From Nothopassalora personata (taxonomy: Eukaryota; Ascomycota; Dothideomycetes; Mycosphaerellales; Mycosphaerellaceae): a DNA stretch of 64,000 bases. Shown in pieces: positions 1 to 64,000 of the stretch; position 1 is the stretch's first letter; each line of letters starts with the position of its first letter. The notes below the pieces were generated by a model. The model ran no database searches, was not told where the DNA came from, and was given only the letters and a program-made list of their open reading frames with translations. A program made the position numbers and the translations under genes. Where the stretch lies: positions 3,410,001 through 3,474,000 of the forward strand of contig CM066291.1 of NCBI GenBank assembly GCA_033816765.1. Reading direction: 5' to 3'.

Positions 1-1
1 G

Positions 2-223
2 GAACTTGGGAAAAGATACGGCATCGATTATGCCTGTTGCCAAAGCGAGGAGAAGAAGTTCGAATTCGAGCAGATGTTGATCCGTATCAATCTTCGTGCG
101 CAGGAAAGTGAAGCATCTCGGCACGAGGCTATTCTTCTGTTCCATCGCTATTTATTCGTCGCTGTCCATTGCAGCAACGGCTTGGAGGATTTGATGGCGA
201 ACATGGTCAAGCAGAGGGTCTGA
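2..223 (+). CDS. C-terminal end of an unrecognised protein (5' end outside window)
   Basis: An open frame enters from the left edge and ends at a TGA, giving 73 residues that begin ELGKRYGIDYACC and end LEDLMANMVKQRV. The composition is protein-like (charged helix EEKKFEFEQMLIR, then a hydrophobic HRYLFVAVHC segment) and codon use matches neighbouring genes. I do not recognise the family, and only the last exon or part of it is visible. No membrane segment or catalytic motif can be assigned. It could be the terminal exon of a spliced gene. Confidence 0.5.
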   Translation, partial: ELGKRYGIDYACCQSEEKKFEFEQMLIRINLRAQESEASRHEAILLFHRYLFVAVHCSNGLEDLMANMVKQRV

Positions 224-789
224 AGAGGACCATTGAGAAAGCCATTGTACTGGCCAGCACAAACCGGCAGATGCAAGCTTCGAAGTTCACTGCCTCCATC
301 TGGTGTCTGCATAACTTTGAAGATGCAAGTGCGGAGTAAGTGTGGTCAACCCGCGACGATCCAAGCCTTAGCAGGATGTTGCGAGGAAGCAACCGCGTAG
401 CCTATCTGGACTTGGGTTTGATCCTTGAAGAGTGAGAGCGAGTGGACTGCATCGATTGTGATTGAGCTGCTCCACGGGAAGCAATTAAGATAACGAAGGG
501 ACAGACCGCCCTGTCAAGTGTCAAGCCAGCCCAGTCTTGACTTGTCACGACTCTGCCTCGTTGGAGATCGTGGCAACATGCATGCGGGAAGCCCTCGCTT
601 GACCAACCACGCCCGACACAATTGTTGTCGTCGCGCTGAAATTTTTCCTGACCTCGCTGAATCGCAAGGCGCCATAAAGGACAGTCGCTCGGATTCACAT
701 GTCAGCAAAGTACTCGTTGAACATTCACTTTCGTCGTTGTCCTCCTCCTTCGCCCGCTAATCAACCGACCCCAGACTCGGCTCCTGTCT
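224..789. other. intergenic stretch without a supported gene
   Basis: Short overlapping frames occur on both strands but none has a convincing start, splice pattern or family motif. I see nothing else here. It precedes the inverted-repeat element at 799. Confidence 0.5.
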
Positions 790-798
790 GCCGAGAAG
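790..798. repeat. left 9-bp target-site duplication of the MITE
   Basis: GCCGAGAAG, identical to 1577-1585 on the other side of the element. Confidence 0.8.
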
Positions 799-1576
799 GG
801 CAAGAACTATGCGGCAGGTAGATCGCTGCTATGTGGCAGGTAGACCCACATTGATTTCCGTAATCTCCGCTCGCCATACAAGCTTGGCTGCTGACTGGAG
901 ATTCTCTGAATCGCTATGGGTTATCCAGTGTATACGCGCTGATATCACGTCGTCGTCCCAGGTGTTGTTTTAGTGCAAGGCTTTCGGAGGGGTGCCCTTT
1001 AGCTTCATAAGTGACGGTGTTGCAGTCGCAATTGTTGCACAACAACCACTCGCTCAAATAACATGCTTTTTAGATGTATGTCTTCGCAATGCATACGCGA
1101 CACCGTTTCCGATGCTATATATGTGATATAGTCGTTGTGTTGTGGTGTTGTTAATGACTTTGTGAATTAAGAAACATCATCTAAGGTGAAAGCTCGCGGG
1201 AGCCGAAGTTCGCCCGATAATCCCGAAGCCAAATTCGGGCATTATATGCACGGCAGCTACAATACAAAGTGTTTTAGAGCGACGACACCACGCCACAACG
1301 ACACGACCGAATTGCACTAAACTTACCAGATCGCGAGATATAGGTAAGAAGATGAAGCTCTAGTAGTATCAAGTTAATATCAAGCAACATAGCGGCGACG
1401 GTAAGGTGTTGCAGGCGTGAAGTTGGCGACGGTGAGGTGCAAAATAGACACGCGACGCGTCCCGCCAAGCACGCTTATTTTGGTGGGTAATCGACCTATA
1501 ATTGGGACAATATGCTAATCTATTGATAATAGTACCTGCCACATAGCAGCGATCTACCTGCCGCATAGTTCTTGCC
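799..1576. mobile_element. non-autonomous DNA transposon (MITE), Mutator-like by TSD length
   Basis: The 778-bp segment is bounded by perfect 44-bp terminal inverted repeats (799-842 and 1533-1576) starting GGCAAGAACTATGCGG. Both ends are flanked by the same 9-bp direct repeat GCCGAGAAG (790-798 and 1577-1585), a target-site duplication. A 9-bp duplication with long inverted repeats is typical of Mutator-like (MULE) elements; that family call is inference. The interior has no meaningful open frame, so the element is non-autonomous. It lies about 150 bp upstream of the gene starting at 1732 and may contribute to its promoter or 5' UTR. Confidence 0.85.
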
Positions 1577-1585
1577 GCCGAGAAG
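1577..1585. repeat. right 9-bp target-site duplication of the MITE
   Basis: GCCGAGAAG, the direct copy of 790-798. Confidence 0.8.
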
Positions 1586-1731
1586 ACACATGCGGAAAAG
1601 TTGATTGGTACCAGCATCGCTGTTCCTGGTAAGGTCACACAAACAGTGACGTCTATTATGGCAACATCCGCATCACGAACAAGCGAGTTAACACTGCAAA
1701 ATGTCTCTTTGTCAGAGTATTGCATACCACA

Positions 1732-2307
1732 ATGGCGCTCCAAAATACTCTCCGTAACAATCTTCGCACGGCCTCTAGCAGAACGCCTCTTGCCGGAGCA
1801 CGAACAATTACAATCTCGAGATCATGGCAGAGTAAGAAAGATGAGACGGAGGACTATGGCATTGAGTCGAAAGACTCCTTGAATCCTGTGTACGACGAGT
1901 ACAGCAGGTCGGGGTCAGATCAAGCTGCAGGACAGATGTCTGAAACCGCATACACACGGAGCAACAATGATCCTGACGCGCAGAACCAGCAGGCGAGGGA
2001 GGAGAGCAGGAAGGTATGCTGTATTCGACGGACTTCGGACTTATCATTGAGCGGCGCAGGCTGACCGTCCTTGTAGCAAGGCAAAGATTCCAACCCTCTC
2101 GAATTCTCCCCAGCGAACACAGACTTCGGGCACCAGAAAGCATGGGCGAGCAAGGAAAGTGGCGGGCCGGATATGGGAGTGCCGAAGCGGACGTTGAGTG
2201 GGAGAGGTTCGGGTCAGAAAGGAGGGCAAGGGCAGAGATATAGAGACCCGGAGCAGTTGAGTGAAGAAATGAAGAAACAGAAAAGGGATGCGGATACGGC
2301 GGTATGA
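1732..2307 (+). CDS. small hypothetical protein, probably mitochondrial (170 aa, 2 exons)
   Basis: Exon 1 is 1732-2013 and exon 2 is 2077-2307. The 63-nt intron 2014-2076 has donor GTATGC, a CTGAC branch-like site and acceptor TAG. The protein begins MALQNTLRNNLRTASS. Its first ~30 residues are rich in Arg, Ser and Thr and lack acidic residues, as in a mitochondrial presequence. The rest is hydrophilic and probably disordered, with KDSNPLEFSPANTDFGHQ in exon 2 and a basic tail ending KKQKRDADTAV. Small mitochondrial fungal proteins of this layout are common, but I cannot name this one. The ATG at 1732 was chosen because an upstream in-frame codon at 1720 is TTG. The MITE ends about 150 bp upstream. 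Confidence 0.65.
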
Positions 2308-2641
2308 CGAGCCAGAGCTTGTGCGGGAGGTGACTCCTGGAGATGACCATTAACTCTCGAGCGCGAGAAGCCAAGCAGTAAACCAAGCTGACGATACCAC
2401 TAAGCGCCTTCGAAATTTGGTACGGCTCGTAGGCAAGACAGCACTTTGCTTTTGCTACCACTACCAACAATACAAGGCCGAAGAAACTTTAGCGAACGTG
2501 GTCCCTCTCACTCATCACATGTACTCATCATCCACCTTAGGCCCTCATCAACGCCAGCGCCGACCTCCTCTCCCGTCTTCCAGACTATGCCAGCAAAAGA
2601 CCTAGGAAGACAACAACGACAGCGTAACCGGATCACTAACA

Positions 2642-3022
2642 TCAATATCGTTCAAGATGTTGCAGAGCACAAGCTAACCACGGCGTCAAAATCTGCCCCC
2701 TCCATCCCTGACCATATTCACAACCCACATTGACAAGCCCAACGTTCAAGATGTCAGCACAGTCCTTGTAGACGTCGGTGTTGGCTGGTGGAATCGTGCC
2801 GGCTGTTCTACGCATCAGCAACGTGTGTACCTTTAGTGAGAGGAACATGATTGTTTAGACTCACGAGAGAGAGCAGTGCAGCCAGACTTCGTGCCCGTAG
2901 GACGATAAACGGTCGAGCCAGTGCGAGACATTAGAACGTTGGCTTCCTCGAAACTCTTAACTGGAGCTGCCATGGCGAGAGCGCTAAGGCTGACCGAGGA
3001 GGGCGACGTTGGTGAATTGCAT
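2642..3022 (-). pseudogene. small secreted cysteine-containing protein gene with a frameshifted signal peptide
   Basis: On the minus strand an ATG at 3022 opens MQFTNVALL, a typical start of a fungal secretion signal, but that frame stops at 2984. The adjacent frame continues with LSALAMAAPV and then KSFEEANVLMSR. A 62-nt intron (2864-2803; donor GTGAGT, branch TGCTGATG, acceptor CAG) joins this to a second exon (2802-2642) containing NTDVYKDCADILNVGLVNVG. Four cysteines fall in the mature part. A TATAAG box lies about 120 bp upstream of the ATG. The pieces make sense only with one base difference between 2984 and 2999, so it is a recent pseudogene or a sequencing error. Otherwise translation starts at ATG 2973 without a signal peptide. 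Family unknown; effector-like by size only. Confidence 0.5.
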
Positions 3023-3139
3023 TCTGGAGAATACCTTCTTTGTCTAGTGAGGTGTCGGTGGTAAGTGGTTGTCTGGACTGCTGGGGACACTGATGCTGAA
3101 GCTGACGAGAGGAACAGTCTGGTGTCCGATTACCGGCTT

Positions 3140-3145
3140 CTTATA
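3140..3145 (-). promoter_or_regulatory. TATA box of the small secreted-protein gene
   Basis: TATAAG reads on the minus strand about 118 bp upstream of the ATG at 3022, with a CA-rich leader between. The spacing suits a fungal TATA-type promoter and argues that 3022 is the ancestral start. Confidence 0.4.
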
Positions 3146-3415
3146 GATGGCCTTGAGGATTTTTTTTTTCGAGCTGGGCATCAACGTCACTCACAGACCT
3201 CGCCCAGCTTCCCACGCTCGTCGGCAGGACTAGGACTCTGTCCATTGGAGATGGTCGCCGACGCTCATTGTGGTCGAGACGCCGCTGATGTTCGGTATGG
3301 TCATTCTACAACAGACTATGGCTCTGCAGACGTCGGTTGGTTGGCACATTCCAGGCATGCTGTCGCATTCTCTTGCATTTCGGGCTGCGAATGAACATCT
3401 GGGACTGCACATAAG

Positions 3416-3586
3416 GCCGCTTGGTATGTTGTATTGGATGACCTTGAGTGCTCGACGCATGGGCCAACAGGCTATGCTACCTTTGCTCCCGATCCAGTCT
3501 GCATTCATGTGCCTCGAAAAGGGTATGCAGACTATGTAGAGAGTCTCGCGCCGCCACGATGGAATGCATGGTCAGTACCGTTTTGA
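3416..3586 (+). CDS. possible exon of an unrecognised gene
   Basis: A protein-like frame reads AAWYVVLDDLECSTHGPTG and continues to WNAWSVPF before a TGA. It follows an AG that could be a splice acceptor, but I could not find a convincing upstream exon. It may be the last exon of a small gene, part of a decayed one, or chance. I include it only because its composition is unlike a shadow frame. Confidence 0.2.
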   Translation, partial: AAWYVVLDDLECSTHGPTGYATFAPDPVCIHVPRKGYADYVESLAPPRWNAWSVPF

Positions 3587-3589
3587 AGG

Positions 3590-5033
3590 ACATCTCGTGA
3601 AGTATCAAAACCACGATGGTCACCGTCATTGAAGCCAAACCTGGTTGCAGTCGCTATGGCATAGCACGAGAGATCACTGCCACTTGACAGGTCAGCGGCT
3701 AGGTCGCCGAGAAGCGAAAGAGTGCGATGAGGCTAACTGCTCCATACGAAATTTGACGCTGCTTCCTGCATGAGCGCTATACTTGGTTCGTGCCCATTGG
3801 CTTTTGGCAACCAGCCGTTGTCTACAGCCGCTAGCATTAGTACGAGGTGATCGACAAGCCTGCATAGACCTGGCCCTTCCCTGCAGAACCACCGTCTCGG
3901 CCGACTATGAAGAGGAGACTCGCGATCGCCACCTACGTCTGAGACCATCACCTCACTGCGCCCTGAGCGCACGCCAGCGACTAACACCAAGCTTGCTTTT
4001 TGAACGCCACCAAAGCGCTTCAGCACTTACCACTCGCATACAGTAGGGTAGACCACGCAAACCTCACGAGAGCCGAGAGCGTTCTCAACGCCCTGTATGT
4101 AGTAAGTGGTCGAAACACTGCCAACGCCACACCGAGGAGGCATGAACTTGACACACGCCCAAGGAGCCGGCATGTCAGCGCATCAGCCACAGATCATAGC
4201 AAGTGGTGCGTACATCGTATATGCTCAAAGAACCATCGGGACCGAAAAATCGCGGGTGGTCATTCATGCCACTTCACGTCACTGGTACGTACAGCTACCA
4301 CTTGTGGCGAGCTGAGATTGCACTTCCTTCCACTTGAGGTCTGGACGAAGTCGATCAAGCGCCCTTTCTGGATGGCAGCAAAAGGTAGTGAGGTGGTACT
4401 GCATACTCGGGGTGCATGCGTTTACAGCAGGGTGCCGACAGGAGTCCGCTGTTTGTGTTCGACGCTGGACGATCTTCATGCTGGTTGAGACAGCATCGTT
4501 CTCGAGGGGGGACTTGTGAGTTGTTTGCCTTACCTGCGTGTTCGAAGCGCGTCGAGGTGGATGGCCTCTCCAGACTGTTGTCATTGCTCCAAGAGCCGAT
4601 AATCGAGAGCTAGAAGTGAGCAGTCCGTGGTCGGCCGGGAAGTGACGCATACCGTAATGTCTGGAGCATAGCATGTTCCAAACATGGCTACACGACGCCT
4701 GAGCAGGAAGGAAACACGTAGTGCAGCGTGGAGTGGACGTGAGGTCTCGTAATTAACCAACAGCTAGGTTACGGCGACTCGATTCAATTTCCCTTATTAC
4801 CAATATCCATCCCTATAATCCGACCCTAACTCCCTCGCTCAGTAGTCGCTCACTCACTCGCTATGCCAAAACGCTCATGTCAAAGAGTGCCAACAAGAAG
4901 TATCCCATCCTCTCCTGTTGTTGTTGTTGTGAAGCAATACACGGCACGAAAACTCCTCGCCACCTTCCATGTCCATCTTTAATTGACCGGCATGCTTTCC
5001 AGGCCGTGAGACTAGCCGTGTCTCATACGTGTT
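3590..5033. other. intergenic stretch, no confident gene
   Basis: Several frames of 60-160 codons overlap on both strands here (for example plus-strand 4000-4488) without a recognisable motif, start context or splice structure. A CTCACTCACT-rich pyrimidine tract lies near 4850. I see no RNA gene. Confidence 0.4.
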
Positions 5034-5960
5034 CTAAAGCAGCACAGCGATGCCACCGACGAAGCCACCCACAAGCGCGAGGGTGCCGAAAGTCTGCCCG
5101 GCACTGAGAGCCCATACTCTCACATGTGTAGCGGAGCTTTCGCTGCCGCCACTGCCACCCGTGTTCGATGCTTGTGATCCCCCACCAAAGCCGGAGTAAA
5201 TCGTCGCGCCGCTGGAATCTGTCGTCGCGGCCCCGTTGGCCGCGGTCGTGCTACTCATCATTGTGCGTGTGAGGGTGCTCGTATTCTGTCGCGTCGGGTT
5301 CAACGCACCACATGGGTGATCGTCTCGACACGCTGCCTGACATGAGTTGTCCCCATCGCAGTTCGAGACGCACTGGTTGCCCCACTCTTGACAGAGGTAG
5401 AAGGGCAGGGTTTGGGTGTATTCGGTCAGGTTGGGCGAGGAGCTCGATTCGCAGACGCAGGCGTAGGTGAGGGCTTCAGAGTCGCAGTCGTTGGAGCGGG
5501 TCTCGAGGGACTGGGAGGTGTCGGTTTGCGAGCAGATGAGGGGGCATTGGGCTTGTTGTTGTTGGCACCAGAAATCTAGATGGGAAGATGTATGAGCTTG
5601 ATGCGTTTGGGAATGAGGTGAGATGAGGTGCACGCATTATTGTGGTGCATTGAGTTGGCCGCGTATGGCGCGCATTGAGCTGTCCGCGATTCGAGCTGTA
5701 CTAAGCAGCCTGGGAGAATCCCGGATCGCATATCATCGACCATCGCAGTGGAAGCGGAGGCTGAATTGCGACTGACAACTTCCAGTGCACGAAGCGCTCG
5801 TAGGCCGGCAACGATTGAATGACTTACCTCTTGTTGCACTGGAGACACTATCTGGATTGATGGTGTATACTTGTTGTCTCTTTGATAGGCCGAAGATGCT
5901 TGCTGACGCCGTCGATACGAGCAAGCCAGTGGCAATCGATACCGCGGTGGAAAACTTCAT
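5034..5960 (-). CDS. DUF7707-type cysteine-rich secreted protein, probably GPI-anchored (224 aa)
   Basis: Exon 1 is 5960-5828 and exon 2 is 5575-5034, separated by a 252-nt intron (donor GTAAGT, acceptor TAG) that is long for this genome. The protein starts MKFSTAVSIATGLLVSTASA, a clear signal peptide, followed by a KR processing site. The conserved core follows: YTINPDSVSSATRDFWCQ, CPLIC, NDCDSEALTYACVC, LPFYLCQEWGNQCV and ACRDDHPCG. A Ser/Thr/Gly-rich linker leads to a hydrophobic C-terminus (TFGTLALVGGFVGGIAVLL), as expected for a GPI signal. The order of cysteines matches the fungal family known as DUF7707; its function is unknown, probably at the cell surface. The frame is uninterrupted and appears functional. 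Confidence 0.85.
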
Positions 5961-6816
5961 CTTGACGGAGTAGTGGTGTGACTCGTGTACTCGTGACCTC
6001 GTGAGACGCTGGTGAAGGTTTCTGTTGGAGCAGCGAGTGGTAAGCTGACGATCCCGTACACTGTTTGCACGGTGGAGCGATGCAGTCTGTGTTTGTTGTG
6101 GGTAGCTGGTTTGACGATCGTGGCTCGACAGGCCTGCCGTAGATGTCCAATGGACGGAAATGAGCAGCGAGAAGGGTTGATGACTTACTAGTAATCAAGC
6201 AAGGAGTAGCGAGTGGTGTTGTTGTTGTTGTTTGGGTGTTATGCGGAAGAAAGGGCAAGTGCCACTGCAACGAGTGATATTCATCTCTTCGCCTCGCCAC
6301 GCGGGACGTTGAGCCTTCATAAGTCGACCTAACGAGTCACGACCACAACCATGAGCAGACGAAAGCTTCGAGGGAGCTTGGACGCTCGCTGCACCGGGAT
6401 AACACATGCCGCCGCCAGCACGGAGCTGGGAGGAGAAGGAGGTCGGTTGTGTGCATGCAGTCTCTCACCTCAAGAAAGAAGATACAATCCACACACACAG
6501 TGTACATCCGTGTCAGAGCTCCAGTTCTCGGCGTGTGCTACAGTAGACTCTCGGCTAGACTAAAATAATCTGCAGCCAGGGTCTATACAGAGACGCTATA
6601 CCCCTTGTAGCGCATCGCACCGGCCCCAGCGAACAAGATCCCGCCATCTTTGGCCTCTTATGCTATCACAGCACATGCACACTCTTCTACACTTCTTGAG
6701 CTTCCCTAGCGCCGGGTCCCGCACACACTGGAGGCTGGACGCGCGTATCGTTGCAGCGCCAGGACAACGGTATCGATCGAAAGTCAACGCCTAGAAGCGG
6801 CTGTCTCGCCTTCTGG
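5961..6816. other. intergenic region between divergent genes
   Basis: This separates the 5' ends of the DUF7707 gene (minus) and the PX-domain gene (plus), so it should carry both promoters. A short (GTT)n run lies near 6215-6232. No gene is supported. Confidence 0.5.
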
Positions 6817-7561
6817 ATGGGGTCTGAAGTGGAGATTCCGCCAGGCGCAGAGCACGAACAACCAGTCGCCACCGCCGGAGACTCTGCTGATGAGCATGCA
6901 TCGGCACACCACCATTCTGCATCAGATGCGACGCCGCCTGCCCGTTCCACCAAACGCGTGACCGATGCTCCTCCCTTCTGGTCGAGCAATCCACGCCACT
7001 CTCGCAGCATAAGCACCGTGAGCTACCACTCATTGAATCAGACCAGGCCGGCCGCCATTGTCTTGGAGGATCACTCCGATGACCGCGACCTTCAAGCTCA
7101 GTCCTGCTGGGCGAGAGCTGTGAGCATAGATGAGTACGTGGTCGTGTCGGGCCCCACTGGGATTGGTGCATATGTCGTATGGCACTGTACTGTGAGCACG
7201 CTAAAGGGTGGCGACTTGAGCATTCGGAAAAGGTCACTATCGATGACTCGCATCTGTTGTCGTGCAAAGTATCACAACATCTAATCCTGACTTAGATACT
7301 CCGAGTTCGCTCGTCTTCGAGAGGATCTGGTGAGAGCGTTCCCGCATGCTGAAGCTATGATACCCGAGTTGCCACGGAAAAGTGTCGTCTCGAGGTTCCG
7401 ACCAAAGTTTCTTGATCAAAGGCGTGAAGGGCTCTCACACTTTTTGAAGTACGTGAGCATGTTTTTCGTCACTGTCACGAATCGCTGACTTGCATAGCTG
7501 TGTCTTGCTGAACCCGGAGTTTGCATCCTCGCCAATCTTGAAGGACTTCATCTTCTACTAA
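6817..7561 (+). CDS. YPT35: PX-domain endosomal protein, YPT35-like (210 aa, 3 exons)
   Basis: Exons are 6817-7232, 7296-7448 and 7498-7561; the introns (63 and 49 nt) have branch-like CTGAC or GCTGAC and TAG acceptors. The N-terminal ~110 residues are low-complexity and probably disordered. A PX domain follows: IDEYVVVSGPTGIGAYVVWH, then RKRYSEFARLREDL with the RYSEF phosphoinositide-binding motif split by intron 1, the proline loop IPELPRKSVVSRFRPKF, and helices RREGLSHFLNCVLLNPEFASS. The protein ends directly after the domain, as in yeast Ypt35, which binds PtdIns3P on endosomes and recruits the VPS13 lipid-transfer protein. The ATG at 6817 is the first in frame. Orthology rests on domain layout only. 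Confidence 0.8.
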
Positions 7562-7816
7562 GCGATGGCATCGATGCTAGGATGCGAGCAAAAAGTCCAT
7601 GAGGCCGCAACCAACGATACTGGCATGATAGTCGAGGCCGTGTGCCATCCTCACCGAGAGCAAGGGTCGCATTACCCGCTACCATGGGTCAACGAGAAAG
7701 GTCGTAGTCCCTCCCGAAGGTTGTCACTTGGCACTGCGCGAGTTCTCACATGTTTGAGTAACCCCAGAATCAAACTTTGCACCGCGTTCGGACACTCAGC
7801 GAGAGTCGGCCGACAT

Positions 7817-8017
7817 ATGCTACTTAACACCACGATCAGTCAAGGTAGCAGAGTGTCTTCCTTGTCGCGCTCCAGCTTCTGCTGTTTCGACCTGCCAGCT
7901 GAGCTAAGAGACATGATATATGTCAGTCTCACTGAGCCTACACCCTGGTTATTGTGCAGTAGAGCTGATGGTTTATGGCACGTGTTCTCGCGTTGGCAGG
8001 CAAGCACGATGACGTAG
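7817..8017 (+). pseudogene. truncated 2EXR/F-box-like remnant
   Basis: The frame from ATG 7817 contains CCFDLPAELRDMIYVSLTEP, the characteristic opening of fungal 2EXR/F-box-like proteins, but stops about 30 residues later without the usual downstream body. No splice site rescues it. It lies 95 bp before another F-box gene and is probably the stump of a related copy. Confidence 0.5.
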
Positions 8018-8111
8018 ACAGACGCGTTTGAGCGCCAAACAGCTCGATTTCGCCAGTCGGATATCGTCCTTGTCCATCAACATACCTTCGATATACTGTC
8101 AAAAGCTCGCG

Positions 8112-9079
8112 ATGTCGATCCCTCGTCTTGACTGTCTGCCTGTCGAGCTGATACACCGAATATGCTCATCCTCCGAACGATCAGAGATCCGAACCCTGCG
8201 ACGCACCTCGCGTACGCTCAATGCCGTAGCCGACGAGTACTTCCTAGACCTTGTCACTATATTCTACGAGAGAGGCGATATGGAGATGGCGGAGTCGATC
8301 GTTACCAAATCGGGCATAGCGAAGAACATATGCGCGCTTCGATTCCAAGCAGATCGTCCGCTGCGTATACGCCACTACAGATCGTGGGACCAATGTCGAA
8401 GGACAGAAGTGAAGCAAATGGCAATCCTGCAAGGACGTTTACCACGACCCGAGGCAATGATCCAGCAGAGCAAAATGAATCGACAATCACGTAGAGAACT
8501 ACTCGACGCGAAACGCGCCGTGGCATTGGAAAGAGATCGACATACCAAAGACGAACTCAAGCTCGCCTACGGGCACTTCCTGAAGTTGGTACCGTAGCAG
8601 CTGCACGTCGTGTCATGCGCTCTTACAAAGACGGCAGACTAACTCGCTTCCTCTCCCACACGCCAAAGCTGCAGGAGCTGCATTTCGAGGGCTCGATGCC
8701 GCACGGTGATGTCGAGCCCGTGAGACTATCGCACATCTTTGGCGAGACGCACTGGGAGCACCTTTCAAAGCTAGAAATGACCAATTTCCGAGCCGGGGAT
8801 GGGGAATTCGTCCAGTTCCTGCTAAGCTACAGCGACACGTTGCAGCACTTGTCGCTTGCTTACGCAGTAATTGATGGATCTTGGCGGAATGTGCTCAAGC
8901 AGATGGGAGGGAAATTGAGCATGCTGCAGGTTGTGCGTTTGCGAGGCGTGTTTGAGAACGATGAGATGCCGTTTAGGGTCATGTATGATCCGGATGATGA
9001 TCGACATGGTCGAGTGCAGCGGACGGAGCGTTTTGTCATTTCTGGCGACGCGGACGAGGGTCTTTGCACAGTTGGGTAA
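8112..9079 (+). pseudogene. F-box protein gene with an internal frameshift
   Basis: From ATG 8112 the frame reads MSIPRLDCLPVELIHRICSS, an F-box, then RTLRRTSRTLNAVADEYFLD, typical of fungal F-box proteins. It runs to a stop at 8595-8597 after GHFLKLVP. From about 8575 a neighbouring frame continues coherently (LPEVGTVAAARRVMRSYKDG, then LTRFLSHTPKLQELHFEG and leucine-rich text) to 9079. No usable GT-AG intron lies at the junction, so a one-base frameshift near 8575-8580 best explains it. The intact product would be an SCF substrate adaptor of about 320 residues. Sequencing error or an unusual intron remain possible. Confidence 0.55.
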
Positions 9080-9313
9080 CAAAGCGGCTGTTGTTGTCGA
9101 TCGTGGTTCTAAAGCACAGGCCGGCCGCGTAGATTACCCGGGTAGAAGTGAAGATCAGCTCACTATCGATCGATGCTTGGTTTCTCTTCTCGTACGTACA
9201 GATGCATACTTTGTTCAAACAAAACTGCTCCATTAACCATGGCATGTACCTCGCGAATAGAGCGTTCAACTTCCCACACAGTCACACACCAATACCTTCT
9301 TCCCCTCTCCAAC

Positions 9314-11600
9314 TCACCAATCCCCAAAAGTCCTCTTTTCGACCGCCACATCCATAGCCTTCTTCCCATTAATCATCCCCGTTGTCCCAATCACGAGTTT
9401 CCTTCCACTAGTCTCCTCCAACTGCTTGCTCACAAACCTCAAAGCCGCCACTTCGGCATACGTCACTCCACCAAGAAAGAACACAACACTGACGTTCGGA
9501 CCCTCCTTATTACCCCTCAGAGTCTTCCTTGCGTGAGCCGCGTCCGCATCGCTACCCTTTTGCGTAACGTCGACCGTCGCACCGCGGATTCGGGAGAGGG
9601 CGTCCTCAAAACCTTTCCAGCCTGTTCCGCCAGGAGCTGCCGAGGAGATCTTAGGGTTGGTCAGGTTGTGCAAGTATGCTTTCTGCAGGATACATTGCAC
9701 GAGCCTGACGCTGAGAGGTGCATAGCCACTGAAAACGTATGCGATATCGTTGGGGTCAGCTTCCTGCACTTCGTCGATCCAGAGTTGGAGAGACTTGCGA
9801 GTGGCATTCCAATCTGTGGCTGTTTGGCCTGCTGCGCCCGCGATGGGGTTGAGGTAGCCTCGATGAGACTCCCGTGGGACGAGGAGGTTCATCTTCTCGA
9901 GGGATGTAAGGGTCAGAGCATGTTGGTACCCATAGGCTTGGAGGATATGGCGTTTGAAGTGGTCGAGGTCTCGTTGGCGGATTCCATTCCAGAGGCAGCT
10001 TTCCAGGCATAAAAGGCGGATGACTGTGGTTAGTGGTGTGTCGCGCGCGATGAGTTCTTCGATATTCTCGTGCAGAGTGCGGGGATCAGTGCCTGCAAGC
10101 AAGTTCTGCTGGACTTCCAGCATACGTCCAAAGCTCTCGCTGCGGGTCACTCTCATGAGCTCTTCCGCCAGGCTGGTGTGAATCCTGAGACTGGCGGATT
10201 CAGCCTGATAGGATGGCAATTTCGCTACCACGTTCTTCAGATCTGCTACTGTTTGGTCCTTGTTGTGCATGGTTTCATTATCGGACGCTAGCCTGCGCGC
10301 CGTGCGGTTGAGCGTTGGACCGACGGTTGCGAAATTCGCATCTCGCAGATCGGGATATAGCTTATCAGTGCCGTCTAGAACAACCTTCCGCTTGGTGGCA
10401 GCAGTTGGTGCTGGTGTCGAGGCGGTGTTTTGTTGCTGTGATTGTGGTGGCGGTGCACCGCCAAGGATGGAAGAATCGACTTCGGTGGTGTTGTTGGTAA
10501 TTCCAAATGCCTCATCCAGTAGGCCTTCGTATGTCAGCTGCGTGGAGAGCACCGTAGGGAAATCAACATCGCGGTCGATGATGATCAGGTTCTCAATCAA
10601 ATGACTGGGCGTGAGGCCAAATGAAGTGAGGTATGCACTGTTGGGGTCTGCCGCAGCATTGACGTCTTCCTCGTTGCGCATTCGTTGGAGTAAGTCGGCC
10701 AGTCTCTTGGCGTTGTCGCCTTTGCCCAGGATTCGTGGGATGAGACCATACTGCTTCTGTAGCAGCATCAAGGCTTTTGCAGATGCAAAGACGCTTGTTG
10801 GGTTTTTCCTGAGATAGAGGTCGCTAAAGGCATCTTCGAGCTCCAGCGACAATAAGTCTGGCTCCAGAGGTACAAAGTTCAAGGCGAGCTCGGTGATGTT
10901 GGCTTCTCCTAAGACACCATGTTCTTCGAGTATCAGATTGCTAACAAGAGTGCGCCGCGGTACCCAGATGATGGTAAAGTCGTGGTCAATCTGGCTTTGG
11001 CTTCGAACAAGCTTGATCTGTTCTGCTCAGGTCAGCGACTGTTTAGTCTGAAAAGCAATATATTCCATGTCGAGCTGTAAGCATAAACTGATGGCTCCGC
11101 ACTTGATTCAGAGGCACACGTGAGGCTAATGATGATGCTGATGCACTGTTGCTTTTGGCTACAAGACTGGATATACAGAGTAGGAATTGGAAAGTCTGCA
11201 TACCCTACTTTTAGAGCCAGTGATGGGGATAATTAGGAGGGTAGGAACGAGAGACGGCATACCTGCTACCATACGTATCTTCTTGGCATCTTCTCCTCGG
11301 ACCATGAAGATGATATTTCTCTGGCTGGAGTCGATGTTGTGGTTCTCCAGGAAGAACGGCTTGTCGACGCCATACTCTTGGAGTGTGCTGAACTTGACTA
11401 TGAGGCCGATGGTGCCAGCCAGAGACCTCTGAATGACCAGATTCTTCTTGCCACGAACCTGGACAATGTTAGCAGAGGAACAATTCTAGGTGGAAGCAGA
11501 CGCCATTACCTACAGCTTCCAGGTGGTGCAGCAGCTCCCTTCGCGCCTTATCGATGATTTCCTGGGTGTTGATGGCCTTTGCGGCCGCGTGGACCGCCAT
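9314..11600 (-). CDS. VPS33: VPS33, Sec1/Munc18-family vacuolar sorting protein (663 aa, 3 exons)
   Basis: Exons are 11600-11514, 11458-11263 and 11022-9314. Intron 1 (55 nt) has a CTAAC branch site; intron 2 is 240 nt. The start MAVHAAAKAINTQEIIDKAR is short, as usual in the family, followed by VRGKKNLVIQRSLAG, LQEYGVDKPFFLEN and DHDFTIIWVPRRTLVSNLIL. The SM domain continues through LIIIDRDVDFPTVLSTQLTY and LYPDLRDANFATVG to a C-terminus with VVFFLGGVTYAEVAALRF. VPS33 is the SM subunit of HOPS and CORVET that templates SNARE assembly at vacuole and endosome. Length and frame are complete. It is transcribed divergently from the histidyl-tRNA synthetase gene, sharing about 360 bp of promoter. 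Confidence 0.93.
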
Positions 11601-11958
11601 TACATTGGCGGGAAACAGGTAATGTTCAGGGTGGCTTCGAGGGTAAGATCTAGACCAGGCGACCACCTGATCACCTCTCGCGAGTATCTGCTGGCCTCAT
11701 ACCGCTAGGCTGAATGAACGACTTCCCGCTGACTGACCGTAATTTTTGGGGGTCGACGAAGATCTTGTCGTTCATTTGATGTTGTTGTTGTTGTTGTTGT
11801 TGTTGTTGCTGCTTGGTCTTTCAACATGTGGCAGAACAGAGTAGCTTTTGATCCTGCTGACTAAACAAACCCTGACGCATGGCCGAAGTGGGCAGTGACT
11901 CTTTTGCTTGAATGCAAACAGTCGACATTCACTTACACGACTTGACACGCTCTTTTGC
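11601..11958. promoter_or_regulatory. shared intergenic promoter of VPS33 and HTS1
   Basis: This 358-bp gap separates the start codons of two divergent housekeeping genes. It contains a (GTT)n microsatellite at 11781-11808. No TATA box is obvious, as is common for fungal housekeeping genes. Confidence 0.5.
11781..11808. repeat. (GTT)9 microsatellite
   Basis: About nine uninterrupted GTT units lie in the divergent promoter. Confidence 0.9.
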
Positions 11959-13644
11959 ATGAAGCGCTTCCCTCGATTTGCGCTTTCCGCTCCTTGTCAG
12001 ACACTGTTGTACCGACTGCCGACTTCACGTGCAATTCCCTTTAGCCAATTCCGCAGATTCGCTGGCGACAACCGCATCAACGCCGAGATGGGCAAAGAGA
12101 AGGCGCCGCAGTTCACCTTGAAGGTGCCCAAGGGGACCAAAGACTGGGATGGCAAGGATATGGTCATCAGAGAGAAGATCTTCAACACCATTACCCAAGT
12201 GTTCAAGCGCCACGGTGCCGTGACAATTGATACGTGAGTGCCGCCATTGAGCAGCATCCTGTCGAAAGCATTGGCTAACATCACACACAGACCAGTCTTC
12301 GAACTCAAGGAGATCCTCTCGGGCAAATACGGCGAAGACAGCAAACTCATCTACGACCTCGCAGACCAAGGCGGCGAGCTCTGCTCCCTCCGCTACGACC
12401 TTACAGTCCCCTTCGCACGATGGCTCGCCATGAACAGCTCCGTCCAGAACATCAAGAGGTACCACATCGCGAAAGTCTATCGCCGAGATCAGCCCGCCAT
12501 GACCAAGGGCCGCATGCGAGAGTTCTACCAGTGCGACTTCGACATTGCTGGTGCATACGACCCAATGCTCCCAGATGCTGAGATTCTGCGCATCACATGT
12601 GAGATTTTCGAGGCGCTGGGTTGGAAAGGACGATACACAATCAAGATCAACCATCGTAAGATCCTCGATGGCATATTCCTCGTGTGTGGCGTGCCTACAG
12701 AGAAGGTGCGGACCATTTCCTCGGCGGTGGACAAGCTGGATAAGTCACCGTGGGAGGAGGTGCGCAAGGAGATGACAGAGGAGAAGGGACTAGATCCGGA
12801 GGTTGCAGACCGCATTGGCGAGTATGTGGTACAGAAGGGAGGACAGGAGCTGCTAGAGAAGCTGCAAAAGGACGAGAGGCTATCGAATAACGAGTCCGCG
12901 AAGGCCGGTCTGGAAGACATCTCACTACTCTTCACATACCTGCGGACCTTCGGCATTCTGGAGCGAATATCATTCGACATGTCGCTCGCGCGTGGGCTCG
13001 ACTACTACACAGGACTCATCTACGAGGTTGTCACAGAAGGCTCAGCGCCACAAGTATCGGAACCGAACGGCGCGGCGAAGCCAAAGCCAAAGAAGCCATC
13101 AAAGCCAGCAGACGGCGACGAGGATCGCTCCGACGATCCCACCGTTGGCGTTGGCTCTGTGGCAGCAGGAGGGCGGTACGACAACCTTGTGGCCATGTTC
13201 AGCGGGAAACAGCAAATACCCTGCGTCGGGATCTCGTTCGGTGTGGAGCGTATCTTCAGCATAACGAAGCAACGCCTGGCAGCCGACACATCCGCAGCAC
13301 CCATCCGGACGAATGAGGTCGACGTATATGTGATGGCATTTGGTGGCAAGGGCTTCGAGGGTCTCCTGCAAGAGCGCATGGATGTCGCCAAGAGACTGTG
13401 GGACGCCGGCATTAAAGCTGAATTCAGCTGGAAAGTCAAGCCCAAGCTACCGCAGCAGTTCAAAGCTGCGGAAGCTAACTCTGTTCCTTTTGCCGTTATT
13501 CTGGGCGAGGAAGAGCTCGCGGCAGGCACAGTCAAGATCAAGGAGATGGGATTACCTGAAGGACACGCTGAGAAGGATGGCGTGCTTGTGAACCTGGCGG
13601 ATCTGGTGCAGGAGGTACAGAGCAGGATTGCACGTCAGACATAG
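11959..13644 (+). CDS. HTS1: histidyl-tRNA synthetase, mitochondrial and cytosolic forms (542 aa, 2 exons)
   Basis: Exon 1 is 11959-12233 and exon 2 is 12291-13644, with a 57-nt intron (donor GTGAGT, branch GGCTAAC). The class II core is clear: [12 protein letters not shown] at the start, motif 2 [20 protein letters not shown], the histidine-binding loop [13 protein letters not shown], then [12 protein letters not shown] and motif 3 [11 protein letters not shown]. An anticodon-binding domain closes the protein. A Lys/Asp-rich insert ([20 protein letters not shown]) separates the histidine loop from the GGRYD segment. The first ATG gives an arginine-rich, acid-free leader ([14 protein letters not shown]) suited to mitochondria; a second in-frame ATG at 12088 (MGKEKAPQF) would give the cytosolic form, as known for yeast HTS1. 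Confidence 0.95.
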
Positions 13645-14647
13645 ACTTCACTCCCAGGAAATGATGAAGGGCTCTGCTGCTGATGTGGCGATTTGACGAA
13701 GCTACAACAGGGCGTGAGCAGGAATCCACGCCACGCGCTCCTTGCAAATATGCTGAGATTCCCACGTCTCGGCTGATCATGGCTCAAGCCTTTTCGCTCG
13801 AGTTGAAACCTTTCTATCCCCCTTTTTCAGCCCTTTTTACAAACTTTCTCATGCTGGCCCCCAGTTCTCAACACCTACCATCATTCTGCCCCTTGCAGCT
13901 GAGAAACGTCCCTGTTTGCAAGTCGAAGGAAGACATAGGAGGTATGATCACACAACAGCTCACACTCAACTCATTTCCTCGCTGCAGAAAGAAAAACAAG
14001 TGGTCAGCGGCGCTGACCTAGCAGTTTTCACGGCACCACTCTATATACCTTGCTCTTCATATTCTCTATGAAAGTTGATGACTAACTCTCCTGCCCAGAT
14101 GTGATACTTGAGTTCTATTCAAGCAACGAAGAGTTGATTAGCTAGTCGTACATATGCTTCTGTCCGGGATGTGAGGTTTTCGAGTATGGGGACACATGTG
14201 TCGAGTCTCTCTCTGTCTCTCTCTCTCTTTCGAGGTTGAAAAGATGGTTCATTGATTGATTGAATCGTGCTTGGCGTGTGAGTGCGTATTCGGTGGGAGT
14301 GTGACGATTGTGATCACATGCAAACGGAGAATTTGTAGCCGGGACTTCCCGATAGATCCCATGCTCCTCCACTTTTCAATTGATATTTCTGCTTCTTCAT
14401 CGCAGAATACTTACACGAATCACCATAGCGTCAAGCCTCTGCGCAAGAGCAAATTGTACTGAGCAAGAAGCAACTAAAGATGAGACGAAACATGTGATTG
14501 ATCACATACGAGCAAAAGGAAGCTTGACTCAGGGACTAGTGTTGTGTGTCTCCCTTCTCACTACTTCTGGACGATTTTTTTAACATTCCTTGCTACTCCA
14601 CGGCACAAGTGCATTCTCACGCAAGCTTGGCACCAGAACCACGCCAC
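13645..14647. other. intergenic region, no gene seen
   Basis: This 1-kb stretch has only short, overlapping frames. A pyrimidine repeat (CTCTCT)n lies at about 14203-14230. No tRNA cloverleaf was recognised. Confidence 0.5.
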
Positions 14648-14978
14648 ATGTCGTCTACTAGACCCTGCAAATTCTATTCTCTCCCAGCAGAGCTCCGAAA
14701 CTCCATCTACGATCTCCTCCCCTGTCGAGCTCGAGTAATCCAAAAACCTACTTTCGACGCGTATCGCCTCCTATTTATGGACCGAGCAATGCAAAACTTT
14801 CAACTTATCAATGAGCAATTCGGCACCGAGTACACTGAGAGGGTCCTTACACAAAGCAGGAAATTCTGCCTTCAAATTGAAGTCGAAGAATGGAGTAAAT
14901 CTCTTGACCAGCGACGACGACGGGACCTCTGAAGAGTTCGACATGCTCCTGACTGATCTTGAGAATATTGAGGTGTAA
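14648..14978 (+). pseudogene. short 2EXR/F-box-like gene, frame broken near its end
   Basis: From ATG 14648 the frame gives KFYSLPAELRNSIYDLLPCR, the family opening, and continues for 94 residues to TGA 14930-14932. Near 14905 an adjacent frame takes over with the acidic text SDDDGTSEEFDMLLTDLENI and ends at TAA 14976-14978. Small fungal 2EXR-like proteins often end in such acidic tails, so a small indel is likely. It may still be expressed as the 94-aa form. Confidence 0.45.
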
Positions 14979-15065
14979 CAATTCCACCAGCCTCGATGTT
15001 GTGGACATTCACTTGGGCATGAAAGCCCAATGCAGAGTCCTCATTTTGCCCATTGCACCATCTAC

Positions 15066-15078
15066 CCCCCCCCCCCCC
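15066..15078. repeat. poly-C homopolymer
   Basis: An uninterrupted run of about 13-14 C follows TCTA. Such runs are prone to length error or polymorphism. Confidence 0.8.
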
Positions 15079-15171
15079 AAGCCGTCGCTAAACCTTTCAC
15101 GAGGATGCTCCTTCCACTAACACTGCCAGAGCGTTGTCCGGCGCCGCAGCTTCACATGACCCGTAGCAATG

Positions 15172-15858
15172 CTACGCCACCAATTCCACCTTCCGAGTCT
15201 TGGACGACCACTCCAGAAGCAGCGGATCTTCGTGGCTAAAGTCGAAGACACCAAACACGTCATAGCGACTGCGGCTGGTTGTTCTAGGAAACGCGTCGCG
15301 AACCTTCAAGGCCTTTAATTGTGGGATCGTTGGCCAGAACGAAGCGTTCAGCGCAATCATCACGTCCGTAGTCCTTGCGTTGCGGGATTCGTAGTTGATG
15401 ACGATCGACAATGCTTCCAAATCGGTTTGTCGTTGTAGAAACGGCTTGATCCATGAGCTGTGATTGAGATCTTTCCTGGTAAGATCGTCCTTGGGCTCAA
15501 CCAGGTTGGCGATGACTTTGGCCGCCAGGTGTAGTTTAACACGGGGAACTCGCGTAGCTCCGGATGGCAGGTTGAAGTGTGTGAAATTGAAGTCGAAAGT
15601 GTCATAGAGGTGGAGCATGGCTTGCTTGGCTACGCGCTCCTCGTACTCGAGTTTGATTTGGTTGTTGAGGGTCAGGAACTTGGTTCTTGCCACATTCGTT
15701 GCACGGACTTTGATGCGCAGGATGAAGTTGCGATCATCCAAACCACTGTCGTAGACCATGTCCCGAAGCTCACGAGGTAGCTCGAGGAAGGGGAAGATGT
15801 CGTGGGAAGAGGGACCGCTGTTGATTGCGTGCGCTGTGCCCGTGGTTGTTGGAGCCAT
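15172..15858 (-). CDS. 2EXR/F-box-like domain protein (228 aa)
   Basis: A single uninterrupted minus-strand frame starts MAPTTTGTAHAINSGPSSHD and reaches the signature FPFLELPRELRDMVYDSGLD, followed by alternating hydrophobic text (FILRIKVRATNVARTKFL, VKLHLAAKVIANLVEP). It ends RKVELVA. The signature is typical of the large, variable fungal 2EXR/F-box-like families that may serve in ubiquitin ligase adaptors; biochemical function is unknown. The ATG at 15858 was chosen because the longer frame starts at a TTG. It is the only intact member among the five related loci in this window. Confidence 0.65.
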   Translation of the reverse strand: MAPTTTGTAHAINSGPSSHDIFPFLELPRELRDMVYDSGLDDRNFILRIKVRATNVARTKFLTLNNQIKLEYEERVAKQAMLHLYDTFDFNFTHFNLPSGATRVPRVKLHLAAKVIANLVEPKDDLTRKDLNHSSWIKPFLQRQTDLEALSIVINYESRNARTTDVMIALNASFWPTIPQLKALKVRDAFPRTTSRSRYDVFGVFDFSHEDPLLLEWSSKTRKVELVA

Positions 15859-16100
15859 ATCGAGTGTGGTTCGAGATGAGATATCGTAAGTATTGGCCAA
15901 TCGGCGATACTTATAATACTTGACTTGCAGGCTGGGCGAGGAATGTTTCGGCGTTTGCGAGACCGATTGTCAAGTGGCGACCGCGATCACATGCAAACGG
16001 ATAAGCGGGCAGCGACCAGGATCCCCGACACTTTCCGCAACTTCACTTTGACTTGCTCATCTCAAATTGGAGATCCTCATACCATCGCCACGCCAACATA

Positions 16101-16666
16101 TGGATCACAGAGAGCGCCGCCCGGTCCTGTCGCTTCTTTGATCTCCCACGGGAGCTAAGAGATGCCATCTCCGACTTCCTGCATGCGGCCGGAGAGGCGT
16201 ACAAGAGCCAGCCGAGGAAGCATCCTACCGCCCGTCGCGTGCAGCTCAAATTGTGCAGGACAATCTGCAATTCAAGGACGCCAAACGCACCTACTTTGGT
16301 GAGTGTATGCTTCCCGCCGCAATGTGCAAGACCTCGAGCCTCGTCTTTGAGCTCGTGTGTCTATCCCCAAGCCAGGAAACCGACTTAGAAACTCACATGC
16401 CGATCATTCAGGACGTTCTTTCACAAGCAGCCACGGGAGAGCCAGCTGTGCGTGTCAGAATCTACTTCGAAACCCTCAGCCGCGCTAGCGGCTCATTTTT
16501 TGAGACATAAAGAAGCGATCTGGCTGTGCTGCAGAAGCTGCATGGCCTGGAACTGCTTGCAATTTACTCATACAAGAAGTCGGACCAGGGTCAAGGGGAT
16601 CTCGCGGGTACGCTCGAAGCGAGTCACTCGAAAGCCGAAAGCTGGAAGCCCCAATGGCATCGATAA
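16101..16666 (+). pseudogene. decayed 2EXR/F-box-like gene with several frameshifts
   Basis: An ATG at 16101 opens MDHRERRP but soon stops. The adjacent frame holds the signature RFFDLPRELRDAISDFLHAA. After about 16250 a third frame reads AQIVQDNLQFKDAKRTYFGE to a stop at 16507-16509. A further shift gives SDLAVLQKLHGLELLAIYSY and ends at TAA 16664-16666. The pieces are collinear and together resemble one ~190-residue protein, so at least three indels have broken it. An acidic SESE-type simple repeat follows at 16690-16740. Confidence 0.5.
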
Positions 16667-16927
16667 GGCGGTGGTAGCCATTGAATTAGAGTCGGGACCG
16701 GAGTCAGAGACAGAGGTCGAACCAGACTCGGAGTCAGAGTGACGTGAGTCTCCCTTTGCGATGGTCAGGACAATTTTGCTGAATTTAGAACCAGAATTTG
16801 GTACCAATAGATTATTTCACCTTGAGCAGCAAGTCGAGGTCTCTGGTATCTCATGTACAGACGTAAGGCATCGGTCCAACCTCAAACGAGCGATCGCTTG
16901 CTTCAGCAGCCAAGCTGTCCGCTATAG
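16667..16927. other. short intergenic stretch
   Basis: It contains a degenerate GAGTC/GGAGTCAGAG simple repeat (about 16688-16740). No gene is supported. Confidence 0.4.
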
Positions 16928-19636
16928 CTAGCTCTCCCACGGCGACAACGAAGGCGGTCTCACGCCAGAATCCCAATCACCAGGTTCCGGTCCAATCTCA
17001 AAGCTGAGCGTTCCCCCCTTGCTAAGCTCTTCATGACTGATCCAACTGCTATCCAGCTTCTTTCCGTTCAAAGTGACAGACTGAGGATAATACCCATCAT
17101 TCGCCAAACCCTTCGCTTCAATCGTGAGCTCCGTCTCCCTCTCCGTGCCAGCAAACAACTTGATCTTCAACCCCGAAAACCTCGGCGCTCCAATAAGATA
17201 AATCGGCTGTGCCACCACTGGATACAGCCCAATGAGGTTCCAGACGAGCCAGCTCGGCAACGCTCCACTATCCGTGTTGCCAGGATACCCGTTCCTCTCA
17301 TCGCTGTAGAACTGGTCAATAATCGCCCGCGTCTGATTTACAGTCTTCCACTGCTTGCCCGGAACATAATTATACAACCAAGGCGTCATGAAACTAGGTT
17401 CATTGCCCGGGTTGAAGATTGTCGTGCCTGCATCATTGTTCGCATTACCGGTCCCTTGGCCTAGACCTGGGATGAAAGATGTGTCTAGACGTCTTACAAA
17501 CTCGTCATCACCACCCATCAACTCTATAAGCTTGGCCATATCGTGAGGCGCGGCGGAGAAAGCAGTCTCCCAAACTGTTGCTTCGTAGATGTCGCCGCTC
17601 CAGCCGCAATTTTCGCAGGTGACGGGGTCGTAGGAGGTGTAATTCCAGGACCCATCGCTGTTGCGAGGAGCCGGAAAGCCGGTGAAGTTCCCGGCACCGG
17701 GAAGGGAGGTGTTTGCTGAAGGGTTCCACTGGTTCTGCCACCAGTCTGAGCGGTTGCGGAAGGACGGAACATCTACGGTGTGGTTCAGGCCGAATGCCAT
17801 GCTGTAGATCGCAAAGTCGTTTTGAGCGTATTCCAGGCCACGAGAGATGCTGCGAGTGTGGTTTCGTGTGATGTGTTGCAAGCGAAGCTGTTCATCTAGG
17901 GCACCACGACCTTCTTTGGTAGCGCCGTCGAAAGCGACTGGGTCTACGTTACGGATTGGGAGTATGGTTGCATCTCTGAACACTGCCTCGTAAGCATCGT
18001 CCCAGGTTACGTTGAGGATCTTGTCCCCTTCTTGGCCTTCGAGTGTGACTACGTCCTTGACGAAGGCATCCGCAAGAACCATGTCAGCATGCGTACCTCC
18101 TTGGACACGACCATTCCAGTTGCCAGCACGGCCAGCCGGCAGGAATCCTTCGTGCTTGAAGATGGACACTAAGCCGCTGAGGACTCGGCTGTAGGTAGTG
18201 GTGAAGAGCAGGTGGTAGAGCGGCATTACTGTACGGTAAGTGTCCCAAAGTGTATAGTGGTCGTCATAGTATGGTTCATCGTTGTCAGTCTGCCAGTACG
18301 GATTCTCTCCAGTCTTGTCTGTAGGCATAAGACCGGTCTGGTACAAGGCGGTGTATAGCATGCGCTTCAGGGTTTCGTTCTTGCTACTGTCTGAGCCATC
18401 GTCAACGACGTCCACGTGACTCAGTACCTTCGTTTCCCATTCTTTTCTCGAGGCCTCCACTGTCTCCTCGAAGCTGACCGATGAAGGCAATTCTGTCTGC
18501 AGGTTCGAGCAAGCTTGAGAAGCCGAGATGTACGAGACACCAATCCTCGACTCTACGACACTCTCTTCAGAGCTGTTCGATCCAGTCCGACTCCAGCTAA
18601 ATAGTGCTCCAATACCTTGGCCACTGCCAGCATACGCCACAGCATCCTTTGCCGACAAAGGCGAAGGCCGCAGACTAAAGTTCAACGGCACGACCGGATC
18701 ATACATCCAGTTGAAAGTACCAGCCCCAGAAACCGCGTCAGATGTCTGCTGCTCCACATATGCATCAGTAGCGCTCAAACTACCCGAAGCGGTAAAGTTG
18801 GCACAAAAGAAGATCGTCTGACTATCCAGCTGACTCCAGCCACCGGTATACGAAGCTGAACCATAGTACGACGGCTGGTTGTTAGAGCCACTTCGGATGT
18901 GAAGGTTGCCGCGCAGGAACTTCTGCGAGTAGTCTTGGATGCTGTAGCTGGGGAGAACGTGAGTGAGATCAACCAAGACGTGTGCATCATCGGGCCTTGG
19001 AGTCGCCGACGCTGGTGTATTCGAGGACTCGTATAGATGCGAAGAGGTCAAATTTCCCGACCCTCCCAAACCATCACTTGGAAAGGTATACCTCACAATT
19101 CCACTCCTCCTCCCCGACGTAATCTCAATCTTAAGTCCATTCACCAGCACCGTCGTGAAATTGCCCACACTCGCCATTTCCAGCTCCAGCGTCCTGTTCT
19201 GCGAATACGTATTATTGTCCGCAAGGTTGATCTCACTCAAGTCTCCCAGTAATGGCATCTGCGCTATAAGTCCATACGTAGGCGCTCCTCCAGTTCCAGA
19301 GACGTGCATCATGGAGACGGCAGTAACATTACCCAGAGGTGAGTATCCAGCATTACAATCCGTGCCATTGGGAATGCCAAGGAAGCTGGTGTCGATGCCT
19401 GGTTTGGCCATTGCCCATGGTAGGCTTGCGCCTGGGAAACTGTTGCCACCGCCGATGCCTGGTGGATGTTAGCATTGGCGTGTATCGAGTATTGATGTTG
19501 TTGGAAGGTTACCAGAGCCAGCAGTGGCACCTTCCGTGCCGATGAGAGGGTCGACATAGTCACTAAGTCTGGCCTGAGCATTGATGCTGAAGATGAAGCC
19601 ACACAGTAGCACCAGAGATCTGGTCATGGCTAGCAT
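16928..19636 (-). CDS. secreted GH92 alpha-mannosidase (884 aa, 2 exons)
   Basis: Exon 1 is 19636-19513 and exon 2 is 19458-16928; the 54-nt intron has donor GTAACC, branch TGCTAAC and acceptor CAG. MLAMTRSLVLLCGFIFSINA is a signal peptide. GH92 hallmarks follow in order: DYVDPLIGTEGA, GGGNSFPGASLPWAMAKPG across the intron, HYTLWDTYRTVMPLYHLLF, GRAGNWNGRVQGGTHADMVL, and SGALPSWLVWNLIGLYPV near the C-terminus. GH92 enzymes are calcium-dependent exo-alpha-mannosidases, mostly alpha-1,2, acting on N-glycans or fungal mannans. Many N-x-S/T sequons agree with secretion. Length and frame are intact. An alternative ATG (19627) three codons later would leave the same signal. Linkage specificity cannot be read from sequence. 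Confidence 0.92.
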
Positions 19637-19966
19637 GCTCGCAGTCAGAACCGACGATGGAGGTGAGCGCAGCCGGCTTCTGGAGGATGTTCGGGTAATG
19701 AACTGGTGCGGATAGCAAGGTTTGTGCCGCACAAGGTATAACCCGCTCGCGGGTGCCACGCGGGGGAGGCTGGCCTGAATGATCGTTGAATATGCGACTG
19801 TCTAGACTCCTATCGTGTCTGCGCTGATGCTCAAGTCGAGATGCTGGTATCGTCACAACATCTCATCCTCCTTGAGCCTTTGTACAAACCACGCTCAAGA
19901 ATGCATTTCCTTTCTTTTTGCCCCATCGCCGACGCTAATATGCAGTACTGTCCTGTGGGCCCATGA

Positions 19967-22024
19967 TCAATCACTCACTGAAATAGCATCCGCTGCGTGC
20001 ATTCCCAAAGGTTGCCCTGTGAGGTCTTCGGGTATATCATCTTCATCACTGTCATAGTCTTCCTCTTGTTCGCTTTCTTCTTCGTCCTCCTCATCTCGTT
20101 TCATGCCCCGAGGCAAGACCCACTCGTTGTACTCGCCTTCGAGCCATCTCTTGCTTTGTGGCAGGTGATAAGGATCAAAGGGAAAGTATGCCTCGAGTTG
20201 GTGGTGCTCGTCGCCCATCTTCCGGTCCATGGCTGTCTCTCTTCGGCCGATGTCGACGGCACCCGATCGGTAGGAGACGACGTTGCCGAGTCTGATCCGC
20301 TTATTGCGCTCCAGAATCGAGAACACGTACAAGAAACGCAAATGATTCGCGATCTTGGCAAACTCGCCCACAATAGCTGAGGCGGCGACTTTCAGCGGGT
20401 TCAGCCGAGAGTGAATGTTGAGCGTCAGTGTCTCCTTGAGACCACCCATCCAGACGAGGTCTCGACCCTCAGCCAGCACATCTTCTTCAAGCATGTCCTC
20501 GCTGTCGGAATCAGCCATCGCAGTGTGGATGACAAGATCCCGCCATCTGAAGCAGAAAATATACAGGAGCGCCTGAGCCACAGCATAGTAAACACTGAAA
20601 GACTTTCGATCGGGACCCGTGGAGCTTGGCTCGTAGCGACGACGCATTTCTTCTAGCAGTCGGCATAGTGTTCCCGCAACATCTTGCACAATGTCGCTGT
20701 TGAGATGAGACCCGCGGGCTGTAAAGCTTGCCAGGTATGCGCACGCGGTAAGCCGAATATTCTGCTGACCGTTTCCGATGCTCAATTTGAGCAAGAAGTC
20801 AACAAAAGCGTTGGCGTATGCTGGCGAGATTTGTGCGAAGTGGAAGAGCAGAAATTGCGCATGCCTTGAGCGAGCACGCATAATGAAGCTCTCGAACTGG
20901 GCAAGAAGCTCTTGGAACGCTTCATTGTGTCGAGGCGACACGTCTGCCCTGAACGAAGGCTCGTAGTATTCGAAAAGGAGATCTTGCGTGCCGTCCATCT
21001 TGGCCACCTTCAGCCGCAGATCCTTGAGCTTTTGTTCTTCTTCAGTGGTCGTCAACTCTGACTCGGAGACAGAGTCGATGTCGCTGTCATCGTCGGCATC
21101 ATCATCGTCGTTCAGATGTCTCGATTGTGGGCCTTGCAGTAAGCTTTCCTCTTCATCATCGTCCAGGTCTTCCAAGTCTTCCTGGATGGACACATCAATG
21201 TTGACCAGCTTTTGCACTATCTCTGCAATGATTTCGGCCTTAAGCTCCGGTACTTCGTCCGAAAGTCGTAGAAGATGTCTTTGATACTGCAGGTATCCTT
21301 TGGTCGAAGAGAGGTCGGTCGGAAATGAGTGACGAAGCATCGACATCAGCTTCTTGCTAGAAGCTGGACTGGCATCCAGCAGCCTTCGGATGGTTGAGTG
21401 AATCCTCTCAAACATTGTGGACCGCGGGACGGGGTCCTCGCCAGGGAACTTTCCGGTGGATGATGGCAGACTCTCGAAGTGTGCAACAACGCGGTCCATC
21501 ATGGTGCCCACGAACTTCGAATGTGTACTGGCGAGCATGATGAGAAATCTGGTGTATATCGTGACGAACTCCTCGTCTCGGCCGACCCATGAAAGATCCA
21601 GGACTGCCGTCACAAGCTTCCCACACTCGCCTAGCAGCGGTATCCGTTCGGTAATGCCGATGATGTACTTCTTTAGCAATTTTGGGCTCGGCGCATCTCC
21701 AGCAAAGGCATCTTGGCCAAGCGTCTGCAGGAGTTTGGCATACTGCGTATCGTCTTGTTCATCACCAGCCGCCAGATGACGTTGTATGCCGATCCTGAGC
21801 TCTTCTCTCACGAGGTCGATGCTCTTGTCGTTCCAGTCGTCCAGGATCCGCACGTCGACATGGTCGTCAAAAGCGACCTTTAGCTTTTTGGTGGTGATGG
21901 AGAGTCCAGCCTCGTCGTCGGTGTCGAGGTGTGAGCTGTCGCGTTTTAGGCTCATGGACGGTCTTTTGGGTGCAGGTATGGGGGGCGGCGGCATAGCGCT
22001 CACGGGCGCTGCGAAAGAGACCAT
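19967..22024 (-). CDS. RRN3: RRN3, RNA polymerase I transcription initiation factor (685 aa)
   Basis: An uninterrupted single-exon frame starts MVSFAAPVSAMPPPPIPAPK with a proline-rich leader and a basic TTKKLKVAF segment. The HEAT-repeat core of Rrn3/TIF-IA follows: RFLIMLASTHSKFVGTMMDR, then an acidic insert LEDLDDDEEES. After it come HAQFLLFHFAQISPAYANAF, RLTACAYLASFTARGSHLNS and YYAVAQALLYIFCFRWRDL. The C-terminal part has YFPFDPYHLPQSKRWLEGEY and an acidic tail. Rrn3 bridges RNA polymerase I and the core factor at rDNA promoters. Length agrees with the family. It is the last intact host gene before the repeat block. Confidence 0.93.
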   Translation of the reverse strand: MVSFAAPVSAMPPPPIPAPKRPSMSLKRDSSHLDTDDEAGLSITTKKLKVAFDDHVDVRILDDWNDKSIDLVREELRIGIQRHLAAGDEQDDTQYAKLLQTLGQDAFAGDAPSPKLLKKYIIGITERIPLLGECGKLVTAVLDLSWVGRDEEFVTIYTRFLIMLASTHSKFVGTMMDRVVAHFESLPSSTGKFPGEDPVPRSTMFERIHSTIRRLLDASPASSKKLMSMLRHSFPTDLSSTKGYLQYQRHLLRLSDEVPELKAEIIAEIVQKLVNIDVSIQEDLEDLDDDEEESLLQGPQSRHLNDDDDADDDSDIDSVSESELTTTEEEQKLKDLRLKVAKMDGTQDLLFEYYEPSFRADVSPRHNEAFQELLAQFESFIMRARSRHAQFLLFHFAQISPAYANAFVDFLLKLSIGNGQQNIRLTACAYLASFTARGSHLNSDIVQDVAGTLCRLLEEMRRRYEPSSTGPDRKSFSVYYAVAQALLYIFCFRWRDLVIHTAMADSDSEDMLEEDVLAEGRDLVWMGGLKETLTLNIHSRLNPLKVAASAIVGEFAKIANHLRFLYVFSILERNKRIRLGNVVSYRSGAVDIGRRETAMDRKMGDEHHQLEAYFPFDPYHLPQSKRWLEGEYNEWVLPRGMKRDEEDEEESEQEEDYDSDEDDIPEDLTGQPLGMHAADAISVSD

Positions 22025-22208
22025 CGCGACAGACCAGCCGGCGTCATGAAGATGTATGGGGTGGTATGAATGTATTGGCGGTGGTATGGCGTTGACAGAG
22101 TGCCTGAGGCGTGTGAAGGATCACGAAAAAAGAGCGAAATGCTGTCGTGTGCCAAAACCCTCGTAGCCTGGTTGACATGGTTTCTCTCGAATCCGGGGTT
22201 TTGCCTTT

Positions 22209-22380
22209 TTGCCTGTATGCCTGTATGCCTGTTTAGCTGTTTGGCTGTTTGGCTATTTGCCTGTATGCCTGTATGCCTATATGCCTATATGCCTATATGC
22301 CTATATGCCTATATGCCTATATGCCTATATGCCTATATGCCTATATGCCTATATGCCTATATGCCTGTATGCCTATATGC
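22209..22380. repeat. 8-bp tandem repeat, about 20 units
   Basis: Units TGCCTGTA and TGCCTATA follow one another after a degenerate leading part (TGTTTGGC variants). The first units keep TG while most later ones read TA, which is a TpG to TpA change of the RIP type. Long open frames across it reflect the repeat and are not genes. Confidence 0.9.
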
Positions 22381-23105
22381 TATGCACTTACTCGTAGGGG
22401 CTATAGATTAGCTACTACGAGTAAGTACATAGTATATAGAGGCTACGTAATCTACGGTTACATCTAAGATTCTTTCTAAGTGTTAACCTTAATACTACAC
22501 TACGCTACACTACACCGATTACTACGCGTATACGTACACGCCCTCCGCCCTCCGCCCTCCGCCCTCGTTATGCCTATTGTTACGAATCGCCGCCGTAGCG
22601 GCTAAGCTATCGATATTAAGCTATATCGTAAGACGATTGCCTAGCTTATCGTAAGTAAGACTACGCATCAAGACATCCTTTAGCGTCTTTGCTAGGACTA
22701 TAGAGTCTATCTTATACTACCTACTTTAGAGCGTAGGCTCGAATAGTAGGGATTAACTAAGGCTAATATACGTACTAAGTTTAATCTATAGTAAGAGGAC
22801 TGTCTACGACGGAAGATTAAATATAACTTTTAGCGGTACTTAGCATTAGGTAATAAGTATATAGTTAAGATACTAAAAAAAGATAGCTTTAAGTTATCGT
22901 TAACCTAATACCGTAATCTACGAAGATTGATAGGTCTTCTAAGGCGTATACTACTAGAGAACAAGGAAGAGATTACGTAGGCTATTCGTAAAGTCTTGTC
23001 GGTTATAATCGCTTCTAATATTACGTATAATAGTAGCTATTGTACTATTGCTAACTATCTACGTAGGAAGAATCGCTTTATCGGTAGGTACGTATATATC
23101 TACTT
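22381..23105. other. RIP-mutated unique sequence at the compartment border
   Basis: The base composition changes abruptly here: CA and TG become rare, TA and CG common. No frame is recognisable. Confidence 0.5.
22539..22566. repeat. 7-bp tandem repeat CGCCCTC x4
   Basis: Four perfect units. They lack CpA/TpG and so would be invisible to RIP. Confidence 0.85.
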
Positions 23106-23645
23106 CTTTAACCGCTCCGAGTATACTATACCGCAGCTACGAGTATATACTACTATACTACTTACCGCGGCTACGAGTATATACTCCTATACCGCGGCGA
23201 GTATATACTCCTATACTACTAGGAGTATATACTACTATACCGCTAGGAGTATATACTACTATACCGCTAGGAGTTACTACTATACCGCTACGAGTATATA
23301 CTCCTATACCGCGGCGAGTATATACTCCCATACTACTAGGAGTATATACTACTATACCGCTACGAGTATATACTACTATATCGCTACGAGTATATACTAC
23401 TATACCGCTACGAGTATATACTACTATACCGCTACTACGAGTATATACTACTATACCGCTACTACGAGTATATACTACTACACCGCTACTACGAGTATAT
23501 ACTACTATACCGCTACGAGTATATACTACTATACCGCTACTATACCGCTACTATACCGCTACGAGTATATACTACTATACCGCTACTATACCGCTACGAG
23601 TATATACTACTATACCGCTACTACGAGTATATACTCCGTATACTA
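23106..23645. repeat. minisatellite with GAGTATATACTACTATACCG core
   Basis: About 20 copies of a 21-27-bp unit built from the palindromic GAGTATATACTC/ACTA core and TATACCGCTAC. Unit length varies by one or two triplets (CTA). Two long open frames across it are repeat artefacts. Confidence 0.85.
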
Positions 23646-23746
23646 TTATATACTAGACTCTATCCTAATTAGGCTACGAGACTCTTATATATAATAGTAT
23701 ATAGAGTATAGAGCTATCGAGCACTTCCTCGTAGGGGCTAGCGTAG

Positions 23747-25760
23747 TAATGTCTACTAACTACCCTATATAGGCCTATTCGAGTTATAGTAGTATCGAGC
23801 GGCGCTTATGTAAGTAGGGGTATTTGCCGGTCCCGGGACCGTAAAATTAGGTTACGTAACGAGTAGCGTAGTAGCTAGATAAATAAGAGGATTAGTGGAC
23901 TTAAACCCCTATGCCCTCTACTCGAGAGGTATAAATTGAATTGTTGCCTTAATGCTACGCTTACAATGCTTAACTACGTAGTATATATCTTAATAGCTAT
24001 ACTAGGTTCTACTAGCTTACCTAAATGCTACGCTTACAATGCTTAACTACGTAGTATATATCTTAATAGCTATACTAGGTCCTACTAGCTTACCTAAATG
24101 TCTAATTAAACCTAAATGAAATTATGGTAAGTTAGACCTAAGGGACCCCCTTCTAAACCTAAGGTTAATATAACCCATTAGTCGTTAATATATCCTCCCC
24201 TATTACGAACCTATCCTTAGGTTCTAAAGTAGTAAGCCCGGGCACTATAGGTAGCGCAGTTAGTCGCTATAAGCTAAGGTAGTCTTATAGTAGTATAATA
24301 GCTTACCCTATTATTTAGCTTAACATATAAGATGTTAGGTAATCCTAGGCCCTACTAGCGACAGTTTATAAAGATCGAAAGAATTCTTCTAATAGAGACC
24401 GTAATAGTAGCGTTAATAACCGCGACTCGCGCTATGTTAGCATTAATTAAATAGGCTAGATAGTCGAATAATGCGAGCGCTATTTATAAAACAAGTGAGC
24501 GTTAGTACTAGTAACCTAATAAATCTAAAGATAAGTCTATCGCGTAGCTAGAAAGTTAGTTAAGGAGAGATAAGTAACTATAAGAAATAAGTAAGATCTA
24601 AGGACTAGAAGCACCCGTACCCAAAGTATTAACTAGAACTAGAACTAGAACTAGAATCCGAATTAGAACTAGAACTAGAAACTAATACCTATAGGCTATA
24701 GCTATAGCCGGAAAATTAACTAGAAACTAGGAGCCTATAAACTAGCACTAACTACTTAGTTCTACTTATTCTTATATAACTCCTTTATCTAGACCTACTT
24801 ATTATCGTAGCTAACACTAGTCTCATTAGACGCGTCCCTAAGTAGCTAGCTAGTAAAGTTCCTATAGTAGTTACGGAAGAAGCTCTTATTACGCCCTTCG
24901 CTTATAAAGCACATCTACTCGAGAGTAGTAACTAAGCTAAGCTACTTATCTATTAATTTTATAGCTCGGACGCGCTACTTATACATCTTCTTATAGAAGA
25001 GCTCCGAGTCTAGGCGGACCGTAGCATTAAGCTACCTTCTAGCATTAAGGATACTTTATTATCGTTCTAAGACTTTAAACCCGCTAGGGCATCGGATAGA
25101 GGGCTAATGCTACTAAGGTGTACGCCCGTAGGGAAAGGATAGCCGGGTACTAGGCGTCGATACTTAAACCCTGTAGCGCTCTTACTTCGCGTCTTAAAGT
25201 TACGATAGAGGTCTATTACCTAGTATATGCTCTAGCTTCGCTAGAGTTTAAGATAGTTATCGTCGCGGATCTCGATAAAGTAAGGGTTAATCTAACGTAG
25301 CGTCTTCTTATATACGGCTTACCTTATTAGAACGCCTACAGTAGTTACCCGCATTTGCCTAGCGCTTAGATCCTCTCTAAACTAGCTAATACTGTTTTTA
25401 CTTAGGTAATTCTAAACCCTAACCGAGAAGAAACGCTTAAATCGGCCGTCTTCTATATAGTCGTTATTCCGGTACTACTAGATAAACTCTATAGCATTCT
25501 CTTACTTATGAAAACCGTGTAAAAACTCCGGCCTACTAGTACCCTCTAAGTTAAGAGAGTATAGTATGTTAAGCCGGTTACTAGTCTAGTAGTTTTTAAT
25601 TTCGAGGTTTAAGCCGACCCTAGTATACTACACTATAGCGTTCGCGTTACCCCCCTAATAAGCCCTATTAAAGCTAAAAATCGTAGGCCTAGGGAAGGAG
25701 ATAAACCGAGTATAGTGTTAAGGGTGTAGCGCTACTTATAAGAGCTATAGCCCGGGGTCT
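23747..25760. repeat. repeat R, copy 1 (about 2 kb)
   Basis: It is collinear with 37692-39362 plus 46230-46678, starting TAATGTCTACTAAC and ending at GCTATAG...GGTCTT. Both copies are RIP-mutated. No terminal repeats or recognisable protein were found; a minus-strand frame around 24,850-25,330 has only TAA/TAG stops and may be coding. Near the start lies a half-palindrome TTGCCGGTCCCGGGACC. Confidence 0.65.
23951..24096. repeat. 73-bp tandem duplication within repeat R copy 1
   Basis: AATGCTACGCTTACAATGC begins two adjacent near-identical 73-bp units, at 23951 and 24024. Repeat copy 2 has only one unit. Confidence 0.85.
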
Positions 25761-27429
25761 TTATAAGGGCCGTAAGGCTATAAGGGGATGTCGTAATATA
25801 TAGTACGCCTACGATCTTCTAATCGTAGATGAACTAAAAGCTTACTTTCTTCTATCGACGCTATATACGTCTTCTAGTGTACGTATACGCGTTACGTGCG
25901 GTATACTAAGCCGGGCATAGCTATATTATATGTAAGGGTTAGCTATAGGCTACCCTTATAACTGCCTCCCCTTCTAGGACGAGCTACCCTTAGCTCGCGG
26001 CTTTAGGAGGTTTCTATATAAGTGATCTATCTACTTCTCGTAGATTCCGTTACTATACGACCCGCCTACGGGTCTCGTACGTATCGTTATCGTAGTATAG
26101 GTAGGTGTAAAGTTATAGTTGTCCGGTTAACTAACTCGAGGGTTTAAGAAGCGTACCCTCTCCCTCCTTTTCCTTCTTTTCCCTTACTACGTTCTCGTAG
26201 CGTACTACACCCGCACTACTAGTAATCTACTAGCTTCTCGCTAGCGACTACCTAGCGACCCGCCTATACTACTATAGCTTTAGAAGAAGCTATCTAAGAC
26301 TAGCTCCGCTAGGAGGCCCTTATAGGGGGCCTATTAGTACTACTAACACTATTACTAGTACTACTAGCATAGATGTCTAGCGCGCTTAGCGTACTAGATA
26401 TACTAGCGAAGCGTAAGTTTAGCGTACTAGGGCCGTAGACCCCTAAGTCCTTACTAGCTAGGCGCCTAGGTACCGACATTAAGATATATATACGTTATCT
26501 ACCGTACTTCGTAGCTAGTAAGTATTCGCTACGCTCTTCGCTTACGATACGCTTACTAATAGTATAGTAGACGAGTAGGATACGTGTAATAGTATTACTA
26601 CTAGCGAGTTACTTAAGAAGTGTAGGCGCTATAGAGCTATTAGGCACCCCTACGTTAGTAATACTAGCGTCGCTATTGCGTAGCTAGTAGCTCGCCTACG
26701 AGCTGCTCGCGCCTAGCGTAATAAGCTTACTTAGGGGCTTAGTAACCCTATTACTAAATAAGAGTAGGATGCTCTAGACTAGTAGTACGAGCTCTACGCC
26801 TAGCTAGGCGAGTAGATCCTAGAGGTAAGTGCTACGCCTCGCTAGCGCTCCCTACGCTCGCCGTATACGGCGTACTGTCGCTCCCTATATAAATTAGCTA
26901 ACCTCCTCCTAGGCTAAGAGGTAGTTCTCTACCTATAAGAATAAGCGTATAGGGGACACCCGCGTACGCTTCGCCGGCGCCTCTACTGCTACTACCCCCT
27001 CCTCCGCCGCCGCTACTACGTCCGTAGTTCTATAGTAAGAGTAGAATAGGGCCCTTAATAGGCTCTTCGAGCTCGGCCGTACTATAAGTAATATACGTGT
27101 TATATACGTATCCTATACTAATAGTAGTTATAGTTCCTATAGGCTAGAAACATTAATACTACTACGGCCGATAGGGCCTTCTTACTACTATCCCTACGGG
27201 GCGAGTATAATAAGGAGAATAATAAGGAGGATAATAACGAGTAATCGCGCGCTCCGCGTATATTAGCCGCCTACTACGCGCCTATCTTCTATCTACGTAG
27301 CGCCGTAGCGCGCCCTATAAAAGTTTATTTTTAAAATAAATACTCTTCTCTCTACTCTTCTCTCTCCTTACCTCTCTCTCTAATGTTATTACTATCGGGG
27401 GTGTTCGCTCGACTAAGTAAGCGAGCCTT
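25761..27429. other. RIP-mutated sequence of unknown origin
   Basis: The stretch is TA- and CG-rich with no recognisable protein. A CT-rich tract (CTCTTCTCTC) lies at 27344-27382, followed by an inverted repeat (AGAAGATACTA...TAGTATCTTCT, about 27441-27470) that may belong to the 3' end of the gypsy relic. Confidence 0.35.
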
Positions 27430-28784
27430 TTAGTCCGATAGAAGATACTATAGGTTAGTATCTTCTATACTAGTTATAGCTAAGTTTACTATCGGAGGTA
27501 GAGGTCCTTATATCTAGCTACCGAAGGGTTAAGGCCTAAATGCATAACCTATGCTTTTGTTTTAGCGCCTTATACGGCCTTCGTAGGTACCTTATATTTA
27601 ACTACTATACGCGTAGCCTTCGCGAATCCTTCCGCCGGCTTATACCGTCTTCGCTAACGCCTTATATTTAGCTACTATGCGCGTAGTATTCGCGAGTCCT
27701 TATACTAGCTCCTAGCTATTATACTCTTCTAGCTAGCCCTTCTATCGTACTAGGTACTACACTTTACCCTTATACTTACGCTTTCCTAGTACTACCTCTA
27801 CTTTATATTCCCCGTCCTTATTAGCGAGGGCTATAGTACCTCTATCCTTCTCGCTACCCGCGTACGGCTCGAGGAGGGATATATAGAATACATTATGAAT
27901 TCTTAAGTCGGCTAGTAGTACTAGGCGGTACGCCTACGAACCGATAGCGTCGATAATGCGGTACGGTCTAATAAACTTCGGACCTATCTTCTTCTTCGGC
28001 AATACTAACCTTAGGTTCTTCGTAGATAATAAGACTATATTACCTACGCGATAGCTCTTAGCCTTATAAGTCTTGTTATAGTAGCGAGTCTAATCGGCTA
28101 CTACGATTTCCTAACGCTTCGTAAGCGTAGCGCGCATCTCTCGTATACGGTTAACTAAGTCTACCGCTACTAGTACCTCCCCTTCCCGGATCTCGCCTCG
28201 AGATCCTATAGGTATCAGGGTAATCTTAGGTCTCTAACTATACGCTATCTCGAATAGGCTTATACGTAGCGTAGGGTAGACGCTATTGTTATATGCGAAT
28301 TTAGTAATAGCTAGCTACTTAGCCTACTCTATCTAGTTCTTACTATAGTAATAACGAAGGTACTATTCTAAGGTTTAGTTTACCCTCTTAGTCTAGCCGT
28401 TAGTCTAAGGGTAGAAAGCTATAGATAGCTTACGCTTTACCTACGCCTTGAAGTAGAAGTTACTCTAGAACTTACTCGTAAACACTAATCCGCGGTTACT
28501 TACTATGCCCGCTAGTACGCTATAATACCGCACGACTTCGTCTCGTAAGATCCTCGTAAGCTCCGCCGCTATATATGTCTTAGTCGTAGGAATGTATAAG
28601 TTTATTTTAGAGTAGCGGTCGACGATTACTAGGATCGTATTATATACGCATTCTCCTCGCTTACTTAGCGGTAGGTCCGTAATAAAATCTATAGTAATTT
28701 CCTACTATAGACCGTCTAGCCTAGGTAGTAGCTATAGCTCGCCGTAGGGTCGATAGCGCCTTACCTTCGAGGTCTAATAAGCCC

Positions 28785-29031
28785 TATTAAGATATAGCAT
28801 CTTAAGGGGAGCTAACAGTTAGGTTATGATCTAATAGCCTAAGGCATCTACGATGACTTAGCTTATCGGAAGACACCTTCTCTCCCCTTTAGCTTAGATA
28901 GACATCTAACATAATTAACACATTGGTTCCTAATATATTGCTGCATGCCCTATGGCTATTAGCCAGTTGAAGATTAATCTCTTACTCTACTCCGCTACTA
29001 ACTACGTATCCTGTTAGGTCTCAACTTAATA
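28785..29031 (+). repeat. 5' LTR of the copia element
   Basis: 247 bp, RIP-mutated at its very first dinucleotide (TG to TA); pairs with 34641-34887. Confidence 0.85.
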
Positions 29032-29050
29032 GGTTATAAGCCCGGGTTTA
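29032..29050 (+). promoter_or_regulatory. candidate primer binding site of the copia element
   Basis: GGTTATAAGCCCGGG follows the 5' LTR directly. It resembles the half-tRNA(iMet) primer site of Drosophila copia (GGTTATGGGCCC). The match is from memory of the family and unverified here. Confidence 0.4.
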
Positions 29051-30719
29051 TACAGGAGTAAGAGCAACCTATATCAGTACAGGTTACTTGTATCCCTTGC
29101 TATTATAGCAGAAAACAACTAGGAAGTAGAAGTCTACCCTATCTATCCTATTAAGGAGCTTGGTTTAATACTAAGTAATAGGTAATCTAGAAAAGGACTC
29201 TATACGGCTTACTATAAGCCAATACCTTAAAGACACTCTGTAGGTAGAACTGCATCGAGATACTACTAAGAAGGACTTTAAGTAAGTCATTTAGAACTCT
29301 ACTAGGAGAGATAGACCTATGTCCTAGCTCCGAGACTACACCGCTCTTTCTTTACCCTACTAAGTAGGCCTTAGTATCTACACCTACGAACCTTACTATT
29401 CTATACTAAAAGCCTTAGCAGGACCTAAGCTACGACCTTGAAGTATATACACCTTGTTTTATTACATTTAATTCATTATAGATTCACACTAAGAGAAAGG
29501 AGAAGAGAAGGGAACTAAAATCCCAATTCTTAGGAGAGACAACTAGAAGAGATAGTTCAACCTTTAGAGATACAAGATAGAGAGCCAGTTAGCATTCTTT
29601 GCAATTAATAACCTGTTAGAAGTGTTATTTAACAATATTAAGGGTAAGAACCTAAAACTCTAGGAAGAGACTAAGATTAAAGAGATTCTTAATACACTAA
29701 CATAGATAAAACAAAATGCAGCTTGCTGCTTTAGTATCCTAAGTAGGATTATAGAAGAAGATAAATTTAAGCTTAAGGGCTCTTACGAATCTAGAAAAGC
29801 TGCTAAGATATAGGTGCATCTCTAGAACAAGTATAGCTAGGTGTTGCTAACCTATATACATAAGCTAATAAAACAGTTTATGAACTTTAAGATAAGTGAA
29901 GAGTTCACTATTAGATCTACATAGGCACACCTAGTGTCTCTTAGAAGGAGGATTGCTAATATTGACCTAGAGGGCTAGCACTATAGGAAAGCTAATATAA
30001 GAATAACCTAGCTTTTAAGCTTACTGCCACCTAACTACTATGTAGCTAGGGATACTATCATAGCTTAGCTAAAGATAGATTATAAAAGGACCTTAAAGAT
30101 CCTTAATGCTTAAGAGGCTAGATTAAATCCCTCTAAGGCTAAGTATAGTATAGCAGCTACCTAGGTCAGGCCCTTAGGTTAGGTAAGATCACTTTCCTGC
30201 CTTCTCTATAAGAAGGACTATCTTATTAAGGACTGCCCTAGTCTCTCTAAGGTAAAGAAGGTCCTTAGATCTCATTCCTAAGCACTATCCTCCTAGAATG
30301 CAACACATATTAAGAAGAGAAGATCTCTACTACTATCTTTAAGAAGAACACTAAGAGAGAAGTCCTCTATAGAGGAACTTAAGAAAATAGTAAAGAAACT
30401 TAGCTCTAACATACTGTCACTCTAGAAGAACTAGGCCTAGTCTCCTTCCTCTAAAACAAGGAAGACTAGGAAAGGTTTCTCTACCTAAGAGCCACCTAAC
30501 TTATGCAACTCATCCTAGAAGACAATGTCTAATAATAATAAGTATAATAAAGTGGCTCACTTAACTACGGAAGTCTAAGGCAAGTTCCCCTTATTAGAGT
30601 AGTTACTTAATTCTTGTGCTTTATCCTATATAACTAACTAGAACTGCCTCTTTAGATCTATAACTCCCTTAATAAAGAAGAAATAGATTAAAGTAGGAGG
30701 TAGGCATTTGTTAGCTACT

Positions 30720-31203
30720 TGTTACGGTATGACAACACCGCAAAGGAAAACATCCTGGCACGGGTCACGTGCAAAAGATGTATGCGCGACTGTTACGGTA
30801 TGACAACACCGCAAGGGAAAACATCCTGGCACGGGTCACGTGCAAAAGATGTATGCGCGACGTCCGCGACGCCTGACTGGGGACGACTCGTCGCGCATAG
30901 CGCGAAAGACGTACCCGCGACATGAGCGACGTCCGCGACGGTAGCGACGAGCGCACTTGTCGCAGAAGGCGCACATGGCGCGAAAGGACAGCCAAGACTG
31001 GCAAATCTCCTTTGTATTTAGGAACGCTGAGAATCCCTTATGGCTTCGACTGCGTTCAACTCATGTTACGATCTCACTGATTGGAATACACTCTTACTCC
31101 AATTATTCATCTTCGCTCAGTTTGCTTTAGCCTCTCCAAAGAATACCGCCACGTGACTTGACTTATCTCTCTTTTGAGATTAGCCCTGGAACGAGACATA
31201 ACA
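30720..31203 (+). mobile_element. solo LTR of the chromovirus family, inserted in the copia element
   Basis: 484 bp from TGTTACGG to ACATAACA, flanked by the 5-bp duplication CTACT (30715-30719 and 31204-31208). Its right half (from about TTTGTATTTAGGAACGC) matches the R/U5 part of the LTRs at 39363, 45854, 54138 and 60633; its left half (U3) is unrelated to theirs. The first 71 bp are tandemly duplicated (30720-30790, 30791-30861; one difference), so the LTR terminus occurs twice. CA and TG are plentiful, so it has not been RIPed, unlike the copia sequence around it. Confidence 0.9.
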
Positions 31204-34200
31204 CTACTCATATTAGGACTATAGAGATAAGTAGGAGATCTAGTAGGAAAGTTGTTTTAGAAGATGTTCTACTTATACCTAAGCTAGGGGTGAACCTAGT
31301 TTCTTAGAACTAGTTCAGCAAGCAGTTTAGTGTCCAACCTCCTTCATTTTCTCTTGTATCCCCCTCTAGCTAGACTGTTGTCTAGACAAGGCTTCTTAGG
31401 GGGGTTCCATTCATTAATAAGATTTCTCCTCTACTATAAGAAAGGGTACATTACTCATTATATGCACCACTAATAGAGAATGCCTTTATAACTGCTAAAT
31501 TAGAGACTAACCTAAAACAGTAGGAGCTTTAGTATAGAAGATTTGCACACTTTAGGAAGAACTTGCTCTAGAATCTTTATAAGGTAATAGACTTAAAAGA
31601 ACCTATTCCTATTCCTAGGGATAGCTTCTACTAGTGCAGAGTGTGTTTAATAGTAAAGATAAAGAAGTATAAAGGCAAAGTTACTAAGAGAAGACCTAAA
31701 AGACTTACCCTTGTATCCATTAATATATGTAGTCTACTACTAACATTAAGGCTAGGGTTTAAATACTAGCTTAAGATTATTAACAACTTCTCTAGAAAAA
31801 AGTAGACCTATCCTCTTAAGAAAAGAGAAGATGCTCTAGTTACTCTCTAGAACTAGAAGATTAAGGTAGAGAGGAAATCATTAGCACAGTTAAAAGCAGT
31901 TAGGCTTAATAATGTAAGGGAACTTATTACATTAGTTAAGCAGTAGGACAAGGATTTAGGAATTGGGCTAGAGCATACTAAGGCATACAACTCGCTCTAA
32001 AATAGACTAGTTGAAAGGTTAATACAAACCTTAGAAGACTCTATAAGGGCAATGCTTAAAGAGGCCAAGATACTAATTGAATTCTAGCCTAAAGCACTAG
32101 AAGCCTAAACCTATATAAGGAATAAACTACTAAATAGTCTAGACTATAATAGGTTTAAGGTTTCACTAGATAAAGCCTTTAATAGTATTAAGCTAACTAT
32201 TAACCATTTAAAGGTTTAGGGATGTAAAGCTATTGTCTATATAGACACAAGATCCTAGCCTTAATAGGCAAGAAGTGATAAACTAATAAACAGAGGTAAA
32301 GAAGCAGTGTTTGTTAGATACGTTAAAAACACAGCTAAGGCCTAGCTCTTTTAGGAACTAGACATAAAAGCTATAAAACAACATACATATGCAGACTTCT
32401 TTAAGGACCAACCTAGAGGTAATATAGATCTCAATGTTACAAAATTGAATCTATTAAGCAATGCACTAGCTAGGAGACCCTTAGGGAGGCTAAGGAAGGA
32501 CATATCCTTAGAGCAACCTGTTTACTATTTAATTATTCAGTAGAGCAGCCTAGTAACAGCCTAGCTAAGAAAGCTGTTTATGCAACTTCCCTAGCCTCTA
32601 AAGAATATAGGGGAATTTCAGAAAATCGATAAGCCAATTAAGATAAGCTTACTAGATCTCTAGGAAAAGAATATTACTAGGATACAAGTAACTACTCTTA
32701 GATTATCCCTTAGTAAGAGGAGGGCTAACTATAATGTTAAGGGCTATAAATGGAAACAGAAAGCCCTAAGATCCATAGTCCCTATACCTAAACTAGCTAC
32801 TAAAGTAGGAGAAGCAATAGACCTCTTAGAGAACCTTACTACTTAACACTAAGCTTTCTTTACAGCTATGCAATTAGTAGATGATTCAGTACTATAGGAT
32901 AGTGAATTCCTAGAAGAAGTTAAGGAGATAGCCTTTATAGCAACTATAGAAGTTATTATATATAAGTAAGAGATCATAATTCTAAAGTCCTATAAGGATG
33001 CTATAAATAATAAGAAATAGGGACACCTTTAGAAGGAAGCAATCTAGAAGGAGCTAGATGCTCTATAGAGCAACAACACCTAGGAGAATACTGTTCCACT
33101 AAAAGGAGTAAACTTAGTTACGTTAAGATAGGTCTTTAATGTTAAAAGAAGCATTAGTGGAGCCATTGAAAAGTTCAATGCTAGGCTAGTTATAAGGGGC
33201 TTTTTATAGAAGTTTAGTATTAACTTTATAGAGACATTTACGCCTATAGTTAGATAGGACACCCTTAGGGTGTTTATAGCTATTATGTGCAAGAAGGATC
33301 TCTATCTTTACTAAGTGGATATAAACAATACGTTTATAGAAAGCACCCTCTATAAAGACATCTTTATGTTACTACTACTAGGAGTTGAGCTTCCACTAAA
33401 CATAGTGTTTAAGATCCTTAAAAGCTTATATAGACTTAAGTAAGCAGCTAGAGATTAGAATCAACTCTGTGTGTTAAAGCTTAGAGAGATTAGATTTACA
33501 TAGTTAGAGGTAGATCTATGCCTACTTATTTATAAGGAAAAAGAGATTATAATTCTTACATATATAGATAACATTCTAATTACTATACTAAAGTTAATAG
33601 ATGTTCTCTAGTTTAAAAGAGAACTTAGCAAAGTCTTTAAGATTAAAGATCTTAGTAAACCTAAAAAGATCCTTAGCATAAGAGTTACAAGGGACAGGAG
33701 GAGAGGAATCCTAAAACTTAACTAGGGACACTTTATTAGGGACAACCTTGCTAAGATAGGGATGAACTATAAGAAGGTAGCACCTACACACTTACCTATA
33801 GACAGCTATAAGGGTCTTAAACCTTTAAGCTACATAGATAAGAGGTGTAACAAGGCAGAGTACTAGAGTATTAATAGTATATAGATGTAGCTAGTAACAA
33901 TTACAAGGCTAGACATTGCTTTTGCCCTAGGAAGGATAAGCTCATTTATAAGTAACCTATCTACCTACTACATAAAGGCTTAAAAGAAGATTATAAGATA
34001 TCTAAGGTTATATCCTAATCTCGGTCTTGTCTTCTCTAGGTATAGAGAAGGATACCTAGTTAGATACTATAACTCTAATTATACAATAGACAAAGTAGAC
34101 AGAGTCTCTATCCTTAGGTATATCTTCTTCCTCTATAGGGCACTAGTCTCCTAGATAAATAAGAAGCAAAAGTCTATGGCAACATCTATAATAGAAGCTA

Positions 34201-34640
34201 AATACATAGCTATAAATGCATATGTAAAGCAATCCCAATTCCTAGCTTCACTGCTAAGGGAGATAGACTATCTAGAGTTAGTAGGAGACTATTCCTATTA
34301 ACTAAGGATTACTAGAAACTAGGAGACTATATTAAGCTTAAGACTAGTCTAATTAAGAGGTAACAACTAAGCTGCCCTTACCCTAGTAAGGGATGCATAT
34401 GTTTATGACAAGTTAAAGCACATTAGCATTGCCTACAATGCTATTAGGAAACTTTGGTAGAGAAGGCTTATTACTATTAAGTACACCCTAACATCTAAGA
34501 TAGTTATAGATAGGTTCATAAAGCTAAAGACTAGTCCACACTTCTAGAGGTTTATAAGCTAGCTTAACCTGTTATAGAGGTCTAAATACTACTAATAGGA
34601 GAAGAGCAGACTGTGACCTCCTATATAAGATAAGTAGGAG

Positions 34641-34887
34641 TGTTAAGATGTAGCATCTTAAGGGGAGCTAACAGTTAGGTTATAATCTAATAGCCTAAGG
34701 CATCTACGATGACTTAGCTTGTCGGAAGACACCTTCTCTCCCCTTTAGCTTAGATAGACATCTAACACAATTAACACATTAGTTCCTAATATATTGCTGC
34801 ATGCCCTGTAGCTATTAGCTAGTTGAAGATTAATCTCTTACTCTACTCCGCTGCTAACTACGTATCCTATTAGGTCTTAACTTAACA
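34641..34887 (+). repeat. 3' LTR of the copia element
   Basis: 247 bp, starts TGTTAAGATG and ends TTAACA, with AGCCC immediately after. Confidence 0.85.
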
Positions 34888-37691
34888 AGCCCTATAGTTT
34901 CTAATATACTCCCTTACATCCTTACTAAGTAATTCCTACTAGTAATAACGTCGTATTAGCTCTTTAGTCTTTACCTTACTAAAGTGCCCTACTAGTAGGT
35001 CGTTATAATACATATAGAGTAGCTATGCTCTTACTATATAGTCTTCGGGTACTATAATCGCGTTTCCGCGATAGACTAACCCGTCTTTTATATACTAGTC
35101 CTTAGCGTCCCCTTCGCTAGGCGCCTACGATAAGTATACGACGTACCTATCGTCTCTCCCCTACACGATTTTCATTAGTAGTATAAGTAGTTTACCTAGG
35201 CCGCCCTACATTATTATAGCGTATACTCTTACTAGTAGCGATCGGGTCCCCTACGGCTCGTAGGCTCCTACTACTATTATCGTCGCCTTATCCTACATCT
35301 TCTCGTAGGTAGCGGTTACGCGCCTTACTATAGGCTCGTCCTCTCTTGATAGGGATTCCTTCTAGAAAGATAGCTTACTTTATAGCGTAGGAAGTAAGTT
35401 CGACGTCTACTACGCTACGCGTACGTAGTTACTACGTCGCGATAGCGTATCGGCTAGGTTACTCTTTCCCGACCTATACTCTACTATAAAGTCGAAAGAT
35501 TATAGAAACGTCGCCTATCGAGCTTACCTCCCGTTTAGCTACTTTACTATTATAAAACCCTATAGGTTCGTATAGTCGACTAGTACCTAAACCGTATACG
35601 ATACGCCTTCGAGGTACGGTCGCTAATGCTTAAATACCTCTACTACTACTAGTAGCTCTTAGTTATAGGTCTTATAATTGTACTCGGTAGGTATTATCTT
35701 ACGAGAATAGAAGGCAATTAGATGCTACTTAGTCCTAAATAACTAAGAGATAATGCCTATAATCGTAAAACCTAAGGCATCCGTTTTAACTCTCGTACGT
35801 AATAAAGGATCGAAGTGCCTTAGGATAGGTACTCCGAGGAACCTAGCTTTTAGCCGTTAGAACGCTTACTCCTCGTAAGCGGACTATATAAGAGGTTCTT
35901 ACTTCTTACTATTCTTACATCCCTTTAGTAGGTCTATAAATAGCTTCGCAATCCTCGAGTATCCTTCGATAAAGCGCCTATAGAAGTTATAGAATCCTAG
36001 GAAGGATTAAACCTTATAAAAACTCGTAGGCGTAGGCTATTCCTCAATTACGGCTACCCTACTCCTATCTATTGATACGCCTACGACACTTACGATAAAT
36101 CCTAGGAACTCGACATTCTCCTAGAAGAAGCTATACTTCTTTAGGTTCGTAAATAGGACGAACTTTAGTAGCCTCTCTAGTACCGCGCGTACGGCTCGTA
36201 CGTACTCCTTACGCGTTACGCTATAGATAAGGATGTTATCTAGGTAGACTACGTAAATGTTATCTACTAACCTAGTAAGGGCCTTATTAATGTACCCCTA
36301 AAAGGTAGCTAGTACGTTAGTTAACCCGAAAGGCATAACTAAGTACTCGTAGTAACCGTATCGCGTGCGAAACGTAGTCTTCTACTCGTCTCCTCGCTTA
36401 ATAGGAATACGGTAGTAGGCATCCTATAGGTCGATTATAGTAAAGAGCCTAGCGCCCTATAGCCTATCTAAGGTCTTACTAATTAGGGGCAGTAGGTACC
36501 GGTTCTTTACTATAATCTTATTTAGGCCTCTATAATCTATATAGAGCCTAATAGTACTATTCTTCTTTAGTACGAATAGGATAGACGTACCCGCCTCGCT
36601 TACGGATCGCCTAATCTACCCCTTCTCTATTACTTACGTAAGGTACTCCTTTAAGGCCTCTAGCTTAGTTAAGGACTAGTAGTATAGCGGCTTAAAAGGG
36701 GGTTTCTTTCCTTTAACGAGATTAATCGTATACTTAACCCCGTCGGGCATCTTACGCTTCGCCTACTTATTAGGTACGTATATATCTCGGAAGTCTATAA
36801 ATTCTTTAGGCTACGAGGAGCCCTCTCCTTCGGGTACTACTATAGTAATAACCTAAACACTTATCGTATAAACCTACTTTAAGCTCTCGAGATCCTTAAG
36901 GAACTCGCGTACGTTACGCTACTAAATCGTAGGCGTCTCTATACTATAGTACTACTAGTTATCCTTATCGGCCTTTACTATCTAATTACGATACCGCTAG
37001 GGTCTACCTAAAATGACTAACGGCCTACCTATAGGCGCTATATAGTAGATAGCGTCGCTTACGCGCTCTACTCCTACATCGTTAGCTAGTCGTACGCGAA
37101 CCGTATAGGCGCCGTAGTAATGCCCCTAGTCCTACGCGTACGACTCTAGATTTAGAAGCTTTATACTACTAATAGGCTACATCTAGTATCGGAGTATATA
37201 CTCGTACGATACTAAGCTTAAATCTATACCGTTATCTAGAAGAAACGTAGCCTCGCAAAAGCCCTTACGCGTCTCGACGGCGCCTCGTAAGTAACGCGCT
37301 AGACTCGTTGACATACCTTAAGGGGTCTATATAGAAACTTAGACTTAGGAGCAACTCTTACCTAGTCCTCTACCTTTTCCCTATTCGCCCTTCTTAGTTA
37401 AAGCCTCGACAGTTTCTAACCTACGAACCGCTTACGCGTCGCGGTCCTTCTATAGGTGTCTATTCCGGCACTCCGTCTTATAGTAACCCTTCCTACCGTA
37501 GCCGTAGTACTCTACTTTCGACTTCTAGCTAGTTAAAGACGAGCTACCGGCGTCTCGCTACTAACTCGCACCCGAGGCGCCCGGTGCTTAACTCTACTTC
37601 TATTACTTTAGGCGATCGACCCACTTATGTACGCCCTTAGCTTTACGCTTACGACGTACACACTACCCGCGGTCGTGCCCTCCGCTACTAC
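34888..37691 (-). other. 5' half of the gypsy relic (gag to reverse transcriptase)
   Basis: This segment carries the RT and Gag knuckle of the minus-strand relic described at 27430-37691. It is cut at 37692 by repeat R. Confidence 0.55.
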
Positions 37692-39362
37692 TAATGTCTA
37701 CTAACTACCCTATGTAGGCCTGTCCGAGTTATAGTAGTATAGAGCGGCGCTTATGTAAGTAGAGGTATTTACCGGTCCCGGGACCGGGAAATTAGGTTAC
37801 GTAACGAGTAGCGTAGTAGCTAGATTGAATAAGAGGATTAGCGGACCTAAACCCCTATACCCTCTACTCGAGAGGTATAAATTAAATTTTTGCCTTAATG
37901 CTACGCTTATAATGCTTAACTACGTAGTATATATCTTAATAGCTATACTAGGTCCTACTAGCTTACCTAAATGTCTAATTAAACCTAAATGAAATTTAGG
38001 CAAGTTAGACCTAAGGGACCCCCTCTAAACCTAAGGTTAACATAACCTATTAGTCGTTAATATATCCTCCCCTATTACGAACCTATCCTTAGGTTCTAAA
38101 GTAGTAAGCCCGGGTACTATAGGTAGCGTAGTTAGTCGCTATAAGCTAAGGTAGTCTTATACTAGCATAGCAGCTTACCCTACCATTTAGCTTAATATAT
38201 AAGATATTAGGCAATCCTAGGGCCTACTAGCGACAGTTTATAAAGATCGAAAGGATCCTTCTATTAGAGACCGTAATAGTAACGTTAATAACCGCGACTT
38301 GCATCCGTCGCACTATATTAACGTATACTACGAAATTAGCGAGGGAATGGATAGCTATATTAGCATTAATCGAACGGGCTAGATAGTCGAATAGTGTAGA
38401 CGCTATTTATAAGACAAGTAAGTGTTAGTACTAGTAACCTAATAAATCTAAAGACGAGTCTATCGCGTAGCTAGAAAGTAAGTTAAGGGAAGATAAGTAA
38501 CTATAAGAAATAAGTAAGATCTAAGGACTAGAAGCACCCGTACCCGAAGCATTAACTAGAATTAGAACTAGAATTAGAACTAGAATTAGAACTAGAATTA
38601 GAACTAGAATTAGAACTAGAATTAGAACTAGAATTAGAACTAGAATTAGAACTAGAATTAGAACTAGAATTAGAACTAGAATTAGAACTAGAATTAGAAC
38701 TAGAATTAGAACTAGAATTAGAACTAGAAACCTATAGGCTATAGCTATAGCCGGAAAATTAACTAGAAACTAGAAGCCTATAAACCCGTACTAACTACTT
38801 AGTTCCACTTATTCTTACATAACTCCTTTGTTTAGACCCACTCGTTATCGTAGCTAACACTAGTCTTACTAGACGCGTCCCTAAGTAGCTAGCTAGTAAA
38901 GTTCCTATAGTAGTTACGGAAGAAGCTCTTATTACGCCCTTTGCTTATAAAGCATATCTACTCGAGAGTAGTAACTAAGCTAAGCTACTTGTCTATTAAT
39001 TTTATAGCTCGGACGCGCTAATTATGTATCTTCTTATAGAAGAGCTCCGAGTCTAAGCGGACCGTAGCATTAAGCTACCTTCTAGCATTAAGGATGACTT
39101 TATTATCGTTCTAAGACTTTAAACCCGCTAGGGTATCGGATAGAGGGCTAATGCTACTAAGGTGTACGCCCGTAGGGAAAGGATAGCTAGGTACTAGGCG
39201 TCGATACTTAAACCCTATAGCGCTCTTACTTAGCGTCTTAAAGTTACGATAGAGGTCTATCACCTAGTGCATGCTCTAGCTTCTCTAGAGTTTAAGATAG
39301 TTATCGTTGCGGATCTCGATAAAGTGAGGGTTAATCTAACGTAGCGTCTTCTTATATACGGC
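37692..39362. repeat. repeat R, copy 2, left part
   Basis: Collinear with 23747-25320. It differs by a longer 12-bp array and an insertion near 38300. It is interrupted by the chromovirus at 39363 and resumes at 46230. Confidence 0.75.
38559..38730. repeat. 12-bp tandem array (ATTAGAACTAGA), about 14 units
   Basis: Nearly perfect units in repeat R copy 2. Copy 1 has only a short irregular version at 24630-24682, so the array expanded after the copies separated, or contracted in the other. Confidence 0.9.
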
Positions 39363-39739
39363 TATTACGTTCTAAGCGCGACGGGTATGAGGCTCCCCCG
39401 CACTAGCACGTAACGACATTAGGATCCGTGTCTCGTGACATAGATCCCCTATATAGACGATCTATCGCTCCCTCGATAGACACTATAGACCCTTTCGGAT
39501 CTGTGGGATCTGTAGGCAGACACTATAGATCTAGATAATGTATTCCTTTATATTTAGGAACCCTAAGAACCCTTATAGTTTCGATGCGTTCAACTTATGT
39601 TACTATCTCACTAATTGGAATACAACTCTTATTCCTATTATTTATCTTCGCTTAGCTTACTTTAGCCTCTCTAAAGAATACCGCTACGTGACTTAACTTA
39701 TCTCTCCTTTAAGACTAGCCCTAGAACGAGATAATAACA
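39363..39739 (+). repeat. 5' LTR of the RIP-mutated chromovirus
   Basis: Starts TATTACGTTCTAAG (from TGTTACG) and ends AATAACA. U3 contains repeated GATC words such as GGATCTGT. Confidence 0.85.
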
Positions 39740-39759
39740 CTTTAAACGCCCTTAGGATA

Positions 39760-41775
39760 AGCGCTACTTAAGCAGCTAGTAGGGGAACACCCGCCCCTAG
39801 CGAAGTAGGAAGCATCCGCCGTACGCTACTATAATAGACTACTACGAAGGACGATAAGTCTAATAACGATAACGAGCCTACTCTAAGGAAGAACGACGTT
39901 AAGGCTACTAAGCTAGACCTCTTCTATAGAGACAGAGCTAAGTTCGACGACTAGGTCAATTAGATAGATATATATCTTATGTTTAACCTAGTCGATGCCG
40001 ATAAAAGAACTATCTTCGCTATTACGTACCTTCGCGGAAGTACGTAGAACTAGATCAAACCTTACCTTAAGGAATACCTCGAAGGTATAGGACGACAAGA
40101 CCCTACCGGAATGTTTAGGAGCTACACCCTTTTTAAAGAAAAGATAAAATTAATCTTTAGAACCTCGAACGAAGTCTAACAGGCTATACAAATTATTTAA
40201 CACCTAAAGTAGAAGACGTCTACTTTAGAGTATGTAGCTAAATTCGAAGAATACGGACAGATTACCGGATAGGACTAGACGGCGTTAATGACTATGTTCC
40301 GACGTAGACTTAAGGACTCCGTTAAGGACGAGTTAATAAGGTACGGGGGACGGATTACTAACCTCGAAGAGCTAATAAAGGCGTCGATCAATATCGATAA
40401 CTAGCTCTAGGAACGACACTAGGAGAAGAAATACGACTCTAAAGTAGGAGGAATAGTAGAATACGCTCCGGATCGTAGACCCTTAGGAGGATACGTTACG
40501 AAGGGAGAATTCTCACGATAAAGCTAGCCCTACTATAGACTATAGCTAATGAAACTAGACGTTACCCAACGAGGACGGAGGATTAATAAGAGTAGGGGCC
40601 ACGGAAAGCCCTTTAAAGGAAAAGGAAAACTCACATGCTATACCTATAGTAAGGAAGGTCACATAGCGCGGGATTGCCGCGGTAAAAATATAGTGCGCCG
40701 CGAGCAATTTAATATAATACAACCCCGAACTAGTAAATCCGAGAGTAGCGTTAGATCTTGAGGAGATACCGACTATACTCGGAGAGTAGGGGAGAGAGCT
40801 AGCAATAGAAGTACGATGCCTCTCCTAGACCCCTTAGAAGAACGAGGAGGATACTATAGGTAGCAAATGGTAGTCATTCTATTTAATGCGAAGAACTAAC
40901 TACGACAGTTCAATATAATAATACGAAGAGTCGACTACGAGATCGAATCCGAGTCTCGAAATAGTTATAGAAGCCTTTATTAGCGATTCTGTTACTAAGA
41001 CTCGTGTTAAGTTTACTACGCCGCGAAGTTAGGCGTAGGGTATTAGCCTTAGTAACCACGAGGAACCCTAGGAGCGACGTATAGGCAAAACGCCACGCTC
41101 CGAGAAGTAGACATCGACGAATCCTACTTTAACGAAGATAGAAGCGATAAAGAAAATCAGGACCTAGGATAGAACGAATTATAGTTACTAGAACTATAGG
41201 AAGAAAGTTAAGAAACTACCGGGCTAAATACTATTAAGGAAGAACAGGATCCGGAAGAATTAAGCGAAGAAGATTCCTCCGAAGGAGAAGAGAGCAATAC
41301 TAACGACGATAACGAACAACTTACCTTTACGATAGATGCACCTAAGAAACTGTACGACATAATTATCTACCTATAAAGAAGGCACGAGGAATTCCTACCT
41401 AAGATAGGCGGACGAAGGAGGCTACACTCTATTAAGTTTAATAAGACACTCGACACCCTACGAGGCATAGCCTAGGGATACCTACTTATAGAAACAACCG
41501 AGAATCTAGTAACCGCCGTTATAGAACGACTACCGATAGGAAGCCGAATAATAGGAACCGGATATCTTATACCGTTAGGAACATTTATATCGAATAAATT
41601 ACGTAACATAGTGCAACACGTACGCGCACTCTACTTAGAAACGTAGAAGATCTAGGAACGTAATAGACTATAAGTGTAGACATAGGGTAACGGGCTACAG
41701 GTTCTAGCCGAAGCCTCTAGGCACGAAGTATAGCGAACTACATATTATTCGGGAAAAGGATTAGCTCCCTAGGAA
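39760..41775 (+). pseudogene. gag of the RIP-mutated chromovirus
   Basis: The text follows the open gag at 60615-58597 residue by residue between RIP stops. The zinc knuckle is damaged: CYTYSKEGHIARDC here against CYACGKEGHMARDC in the open copy, a Cys to Tyr change expected from TGC to TAC. The junction to pol keeps the CTCCCTAGGAAT sequence of the open copy. Confidence 0.8.
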
Positions 41776-41799
41776 TAAGCAACTAAAGGGAGTTATGCA

Positions 41800-44700
41800 A
41801 TACTTAGGCTCACGCATCGATATTAAACACAGTTTTCTAGACATAAGCAATCGTTAACGGACACAAGACTAGTGTTATGATCGACTTAGGAGTAGCGGGG
41901 AATTTTATCTCCGAGTCTTTTATAAGAAGAAACGGGTTAGCTACCCTAAAGAAGAAATAGGGTTACGAGTTAATTGCGGTAAACGGATTATCGTTACCTA
42001 GCGTAGAATAGGAGACGATACTATTGCTACTAGCTATCTAACAGCACTACGAGAATATTACCTTAGATGTCACTAATATAGCTAGTTATGACATAGTATT
42101 AGGTATGCCTTAGTTAAGAAAGCACAACCTAGTAATCGACTAGAGAAGAGGAGTACTTACATTTAGGGAATGCGATTGCGTTGTCGACATTTAGCCTACG
42201 TAGTAGTAGCGTTCACTAGTAGATGAGGTAAGGAAACAGCTAAACGAGATATAGCTTACGCCGAATAGAAGGAATTAAGAACTACCTTCGACCGGGATAG
42301 ACACTAGCGTAGGGCCGCCGGGTTACGAAGTTACTAGAAGTAATAGAAGTAACGTACTATCGAAGAATACTAACATCTTAGAGTTAAGTATTCCTAAGGA
42401 GTATCGTAAGTAGTCGCGACTCTTTAAAGAGGAGAGAGGCAAAACCGCCTTACCTAAGTACCGCCTATAGGATTATAAGATTAACATTTAGCTAGGGAAA
42501 GAGCCTCTATAGGGACCCCTATATTAAATGTCTAAGAAAGAGCTATAGACCCTACGAGAATAGCTAAAGGAGAAGCTAGCTAAAGGATAGATAAGAAGAT
42601 CCACCTTAAGTATAGGAACTCTATGCATGTTCGTTCTAAAAGCAAACGGGAAGTTACGACTCGTATAAGACTATAGGAAGTTAAACGAGATTACGATTAA
42701 GAACCGATACCCGCTACCTAACATCGAAGAAGCATAAGATAGATTAACCGGATCGGACTAGTACACGAAGATTAACCTACGAGATGCCTTCTACGCTATA
42801 CGAATAGTAGAAGGAGAAGAATGGAAAACCGCTTTTAGAATAAGATACGGACTCTACGAATTCTTAGTTATGCTAATAGGATTAACTAACGCACCCGCAT
42901 CCTGCTAGGACCTTGTTAACGAAACACTTAGAGACCTACTCAACGTATACGTTATCGCCTACATAGACGACATATTAGTCTACATAAAAGGATCCCTATA
43001 GGAACACATAAGACAAGTCTAGGACGTCTTCGAACGACTCACGCAATTAGGATTCAAGACGGCACCCGAGAAATGCGAATTCTATAAGAAAGAAGTTAAA
43101 TTCTTAGGCTTCATTATTAGTACTATAGGGATAACGATCGACCCTACGAAGACACAGTCAATTAGAGAATAGCTAGAACCAAAAACAGTTAAGGACGTAC
43201 AATTATTCCTTAGACTAGCGAACTACAACCGGAAATTCATTAAGGACTACGTAAAGACAGTAGCACTAATAACGATGCTTACGAGAAAAGACGTTACTTA
43301 GAAATAGGGAAGGGAATAGATTAAAGCGTTTAAAAAACTTAAGGAACAATGCGCTTTAGCCCCTACGGTTCGACTATTCGATAGTAGTAAGGAAGTCTAT
43401 ATCGAGACCGATGCGTCTAATATAGCAATAGGCGCATGTCTAACATAGACATACGATAGGTAGAGACACCTAGTAGCCTATTACTCCCGGAAAATGACTA
43501 TAGCGGAACAGAACTACGACATCTATAACAAAGAGCTTCTAGCTATTATTGCTGCTATGTAACATTAGAGAGTATATGTCGAGGGCCTACCGAAGTTAAC
43601 GATTCTTTCTAACTATAAGAATCTTACGTACTTCACGACGACGAAAGAACTTACCCGAAGGCAAGCCCGCTAGTCGGAGCTACTAGGACAGTATAAGTTC
43701 GAAATTAAATATACTCTAGGACGAGAGAATGGCCGCGCCGACGCGCTAAGCCGAAGAAGCGACTATATAGAAGGAAAAGAACTAGTATAATACAAAATAT
43801 TAAAGACGAACCCCGACGGAAGTCTTAGCGCTAACATAAGAGAGTTTAACAATATCGTACGGATATTAAGCGATAAGGACGAACAATTCCCTATATCGTA
43901 AGGAAAATACTAGGTACTAAAGGATCGAGAAGAAGAATATATACGATAACATTACGACGGACTAACTTATAGACACCCTAGAACTTTAAAGACAATAGAC
44001 CTAATATAACGTAGTTTCTCATTCCTATAGATAAGACTTAAGGTGTTACGCTACATTAAACAATGCGTACACTACTAACGAAACAAGGCTACGAGACATG
44101 TAAAATACGGTCACCTACAGTTTAGGACACTACCGACGAAACTATAGGACGAAGTTATAATAGACTTTATTATAAAACTCCTACCGTTAAGAGATTAAGT
44201 TAGGAAACAACTATACGACATAATACTAGTTATAGTTAATAGACTCACGAAATACGCACACTTCATTCCTATATCGGAAACGTATAATGTAGAGTAGCTC
44301 GGATACCTCGTACTAGATAGACTTATCCGATACCACGTATTTCCCTAAGCGTTTATAACGGATAGAGACAAGCTATTTACATTAAATTACTAGAAGACGC
44401 TTATAGGAACGATCGGAATTAAACATAAGCTATTAATAGCATATTATCCGGAAATAGACGGACAAACCGAAAGGATAAATTAAACGCTAGAACAATACCT
44501 ACGACACTATATTAATTATGTATAAGACAACTAGGTCTTATTACTGCTAATAGCGTAGATTGTACTAAACAACCACAAATTAGAGATAACTTTAACGACA
44601 CCATTTTATACGAACTTTAGTAAAGATCCTAACCTATTTAGAACACCTAGATCTTACCCATAAGCCGAAAGAGCAATCGTGACGACGGATACTCTTAAGG

Positions 44701-45150
44701 AAGTGCATAAAGAAACACGTAAGGCGATCGAAGATATATAACAAAAACTGTCTCGATAACGGTAGGACACGAGAAAAATAGCACCTCTACTAAAAGAGGG
44801 GGATAAGGTCTATCTCCTTACAAAAAACTTAAGAACAAGAAGATAGACTAAGAAACTAGATCACGTTAAGGTCGGACCATTTTTTATCGACAAAGTTATA
44901 GGACTAGTTAACTACCGCCTACGACTACTACTAGACGCAAAAATCCACCTAGTCTTCCATATCTCTAAGCTGGAACCCGTAGACACCGAAACACCCTACT
45001 AGGAAAGCTTCTATTTCGAGCCGGAAGTAGAAAACGAATTTAAAGTCGAAAAAATCCTAGATAAGAAAGGTTAGCGATACCTTGTTAAGTAGAAAGGATA
45101 CGACGATTTAGAAAATACCTAGGAACTAAAGGCGAACCTTACGAATTGCC
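41800..45150 (+). pseudogene. pol of the RIP-mutated chromovirus
   Basis: Protease, RT (YIDDILVY, about 42.96 kb), RNase H and integrase segments align with the open pol at 58594-55115. Similarity is high up to the chromodomain (ILDKKG.RYLVK.KGYD, about 45.06-45.11 kb) and then drops abruptly, so the C-terminal tail is different from that of the open copy. Confidence 0.8.
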
Positions 45151-45221
45151 GCTAGCTGCTAAAAGATTTCTACTACCGCTAAGTAGCGGGAGCGCGCCGT
45201 TAACCGGTTCCGCTACTACAC

Positions 45222-45750
45222 TATTAAGAAAACCCTAGAACCTATTATCGGCGAAACCATCCATAGCGCTCCGAGTTAGAGGACTTAGGGCAAGACCGGA
45301 ATTAGGTATAGGTTCGAGTAGTAAGCCCTACGCTACTAGCTCCCGATCCGCCGCTTCCTCCTCCTCGATCTCTCGCTCCTCGAGAGCACGACCCTCCTCC
45401 ACCTTACGGTTAATAGCATCTAACTGCTTCCGAAGACGCATCTCCTTCGCATGCGCCTCTATCATTTTCGCCGAAGCTTCCGAAAGAGCCTCCTTCGTAC
45501 GATCGAGATCGGCTAATAACTTCTTTCGCTAATCCCCGAGTTTTTTCTACTCTACCTTAGTTACCTTCGCATCGTACCGCGCCGCGTTACTAAGATAGCA
45601 ATAGGAACACTTTCTAGACGAGATATGCATACGGCACACTAGGTTGTTCTTCGTACACCGAGAACAAGGCTTTATAACTTCTTCTCCGAGGCGATGAACG
45701 CGGTTTACGCGGTTCTTTCGTTTTCGAGTGGATAACGCGTCTAAGGACAC
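45222..45750 (-). pseudogene. antisense Zn(II)2Cys6-like gene in the RIP-mutated chromovirus
   Basis: Reading opposite to gag-pol, a cluster CSRCTKNNLVCRMH then KCSYCYLSNAARYD matches the binuclear cluster of the open copy, with the sixth Cys now Tyr, as RIP would cause. A coiled-coil text (DRTKEALSEASAKMIEAH, ALEEREIEEEE) and SGLALSPLTRSAMDG follow, with only TAG stops between. Residue similarity to the open copy is clear but much lower than in Gag or Pol. Confidence 0.7.
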
Positions 45751-45853
45751 GATAAGAGTAGGAAGAAAGGAAGATATCCTTACCTATAGTCGAAGTAGGA
45801 AACGTTAAGGTTATAACTAGTCTCGGGACGAGACTAGGCCGGAAGGGGGATAG

Positions 45854-46229
45854 TGTTACGGTCTAAGCGCGACGGGTATAAGGCTCCCCCGTACTAGCAC
45901 GTAACGACATTAGGATCCGTGTCTCGTGACATAGATCCCCTATATAGAGGATCTGTCGCTCCCTCGATAGACACTATAGACCCTTTCGGATCTGTAGGAT
46001 CTGTAGGTAGACACTACAGATCTAGATGATATATTCCTTTATATTTAGGAACGCTAAGAACCCTTATAGTTTCGATGCGTTCAACTTATGTTACTATCTC
46101 ACTAATTGGAATACAACTCTTATTCCTATTATTCATCTTCGCTTAGCTTACTTTAGCCTCTCTAAAGAATACCGCCACGTGACTTGACTTATCTCTCCTT
46201 TGAGACTAGCCCTAGAACGAGACAATAAT
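45854..46229 (+). repeat. 3' LTR of the RIP-mutated chromovirus
   Basis: Starts TGTTACGGTCTAAG, ends AATAATA (from AATAACA), followed by ACGGC. Confidence 0.85.
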
Positions 46230-46678
46230 AACGGCCTACCTTATTAGAACGCCTACAGTAGTTACCCGCATTTGCCTAGCGCTTAGATCCTCTCTAAACT
46301 AGCTAATACTGTTTTTACTTAGGTAATTCTAAACCCTAACCGAGAAGAAACGCTTAAATCGGCCGTCTTCTATATAGTCGTTATTCCGGTACTACTAGAT
46401 AAACTCTATAGCATTCTCTTACTTATAAAAACCGTGTAAAAACTCCGGCCTACTAGTACCCTCTAAGTTAAGAGAGTATAGTATGTTAAGCCGGTTACTA
46501 GTCTAGTAGTTTTTAATTTCGAGGTTTAAGCCGACCCTAGTATACTACACTATAGCGTTCGCGTTACCCCCCTAATAAGCCCTATTAAAGCTAAAAATCG
46601 TAGGCCTAGGGAAGGAGATAAACCGAGTGTAGTATTAAGAGTGTAGCGCTACTTATAAGAGCTATAGTCCTAGGTCTT
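46230..46678. repeat. repeat R, copy 2, right part
   Basis: Resumes the similarity to 25315-25760 directly after the chromovirus and its target duplication. Confidence 0.75.
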
Positions 46679-49020
46679 ATCGCATAATCTATTAGCTTAG
46701 AGAATAGTACATGTTCTAGTAGACGCCGCCGTTACTAACCTTATTTAACTCTCGTAGGTACTATCGGTATACGTCGAATTCTCGACTTATTATCTCTCTA
46801 ACTGTTTTAACCCGCGGCGCTAGTTTAGCGTTATTATACTAGTATAGCATGTTACTATTAATGTAGGTACCGGTGCTATTAAGATCGGCTTAGTTAGCTT
46901 TATTAATGCCGAATTTATCGAGGATCTAGTTATAGTTAGTATACGTAACGATACTACTTGTAGTACTAACTTTGCCTCGAACGCGGAGGTAGCTAAGCGG
47001 GTTAATAGTCTTCTAACTACGCTTATTAGGGCGAAACCACGACCTATTCTTTACCTTAATAGCTAAAAAACTCTTACCTTTAAAGAGCTAGTCTTAGACC
47101 TTAAGCGTACGCTTACATAGGGTATTAGCGGTAATACCGGGATTCGTAACGAATTAGAGGGCCTTATAGTAGAAATCTCGAACATACTAATCGTACATTA
47201 TAGCGCTAACCTTACTATCCCTCTTAAGAACCTATAAGACAGCATATTCGAGCATCTTAAGGCCCGCTATCCGGTACTTAGGTAGCTAGTTAATGCTATC
47301 TACGTTAATCGAGTTTCTAAACTTAACGCTATAGTACCGCTTATTATAGGTACAGTTAGCGCGCTTAATCCGGAGAGCCTCGTCTTCTTATAGGATCCAA
47401 TCCTTAAAGACTAATATATCCCTAATTATAGCCGAAGGTAACATAGTAAGTATCGGATTGCTATTCTTAGTTAAGGCCGGAGTAGATCGTAGGGTACTAA
47501 CCGGTGTACCTAGCGGACTGCCCTCGCGTATAGGTACGCCGTCTAGCGTTCGGTTAGGCGAGGATCGAGTAGGCGCAGTTATGCCCTTACCTATACTCTC
47601 GCCTATACGGAGCTACTTAAGTCGACTTAACTTACGACCGCCTCTTGATAGGACTATAGGCTAGGTAGAGGCTAGTAGTAGAGTTAGCGTAGTACTCTTT
47701 ATACGTCCTTTACCTTTACTACCCGGTAGTAGCTAACGTAGCTAAGGCTATTACTAGCTAGATAGTTTAGGTTAATCTATGCTATCCTCTAGGGACGCGG
47801 ACTTCTTAGTAATAGTACCCTCTATAAAGTATAGAAGGCTATCCTTATAGACGGCTAGGCGGTATCTTCTAATAATCTCCCTACTCTTAGCCGACTACGG
47901 ATTAATACTACGTGCTTTAGCCTCCCTACCGCACCGGGTAAGATTACTAGGCTCTAGAATTCGCTTACGATCTATGCTCTTACGACCGATCCTTATACGC
48001 TAGATTAATGCCCTCTAAATTCTACTAATAGCCCTACTATAGTCTAGGTACTTATTAATAAAGGCCGTAAACTAGCGGCGCCCGCTGTTAGTACTATAAA
48101 GCTCGGAGATAACGCGTCGATTAAGAATCTTATTGTCTATCTACTATAGCTAGTAGCGGGTAAGCGTAGCTCGAAGAGTCTTCTCTCGGTTACGAATCTC
48201 TAAACCGGTCTTACGAATCTTACTGACGATAGGAAGTAAGACATCGAGCTTCTTATTACTAAGGAATTCATCCTAGTAGCTCTTACCTATACCGCTCTTA
48301 ACTTCCTCAAAAAACAGGTTAACCTAGACGGAGTAGTCTATAAATACCTTCTCGAAGCCCTTATAGAAGTCCTTTAATACCTTAACCCGCTTCTAAGGAC
48401 TACGCTCTCGGAATATAACATTAGCGGCGGACTTCGGCGTGTTCGTATTAGTAAGGATATACTTAACGTTATCCAGTAGGCGAAGGGACTTGAATAAGGT
48501 CTAAGGTAGGCGGGTAAGCCTAGTAATAGTACTAGTAAGCGCTATGCTCGAGCTAGCCAAGCGTAACGAAGGACTAGCTAAAGCTATAATAACTAGGATT
48601 CGCTAGTAGTAAGATCGTAAGAGCTAGCTATCTCGTAGTGCTACTCTAGAGTGTTAGTAAGCTTTAAAAGCTTAATATCGGGGTAGGGGGCTTTAAAGAA
48701 GGTTAAGGTCGTAAAGAGAGAGGCTAAAGAACTGTCTAATGTATATAGTAGTAGTAGATAGATGTGTTAGTAATTCTAGTAATAGTGTTTAAAGAAAAAG
48801 AGAGGAAGTAGTAGGTAGAGAGCTACGCTTAAGTATGCCTCTTAGCGTATGTTCCTATAACCGTTATAAGGTAGTAGCGCCGAGACCGGTCTTATAAGTA
48901 GTAAGAGCAGTACTATTAAAGTTACACTAAAGGTCCGATAACCCTACATATAACCGAAAACTAGTACTAGTAACTAACTAGGTAAGCATTCGGTAGGGGT
49001 ATACTACGCTATTACGTAAT
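46679..49020. other. RIP-mutated sequence with coding-like frames, family unknown
   Basis: On the plus strand, about 46.86-47.43 kb reads as a long frame interrupted only by TAA/TAG (for example AIKIGLVSFINAEFIEDLV). On the minus strand, about 48.3-47.9 kb reads similarly (KLDVLLPIVSKIRKTGLEI). I do not recognise either. Confidence 0.4.
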
Positions 49021-49023
49021 CCG

Positions 49024-49049
49024 ATTTACCGGTCCCGGGACCGGTAAAT
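49024..49049. repeat. 26-bp perfect GC-rich palindrome
   Basis: Half-site ATTTACCGGTCCC followed by its reverse complement. The same palindrome occurs at 52825-52850, with imperfect forms at about 37767-37792 and 23821-23846. Confidence 0.9.
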
Positions 49050-49249
49050 GTAACTCTACTAACTAAGGTCTAACTAAGGTAAGAACACCCTATAAAGTGA
49101 AGTCTAGATAACCGAATTGGCTTAATAAACTAAAGGGCATGCGTAACACATGCCTAAGGGAAGTAAACTCCGTACGCTATTACTAACTAATTAGTTCTTA
49201 GCCTCGATTCTACTAAACTATAAAATTTCGGCTATAGAAAGGTTATAAG

Positions 49250-52200
49250 GCCTAACCTATAGCTTCTTAGATTCCGGTTTAGGATCCGATCCCCTTTCGT
49301 TAACTCCTATAGGTAGCACCTCTTCGTCGGCGATAGGCTCGATCTCGTTCGAATTACTACTGTCTTCGCTATTAGCGACGCTATTAGCGACTTCTCCCTC
49401 CCCTATTACGAGATCGATCCTATTATCTAGGCCTAGCATTCCTATGTTATCCGGACGAAGCTCTAGAACTAGCTTAAGGTTTTCTCGTGCCTAAACACCC
49501 TTTATTAACGTGCTGCTAAGTTCCTTAAGAATATAGGTACTAAACTCCCTAGAGACACTAGATACCCGATATAGACCTTACTATCGGTAACCGATCTTAC
49601 GTAAGAAGTTATCCTTATATAGCTTATCGAACCTTATAATAAGGTCGCCCTTCTAGAAACTAATAAAGTTAACATTCCGGTAAGAATTAAAGTAGTCCTT
49701 ACTAAGTTCTCTTAGTCGCTTCCTTCGAGCATATAGCTCTTCTAAACTAAGGTCTCGAGCCTAGAGTTAACGCGCACGTATTGTAAGTAGGTCCTTAGTT
49801 GTCCTAACCGATCCCTATTAATAATTCGCCTACGTCGGGTACTTAACCTTAATTAGTAGAATCGTGCGATAGCTATATAGGACCTAAGCTAGCGTTATTC
49901 TAGTAGTACGATAGGTCGTAGTCCTATTAGCCTATAATATAGCGGGTACCTATTACTCCTATCCGCGGTATATATTTCTTATAAGCTTTACTAACGCTAT
50001 AAGAATCGGACGGTGCCTAAACTCAACTAGAGCATTAGACTACGGATAGTACGGTAATATTCGGATCCTTCGAGCACTAAGTACTACGAGTAACCGCTTA
50101 ACCTTAGCCGTATAAACCGTAGCGTTATTAAGCACAATTTTAGCATAGTAGCCGTGCCTATAGAAGACGTCCTTATATAGAAACTTAGTAACCGTCTTAG
50201 AGCTAGGAGGTGCCCTCGTTACTCTAGCCTCGATCTAGTTACTAAGTGCTTCGCGCGTAACTAGGAGGTATCCATTTTTATACACCTAGACGGGGTCCGA
50301 GTACTACTTCTTACTAATAACCTAAGGGGTCGATAAGTGAAGCTTACTAGCGCGCTAGTTACCTTCGCGAAACCTATAAGGAGTATAACTTCGAACCTAC
50401 GTAGAGACATCGGTAAAGTACCCGTCCTAGTAATACCGATCGGAAATAAGGTTATACACGACCTTAGCGCTACGATAACCGTGTCTCTTATAGCATTCTA
50501 TAACGATCTCCTTCTAAGCTTTATTATCGTTAATTACAAGTTATAACGGTACTCCTCGGCGCTTCTAGAAGAATAGCAGTTAATCCCGGATAAAGAAATT
50601 AACGCTCCTCTTTACTAGCCGCCGGTACTTAGTACGGGTAATACTATCGAGCCGGGTTCTAGTTTCTATAACCTAAGTAAGTTGCTAAGAGATTTTAGAG
50701 TATTAGTCCCCGAGATATCGTGTTTTCTAGATTTCAACTAGATAAGCGTCGACCGGCTCCGGGTACCCGAATAGCTTATTATTAATTATCCGGTCAACTT
50801 CGTCTTCGTTAGCGTCTATAGGTTCCTAAGGTGTAGAGGGCCTACGAGATAGGGCATCTAGGCTAGTATACCTAGCTCCCGTAACGTGCTTTACTTCGAA
50901 CGTAAATAGCCTAATCTATACGACCTACCGGGCTATTACCGAGTTCGGTAGGTCCGAAGCCGGCCGGTTAAGCTACTATACAAGTGTCTTAGTATTAACC
51001 TTAAGGACAAAATTAACGCTAGTAACATATCTCTAGATTTTCTTAAGCCCCTTAAGGACCCTAAGGCATTCCCGCTTACTAGCATTATATCTAGATTCCA
51101 ACGCGTTCTAGATTCCACTCTTATACCGTACCGGGTAACGCCGTCGGGTACTATCTATTAATTCTTAAGAAACGATACATCCCTATCTAGTACCGCTAGT
51201 ATCAACTAAGATAAAGATGGACCTAGTACTAGGTAAGTAGTAGAGGGTAACTAAGGCTAGAGCCTATATAAGATATCTAGTAACCTCTTCTTTCGAGAAC
51301 TACTTATTTTCTATCTAGGTAAACTCGGCGTCCTTCTTTAGTAGCTTATACATTAGTCGAGCGATAATAACGAACTAGGGAATCTAATATCCGGAAGTAC
51401 ATATATAGCCCTATATAGGTGCGGACCTCCTTAATATAGGTAGGCGTAGGCTAATCTAGGATCTTAGCTATAACCTTTAGGTTAGGATAGCGACTATCCG
51501 GGCTAGTAACGTACCTAACAATCTTAAGCTTTTCGTATAACTATTAGGATTTGCCTCTAGTAAGAACTAGATCTAGGGAAACAATATGCTTAACGACCTA
51601 TTTCCTTAACCTAGGCTCTACTTCTACATTCCTATAGTCCTTAGTTAGTCCCTTAATACCGATGTTATCGAGAAACGGCTTTACTCGATACGAGATATAA
51701 TTAAGTAGAATCTTTATTACCGTACGCACGAACTAAGTAACTGAATTAGTAGCTCCTTAAGGTAGAGTCGTGTTACGTACTAGGCTAAGAGGGGTTATAA
51801 AGGCTATTAAGTCCCAGTAGGACTTATCTAAAGTAATCTAATTATAACCTAAAAACAGGTCTATAAGTAAAGCGACTCGGCACCCGGTAAAATCCTCTAA
51901 GAAGCTATCCGTGTCCGGTGGAATGTTAGCATCGCGTATAGTAACCTTATTTAGGAGCATAGCTAAGTTAATTAACCGATATAGCACATCGCTTCTAGAG
52001 GCATTAACCTTCTTTACGACTAGGAACTAGCTATTAGAATATGCCCCTTATAAGTATTCTAGGATGTTGTTCTTAATCCGGCCTCTAATTATACGCTTAA
52101 TAATTGCCCTAAGACTTAGGTGTAACTAGATAGGGCGTGCCTACTATAGCCTATAAGGGACCGTATTAATCTTCTAAGGTAGCATAACGTCGTGCCTAAT

Positions 52201-54137
52201 TTACCTTATGTAACTAAAGTCCTAAGCGAGGACTGCCTCCTGGTTATAGAGCATCTTATCGAATAAGGCCCTTTCTATTAGTAATAGCTTAATGCTAACC
52301 TTAATTAAGGTAAGTCGTTCTAGAGTAATCCGGCTGCCTCGCTTAATACTTAAGAATTTCTTAGTTAAGTACTTCCTATTAAACGGACCTTGTCCTTTAG
52401 GCATCTTAGACTCTAGGTATAGCGCCCTACGCTTCTATTCTATATCTCCCTTAACTCGTAATTCTAGGCGTTCGTAAACGCTCGCGTCTACTAGCTTCTT
52501 CTTATCCGCCTTACGCTTATATATCGTAAAAACCTACGGTATCCTAATGTTAGCTATATATTAGCCTACTTATTACTTCCGTGCCTAAGCATTTAATGCA
52601 GATTGCCTTAAGATCTCAGAGGGCTATTCCCCTTAAACTAAATAGACGTTAGTAATAGAATCTCCCTTAAACGCGCCTATTCCAATTTCTACAACTCGTT
52701 CCTTTATTCTAGTACTCCTAAGCAATTCTAATAAGTAAGCTAAATAGTTGCTAGGCGTTAGAGCCTTACCTAGTCCCTATAGATACGTCGTGTCATAGTC
52801 GTACCCGTTTTTCTTACTATAGCTATTTACCGGTCCCGGGACCGGTAAATTAAAGTCCGAGGTTTCTCCGAGATAGTGCGAGAACCTTACTAATTTTATT
52901 AAACCCGGCTTTAGTAAGTTGGTAGGTTAAGCGCCGTAAATTAACCTACCCTTCCATTTTCCGACGCTTTTAATAGTTCTTAAAGGGTCTTACACCTATC
53001 TAAGCTAACTAGGGTAGTAAACATAATACTTTTACCTTTACGGCTAGTAATAGTCCCCTCCTATAAACTATTATCGCAGTTACGGGCAGTAAGCCGCACC
53101 TTACGTGCCTACGGACGTCCTAGGATTGTTAGTAAGTTTAGATCTAAGGAGATAAACATATCTACCTAGTAGTAAACCCTAAATACCTAAATATCTAAAT
53201 TGCCTATAATACCTTTAAACTAGGCCCGCCCTCTAGCACCTCGAAAGGTAAGCTAAGTACTTAATATTACTAGTAACCTAAACCTATAAGCGTTCCTCTA
53301 GCCGATAATATTCACCTCGGAACCCTTATTAATTAGGTACGTAATCTAGTTCTTATTTATCCTAAACTCCGCTACTACCTAAGGACTAGGGACTATAGTA
53401 AAGTTGTTAAGGACACTAGAGAGCCCGATTTTCTTAACGTCCTTATATAGCTTAGTAGTAGGGACCGTACCTTTAGAGTAAAGCATAGTTAAATATACTC
53501 CGATATACTAGGCCTAACTATCTTTACGGAAGACCTCCTTATTATACTTAGGTTTATCTTTATAGGTAACTACTTATCTAGTGCAAACCTTAGGGTCCTT
53601 TCCTATAAGGCGTCGTACTATAGCGAGCTTCTCCTAAAGAGCGGGGGTATTAGTAACGCGACCGAAGAGGGTAGCCTCGAACTAGCGACTATATCGAAAC
53701 TAATCCTAGGCATTTATATTAGGAAACGTCGTCTAGAGGATCTAATCAATCTAGTAGATAATACCCTCTTCCTTTATAACCGGGCTATTACTAGCTAAAC
53801 TATATTATCGGACGTAGTTATTAATCCTTATAGTCTTAGTATTCTATATACGCTTCCTTTATGCGAAGGGGGCGTTTACGGGACTAATAGGCATATCCTT
53901 AGGTAGTCCTTTACTAGCATCGTTCCCTAGTTTATTTACTTAGGCATTATTTCCCCTTCCTAGGGTTACCCCGGATTTAGCTAATAATTGAGTTTCGCTT
54001 ATTTAAGTACTAACTTCGTTAATTATTTTAACCTCCTACTAGTTAATCTTAGCTTACCGGATCTCCTATTCTAATTGTAGGCGAACTTTCTTAGTAGCCT
54101 TAGCTCGGGCTCGTAGATCCTAGGCTAAGGACCGGGT
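49250..54137 (-). mobile_element. RIP-mutated Ty3/gypsy relic (distinct family)
   Basis: Minus-strand reading gives protease-like LINKGSEVNIIG (about 53.3 kb), the RT active-site region PFLDNIGIKG (about 51.68 kb), and the RNase H end ARWVVWIRLFTFEVKHVTGA then TSLDALSRRPS (about 50.9-50.8 kb), with integrase-region text below. This order is that of Ty3/gypsy, and PFLDD-type RT motifs are known from fungal lineages. LTRs were not found; it is cut at 54138 by the chromovirus. Confidence 0.6.
52825..52850. repeat. 26-bp perfect GC-rich palindrome, second copy
   Basis: Identical to 49024-49049, located between protease- and RT-like text of the gypsy relic. Confidence 0.9.
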
Positions 54138-54524
54138 TGTTATTGTCTCGTTCCAGGGCTAGTCTCAAAAGAGAGATAAGTCAAGTCACGTGGCGGTATT
54201 ATTCTTTGGAGAGGCTGAAGCAAGCTGAGCGAAGATGAATGATAGGAATAAGAGTTGTATTCCAATCAGTGAGATAGTAACATGAGTTGAACGCATCAGA
54301 ACCATAAGGGTTTCTAGCGTTCCTAAATACAAAGGAGATTCGCGGCGTAGAGCCTATGGCTCAGTATGATCACCTTGATCAGTCCCACTGAGCATACTGA
54401 TCACACTGATCAGTCCGTGAAGTGATCAGTGTCACGTGCGTCTGGATGATCAGTATCACGTGTTTCCAAGTGATCAGTGTTTCGTGTGTCTGGTCGGGGC
54501 TGCCGTTTGGACCGAACCGTAACA
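54138..54524 (-). repeat. 3' LTR of the complete chromovirus (387 bp)
   Basis: 54138-54351 is R/U5-like sequence nearly identical to 60633-60846. The rest (U3) carries seven TGATCA palindromes and two CACGTG within about 115 bp. It matches neither the other LTR nor the solo LTR there. Confidence 0.9.
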
Positions 54525-54693
54525 CCATCCCCCTTCTAGCCTAGCTCAGTCCCTTGAGCTTACTTATGACGAACGGTATCCTCCATGTATTCGCGTATGG
54601 CTTCTTCCCTTTGCGATGCCTATCCACCAACGCCCTTCCAGCACCATCCGTCGCCGCCGTCTCTAAGAGTTCGTTGAATCCGCGGGAGAAGTC

Positions 54694-55173
54694 ATGGTTA
54701 AGAAATGCTCAACGTGTGAAAAGCATGGTCGCGTGTGCAAGGTGCACATTCGTTCCGGGAAGTGTAGTGAGTGTCTTCGTCGCGGCCAAAGGTGCGATGT
54801 AAGAGTAACTCAGTCGGAGTTTAAGAGGTTAGCAGAGGAGAAGGCTCGTCTTCGTCAGAAAATCCAGGAGTCTCGGTCCGCTCAGGAGGAGGCGATGCGG
54901 GTTCATGAGAAGGCTCTCGAGGATCTAAAGATTGCTCGCGCGCGCGAGGAGCGCTTGCGTCAGCAGATGGATCTAGTGGATCGTCGTGCCGAGGAGGCGA
55001 TTTCCGTTGAGGAAAGGGAGATCGAGGAGCAGGAGATAGAAGAGGCTTCTTTGCTTCCTTCGGATATCCCTTGTGAGGGTCTGGCTCTCAACTTGTCACC
55101 AGGCACATGGGGTGCTATTGAGGGTCTCGGTGACGAGTTCTGGGAGGTACCCGAACTACTCCCTGCTGGTTGA
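54694..55173 (+). CDS. antisense Zn(II)2Cys6 coiled-coil protein carried by the chromovirus (159 aa)
   Basis: From ATG 54694 the protein opens with Cys at residues 5, 8, 15, 24, 27 and 34. The C-x2-C-x6-C-x8-C-x2-C-x6-C spacing is exactly that of the fungal Zn(II)2Cys6 binuclear cluster, and the region is rich in Arg and Lys (CLRRGQRCDVRV). Residues ~42-125 are a charged heptad-like coiled coil (EEKARLRQKIQESRSAQEEA), then an acidic segment and GLALNLSPGTWGAIEGLGDE. This layout suits a small dimeric DNA-binding protein. It is encoded opposite to gag-pol and overlaps the last 59 bp of pol. An in-frame TAA lies ten codons upstream. The diverged homologue in the copy at 39363 argues it is a real gene of the element. 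Function is inferred. Confidence 0.75.
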   Translation: MVKKCSTCEKHGRVCKVHIRSGKCSECLRRGQRCDVRVTQSEFKRLAEEKARLRQKIQESRSAQEEAMRVHEKALEDLKIARAREERLRQQMDLVDRRAEEAISVEEREIEEQEIEEASLLPSDIPCEGLALNLSPGTWGAIEGLGDEFWEVPELLPAG

Positions 55174-58100
55174 CTTGTAGGTCTTTGTTTTTCTTATGAT
55201 ATTCTCGGATCTTTTGTTGACAGTTTTGTAGGTTCTTTTCTGGTTCCCAGGTATTTTCTGATTCGTCGTATCCTTTCCATTTGACAAGGTATCGCTGACC
55301 TTTCTTGTCTAGGATTCTTTCGACTTCGAATTCGTTTTCTGCTTCCGGTTCGAAATGGAAGCTCTCCTGGCAGGGTGTTTCGGCGTCTGCGGGTTCCAAC
55401 TTAGAGATATGGAAGACTGGGTGGATTCTTGCGTCTAGTGGTAGTCGTAGGCGGTAGTTAACTGGTCCTATGACTTTGTCGATAAAAAATGGTCCGACCT
55501 TGACGTGATCCAGTTTCTTGGTCTGTCTTCTTGTTCTCAAGTTTTTTGTAAGGAGATAGACCTTATCCCCCTCTTTTAGCAGAGGTGCCATTTTTTTCGT
55601 GTCCTGCCGTTGTTGAGACAGTTTTCGTTGTGCATCTTCGATCGCCCTGCGTGTTTCTTTGTGCACTTCCTTAAGAGTATCCGTCGTCACGATTGCTCTC
55701 TCGGCCTGTGGATGGGATCCAGGTGTTCCGAATAGGTTAGGATCTTTACCAAAGTTCGCATAAAATGGCGTCGTTGAAGTTGTCTCCGATTTGTGGTTGT
55801 TCAGTGCAATCTGCGCCATTGGCAGTAATGAAACCCAATTGTCTTGTGCGTAGTTGATGTAGTGTCGTAGGTATTGTTCCAGCGTTTGATTCATCCTTTC
55901 GGTTTGTCCGTCTGTTTCCGGATGATATGCTGTTGACAGCTTGTGTTTAATTCCGATCGTTCCCATAAGCGTCTTCCAATAGTTTGATGTGAATAGCTTG
56001 TCTCTGTCCGTTATAAACGCTTGAGGGAATCCGTGGTATCGGATAAGTCTGTCTAGTACGAGGTATCCGAGCTGCTCTGCATTGTACGTTTCCGATGCAG
56101 GAATGAAGTGTGCGTATTTCGTAAGTCTATCAACCATGACCAGTATCATGTCGTATGGTTGTTTCGTAACTTGATCTCTTAACGGTGGGAGTTTTGTAAT
56201 AAAGTCCATTGTGACTTCGTCCCATGGTTTCGTCGGTGGTGTCCTGAACTGTAGGTGACCGTATTTCGCGTGTCTCGCAGCCTTGTTTCGTTGGCAGTGT
56301 ACGCATTGTTTAATATAGCGTGACACCTTAAGTCTCATCTGTGGGAATGAGAAACTGCGTTGTATTAGGTCCATTGTTTTTGAAGTTCCAGGGTGTCCAT
56401 AAGTTGGTCCGTCGTGATGTTGTCGTATGCATTCTTTTTCTCGATCCTTTGGTACTTGGTATTTCCCTTGCGATATAGGGAATTGTTCGTCCCTGTCGCC
56501 TAATATCCGTACGATGTTGTTGAATTCTCTTGTGTTGGCACTAAGACTTCCGTCGGGGTTTGTCCTTAGTATCTTGTGTTGCACTGGTTCTTTTCCTTCC
56601 ATGTAGTCGCTTCTTCGGCTCAGCGCGTCGGCGCGGCCATTCTCTCGTCCTGGAGTATATTTAATTTCGAACTTATACTGTCCCAGCAGCTCCGACCAGC
56701 GGGCTTGCCTTCGGGTAAGTTCTTTCGTCGTTGTGAAGTACGTAAGATTCTTGTGGTCAGAAAGAATCGTTAACTTCGGTGGGCCCTCGACATATACTCT
56801 CCAATGTTGCATGGCAGCAACAATGGCTAGAAGCTCTTTATCATGGATGTCGTAGTTCTGTTCCGCTGTGGTCATTTTCCGGGAGTAATAGGCTACTGGG
56901 TGTCTCTGCCCATCGTGTGTCTGTGTTAGACATGCGCCTATTGCCATATCAGACGCATCGGTCTCGATGTGGACTTCCTTGCTACCATCGAATAGTCGAA
57001 GCGTGGGGGCTGAAGCGCATTGTTCCTTAAGTTTCTTGAATGCTTCAATCTGTTCTTTTCCCCATTTCCAGGTGACGTCCTTTCTTGTAAGCATCGTCAT
57101 TGGTGCTGCTATTTTCGCGTAGTCCTTAATGAATTTCCGGTTGTAGTTCGCTAGTCCAAGGAATGATTGTACGTCCTTGACTGTTTTCGGTTCTGGCCAC
57201 TCTCTAATTGACTGTGTCTTCGCAGGGTCGATCGTTATCCCTGTGGTGCTAATAATGAAGCCTAAGAATTTGACTTCTTTCTTGTGGAATTCGCATTTCT
57301 CGGGTGCCGTCTTGAACCCTGATTGCGTGAGTCGTTCGAAGACGTCCTGGACTTGTTTTATGTGTTCCTGTAGGGACCCTTTTGTGTAGACCAGTATGTC
57401 GTCCATGTATGCGATAACGCATACATCGAGTAGGTCTCTAAGTGTTTCGTTGACAAGGTCCTGGCAGGATGCGGGTGCGTTGGTTAATCCCATTGGCATA
57501 ACTAAGAATTCGTAAAGTCCGTATCTTGTTCTGAAAGCGGTTTTCCATTCTTCTCCTTCTGCCATTCGTATAGCATAGAAGGCATCTCGTAGGTCAATCT
57601 TCGTGTACCAGTCCGATCCGGTTAATCTGTCTTGTGCTTCTTCGATGTTGGGTAGCGGGTATCGGTTCTTGATCGTGATCTCGTTTAACTTCCTGTAGTC
57701 TTGTACGAGTCGTAACTTCCCGTTTGCCTTTGGAACGAACATGCATGGAGTTCCTGCACTTGAGGTGGATCTTCTTATCCATCCTTTGGCTAGCTTCTCC
57801 TTCAGCCATTCTCGTAGGGTCTGTAGCTCTTTCTCAGACATTTGATATAGGGGTCCCCATGGAGGCTCTTTCCCTGGCTGAATGTTGATCTTGTGATCCC
57901 ATGGGCGGTGCTTAGGTAAGGCGGTTTTGCCTCTTTCCTCTTCAAAGAGTCGCGACCACTTGCGATACTCCTTGGGAATACTCAACTCTGAGATGTTAGT
58001 ATTCTTCGATGGTGCGTTACTTCCATCACTTCCAGTGACTTCGTGACCCGGCGGCCCCACGCCAGTGTCTGTCCCGGTCGAAGGTGGTTCTTCTGTCCTT

Positions 58101-58594
58101 CTATTCGGCGCAAGCTGTATCTCGTTTAGCTGTTTCCTTGCCTCATCTGCCAGTGAACGCTGCCACTGCGCAGGCTGAATGTCGACAACGCAATCGCATT
58201 CCCTAAATGTGAGTACTCCTCTTCTCCAGTCGATTACTGGATTGTGCTTTCTCAACCAAGGCATACCTAATACTATGTCATGACTGGCCATATCAGTGAC
58301 ATCCAAGGTAATATTCTCGTGGTGCTGTTGGATAGCCAGTGGCAATGGTATCGTCTCCCATTCCACGCTAGGTAACGATGATCCGTTTACCGCGATCAAC
58401 TCGTAACCCCATTTCTTCTTTAGGGTAGCTAACCCGTTTCTTCTTGTGAAAGACTCGGAGATAAAATTCCCCGCTGCTCCTGAGTCGATCATGACACTAG
58501 TCTTGTGTCCGTTAACGATTGCTTGTGTCTGGAAAACTGTGTTTGATGTCGATGCGTGAGCCTGAATATTGCATAACTCCCTCCGGTCGCTCAT
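55115..58594 (-). CDS. pol: Pol polyprotein of the complete chromovirus (1159 aa)
   Basis: Starting at ATG 58594, domains follow in order: aspartic protease (MIDSGAAGNF, Asp37), reverse transcriptase (KLRLVQDYRKLNE at 293-305, AYMDDILVY with YMDD at 396-399), RNase H (TDASD at 545) and integrase. The integrase has a zinc-binding HHCC region (about 726-767) and the catalytic triad Asp797, Asp863 and Glu899, a D-D-35-E spacing. A C-terminal chromodomain (FEVERILDKKGQRYLVKWKG, about 1089-1137) makes it a chromovirus; such domains steer integration toward heterochromatin. No stop or frameshift is seen, so the enzymes appear functional. The last 59 bp overlap the antisense Zn2Cys6 gene. Confidence 0.95.
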   Translation of the reverse strand: MSDRRELCNIQAHASTSNTVFQTQAIVNGHKTSVMIDSGAAGNFISESFTRRNGLATLKKKWGYELIAVNGSSLPSVEWETIPLPLAIQQHHENITLDVTDMASHDIVLGMPWLRKHNPVIDWRRGVLTFRECDCVVDIQPAQWQRSLADEARKQLNEIQLAPNRRTEEPPSTGTDTGVGPPGHEVTGSDGSNAPSKNTNISELSIPKEYRKWSRLFEEERGKTALPKHRPWDHKINIQPGKEPPWGPLYQMSEKELQTLREWLKEKLAKGWIRRSTSSAGTPCMFVPKANGKLRLVQDYRKLNEITIKNRYPLPNIEEAQDRLTGSDWYTKIDLRDAFYAIRMAEGEEWKTAFRTRYGLYEFLVMPMGLTNAPASCQDLVNETLRDLLDVCVIAYMDDILVYTKGSLQEHIKQVQDVFERLTQSGFKTAPEKCEFHKKEVKFLGFIISTTGITIDPAKTQSIREWPEPKTVKDVQSFLGLANYNRKFIKDYAKIAAPMTMLTRKDVTWKWGKEQIEAFKKLKEQCASAPTLRLFDGSKEVHIETDASDMAIGACLTQTHDGQRHPVAYYSRKMTTAEQNYDIHDKELLAIVAAMQHWRVYVEGPPKLTILSDHKNLTYFTTTKELTRRQARWSELLGQYKFEIKYTPGRENGRADALSRRSDYMEGKEPVQHKILRTNPDGSLSANTREFNNIVRILGDRDEQFPISQGKYQVPKDREKECIRQHHDGPTYGHPGTSKTMDLIQRSFSFPQMRLKVSRYIKQCVHCQRNKAARHAKYGHLQFRTPPTKPWDEVTMDFITKLPPLRDQVTKQPYDMILVMVDRLTKYAHFIPASETYNAEQLGYLVLDRLIRYHGFPQAFITDRDKLFTSNYWKTLMGTIGIKHKLSTAYHPETDGQTERMNQTLEQYLRHYINYAQDNWVSLLPMAQIALNNHKSETTSTTPFYANFGKDPNLFGTPGSHPQAERAIVTTDTLKEVHKETRRAIEDAQRKLSQQRQDTKKMAPLLKEGDKVYLLTKNLRTRRQTKKLDHVKVGPFFIDKVIGPVNYRLRLPLDARIHPVFHISKLEPADAETPCQESFHFEPEAENEFEVERILDKKGQRYLVKWKGYDESENTWEPEKNLQNCQQKIREYHKKNKDLQVNQQGVVRVPPRTRHRDPQ

Positions 58595-58596
58595 TC

Positions 58597-60615
58597 CTAG
58601 GGAGCTGATCCTTTTCCCGAATGGTATGTGGTTCGCTGTGCTTCGTGCCTAGAGGCTTCGGCTAGAACCTGTAGCTCGTTGCCCTGTGTCCACACTTGTA
58701 GTCTGTTGCGTTCCTGGATCTTCTGCGTTTCTGAGTAGAGTGCGCGTGCGTGCTGCACTATGTTGCGTAATTCATTCGATATAAATGTTCCTGACGGTGT
58801 AAGATATCCGGTTCCTGTTATTCGGCTTCCTATCGGTGGTCGTTCTGTAACGGTGGTTGCTAGATTCTCGGTTGTTTCCATGAGTGGGTATCCCCAGGCC
58901 ATGCCTCGTAGGGTGTCGAGTGTCTTGTCAAACTCAATGGAATGTAGCCTCCTTCGTCCACCTATCTTAGGTAGGAATTCCTCGTGCCTTCTTTGTAGGT
59001 AGATGATCATGTCGTACAGTTTTTTAGGTGCATCTACCGTGAAGGTAAGTTGTTCGTTGTCGCCGTCAGTGTCGCTCTCTTCTCCTTCGGAGGAATCTTC
59101 TTCGCTGGATTCTTCCGGATCCTGTTCTTCCTCGATGGTATCTAGCCCGGTGGTTTCTTGACTTTCTTCCTGTGGTTCTGGTGACCATGATCCGTTCCAT
59201 CCTGGGTCCTGATTTTCTTTATCGCTTCCATCTTCGTTGAAGTAGGATTCATCGATGTCCACTTCTCTGAGCGTGGCGTTTTGCCTATGCGTCGCTCCTA
59301 GGGTTCCTCGTGGTTGCTGAGGCCAATACCCTGCGCCTGATTTCGCGGCGTAGTGGATTTGACACGAGTCTTGGTAACAGAATCGCCAATGAAGGCTTCC
59401 ATGACCATTTCGAGACTCGGATTCGGTCTCGTAGTCGACTCTTCGTGTCATCATGTTGAACTGTCGTGGTTGGTTCTTCGCATCAAATGGAATGACCACC
59501 ATTTGCTGCCCATGGTATCCTCCTCGTCCTTCTGAGGGGTCCAGGAGAGGCGTCGTGTTTCTGTTGCTAGCTCTCTCCTCCACTCTCCGAGTATAGTCGG
59601 TATCTCCTCGAGATCCAACGCTGCTCTCAGATTTACTAGTTCGGGGTTGCATCATATTGAATTGCTCGCGGCGCACCATATTTTTACCGCGGCAATCTCG
59701 CGCCATGTGGCCTTCCTTGCCACAGGCATAACATGTGAGTTTTCCTTTTCCTTTGAAGGGCTTTCCGTGGCCCCTACTCTTATCGATCTTCCGTCCTCGT
59801 TGGGTAACGTCCAGTTCCATTGGCTGTGGTCCATAGTAGGGTTGGCTTTGTCGTGAGAATTCTCCCTTCGCAACGTATCCTCCTAAGGGTCTGCGGTCCG
59901 GAGCATATCCTGCTATTCCTCCTACTTTGGAGTCGTATTTCTTCTCCTGGTGTCGTTCCCAGAGCTGGTCATCGATGTTGATCGACGCCTTCATTAGCTC
60001 TTCGAGGTTGGTGATCCGTCCCCCGTGTCTCATTAACTCGTCCTTGACGGAGTCTTTGAGTCCACGTCGGAACATAGTCATCAACGCCGTCTGGTCCCAT
60101 CTGGTGATTTGTCCGTACTCTTCGAATTTGGCGGCATACTCTGAAGCAGACGTCTTCTGTTTCAGGTGTTGAATGATTCGTATGGCCTGTTGGACTTCGT
60201 TCGAGGTTCCAAAGATTGATTTCATCTTTTCTTTGAAAAGGGTGTAGCTCCTGAACATTCCAGTGGGGTCTAATCGTCCCATACCTTCAAGGTATTCCTT
60301 AAGGTAAGGTTTGATCCAGTTCTGCGCACTTCCGCGAAGGTACGTGATGGCGAAGATAGTCCTCTTATTAGCATCGACTGGGTTGAACATGAGATACATA
60401 TCCATCTGATTGATCCAGTCGTCGAACTTGGCTCTGTCTCCATGGAAGAGGTCTGGCTTGGCGGCCTTAACGTCGTTCTTCCTTGGAGTAGACTCGTCAT
60501 CGTCATCAGACTCATCGTCCTTCGTGGTGGTAGTCTGTTGTGGTGGCGCACGGCGGATGCTTCCTGCTTCGCTGGGGGCGGGTGTTCCCCTACCAGCTGC
60601 TTGAGTAGCGCTCAT
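58597..60615 (-). CDS. gag: Gag protein of the complete chromovirus (672 aa)
   Basis: ATG 60615 (MSATQAAGRGTPAPSEAG) lies only 18 bp inside the 5' LTR. Acid-rich text leads to the retrotransposon Gag domain (AKFDDWINQMDMYLMFNPVD, AITYLRGSAQNWIKPYLKEY). Around residue 293 sits a single CCHC knuckle, CYACGKEGHMARDC, for RNA binding. Beyond it comes an unusually long C-terminal part with an acidic stretch (ESSEEDSSEGEESDTDG) and a conserved-looking region (EFLPKIGGRRRLHSIEFDKT). Gag ends at TAG 58599-58597; the pol ATG begins two bases later in another frame, so Pol may be made by reinitiation or frameshifting. A longer frame extends into the LTR but lacks support. Confidence 0.9.
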   Translation of the reverse strand: MSATQAAGRGTPAPSEAGSIRRAPPQQTTTTKDDESDDDDESTPRKNDVKAAKPDLFHGDRAKFDDWINQMDMYLMFNPVDANKRTIFAITYLRGSAQNWIKPYLKEYLEGMGRLDPTGMFRSYTLFKEKMKSIFGTSNEVQQAIRIIQHLKQKTSASEYAAKFEEYGQITRWDQTALMTMFRRGLKDSVKDELMRHGGRITNLEELMKASINIDDQLWERHQEKKYDSKVGGIAGYAPDRRPLGGYVAKGEFSRQSQPYYGPQPMELDVTQRGRKIDKSRGHGKPFKGKGKLTCYACGKEGHMARDCRGKNMVRREQFNMMQPRTSKSESSVGSRGDTDYTRRVEERASNRNTTPLLDPSEGRGGYHGQQMVVIPFDAKNQPRQFNMMTRRVDYETESESRNGHGSLHWRFCYQDSCQIHYAAKSGAGYWPQQPRGTLGATHRQNATLREVDIDESYFNEDGSDKENQDPGWNGSWSPEPQEESQETTGLDTIEEEQDPEESSEEDSSEGEESDTDGDNEQLTFTVDAPKKLYDMIIYLQRRHEEFLPKIGGRRRLHSIEFDKTLDTLRGMAWGYPLMETTENLATTVTERPPIGSRITGTGYLTPSGTFISNELRNIVQHARALYSETQKIQERNRLQVWTQGNELQVLAEASRHEAQRTTYHSGKGSAP

Positions 60616-60616
60616 C

Positions 60617-60632
60617 CTGAGGGCGTTCAAAG
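60617..60632 (-). promoter_or_regulatory. region expected to hold the primer binding site
   Basis: Only about 17 bp (CTTTGAACGCCCTCAGG) separate LTR and gag ATG; the same sequence, RIP-altered, follows the LTR at 39740. I could not assign a tRNA. Confidence 0.35.
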
Positions 60633-61041
60633 TGTTATTGTCTCGTTCCAGGGCTAGTCTCAAAAGAGAGATAAGTCAAGTCACGTGGCGGTATTATTCT
60701 TTGGAGAGGCTGAAGCAAGCTGAGCGAAGATAAATGATAGGAATAAGAGTTGTATTCCAATCAGTGAGATAGTAACATGAGTTGAACGCATCAGAACCAT
60801 AAGGGTTTCTAGCGTTCCTAAATACAAAGGAGATAGAGCGTTTGCTCTCCGTGCTCTCCATGCTCTCCATGCTCTCTCGAGATCACCGAGATCAACGAGA
60901 TCAAGGAGATCACTTCAGTTGCTCTCTCGGTTCCTTGGTTTTATTCCTGCGGGTGAGAGAGCACTTCTCGGGCGGAAGCGCCCACCAATTGTGGAGGTCT
61001 GATTGGTTAGCTTCCTTCAGCCCCAGATCAGAACCGTAACA
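60633..61041 (-). repeat. 5' LTR of the complete chromovirus (409 bp)
   Basis: 60633-60846 matches the 3' LTR with one seen difference (GATGAA versus GATAAA, RIP-type). Its U3 instead carries GCTCTCC repeats and four GAGATCA words. The terminus reads TGTTACGGTTCTGATC on the minus strand. Confidence 0.9.
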
Positions 61042-61160
61042 CTATACTAGGTCTTACTAGCTTGCCTAAATGTCCAATTAAACCTAAATGAAATTAGGGC
61101 AAGTTGGACCTAAGGGACCCCCTTCTAAACCTAAGGTCAATATAACCCATTAGTCGTTAA
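61042..61160. repeat. fragment of repeat R (copy 3)
   Basis: CTATACTAGGTCTTACTAGC onward matches R at 24064-24190 and 37944-38060. It is less RIP-mutated (retains GGGCAAGTTGG). It begins exactly at the chromovirus end. Confidence 0.75.
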
Positions 61161-62654
61161 TAGTAGCTACTCCTATTACTCGTAATCTAGTAATGCGTAT
61201 AGGCTACGTACGAGATAGTTAGTACTAGCTATTCTCTTTACTTACGCGCACTTACTTATAGCGGCGAAGGGTACGCGCCTACGAGTAAGTGTATATATAT
61301 TAACTTCTATATATAGAGACCGTATCTATAAGATCGCTCGCGAGATCTATACTACACTATTCCGTATACGACGACTACGCGAGCTATATTTCTAGCTATA
61401 CTATAGTAGGCCGAAGGTAATAGGCCTAAACTATGTCTAGTTAATTAATGCCTATTATAAGATAGAGCCGTTCTTTAGAATATAGATCTATATATATATA
61501 GATATGTTCTCCCGCTAGATTATTTAGATATATACCGGTAACCTTACGAAGATAAAGTTCTTAACCTCTATATAATATATTAATAAGATAACACGGCGAG
61601 GTTATTAGTTACGTATTATACGATCTAATAAAGGCGTCGAGACACTAATGCTCGCGAACGCCTATCTTAAACTACGAGAGCTATTCGTAGCTCGTAGGCT
61701 AAGCTTTTTAGAGTTCTTTTAGTATACGACTAGTAAGGGCAATAATACCGTCGAGTACTAGAACGGCGAAGTCGCGAAGGGCGCGCTAAACATATAGAGG
61801 GATTACTTTGGTATATACTACCTACCTTACTTAGTAGCTTATTATACTAATAATAATATAAGGTAAGATTAAAGTAGATAGCCTCTATAATCCCAATAAG
61901 AAAGCTAATTGCGTAGCCTTCCTCGCTATCTATATACCTATTATTCGTAAGACTATTATATACTTTATTAAGAACTAGAACATATATTATATTCGATATA
62001 ATCCGAACGTAGAGTTATACTACTCTAGCACGCCTAAGCTACTATATAACTACCCTTAGATATTCGGAAAGGGCGTACGAGATTAGAAATAGAACATCGA
62101 CCTAGACTATCTATAGATACGATAGTAGTAAGAGGGTATAGAAGAATATAATCTCGAAGCCTACCTACTAGAGGAGACGCTTAAATAGTATTAAGACGCC
62201 CTTAAATTTATAGGTCTACCTCGTAAATTAGACGGTATAGAGGTTAAGAACGACTTAGATCTAGACAACCCTTCGGTTAGGCTACACTTTATTACTTATA
62301 AGCGGTTACGATAGGCTACTATAGCGTTTATTAAGGGTAGCGGTAACTTACTCGAGTTTAAACGCCTAAGCAACAACCTAGAGCTCTAACTATTAGATTG
62401 CCTTAGGGCGATGTTTGCTTCCGTAAACGAGTAATAGGTAGCGTAGTAGTAGTACTATAGTAGTAGAAGTCTTTACTTCTAGTTATATAGTAGGGGGCAA
62501 TAATTATAGTAACCCCTACTAGTGTAGATTATTTATCTATATATTATGTTGTACCGGAGGACTGCTACCGCGATATAGATATTACGGCAATTAATATAAT
62601 ACGCCTAAGCCGCTACCCTCGAAATTCTTATCTACTTAATAACCGCTAGCCCTA

Positions 62655-62732
62655 TCGATTCTATTAGCTCTATTAGTTCTATTAGCTCTATCGATTCTAT
62701 TAGCTCTATCGGTTCTATTAGCTCTACGACGA
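62655..62732. repeat. 12-bp tandem repeat (TCTATTAGCTCT variants)
   Basis: About six units alternating TCTATTAGCTCTAT and TCGATTCTATTAGC, encoding a Ser/Ile-rich repeat if translated. Confidence 0.75.
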
Positions 62733-63603
62733 TATTAGTAATAACATACCTTTATTCTACTCCGTATACGGCGCTACCTTTAAGGCTAGTGCTTACTTCT
62801 ATAAGAAGTGCGGCTATTAAAGGTTCCCGAGTCTCTCCTCGTCTAATGCTAAATTACTATCGCAATCTACTTAGCTAGCTGTCGTTTCTAGCGGAGGCCC
62901 TAGTAGTGCCTACGATATATTTAAGACGTTTCGTAACGCTAGACGGGCTAAGAAAGAAAGGAAAGGTAAGGAGAGGACTAAGAAGCGCCCGATATATAAT
63001 ACTGCCTATAATCTATTATATCTAGCGGTACCTAAATTGTCGAAGAAGGTTACCGAGTCTAACGAAGAGAGTAATTCTCTTAAGTCTATATCTCGAAGAA
63101 AGATGCTAGCTAAGAAGTCTATTATAAGAGCTAAGGGGAAAGGTAAAGAGAAGTAGATACGATACTTCGTCCGGTTTAACCTTATATCGTATAATATATT
63201 TATCTCTTTAAGGGAGGGTAGTAACTATAACTACATCGTATATAGCGAGAGAATCCTTACGTATACCTAGGAGTAGACTAATTATATAGATACCTTTCTA
63301 TTACTACTCTAGCGAGTCCCTACGCCTAACCAACCTACGTAGCTATAGGATCTCTTTATATTAGAGGCACCCGAGGTAAAGGAGATACTAAGGGAGCCGT
63401 ACTTTTAGCATTATTTTACTTCGCGTATCAATTCTACTAGTCGATAGCCTATCCGGGTAAGGGAGTTACTACTCGAAAGAGGGGATCTTAATTTACTCGT
63501 TACGGCTTTTAATAGTAGACCTAGTACTAAGCGTGTTATTATTAAGGTCTTTATTATCCGAGAAATCTACGAAGATATATAGAAGAATGTTTATATCGCT
63601 AAT

Positions 63604-63636
63604 AAGGATAAGGACTAGGACTAGGACTAGGACTAG
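63604..63636. repeat. 6-bp tandem repeat (GGACTA)
   Basis: Four to five AAGGACTAGGACTAGGACTA units. Undoing the RIP-type stops would give an Asp-Gln repeat. Confidence 0.75.
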
Positions 63637-64000
63637 GCTACGTCTATATAGGATACGCGGTAGTCTACTCCGCTTAGTATTAGCGGTGTACGAGATACTA
63701 CTATAGGAGTAGATAGTAACGATGCTCTATTCATACACTAGGACAAACCTAAAGTACTACTACTACTATCGTAGCTATTATATAAAGTATAGCCTAGTAG
63801 GTTCCGTATACCTCGTCCTCTCTCGCGTCCTTAGTAGGAGCGTTGCGAGGACTATCTTAATAATACTAAATACGAGCAATACCTTACTTAAGGCCGGCTC
63901 GATGTATTAATTAAGCGAGGCGCTTCGAATAGCGAGAGTAGTACGACTACTAGTACGACTACTACTACTCGTACGACTACTTAACGCACCTCGAAGAAGG

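Follow-up and report, generated by a model that had tools for sequence, protein, structure and literature searches.

An antisense gene with a zinc-cluster cysteine pattern is exchanged together with its U3 among LTR retrotransposons of Nothopassalora personata

Our analysis shows that an open reading frame lying antisense near the 3' LTR of a Ty3/gypsy retrotransposon of N. personata is a real gene under purifying selection, and that the exchange of this gene plus the adjacent U3 between near-identical element bodies is a larger pattern, reaching beyond what one window showed. We propose, with about an even chance of being right, that the gene encodes an activator of the element's own U3 and is swapped with it as a gene-plus-promoter cassette.

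The window, a stretch of 64,000 nucleotides (positions 3410001-3474000), was compared with the whole genome (54.5 Mb, 40 contigs). It contains, on the minus strand at 54138-61041, an element whose open reading frames match protease, RT, RNase H, integrase and a chromodomain; with its Gag, the order PR-RT-RH-IN and the chromodomain, it is a Ty3/gypsy chromovirus. The element runs from the 5' LTR (60633-61041) through the gag (58597-60675) and pol (55115-58648, with chromodomain) frames, both given stop to stop, to a polypurine tract recognized from sequence (54525-54538; the same tract stands in 16 of 16 types compared below). The 3' LTR consists of a type A U3 (54338-54524), in which ACTGATC / CTGATCA occurs seven times, counting both strands, and an R-U5 (54138-54337) common to type C elements.

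The original prediction had placed antisense to pol a plus-strand frame at 54694-55173, encoding 159 amino acids with cysteines spaced C-x2-C-x6-C-x8-C-x2-C-x6-C. Frame, pattern and placement were all recovered: 59 bp overlap the end of pol tail to tail, and the remainder of the gene lies between pol and the 3' LTR (54138-54524). This frame proved to be the gene body only, because an in-frame stop interrupts the window copy at 54664-54666 and the start at 54694 is an internal, nearly invariant methionine. Four near-identical copies (L010-L013) keep the frame open over 216 codons and contain, from the equivalent of 54616 onwards, the N-terminus of full-length homologues; the gene is given here as 54616-55173 on the plus strand, with the equivalent start at 54616 (about 185 codons). 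A second, RIP-mutated element of type F (39365-46228, plus strand; LTRs 39365-39737 and 45856-46228) carries, as had been noticed, a degraded homologue at the same place and in the same orientation (45244-45675, minus strand), 44% identical and with three TAG stops.

Sixteen types of the gene were compared (A-D, G, H, J-R and T); since O is 98% like M and R is 97% like P, 14 are clearly distinct, and O and R were covered near the gene. Two genome-wide searches, one using the window protein as query and one using a distant type, yielded 779 and 863 candidates and at least 150 scored matches each; totals are lower bounds. In 16 of 16 types the gene is antisense and sits immediately on the inner side of a 3' LTR whose first letters, TGTTACGG, follow GGGGATGG. 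From R-U5 up to the pol end, a span of 5.6 kb, types A and C are 98.2% identical. There the similarity ends: the two antisense proteins have 36% identity, and the U3s do not align with each other. The pol tails of A, C and P are 96-100% identical in nucleotides to that of the window element (96.0% for P), and the P antisense protein is 33-34% like those of A and C. The body of B is more distant, matching the A element at 84% along 4.2 kb and at 70% along 1.0 kb, and its antisense protein is closer to A (51% identical) than that of C.

A gag-only body of the 2.4-kb class is common to nine types with different antisense genes (L031, L032, L034-L037, L040 and L042). These elements measure about 2.1-2.4 kb from LTR to LTR, which leaves no room for pol, and pol must therefore come from elsewhere. 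Their gag encodes 347 amino acids with a CCHC knuckle, and the gag sequences of D, H, K, L, M, N, Q and T are 95.3-99.3% identical to that of G (for M over 992 of 1041 nt). The antisense proteins of the nine types are only 24-60% identical to one another, except for L-M (83%) and N-T (92%). Type J, read without its 5' side, combines the N-terminal half of that gag with an R-U5 of the A kind. Since near-identical bodies carry different antisense genes and U3s, sequence comparison indicates that antisense gene, polypurine tract and U3 are exchanged as a unit, on at least two bodies.

Fungal Zn2Cys6 clusters (PF00172) follow the spacing C-x2-C-x6-C-x5-12-C-x2-C-x6-8-C. The predicted identity held for the spacing, which is exact in the window protein and is also found in five of the 16 types (A, B, C, D and G, with x6 between cysteines 2 and 3); the other 11 have x11-13 there, with x13 in nine types and x11 in P and R. 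A lineage of antisense proteins (L033-L042, P0122-P0235) has 11-13 residues rather than six at this place, which is unusual for Zn2Cys6 proteins. The identity did not extend to the Pfam profile: neither the window protein nor six types reached the PF00172 gathering score, and eight of 94 relatives gave weak Zn_clus matches (best E 0.064). The missing profile match counts against a zinc cluster by sequence, yet structure comparison with a predicted model points the other way. Foldseek gave weak matches, 11 of 12 of them to Zn2Cys6 DNA-binding domains, and all seven entries listed by VIA-align were Zn2Cys6 DNA-binding domains. A coiled coil had also been predicted after the cysteines; it appears in the predicted model only, as a long helix (residues 81-161) that follows the cysteine region. 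A sequence-profile search of the PDB was set aside, its best matches being the coiled coils of Gfh1, with LAC9 only at E 2.2. The last 60 residues are acidic in 15 of 16 types (net charge -6 to -16). From the model, the antisense protein is predicted to combine a zinc-cluster fold with a long coiled coil, and to be a dimeric transcription factor. With the Gal4-type Zn2Cys6 factors (Gal4, Hap1, Leu3, Put3, Ppr1 and Pho7) it would share the cysteine spacing (in types A, B, C, D and G), a predicted cluster followed by a coiled coil, and an acidic tail; unlike them, the antisense proteins are only about 185-240 amino acids long, are borne by elements, fall below the Pfam threshold and in 11 of 16 types carry a lengthened first loop.

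The U3s contain short repeats in both orientations: CTGATCA in A, M and P, CAGATCA in B, GAGATCA and GAGAGCA in C, CAGATCC in D, AGAGATC / AGAGAGC in N and T, CACGACC in J and CGGTCGA in H. Repeated 7-mers exceeded dinucleotide shuffles in 13 of 16 U3s (reached by at most 6 of 1000 shuffles), the exceptions being H (350 of 1000), K (66) and Q (107). In an exact 8-mer test G (72 of 1000) and H (374 of 1000) were not significant; there the count for type B is inflated by a tandem duplication, which was removed in the 7-mer test. In six motif tests on types A, B and C, the density in U3 was at least 59- to 229-fold that of the internal region. Hand-chosen repeat cores lie 7-139 bp upstream of a shared core-promoter segment, a position that would suit a fungal upstream activating sequence.

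As judged from sequence, a role of the antisense protein on its own LTR is plausible, and the acidic tail and the site positions agree with an activator. The U3 of the 3' LTR would drive the antisense gene inwards, and the protein would bind the repeats upstream of the shared core-promoter segment. Its acidic tail may then recruit co-activators, such that the same U3 in the 5' LTR drives the genomic RNA. As the simplest explanation of the exchange we propose template switching: once reverse transcription has made its first strand transfer, the U3 is the next part to be copied, followed by the adjacent gene, and a switch at that stage may exchange both. New protein-U3 pairs would give a family a more private circuit. 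We favor a positive, family-specific need because nine gag-only types that lack pol keep the gene, and two pairs of these types are under strong purifying selection.

In its broader form, the proposal is that element families trade regulator-plus-operator cassettes, each with its own antisense zinc-cluster factor tuned to its own U3 array and mounted by template switching on shared autonomous or gag-only bodies; we regard this as possible, at somewhat less than an even chance. Such trade would be the equivalent, among eukaryotic retroelements, of the swappable repressor-operator modules that confer immunity in temperate phages. If true, each element family would have its own control circuit, which would show how families in one nucleus avoid or exploit cross-talk, would explain why non-autonomous elements drop pol but keep the regulator, and would yield a set of small zinc-cluster factors that differ in their DNA sites. 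This one genome provides a ready-made experiment, with its 14 or more natural protein-U3 pairs on bodies that are nearly identical.

The same cassette, array and exchange data also fit a protein that binds its own U3 but represses it, a self-limiting control of copy number in which new pairs would spread by escaping existing repression. HTLV-1 HBZ offers a precedent, being antisense, LTR-driven and reported, in the part of the source available, to lower 5' LTR expression (PMC10186651). Against repression, the nine gag-only types without pol still carry the gene, the low-dN/dS pairs N-T and L-M being of that kind, and selection would hardly favor self-restraint in parasites of this kind. A tail that is acidic and aromatic, like the placement of the sites upstream of the core promoter, would also be more typical of an activator. 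We consider a repressor rather unlikely.

Similarity of U3 6-mers follows protein identity with r 0.63 (p 0.0001) for 16 types and r 0.42 (p 0.0011) for 14 types; with 12 types (without L and T) the correlation is not significant (r 0.18, p 0.097). U3 similarity shows no correlation with R-U5 (r 0.12, -0.02 and -0.08 for 16, 14 and 12 types). Neighboring position alone could give the protein-U3 correlation, and linkage does account for much of it. This and the 12-type value favor a protein that acts away from the U3, in nuclear import, as a chaperone or in integration targeting, with host factors binding arrays that merely travel as neighbors. Sharing of motifs despite distant proteins points the same way: A and M have CTGATCA (proteins 25% identical), C and N have GAGATCA (29%), and the cores GATC/GAGC are common to types whose proteins are 25-30% identical; such sharing counts, on the sequences, against a matching of protein and U3 beyond position. 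In the accessible parts of the literature, plant antisense proteins are found in the nucleus with a role described as not known (PMC7264820), and Tnt1 U3s are modular without such a gene (PMC1838419). Two pairs of types stand against a role away from the U3. The U3s of N and T, whose proteins are 92% identical, align only in the array, and those of H and J, with proteins 53% identical and unrelated R-U5, only along a 16-bp stretch that ends in GACGACCGGTCGA; the H/J motif is absent from the other types except for one site. Each pair keeps its motif while the rest of the U3 does not align, which would argue for more than neighboring position, and we judge a role away from the U3 to be improbable. 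Activation of the own U3 remains our preferred reading.

To establish whether the frame is a gene at all, the original prediction had called for homologues in other element copies and for dN/dS, and both were found to be in its favor. A search of 5.8 billion proteins gave 173 homologues at E<=1 (best 8.7e-80), in addition to the many types in the genome. The best 120 of the 173 are 53-83% identical and mostly metagenomic. Named homologues among the matches listed come from Cercospora kikuchii, Hortaea werneckii, Cryoendolithus antarcticus, Sporormia fimetaria and Elsinoe australis; the four of these species checked for taxonomy are all Dothideomycetes, and UniRef labels three of the named homologues 'Zn(2)-C6 fungal-type domain'. 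The six-cysteine pattern is kept in 110 of the 120 listed homologues, the other 10 being fragments or having lost cysteines. When 93 of the 120 are aligned with the window protein, 13 columns are invariant, the six cysteines among them, an invariance partly due to choice, as 10 of the 27 homologues excluded are without the full cysteine pattern. Profile searches with more distant types found at least 38 (E<=1) and at least 100 (E<=0.01) proteins, partly overlapping, and added Cladosporium, Friedmanniomyces, Ramularia, Zopfia and a Xanthoria MAG. A scan of IMG/VR for the cysteine pattern gave 96 pattern matches, none of which was confirmed.

Between related types, dN/dS on the antisense frame was low: 0.04 for N-T (51 silent and 8 replacement changes), 0.09 for L-M (70 and 31), 0.12 for K-T, 0.16 for K-N and 0.24 for A-B. 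The pairs M-P, L-P and C-D were saturated and gave no ratio, and seven type C copies (L046-L052), too similar for dN/dS, were left out. Of five control frames, four had ratios of 1.08-4.12 across all eight pairs; the ratio was also low in the '-1' frame (0.07-0.44, one pair not computable), which we read as a mirror of third codon positions. These ratios, with a protein conserved over many fungi, disfavor a role for the antisense RNA alone, as in control by double-stranded RNA; the accessible part of one source (PMC7264820) discusses RNA roles of antisense transcripts in other elements, and here we hold such a role to be very improbable. That the frame is open by chance, as the upstream stop in the window copy and the lack of a Pfam match for its protein might suggest, is rejected as having next to no probability in view of the 173 homologues, the dN/dS of 0.04-0.24 and the at least 150 scored matches in the own-genome search. 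A single capture of a host gene by one element was likewise rejected, because the gene is present in many types and 30 of the 120 listed homologues have as their longest contig one of 6.0-7.9 kb, the length of an element (4-6 kb for five and at least 8 kb for four, counted by hand).

Antisense accessory genes of LTR retroelements are themselves already known, as accessible parts of the literature make clear, in Boty (brtn), Grande, Retand and HTLV-1 (HBZ); those of LTR retrotransposons are known and their function is not, so action on the own U3, if true, would supply one. Boty-like elements of Botrytis cinerea carry the antisense gene brtn (PMC7264820, PMC8365987, PMC4227169, PMC5987419). Like the window element, these are fungal, of the Ty3/gypsy group and equipped with a chromodomain, and their antisense gene likewise lies between pol and the 3' LTR; the comparison with BRTN is by description, no match of that name being among the matches listed in three protein searches. 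The accessible accounts of brtn differ in mentioning no exchange with U3. Plant Grande gene23, RIRE2 and Retand TRP28 have the same place and orientation; some of the plant proteins are nuclear or predicted to bind DNA, and some Retand elements are non-autonomous (PMC7264820, PMC11963269). They differ in having TRP28 or SMC domains, and no zinc cluster or matched U3 array is described in the parts of these sources available (PMC7264820, PMC11963269). Tnt1 elements likewise have a conserved coding part and a divergent, modular U3, but no linked regulator gene is described in the portion of the report available (PMC1838419). HBZ is, according to a source available in part, an antisense transcription factor on the 3' LTR side that acts on LTR expression (PMC10186651). 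It is bZIP rather than zinc cluster and unrelated in sequence, and the window protein and six types gave no bZIP match in Pfam. We know of no exchange of HBZ with a U3. Ty1 p22, by partial accounts, is also a self-encoded control of an LTR retrotransposon, one that is Gag-derived, on the sense strand and acting on particles in copy-number control. A zinc-cluster antisense gene exchanged with its own U3 is not described in the titles and abstracts of the literature searched, a search whose reach excluded most subscription papers.

The window element (54138-61041) is itself an A/C mosaic, with a type C U3 in its 5' LTR (60833-61041), unlike the type A U3 of its 3' LTR. By 79 diagnostic sites it runs as A (60732-60031), C (59698-57503) and A (57425-55196), with A-type positions at 59125, 59124 and 57557 within the C run. 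One normal round of reverse transcription yields equal LTRs; the unequal LTRs therefore make it likely that the element recombined with another element after insertion. Its target-site duplication is absent, whereas perfect 5-bp duplications flank six of six other elements checked. RIP was also evident in the genome: 15 copies of the window gene type (L014-L028) are degraded, with C>T or G>A in 1643 of 1738 substitutions, and 1436 of these 1643 lie in CpA in the stretches aligned to L010. An 82-bp stretch recurs with 93% identity at 37943-38024 and 61042-61123, with no gap between the right copy and the outer edge of the 5' LTR, and a near-perfect 12-bp tandem array (AACTAGAATTAG) occupies 38554-38733.
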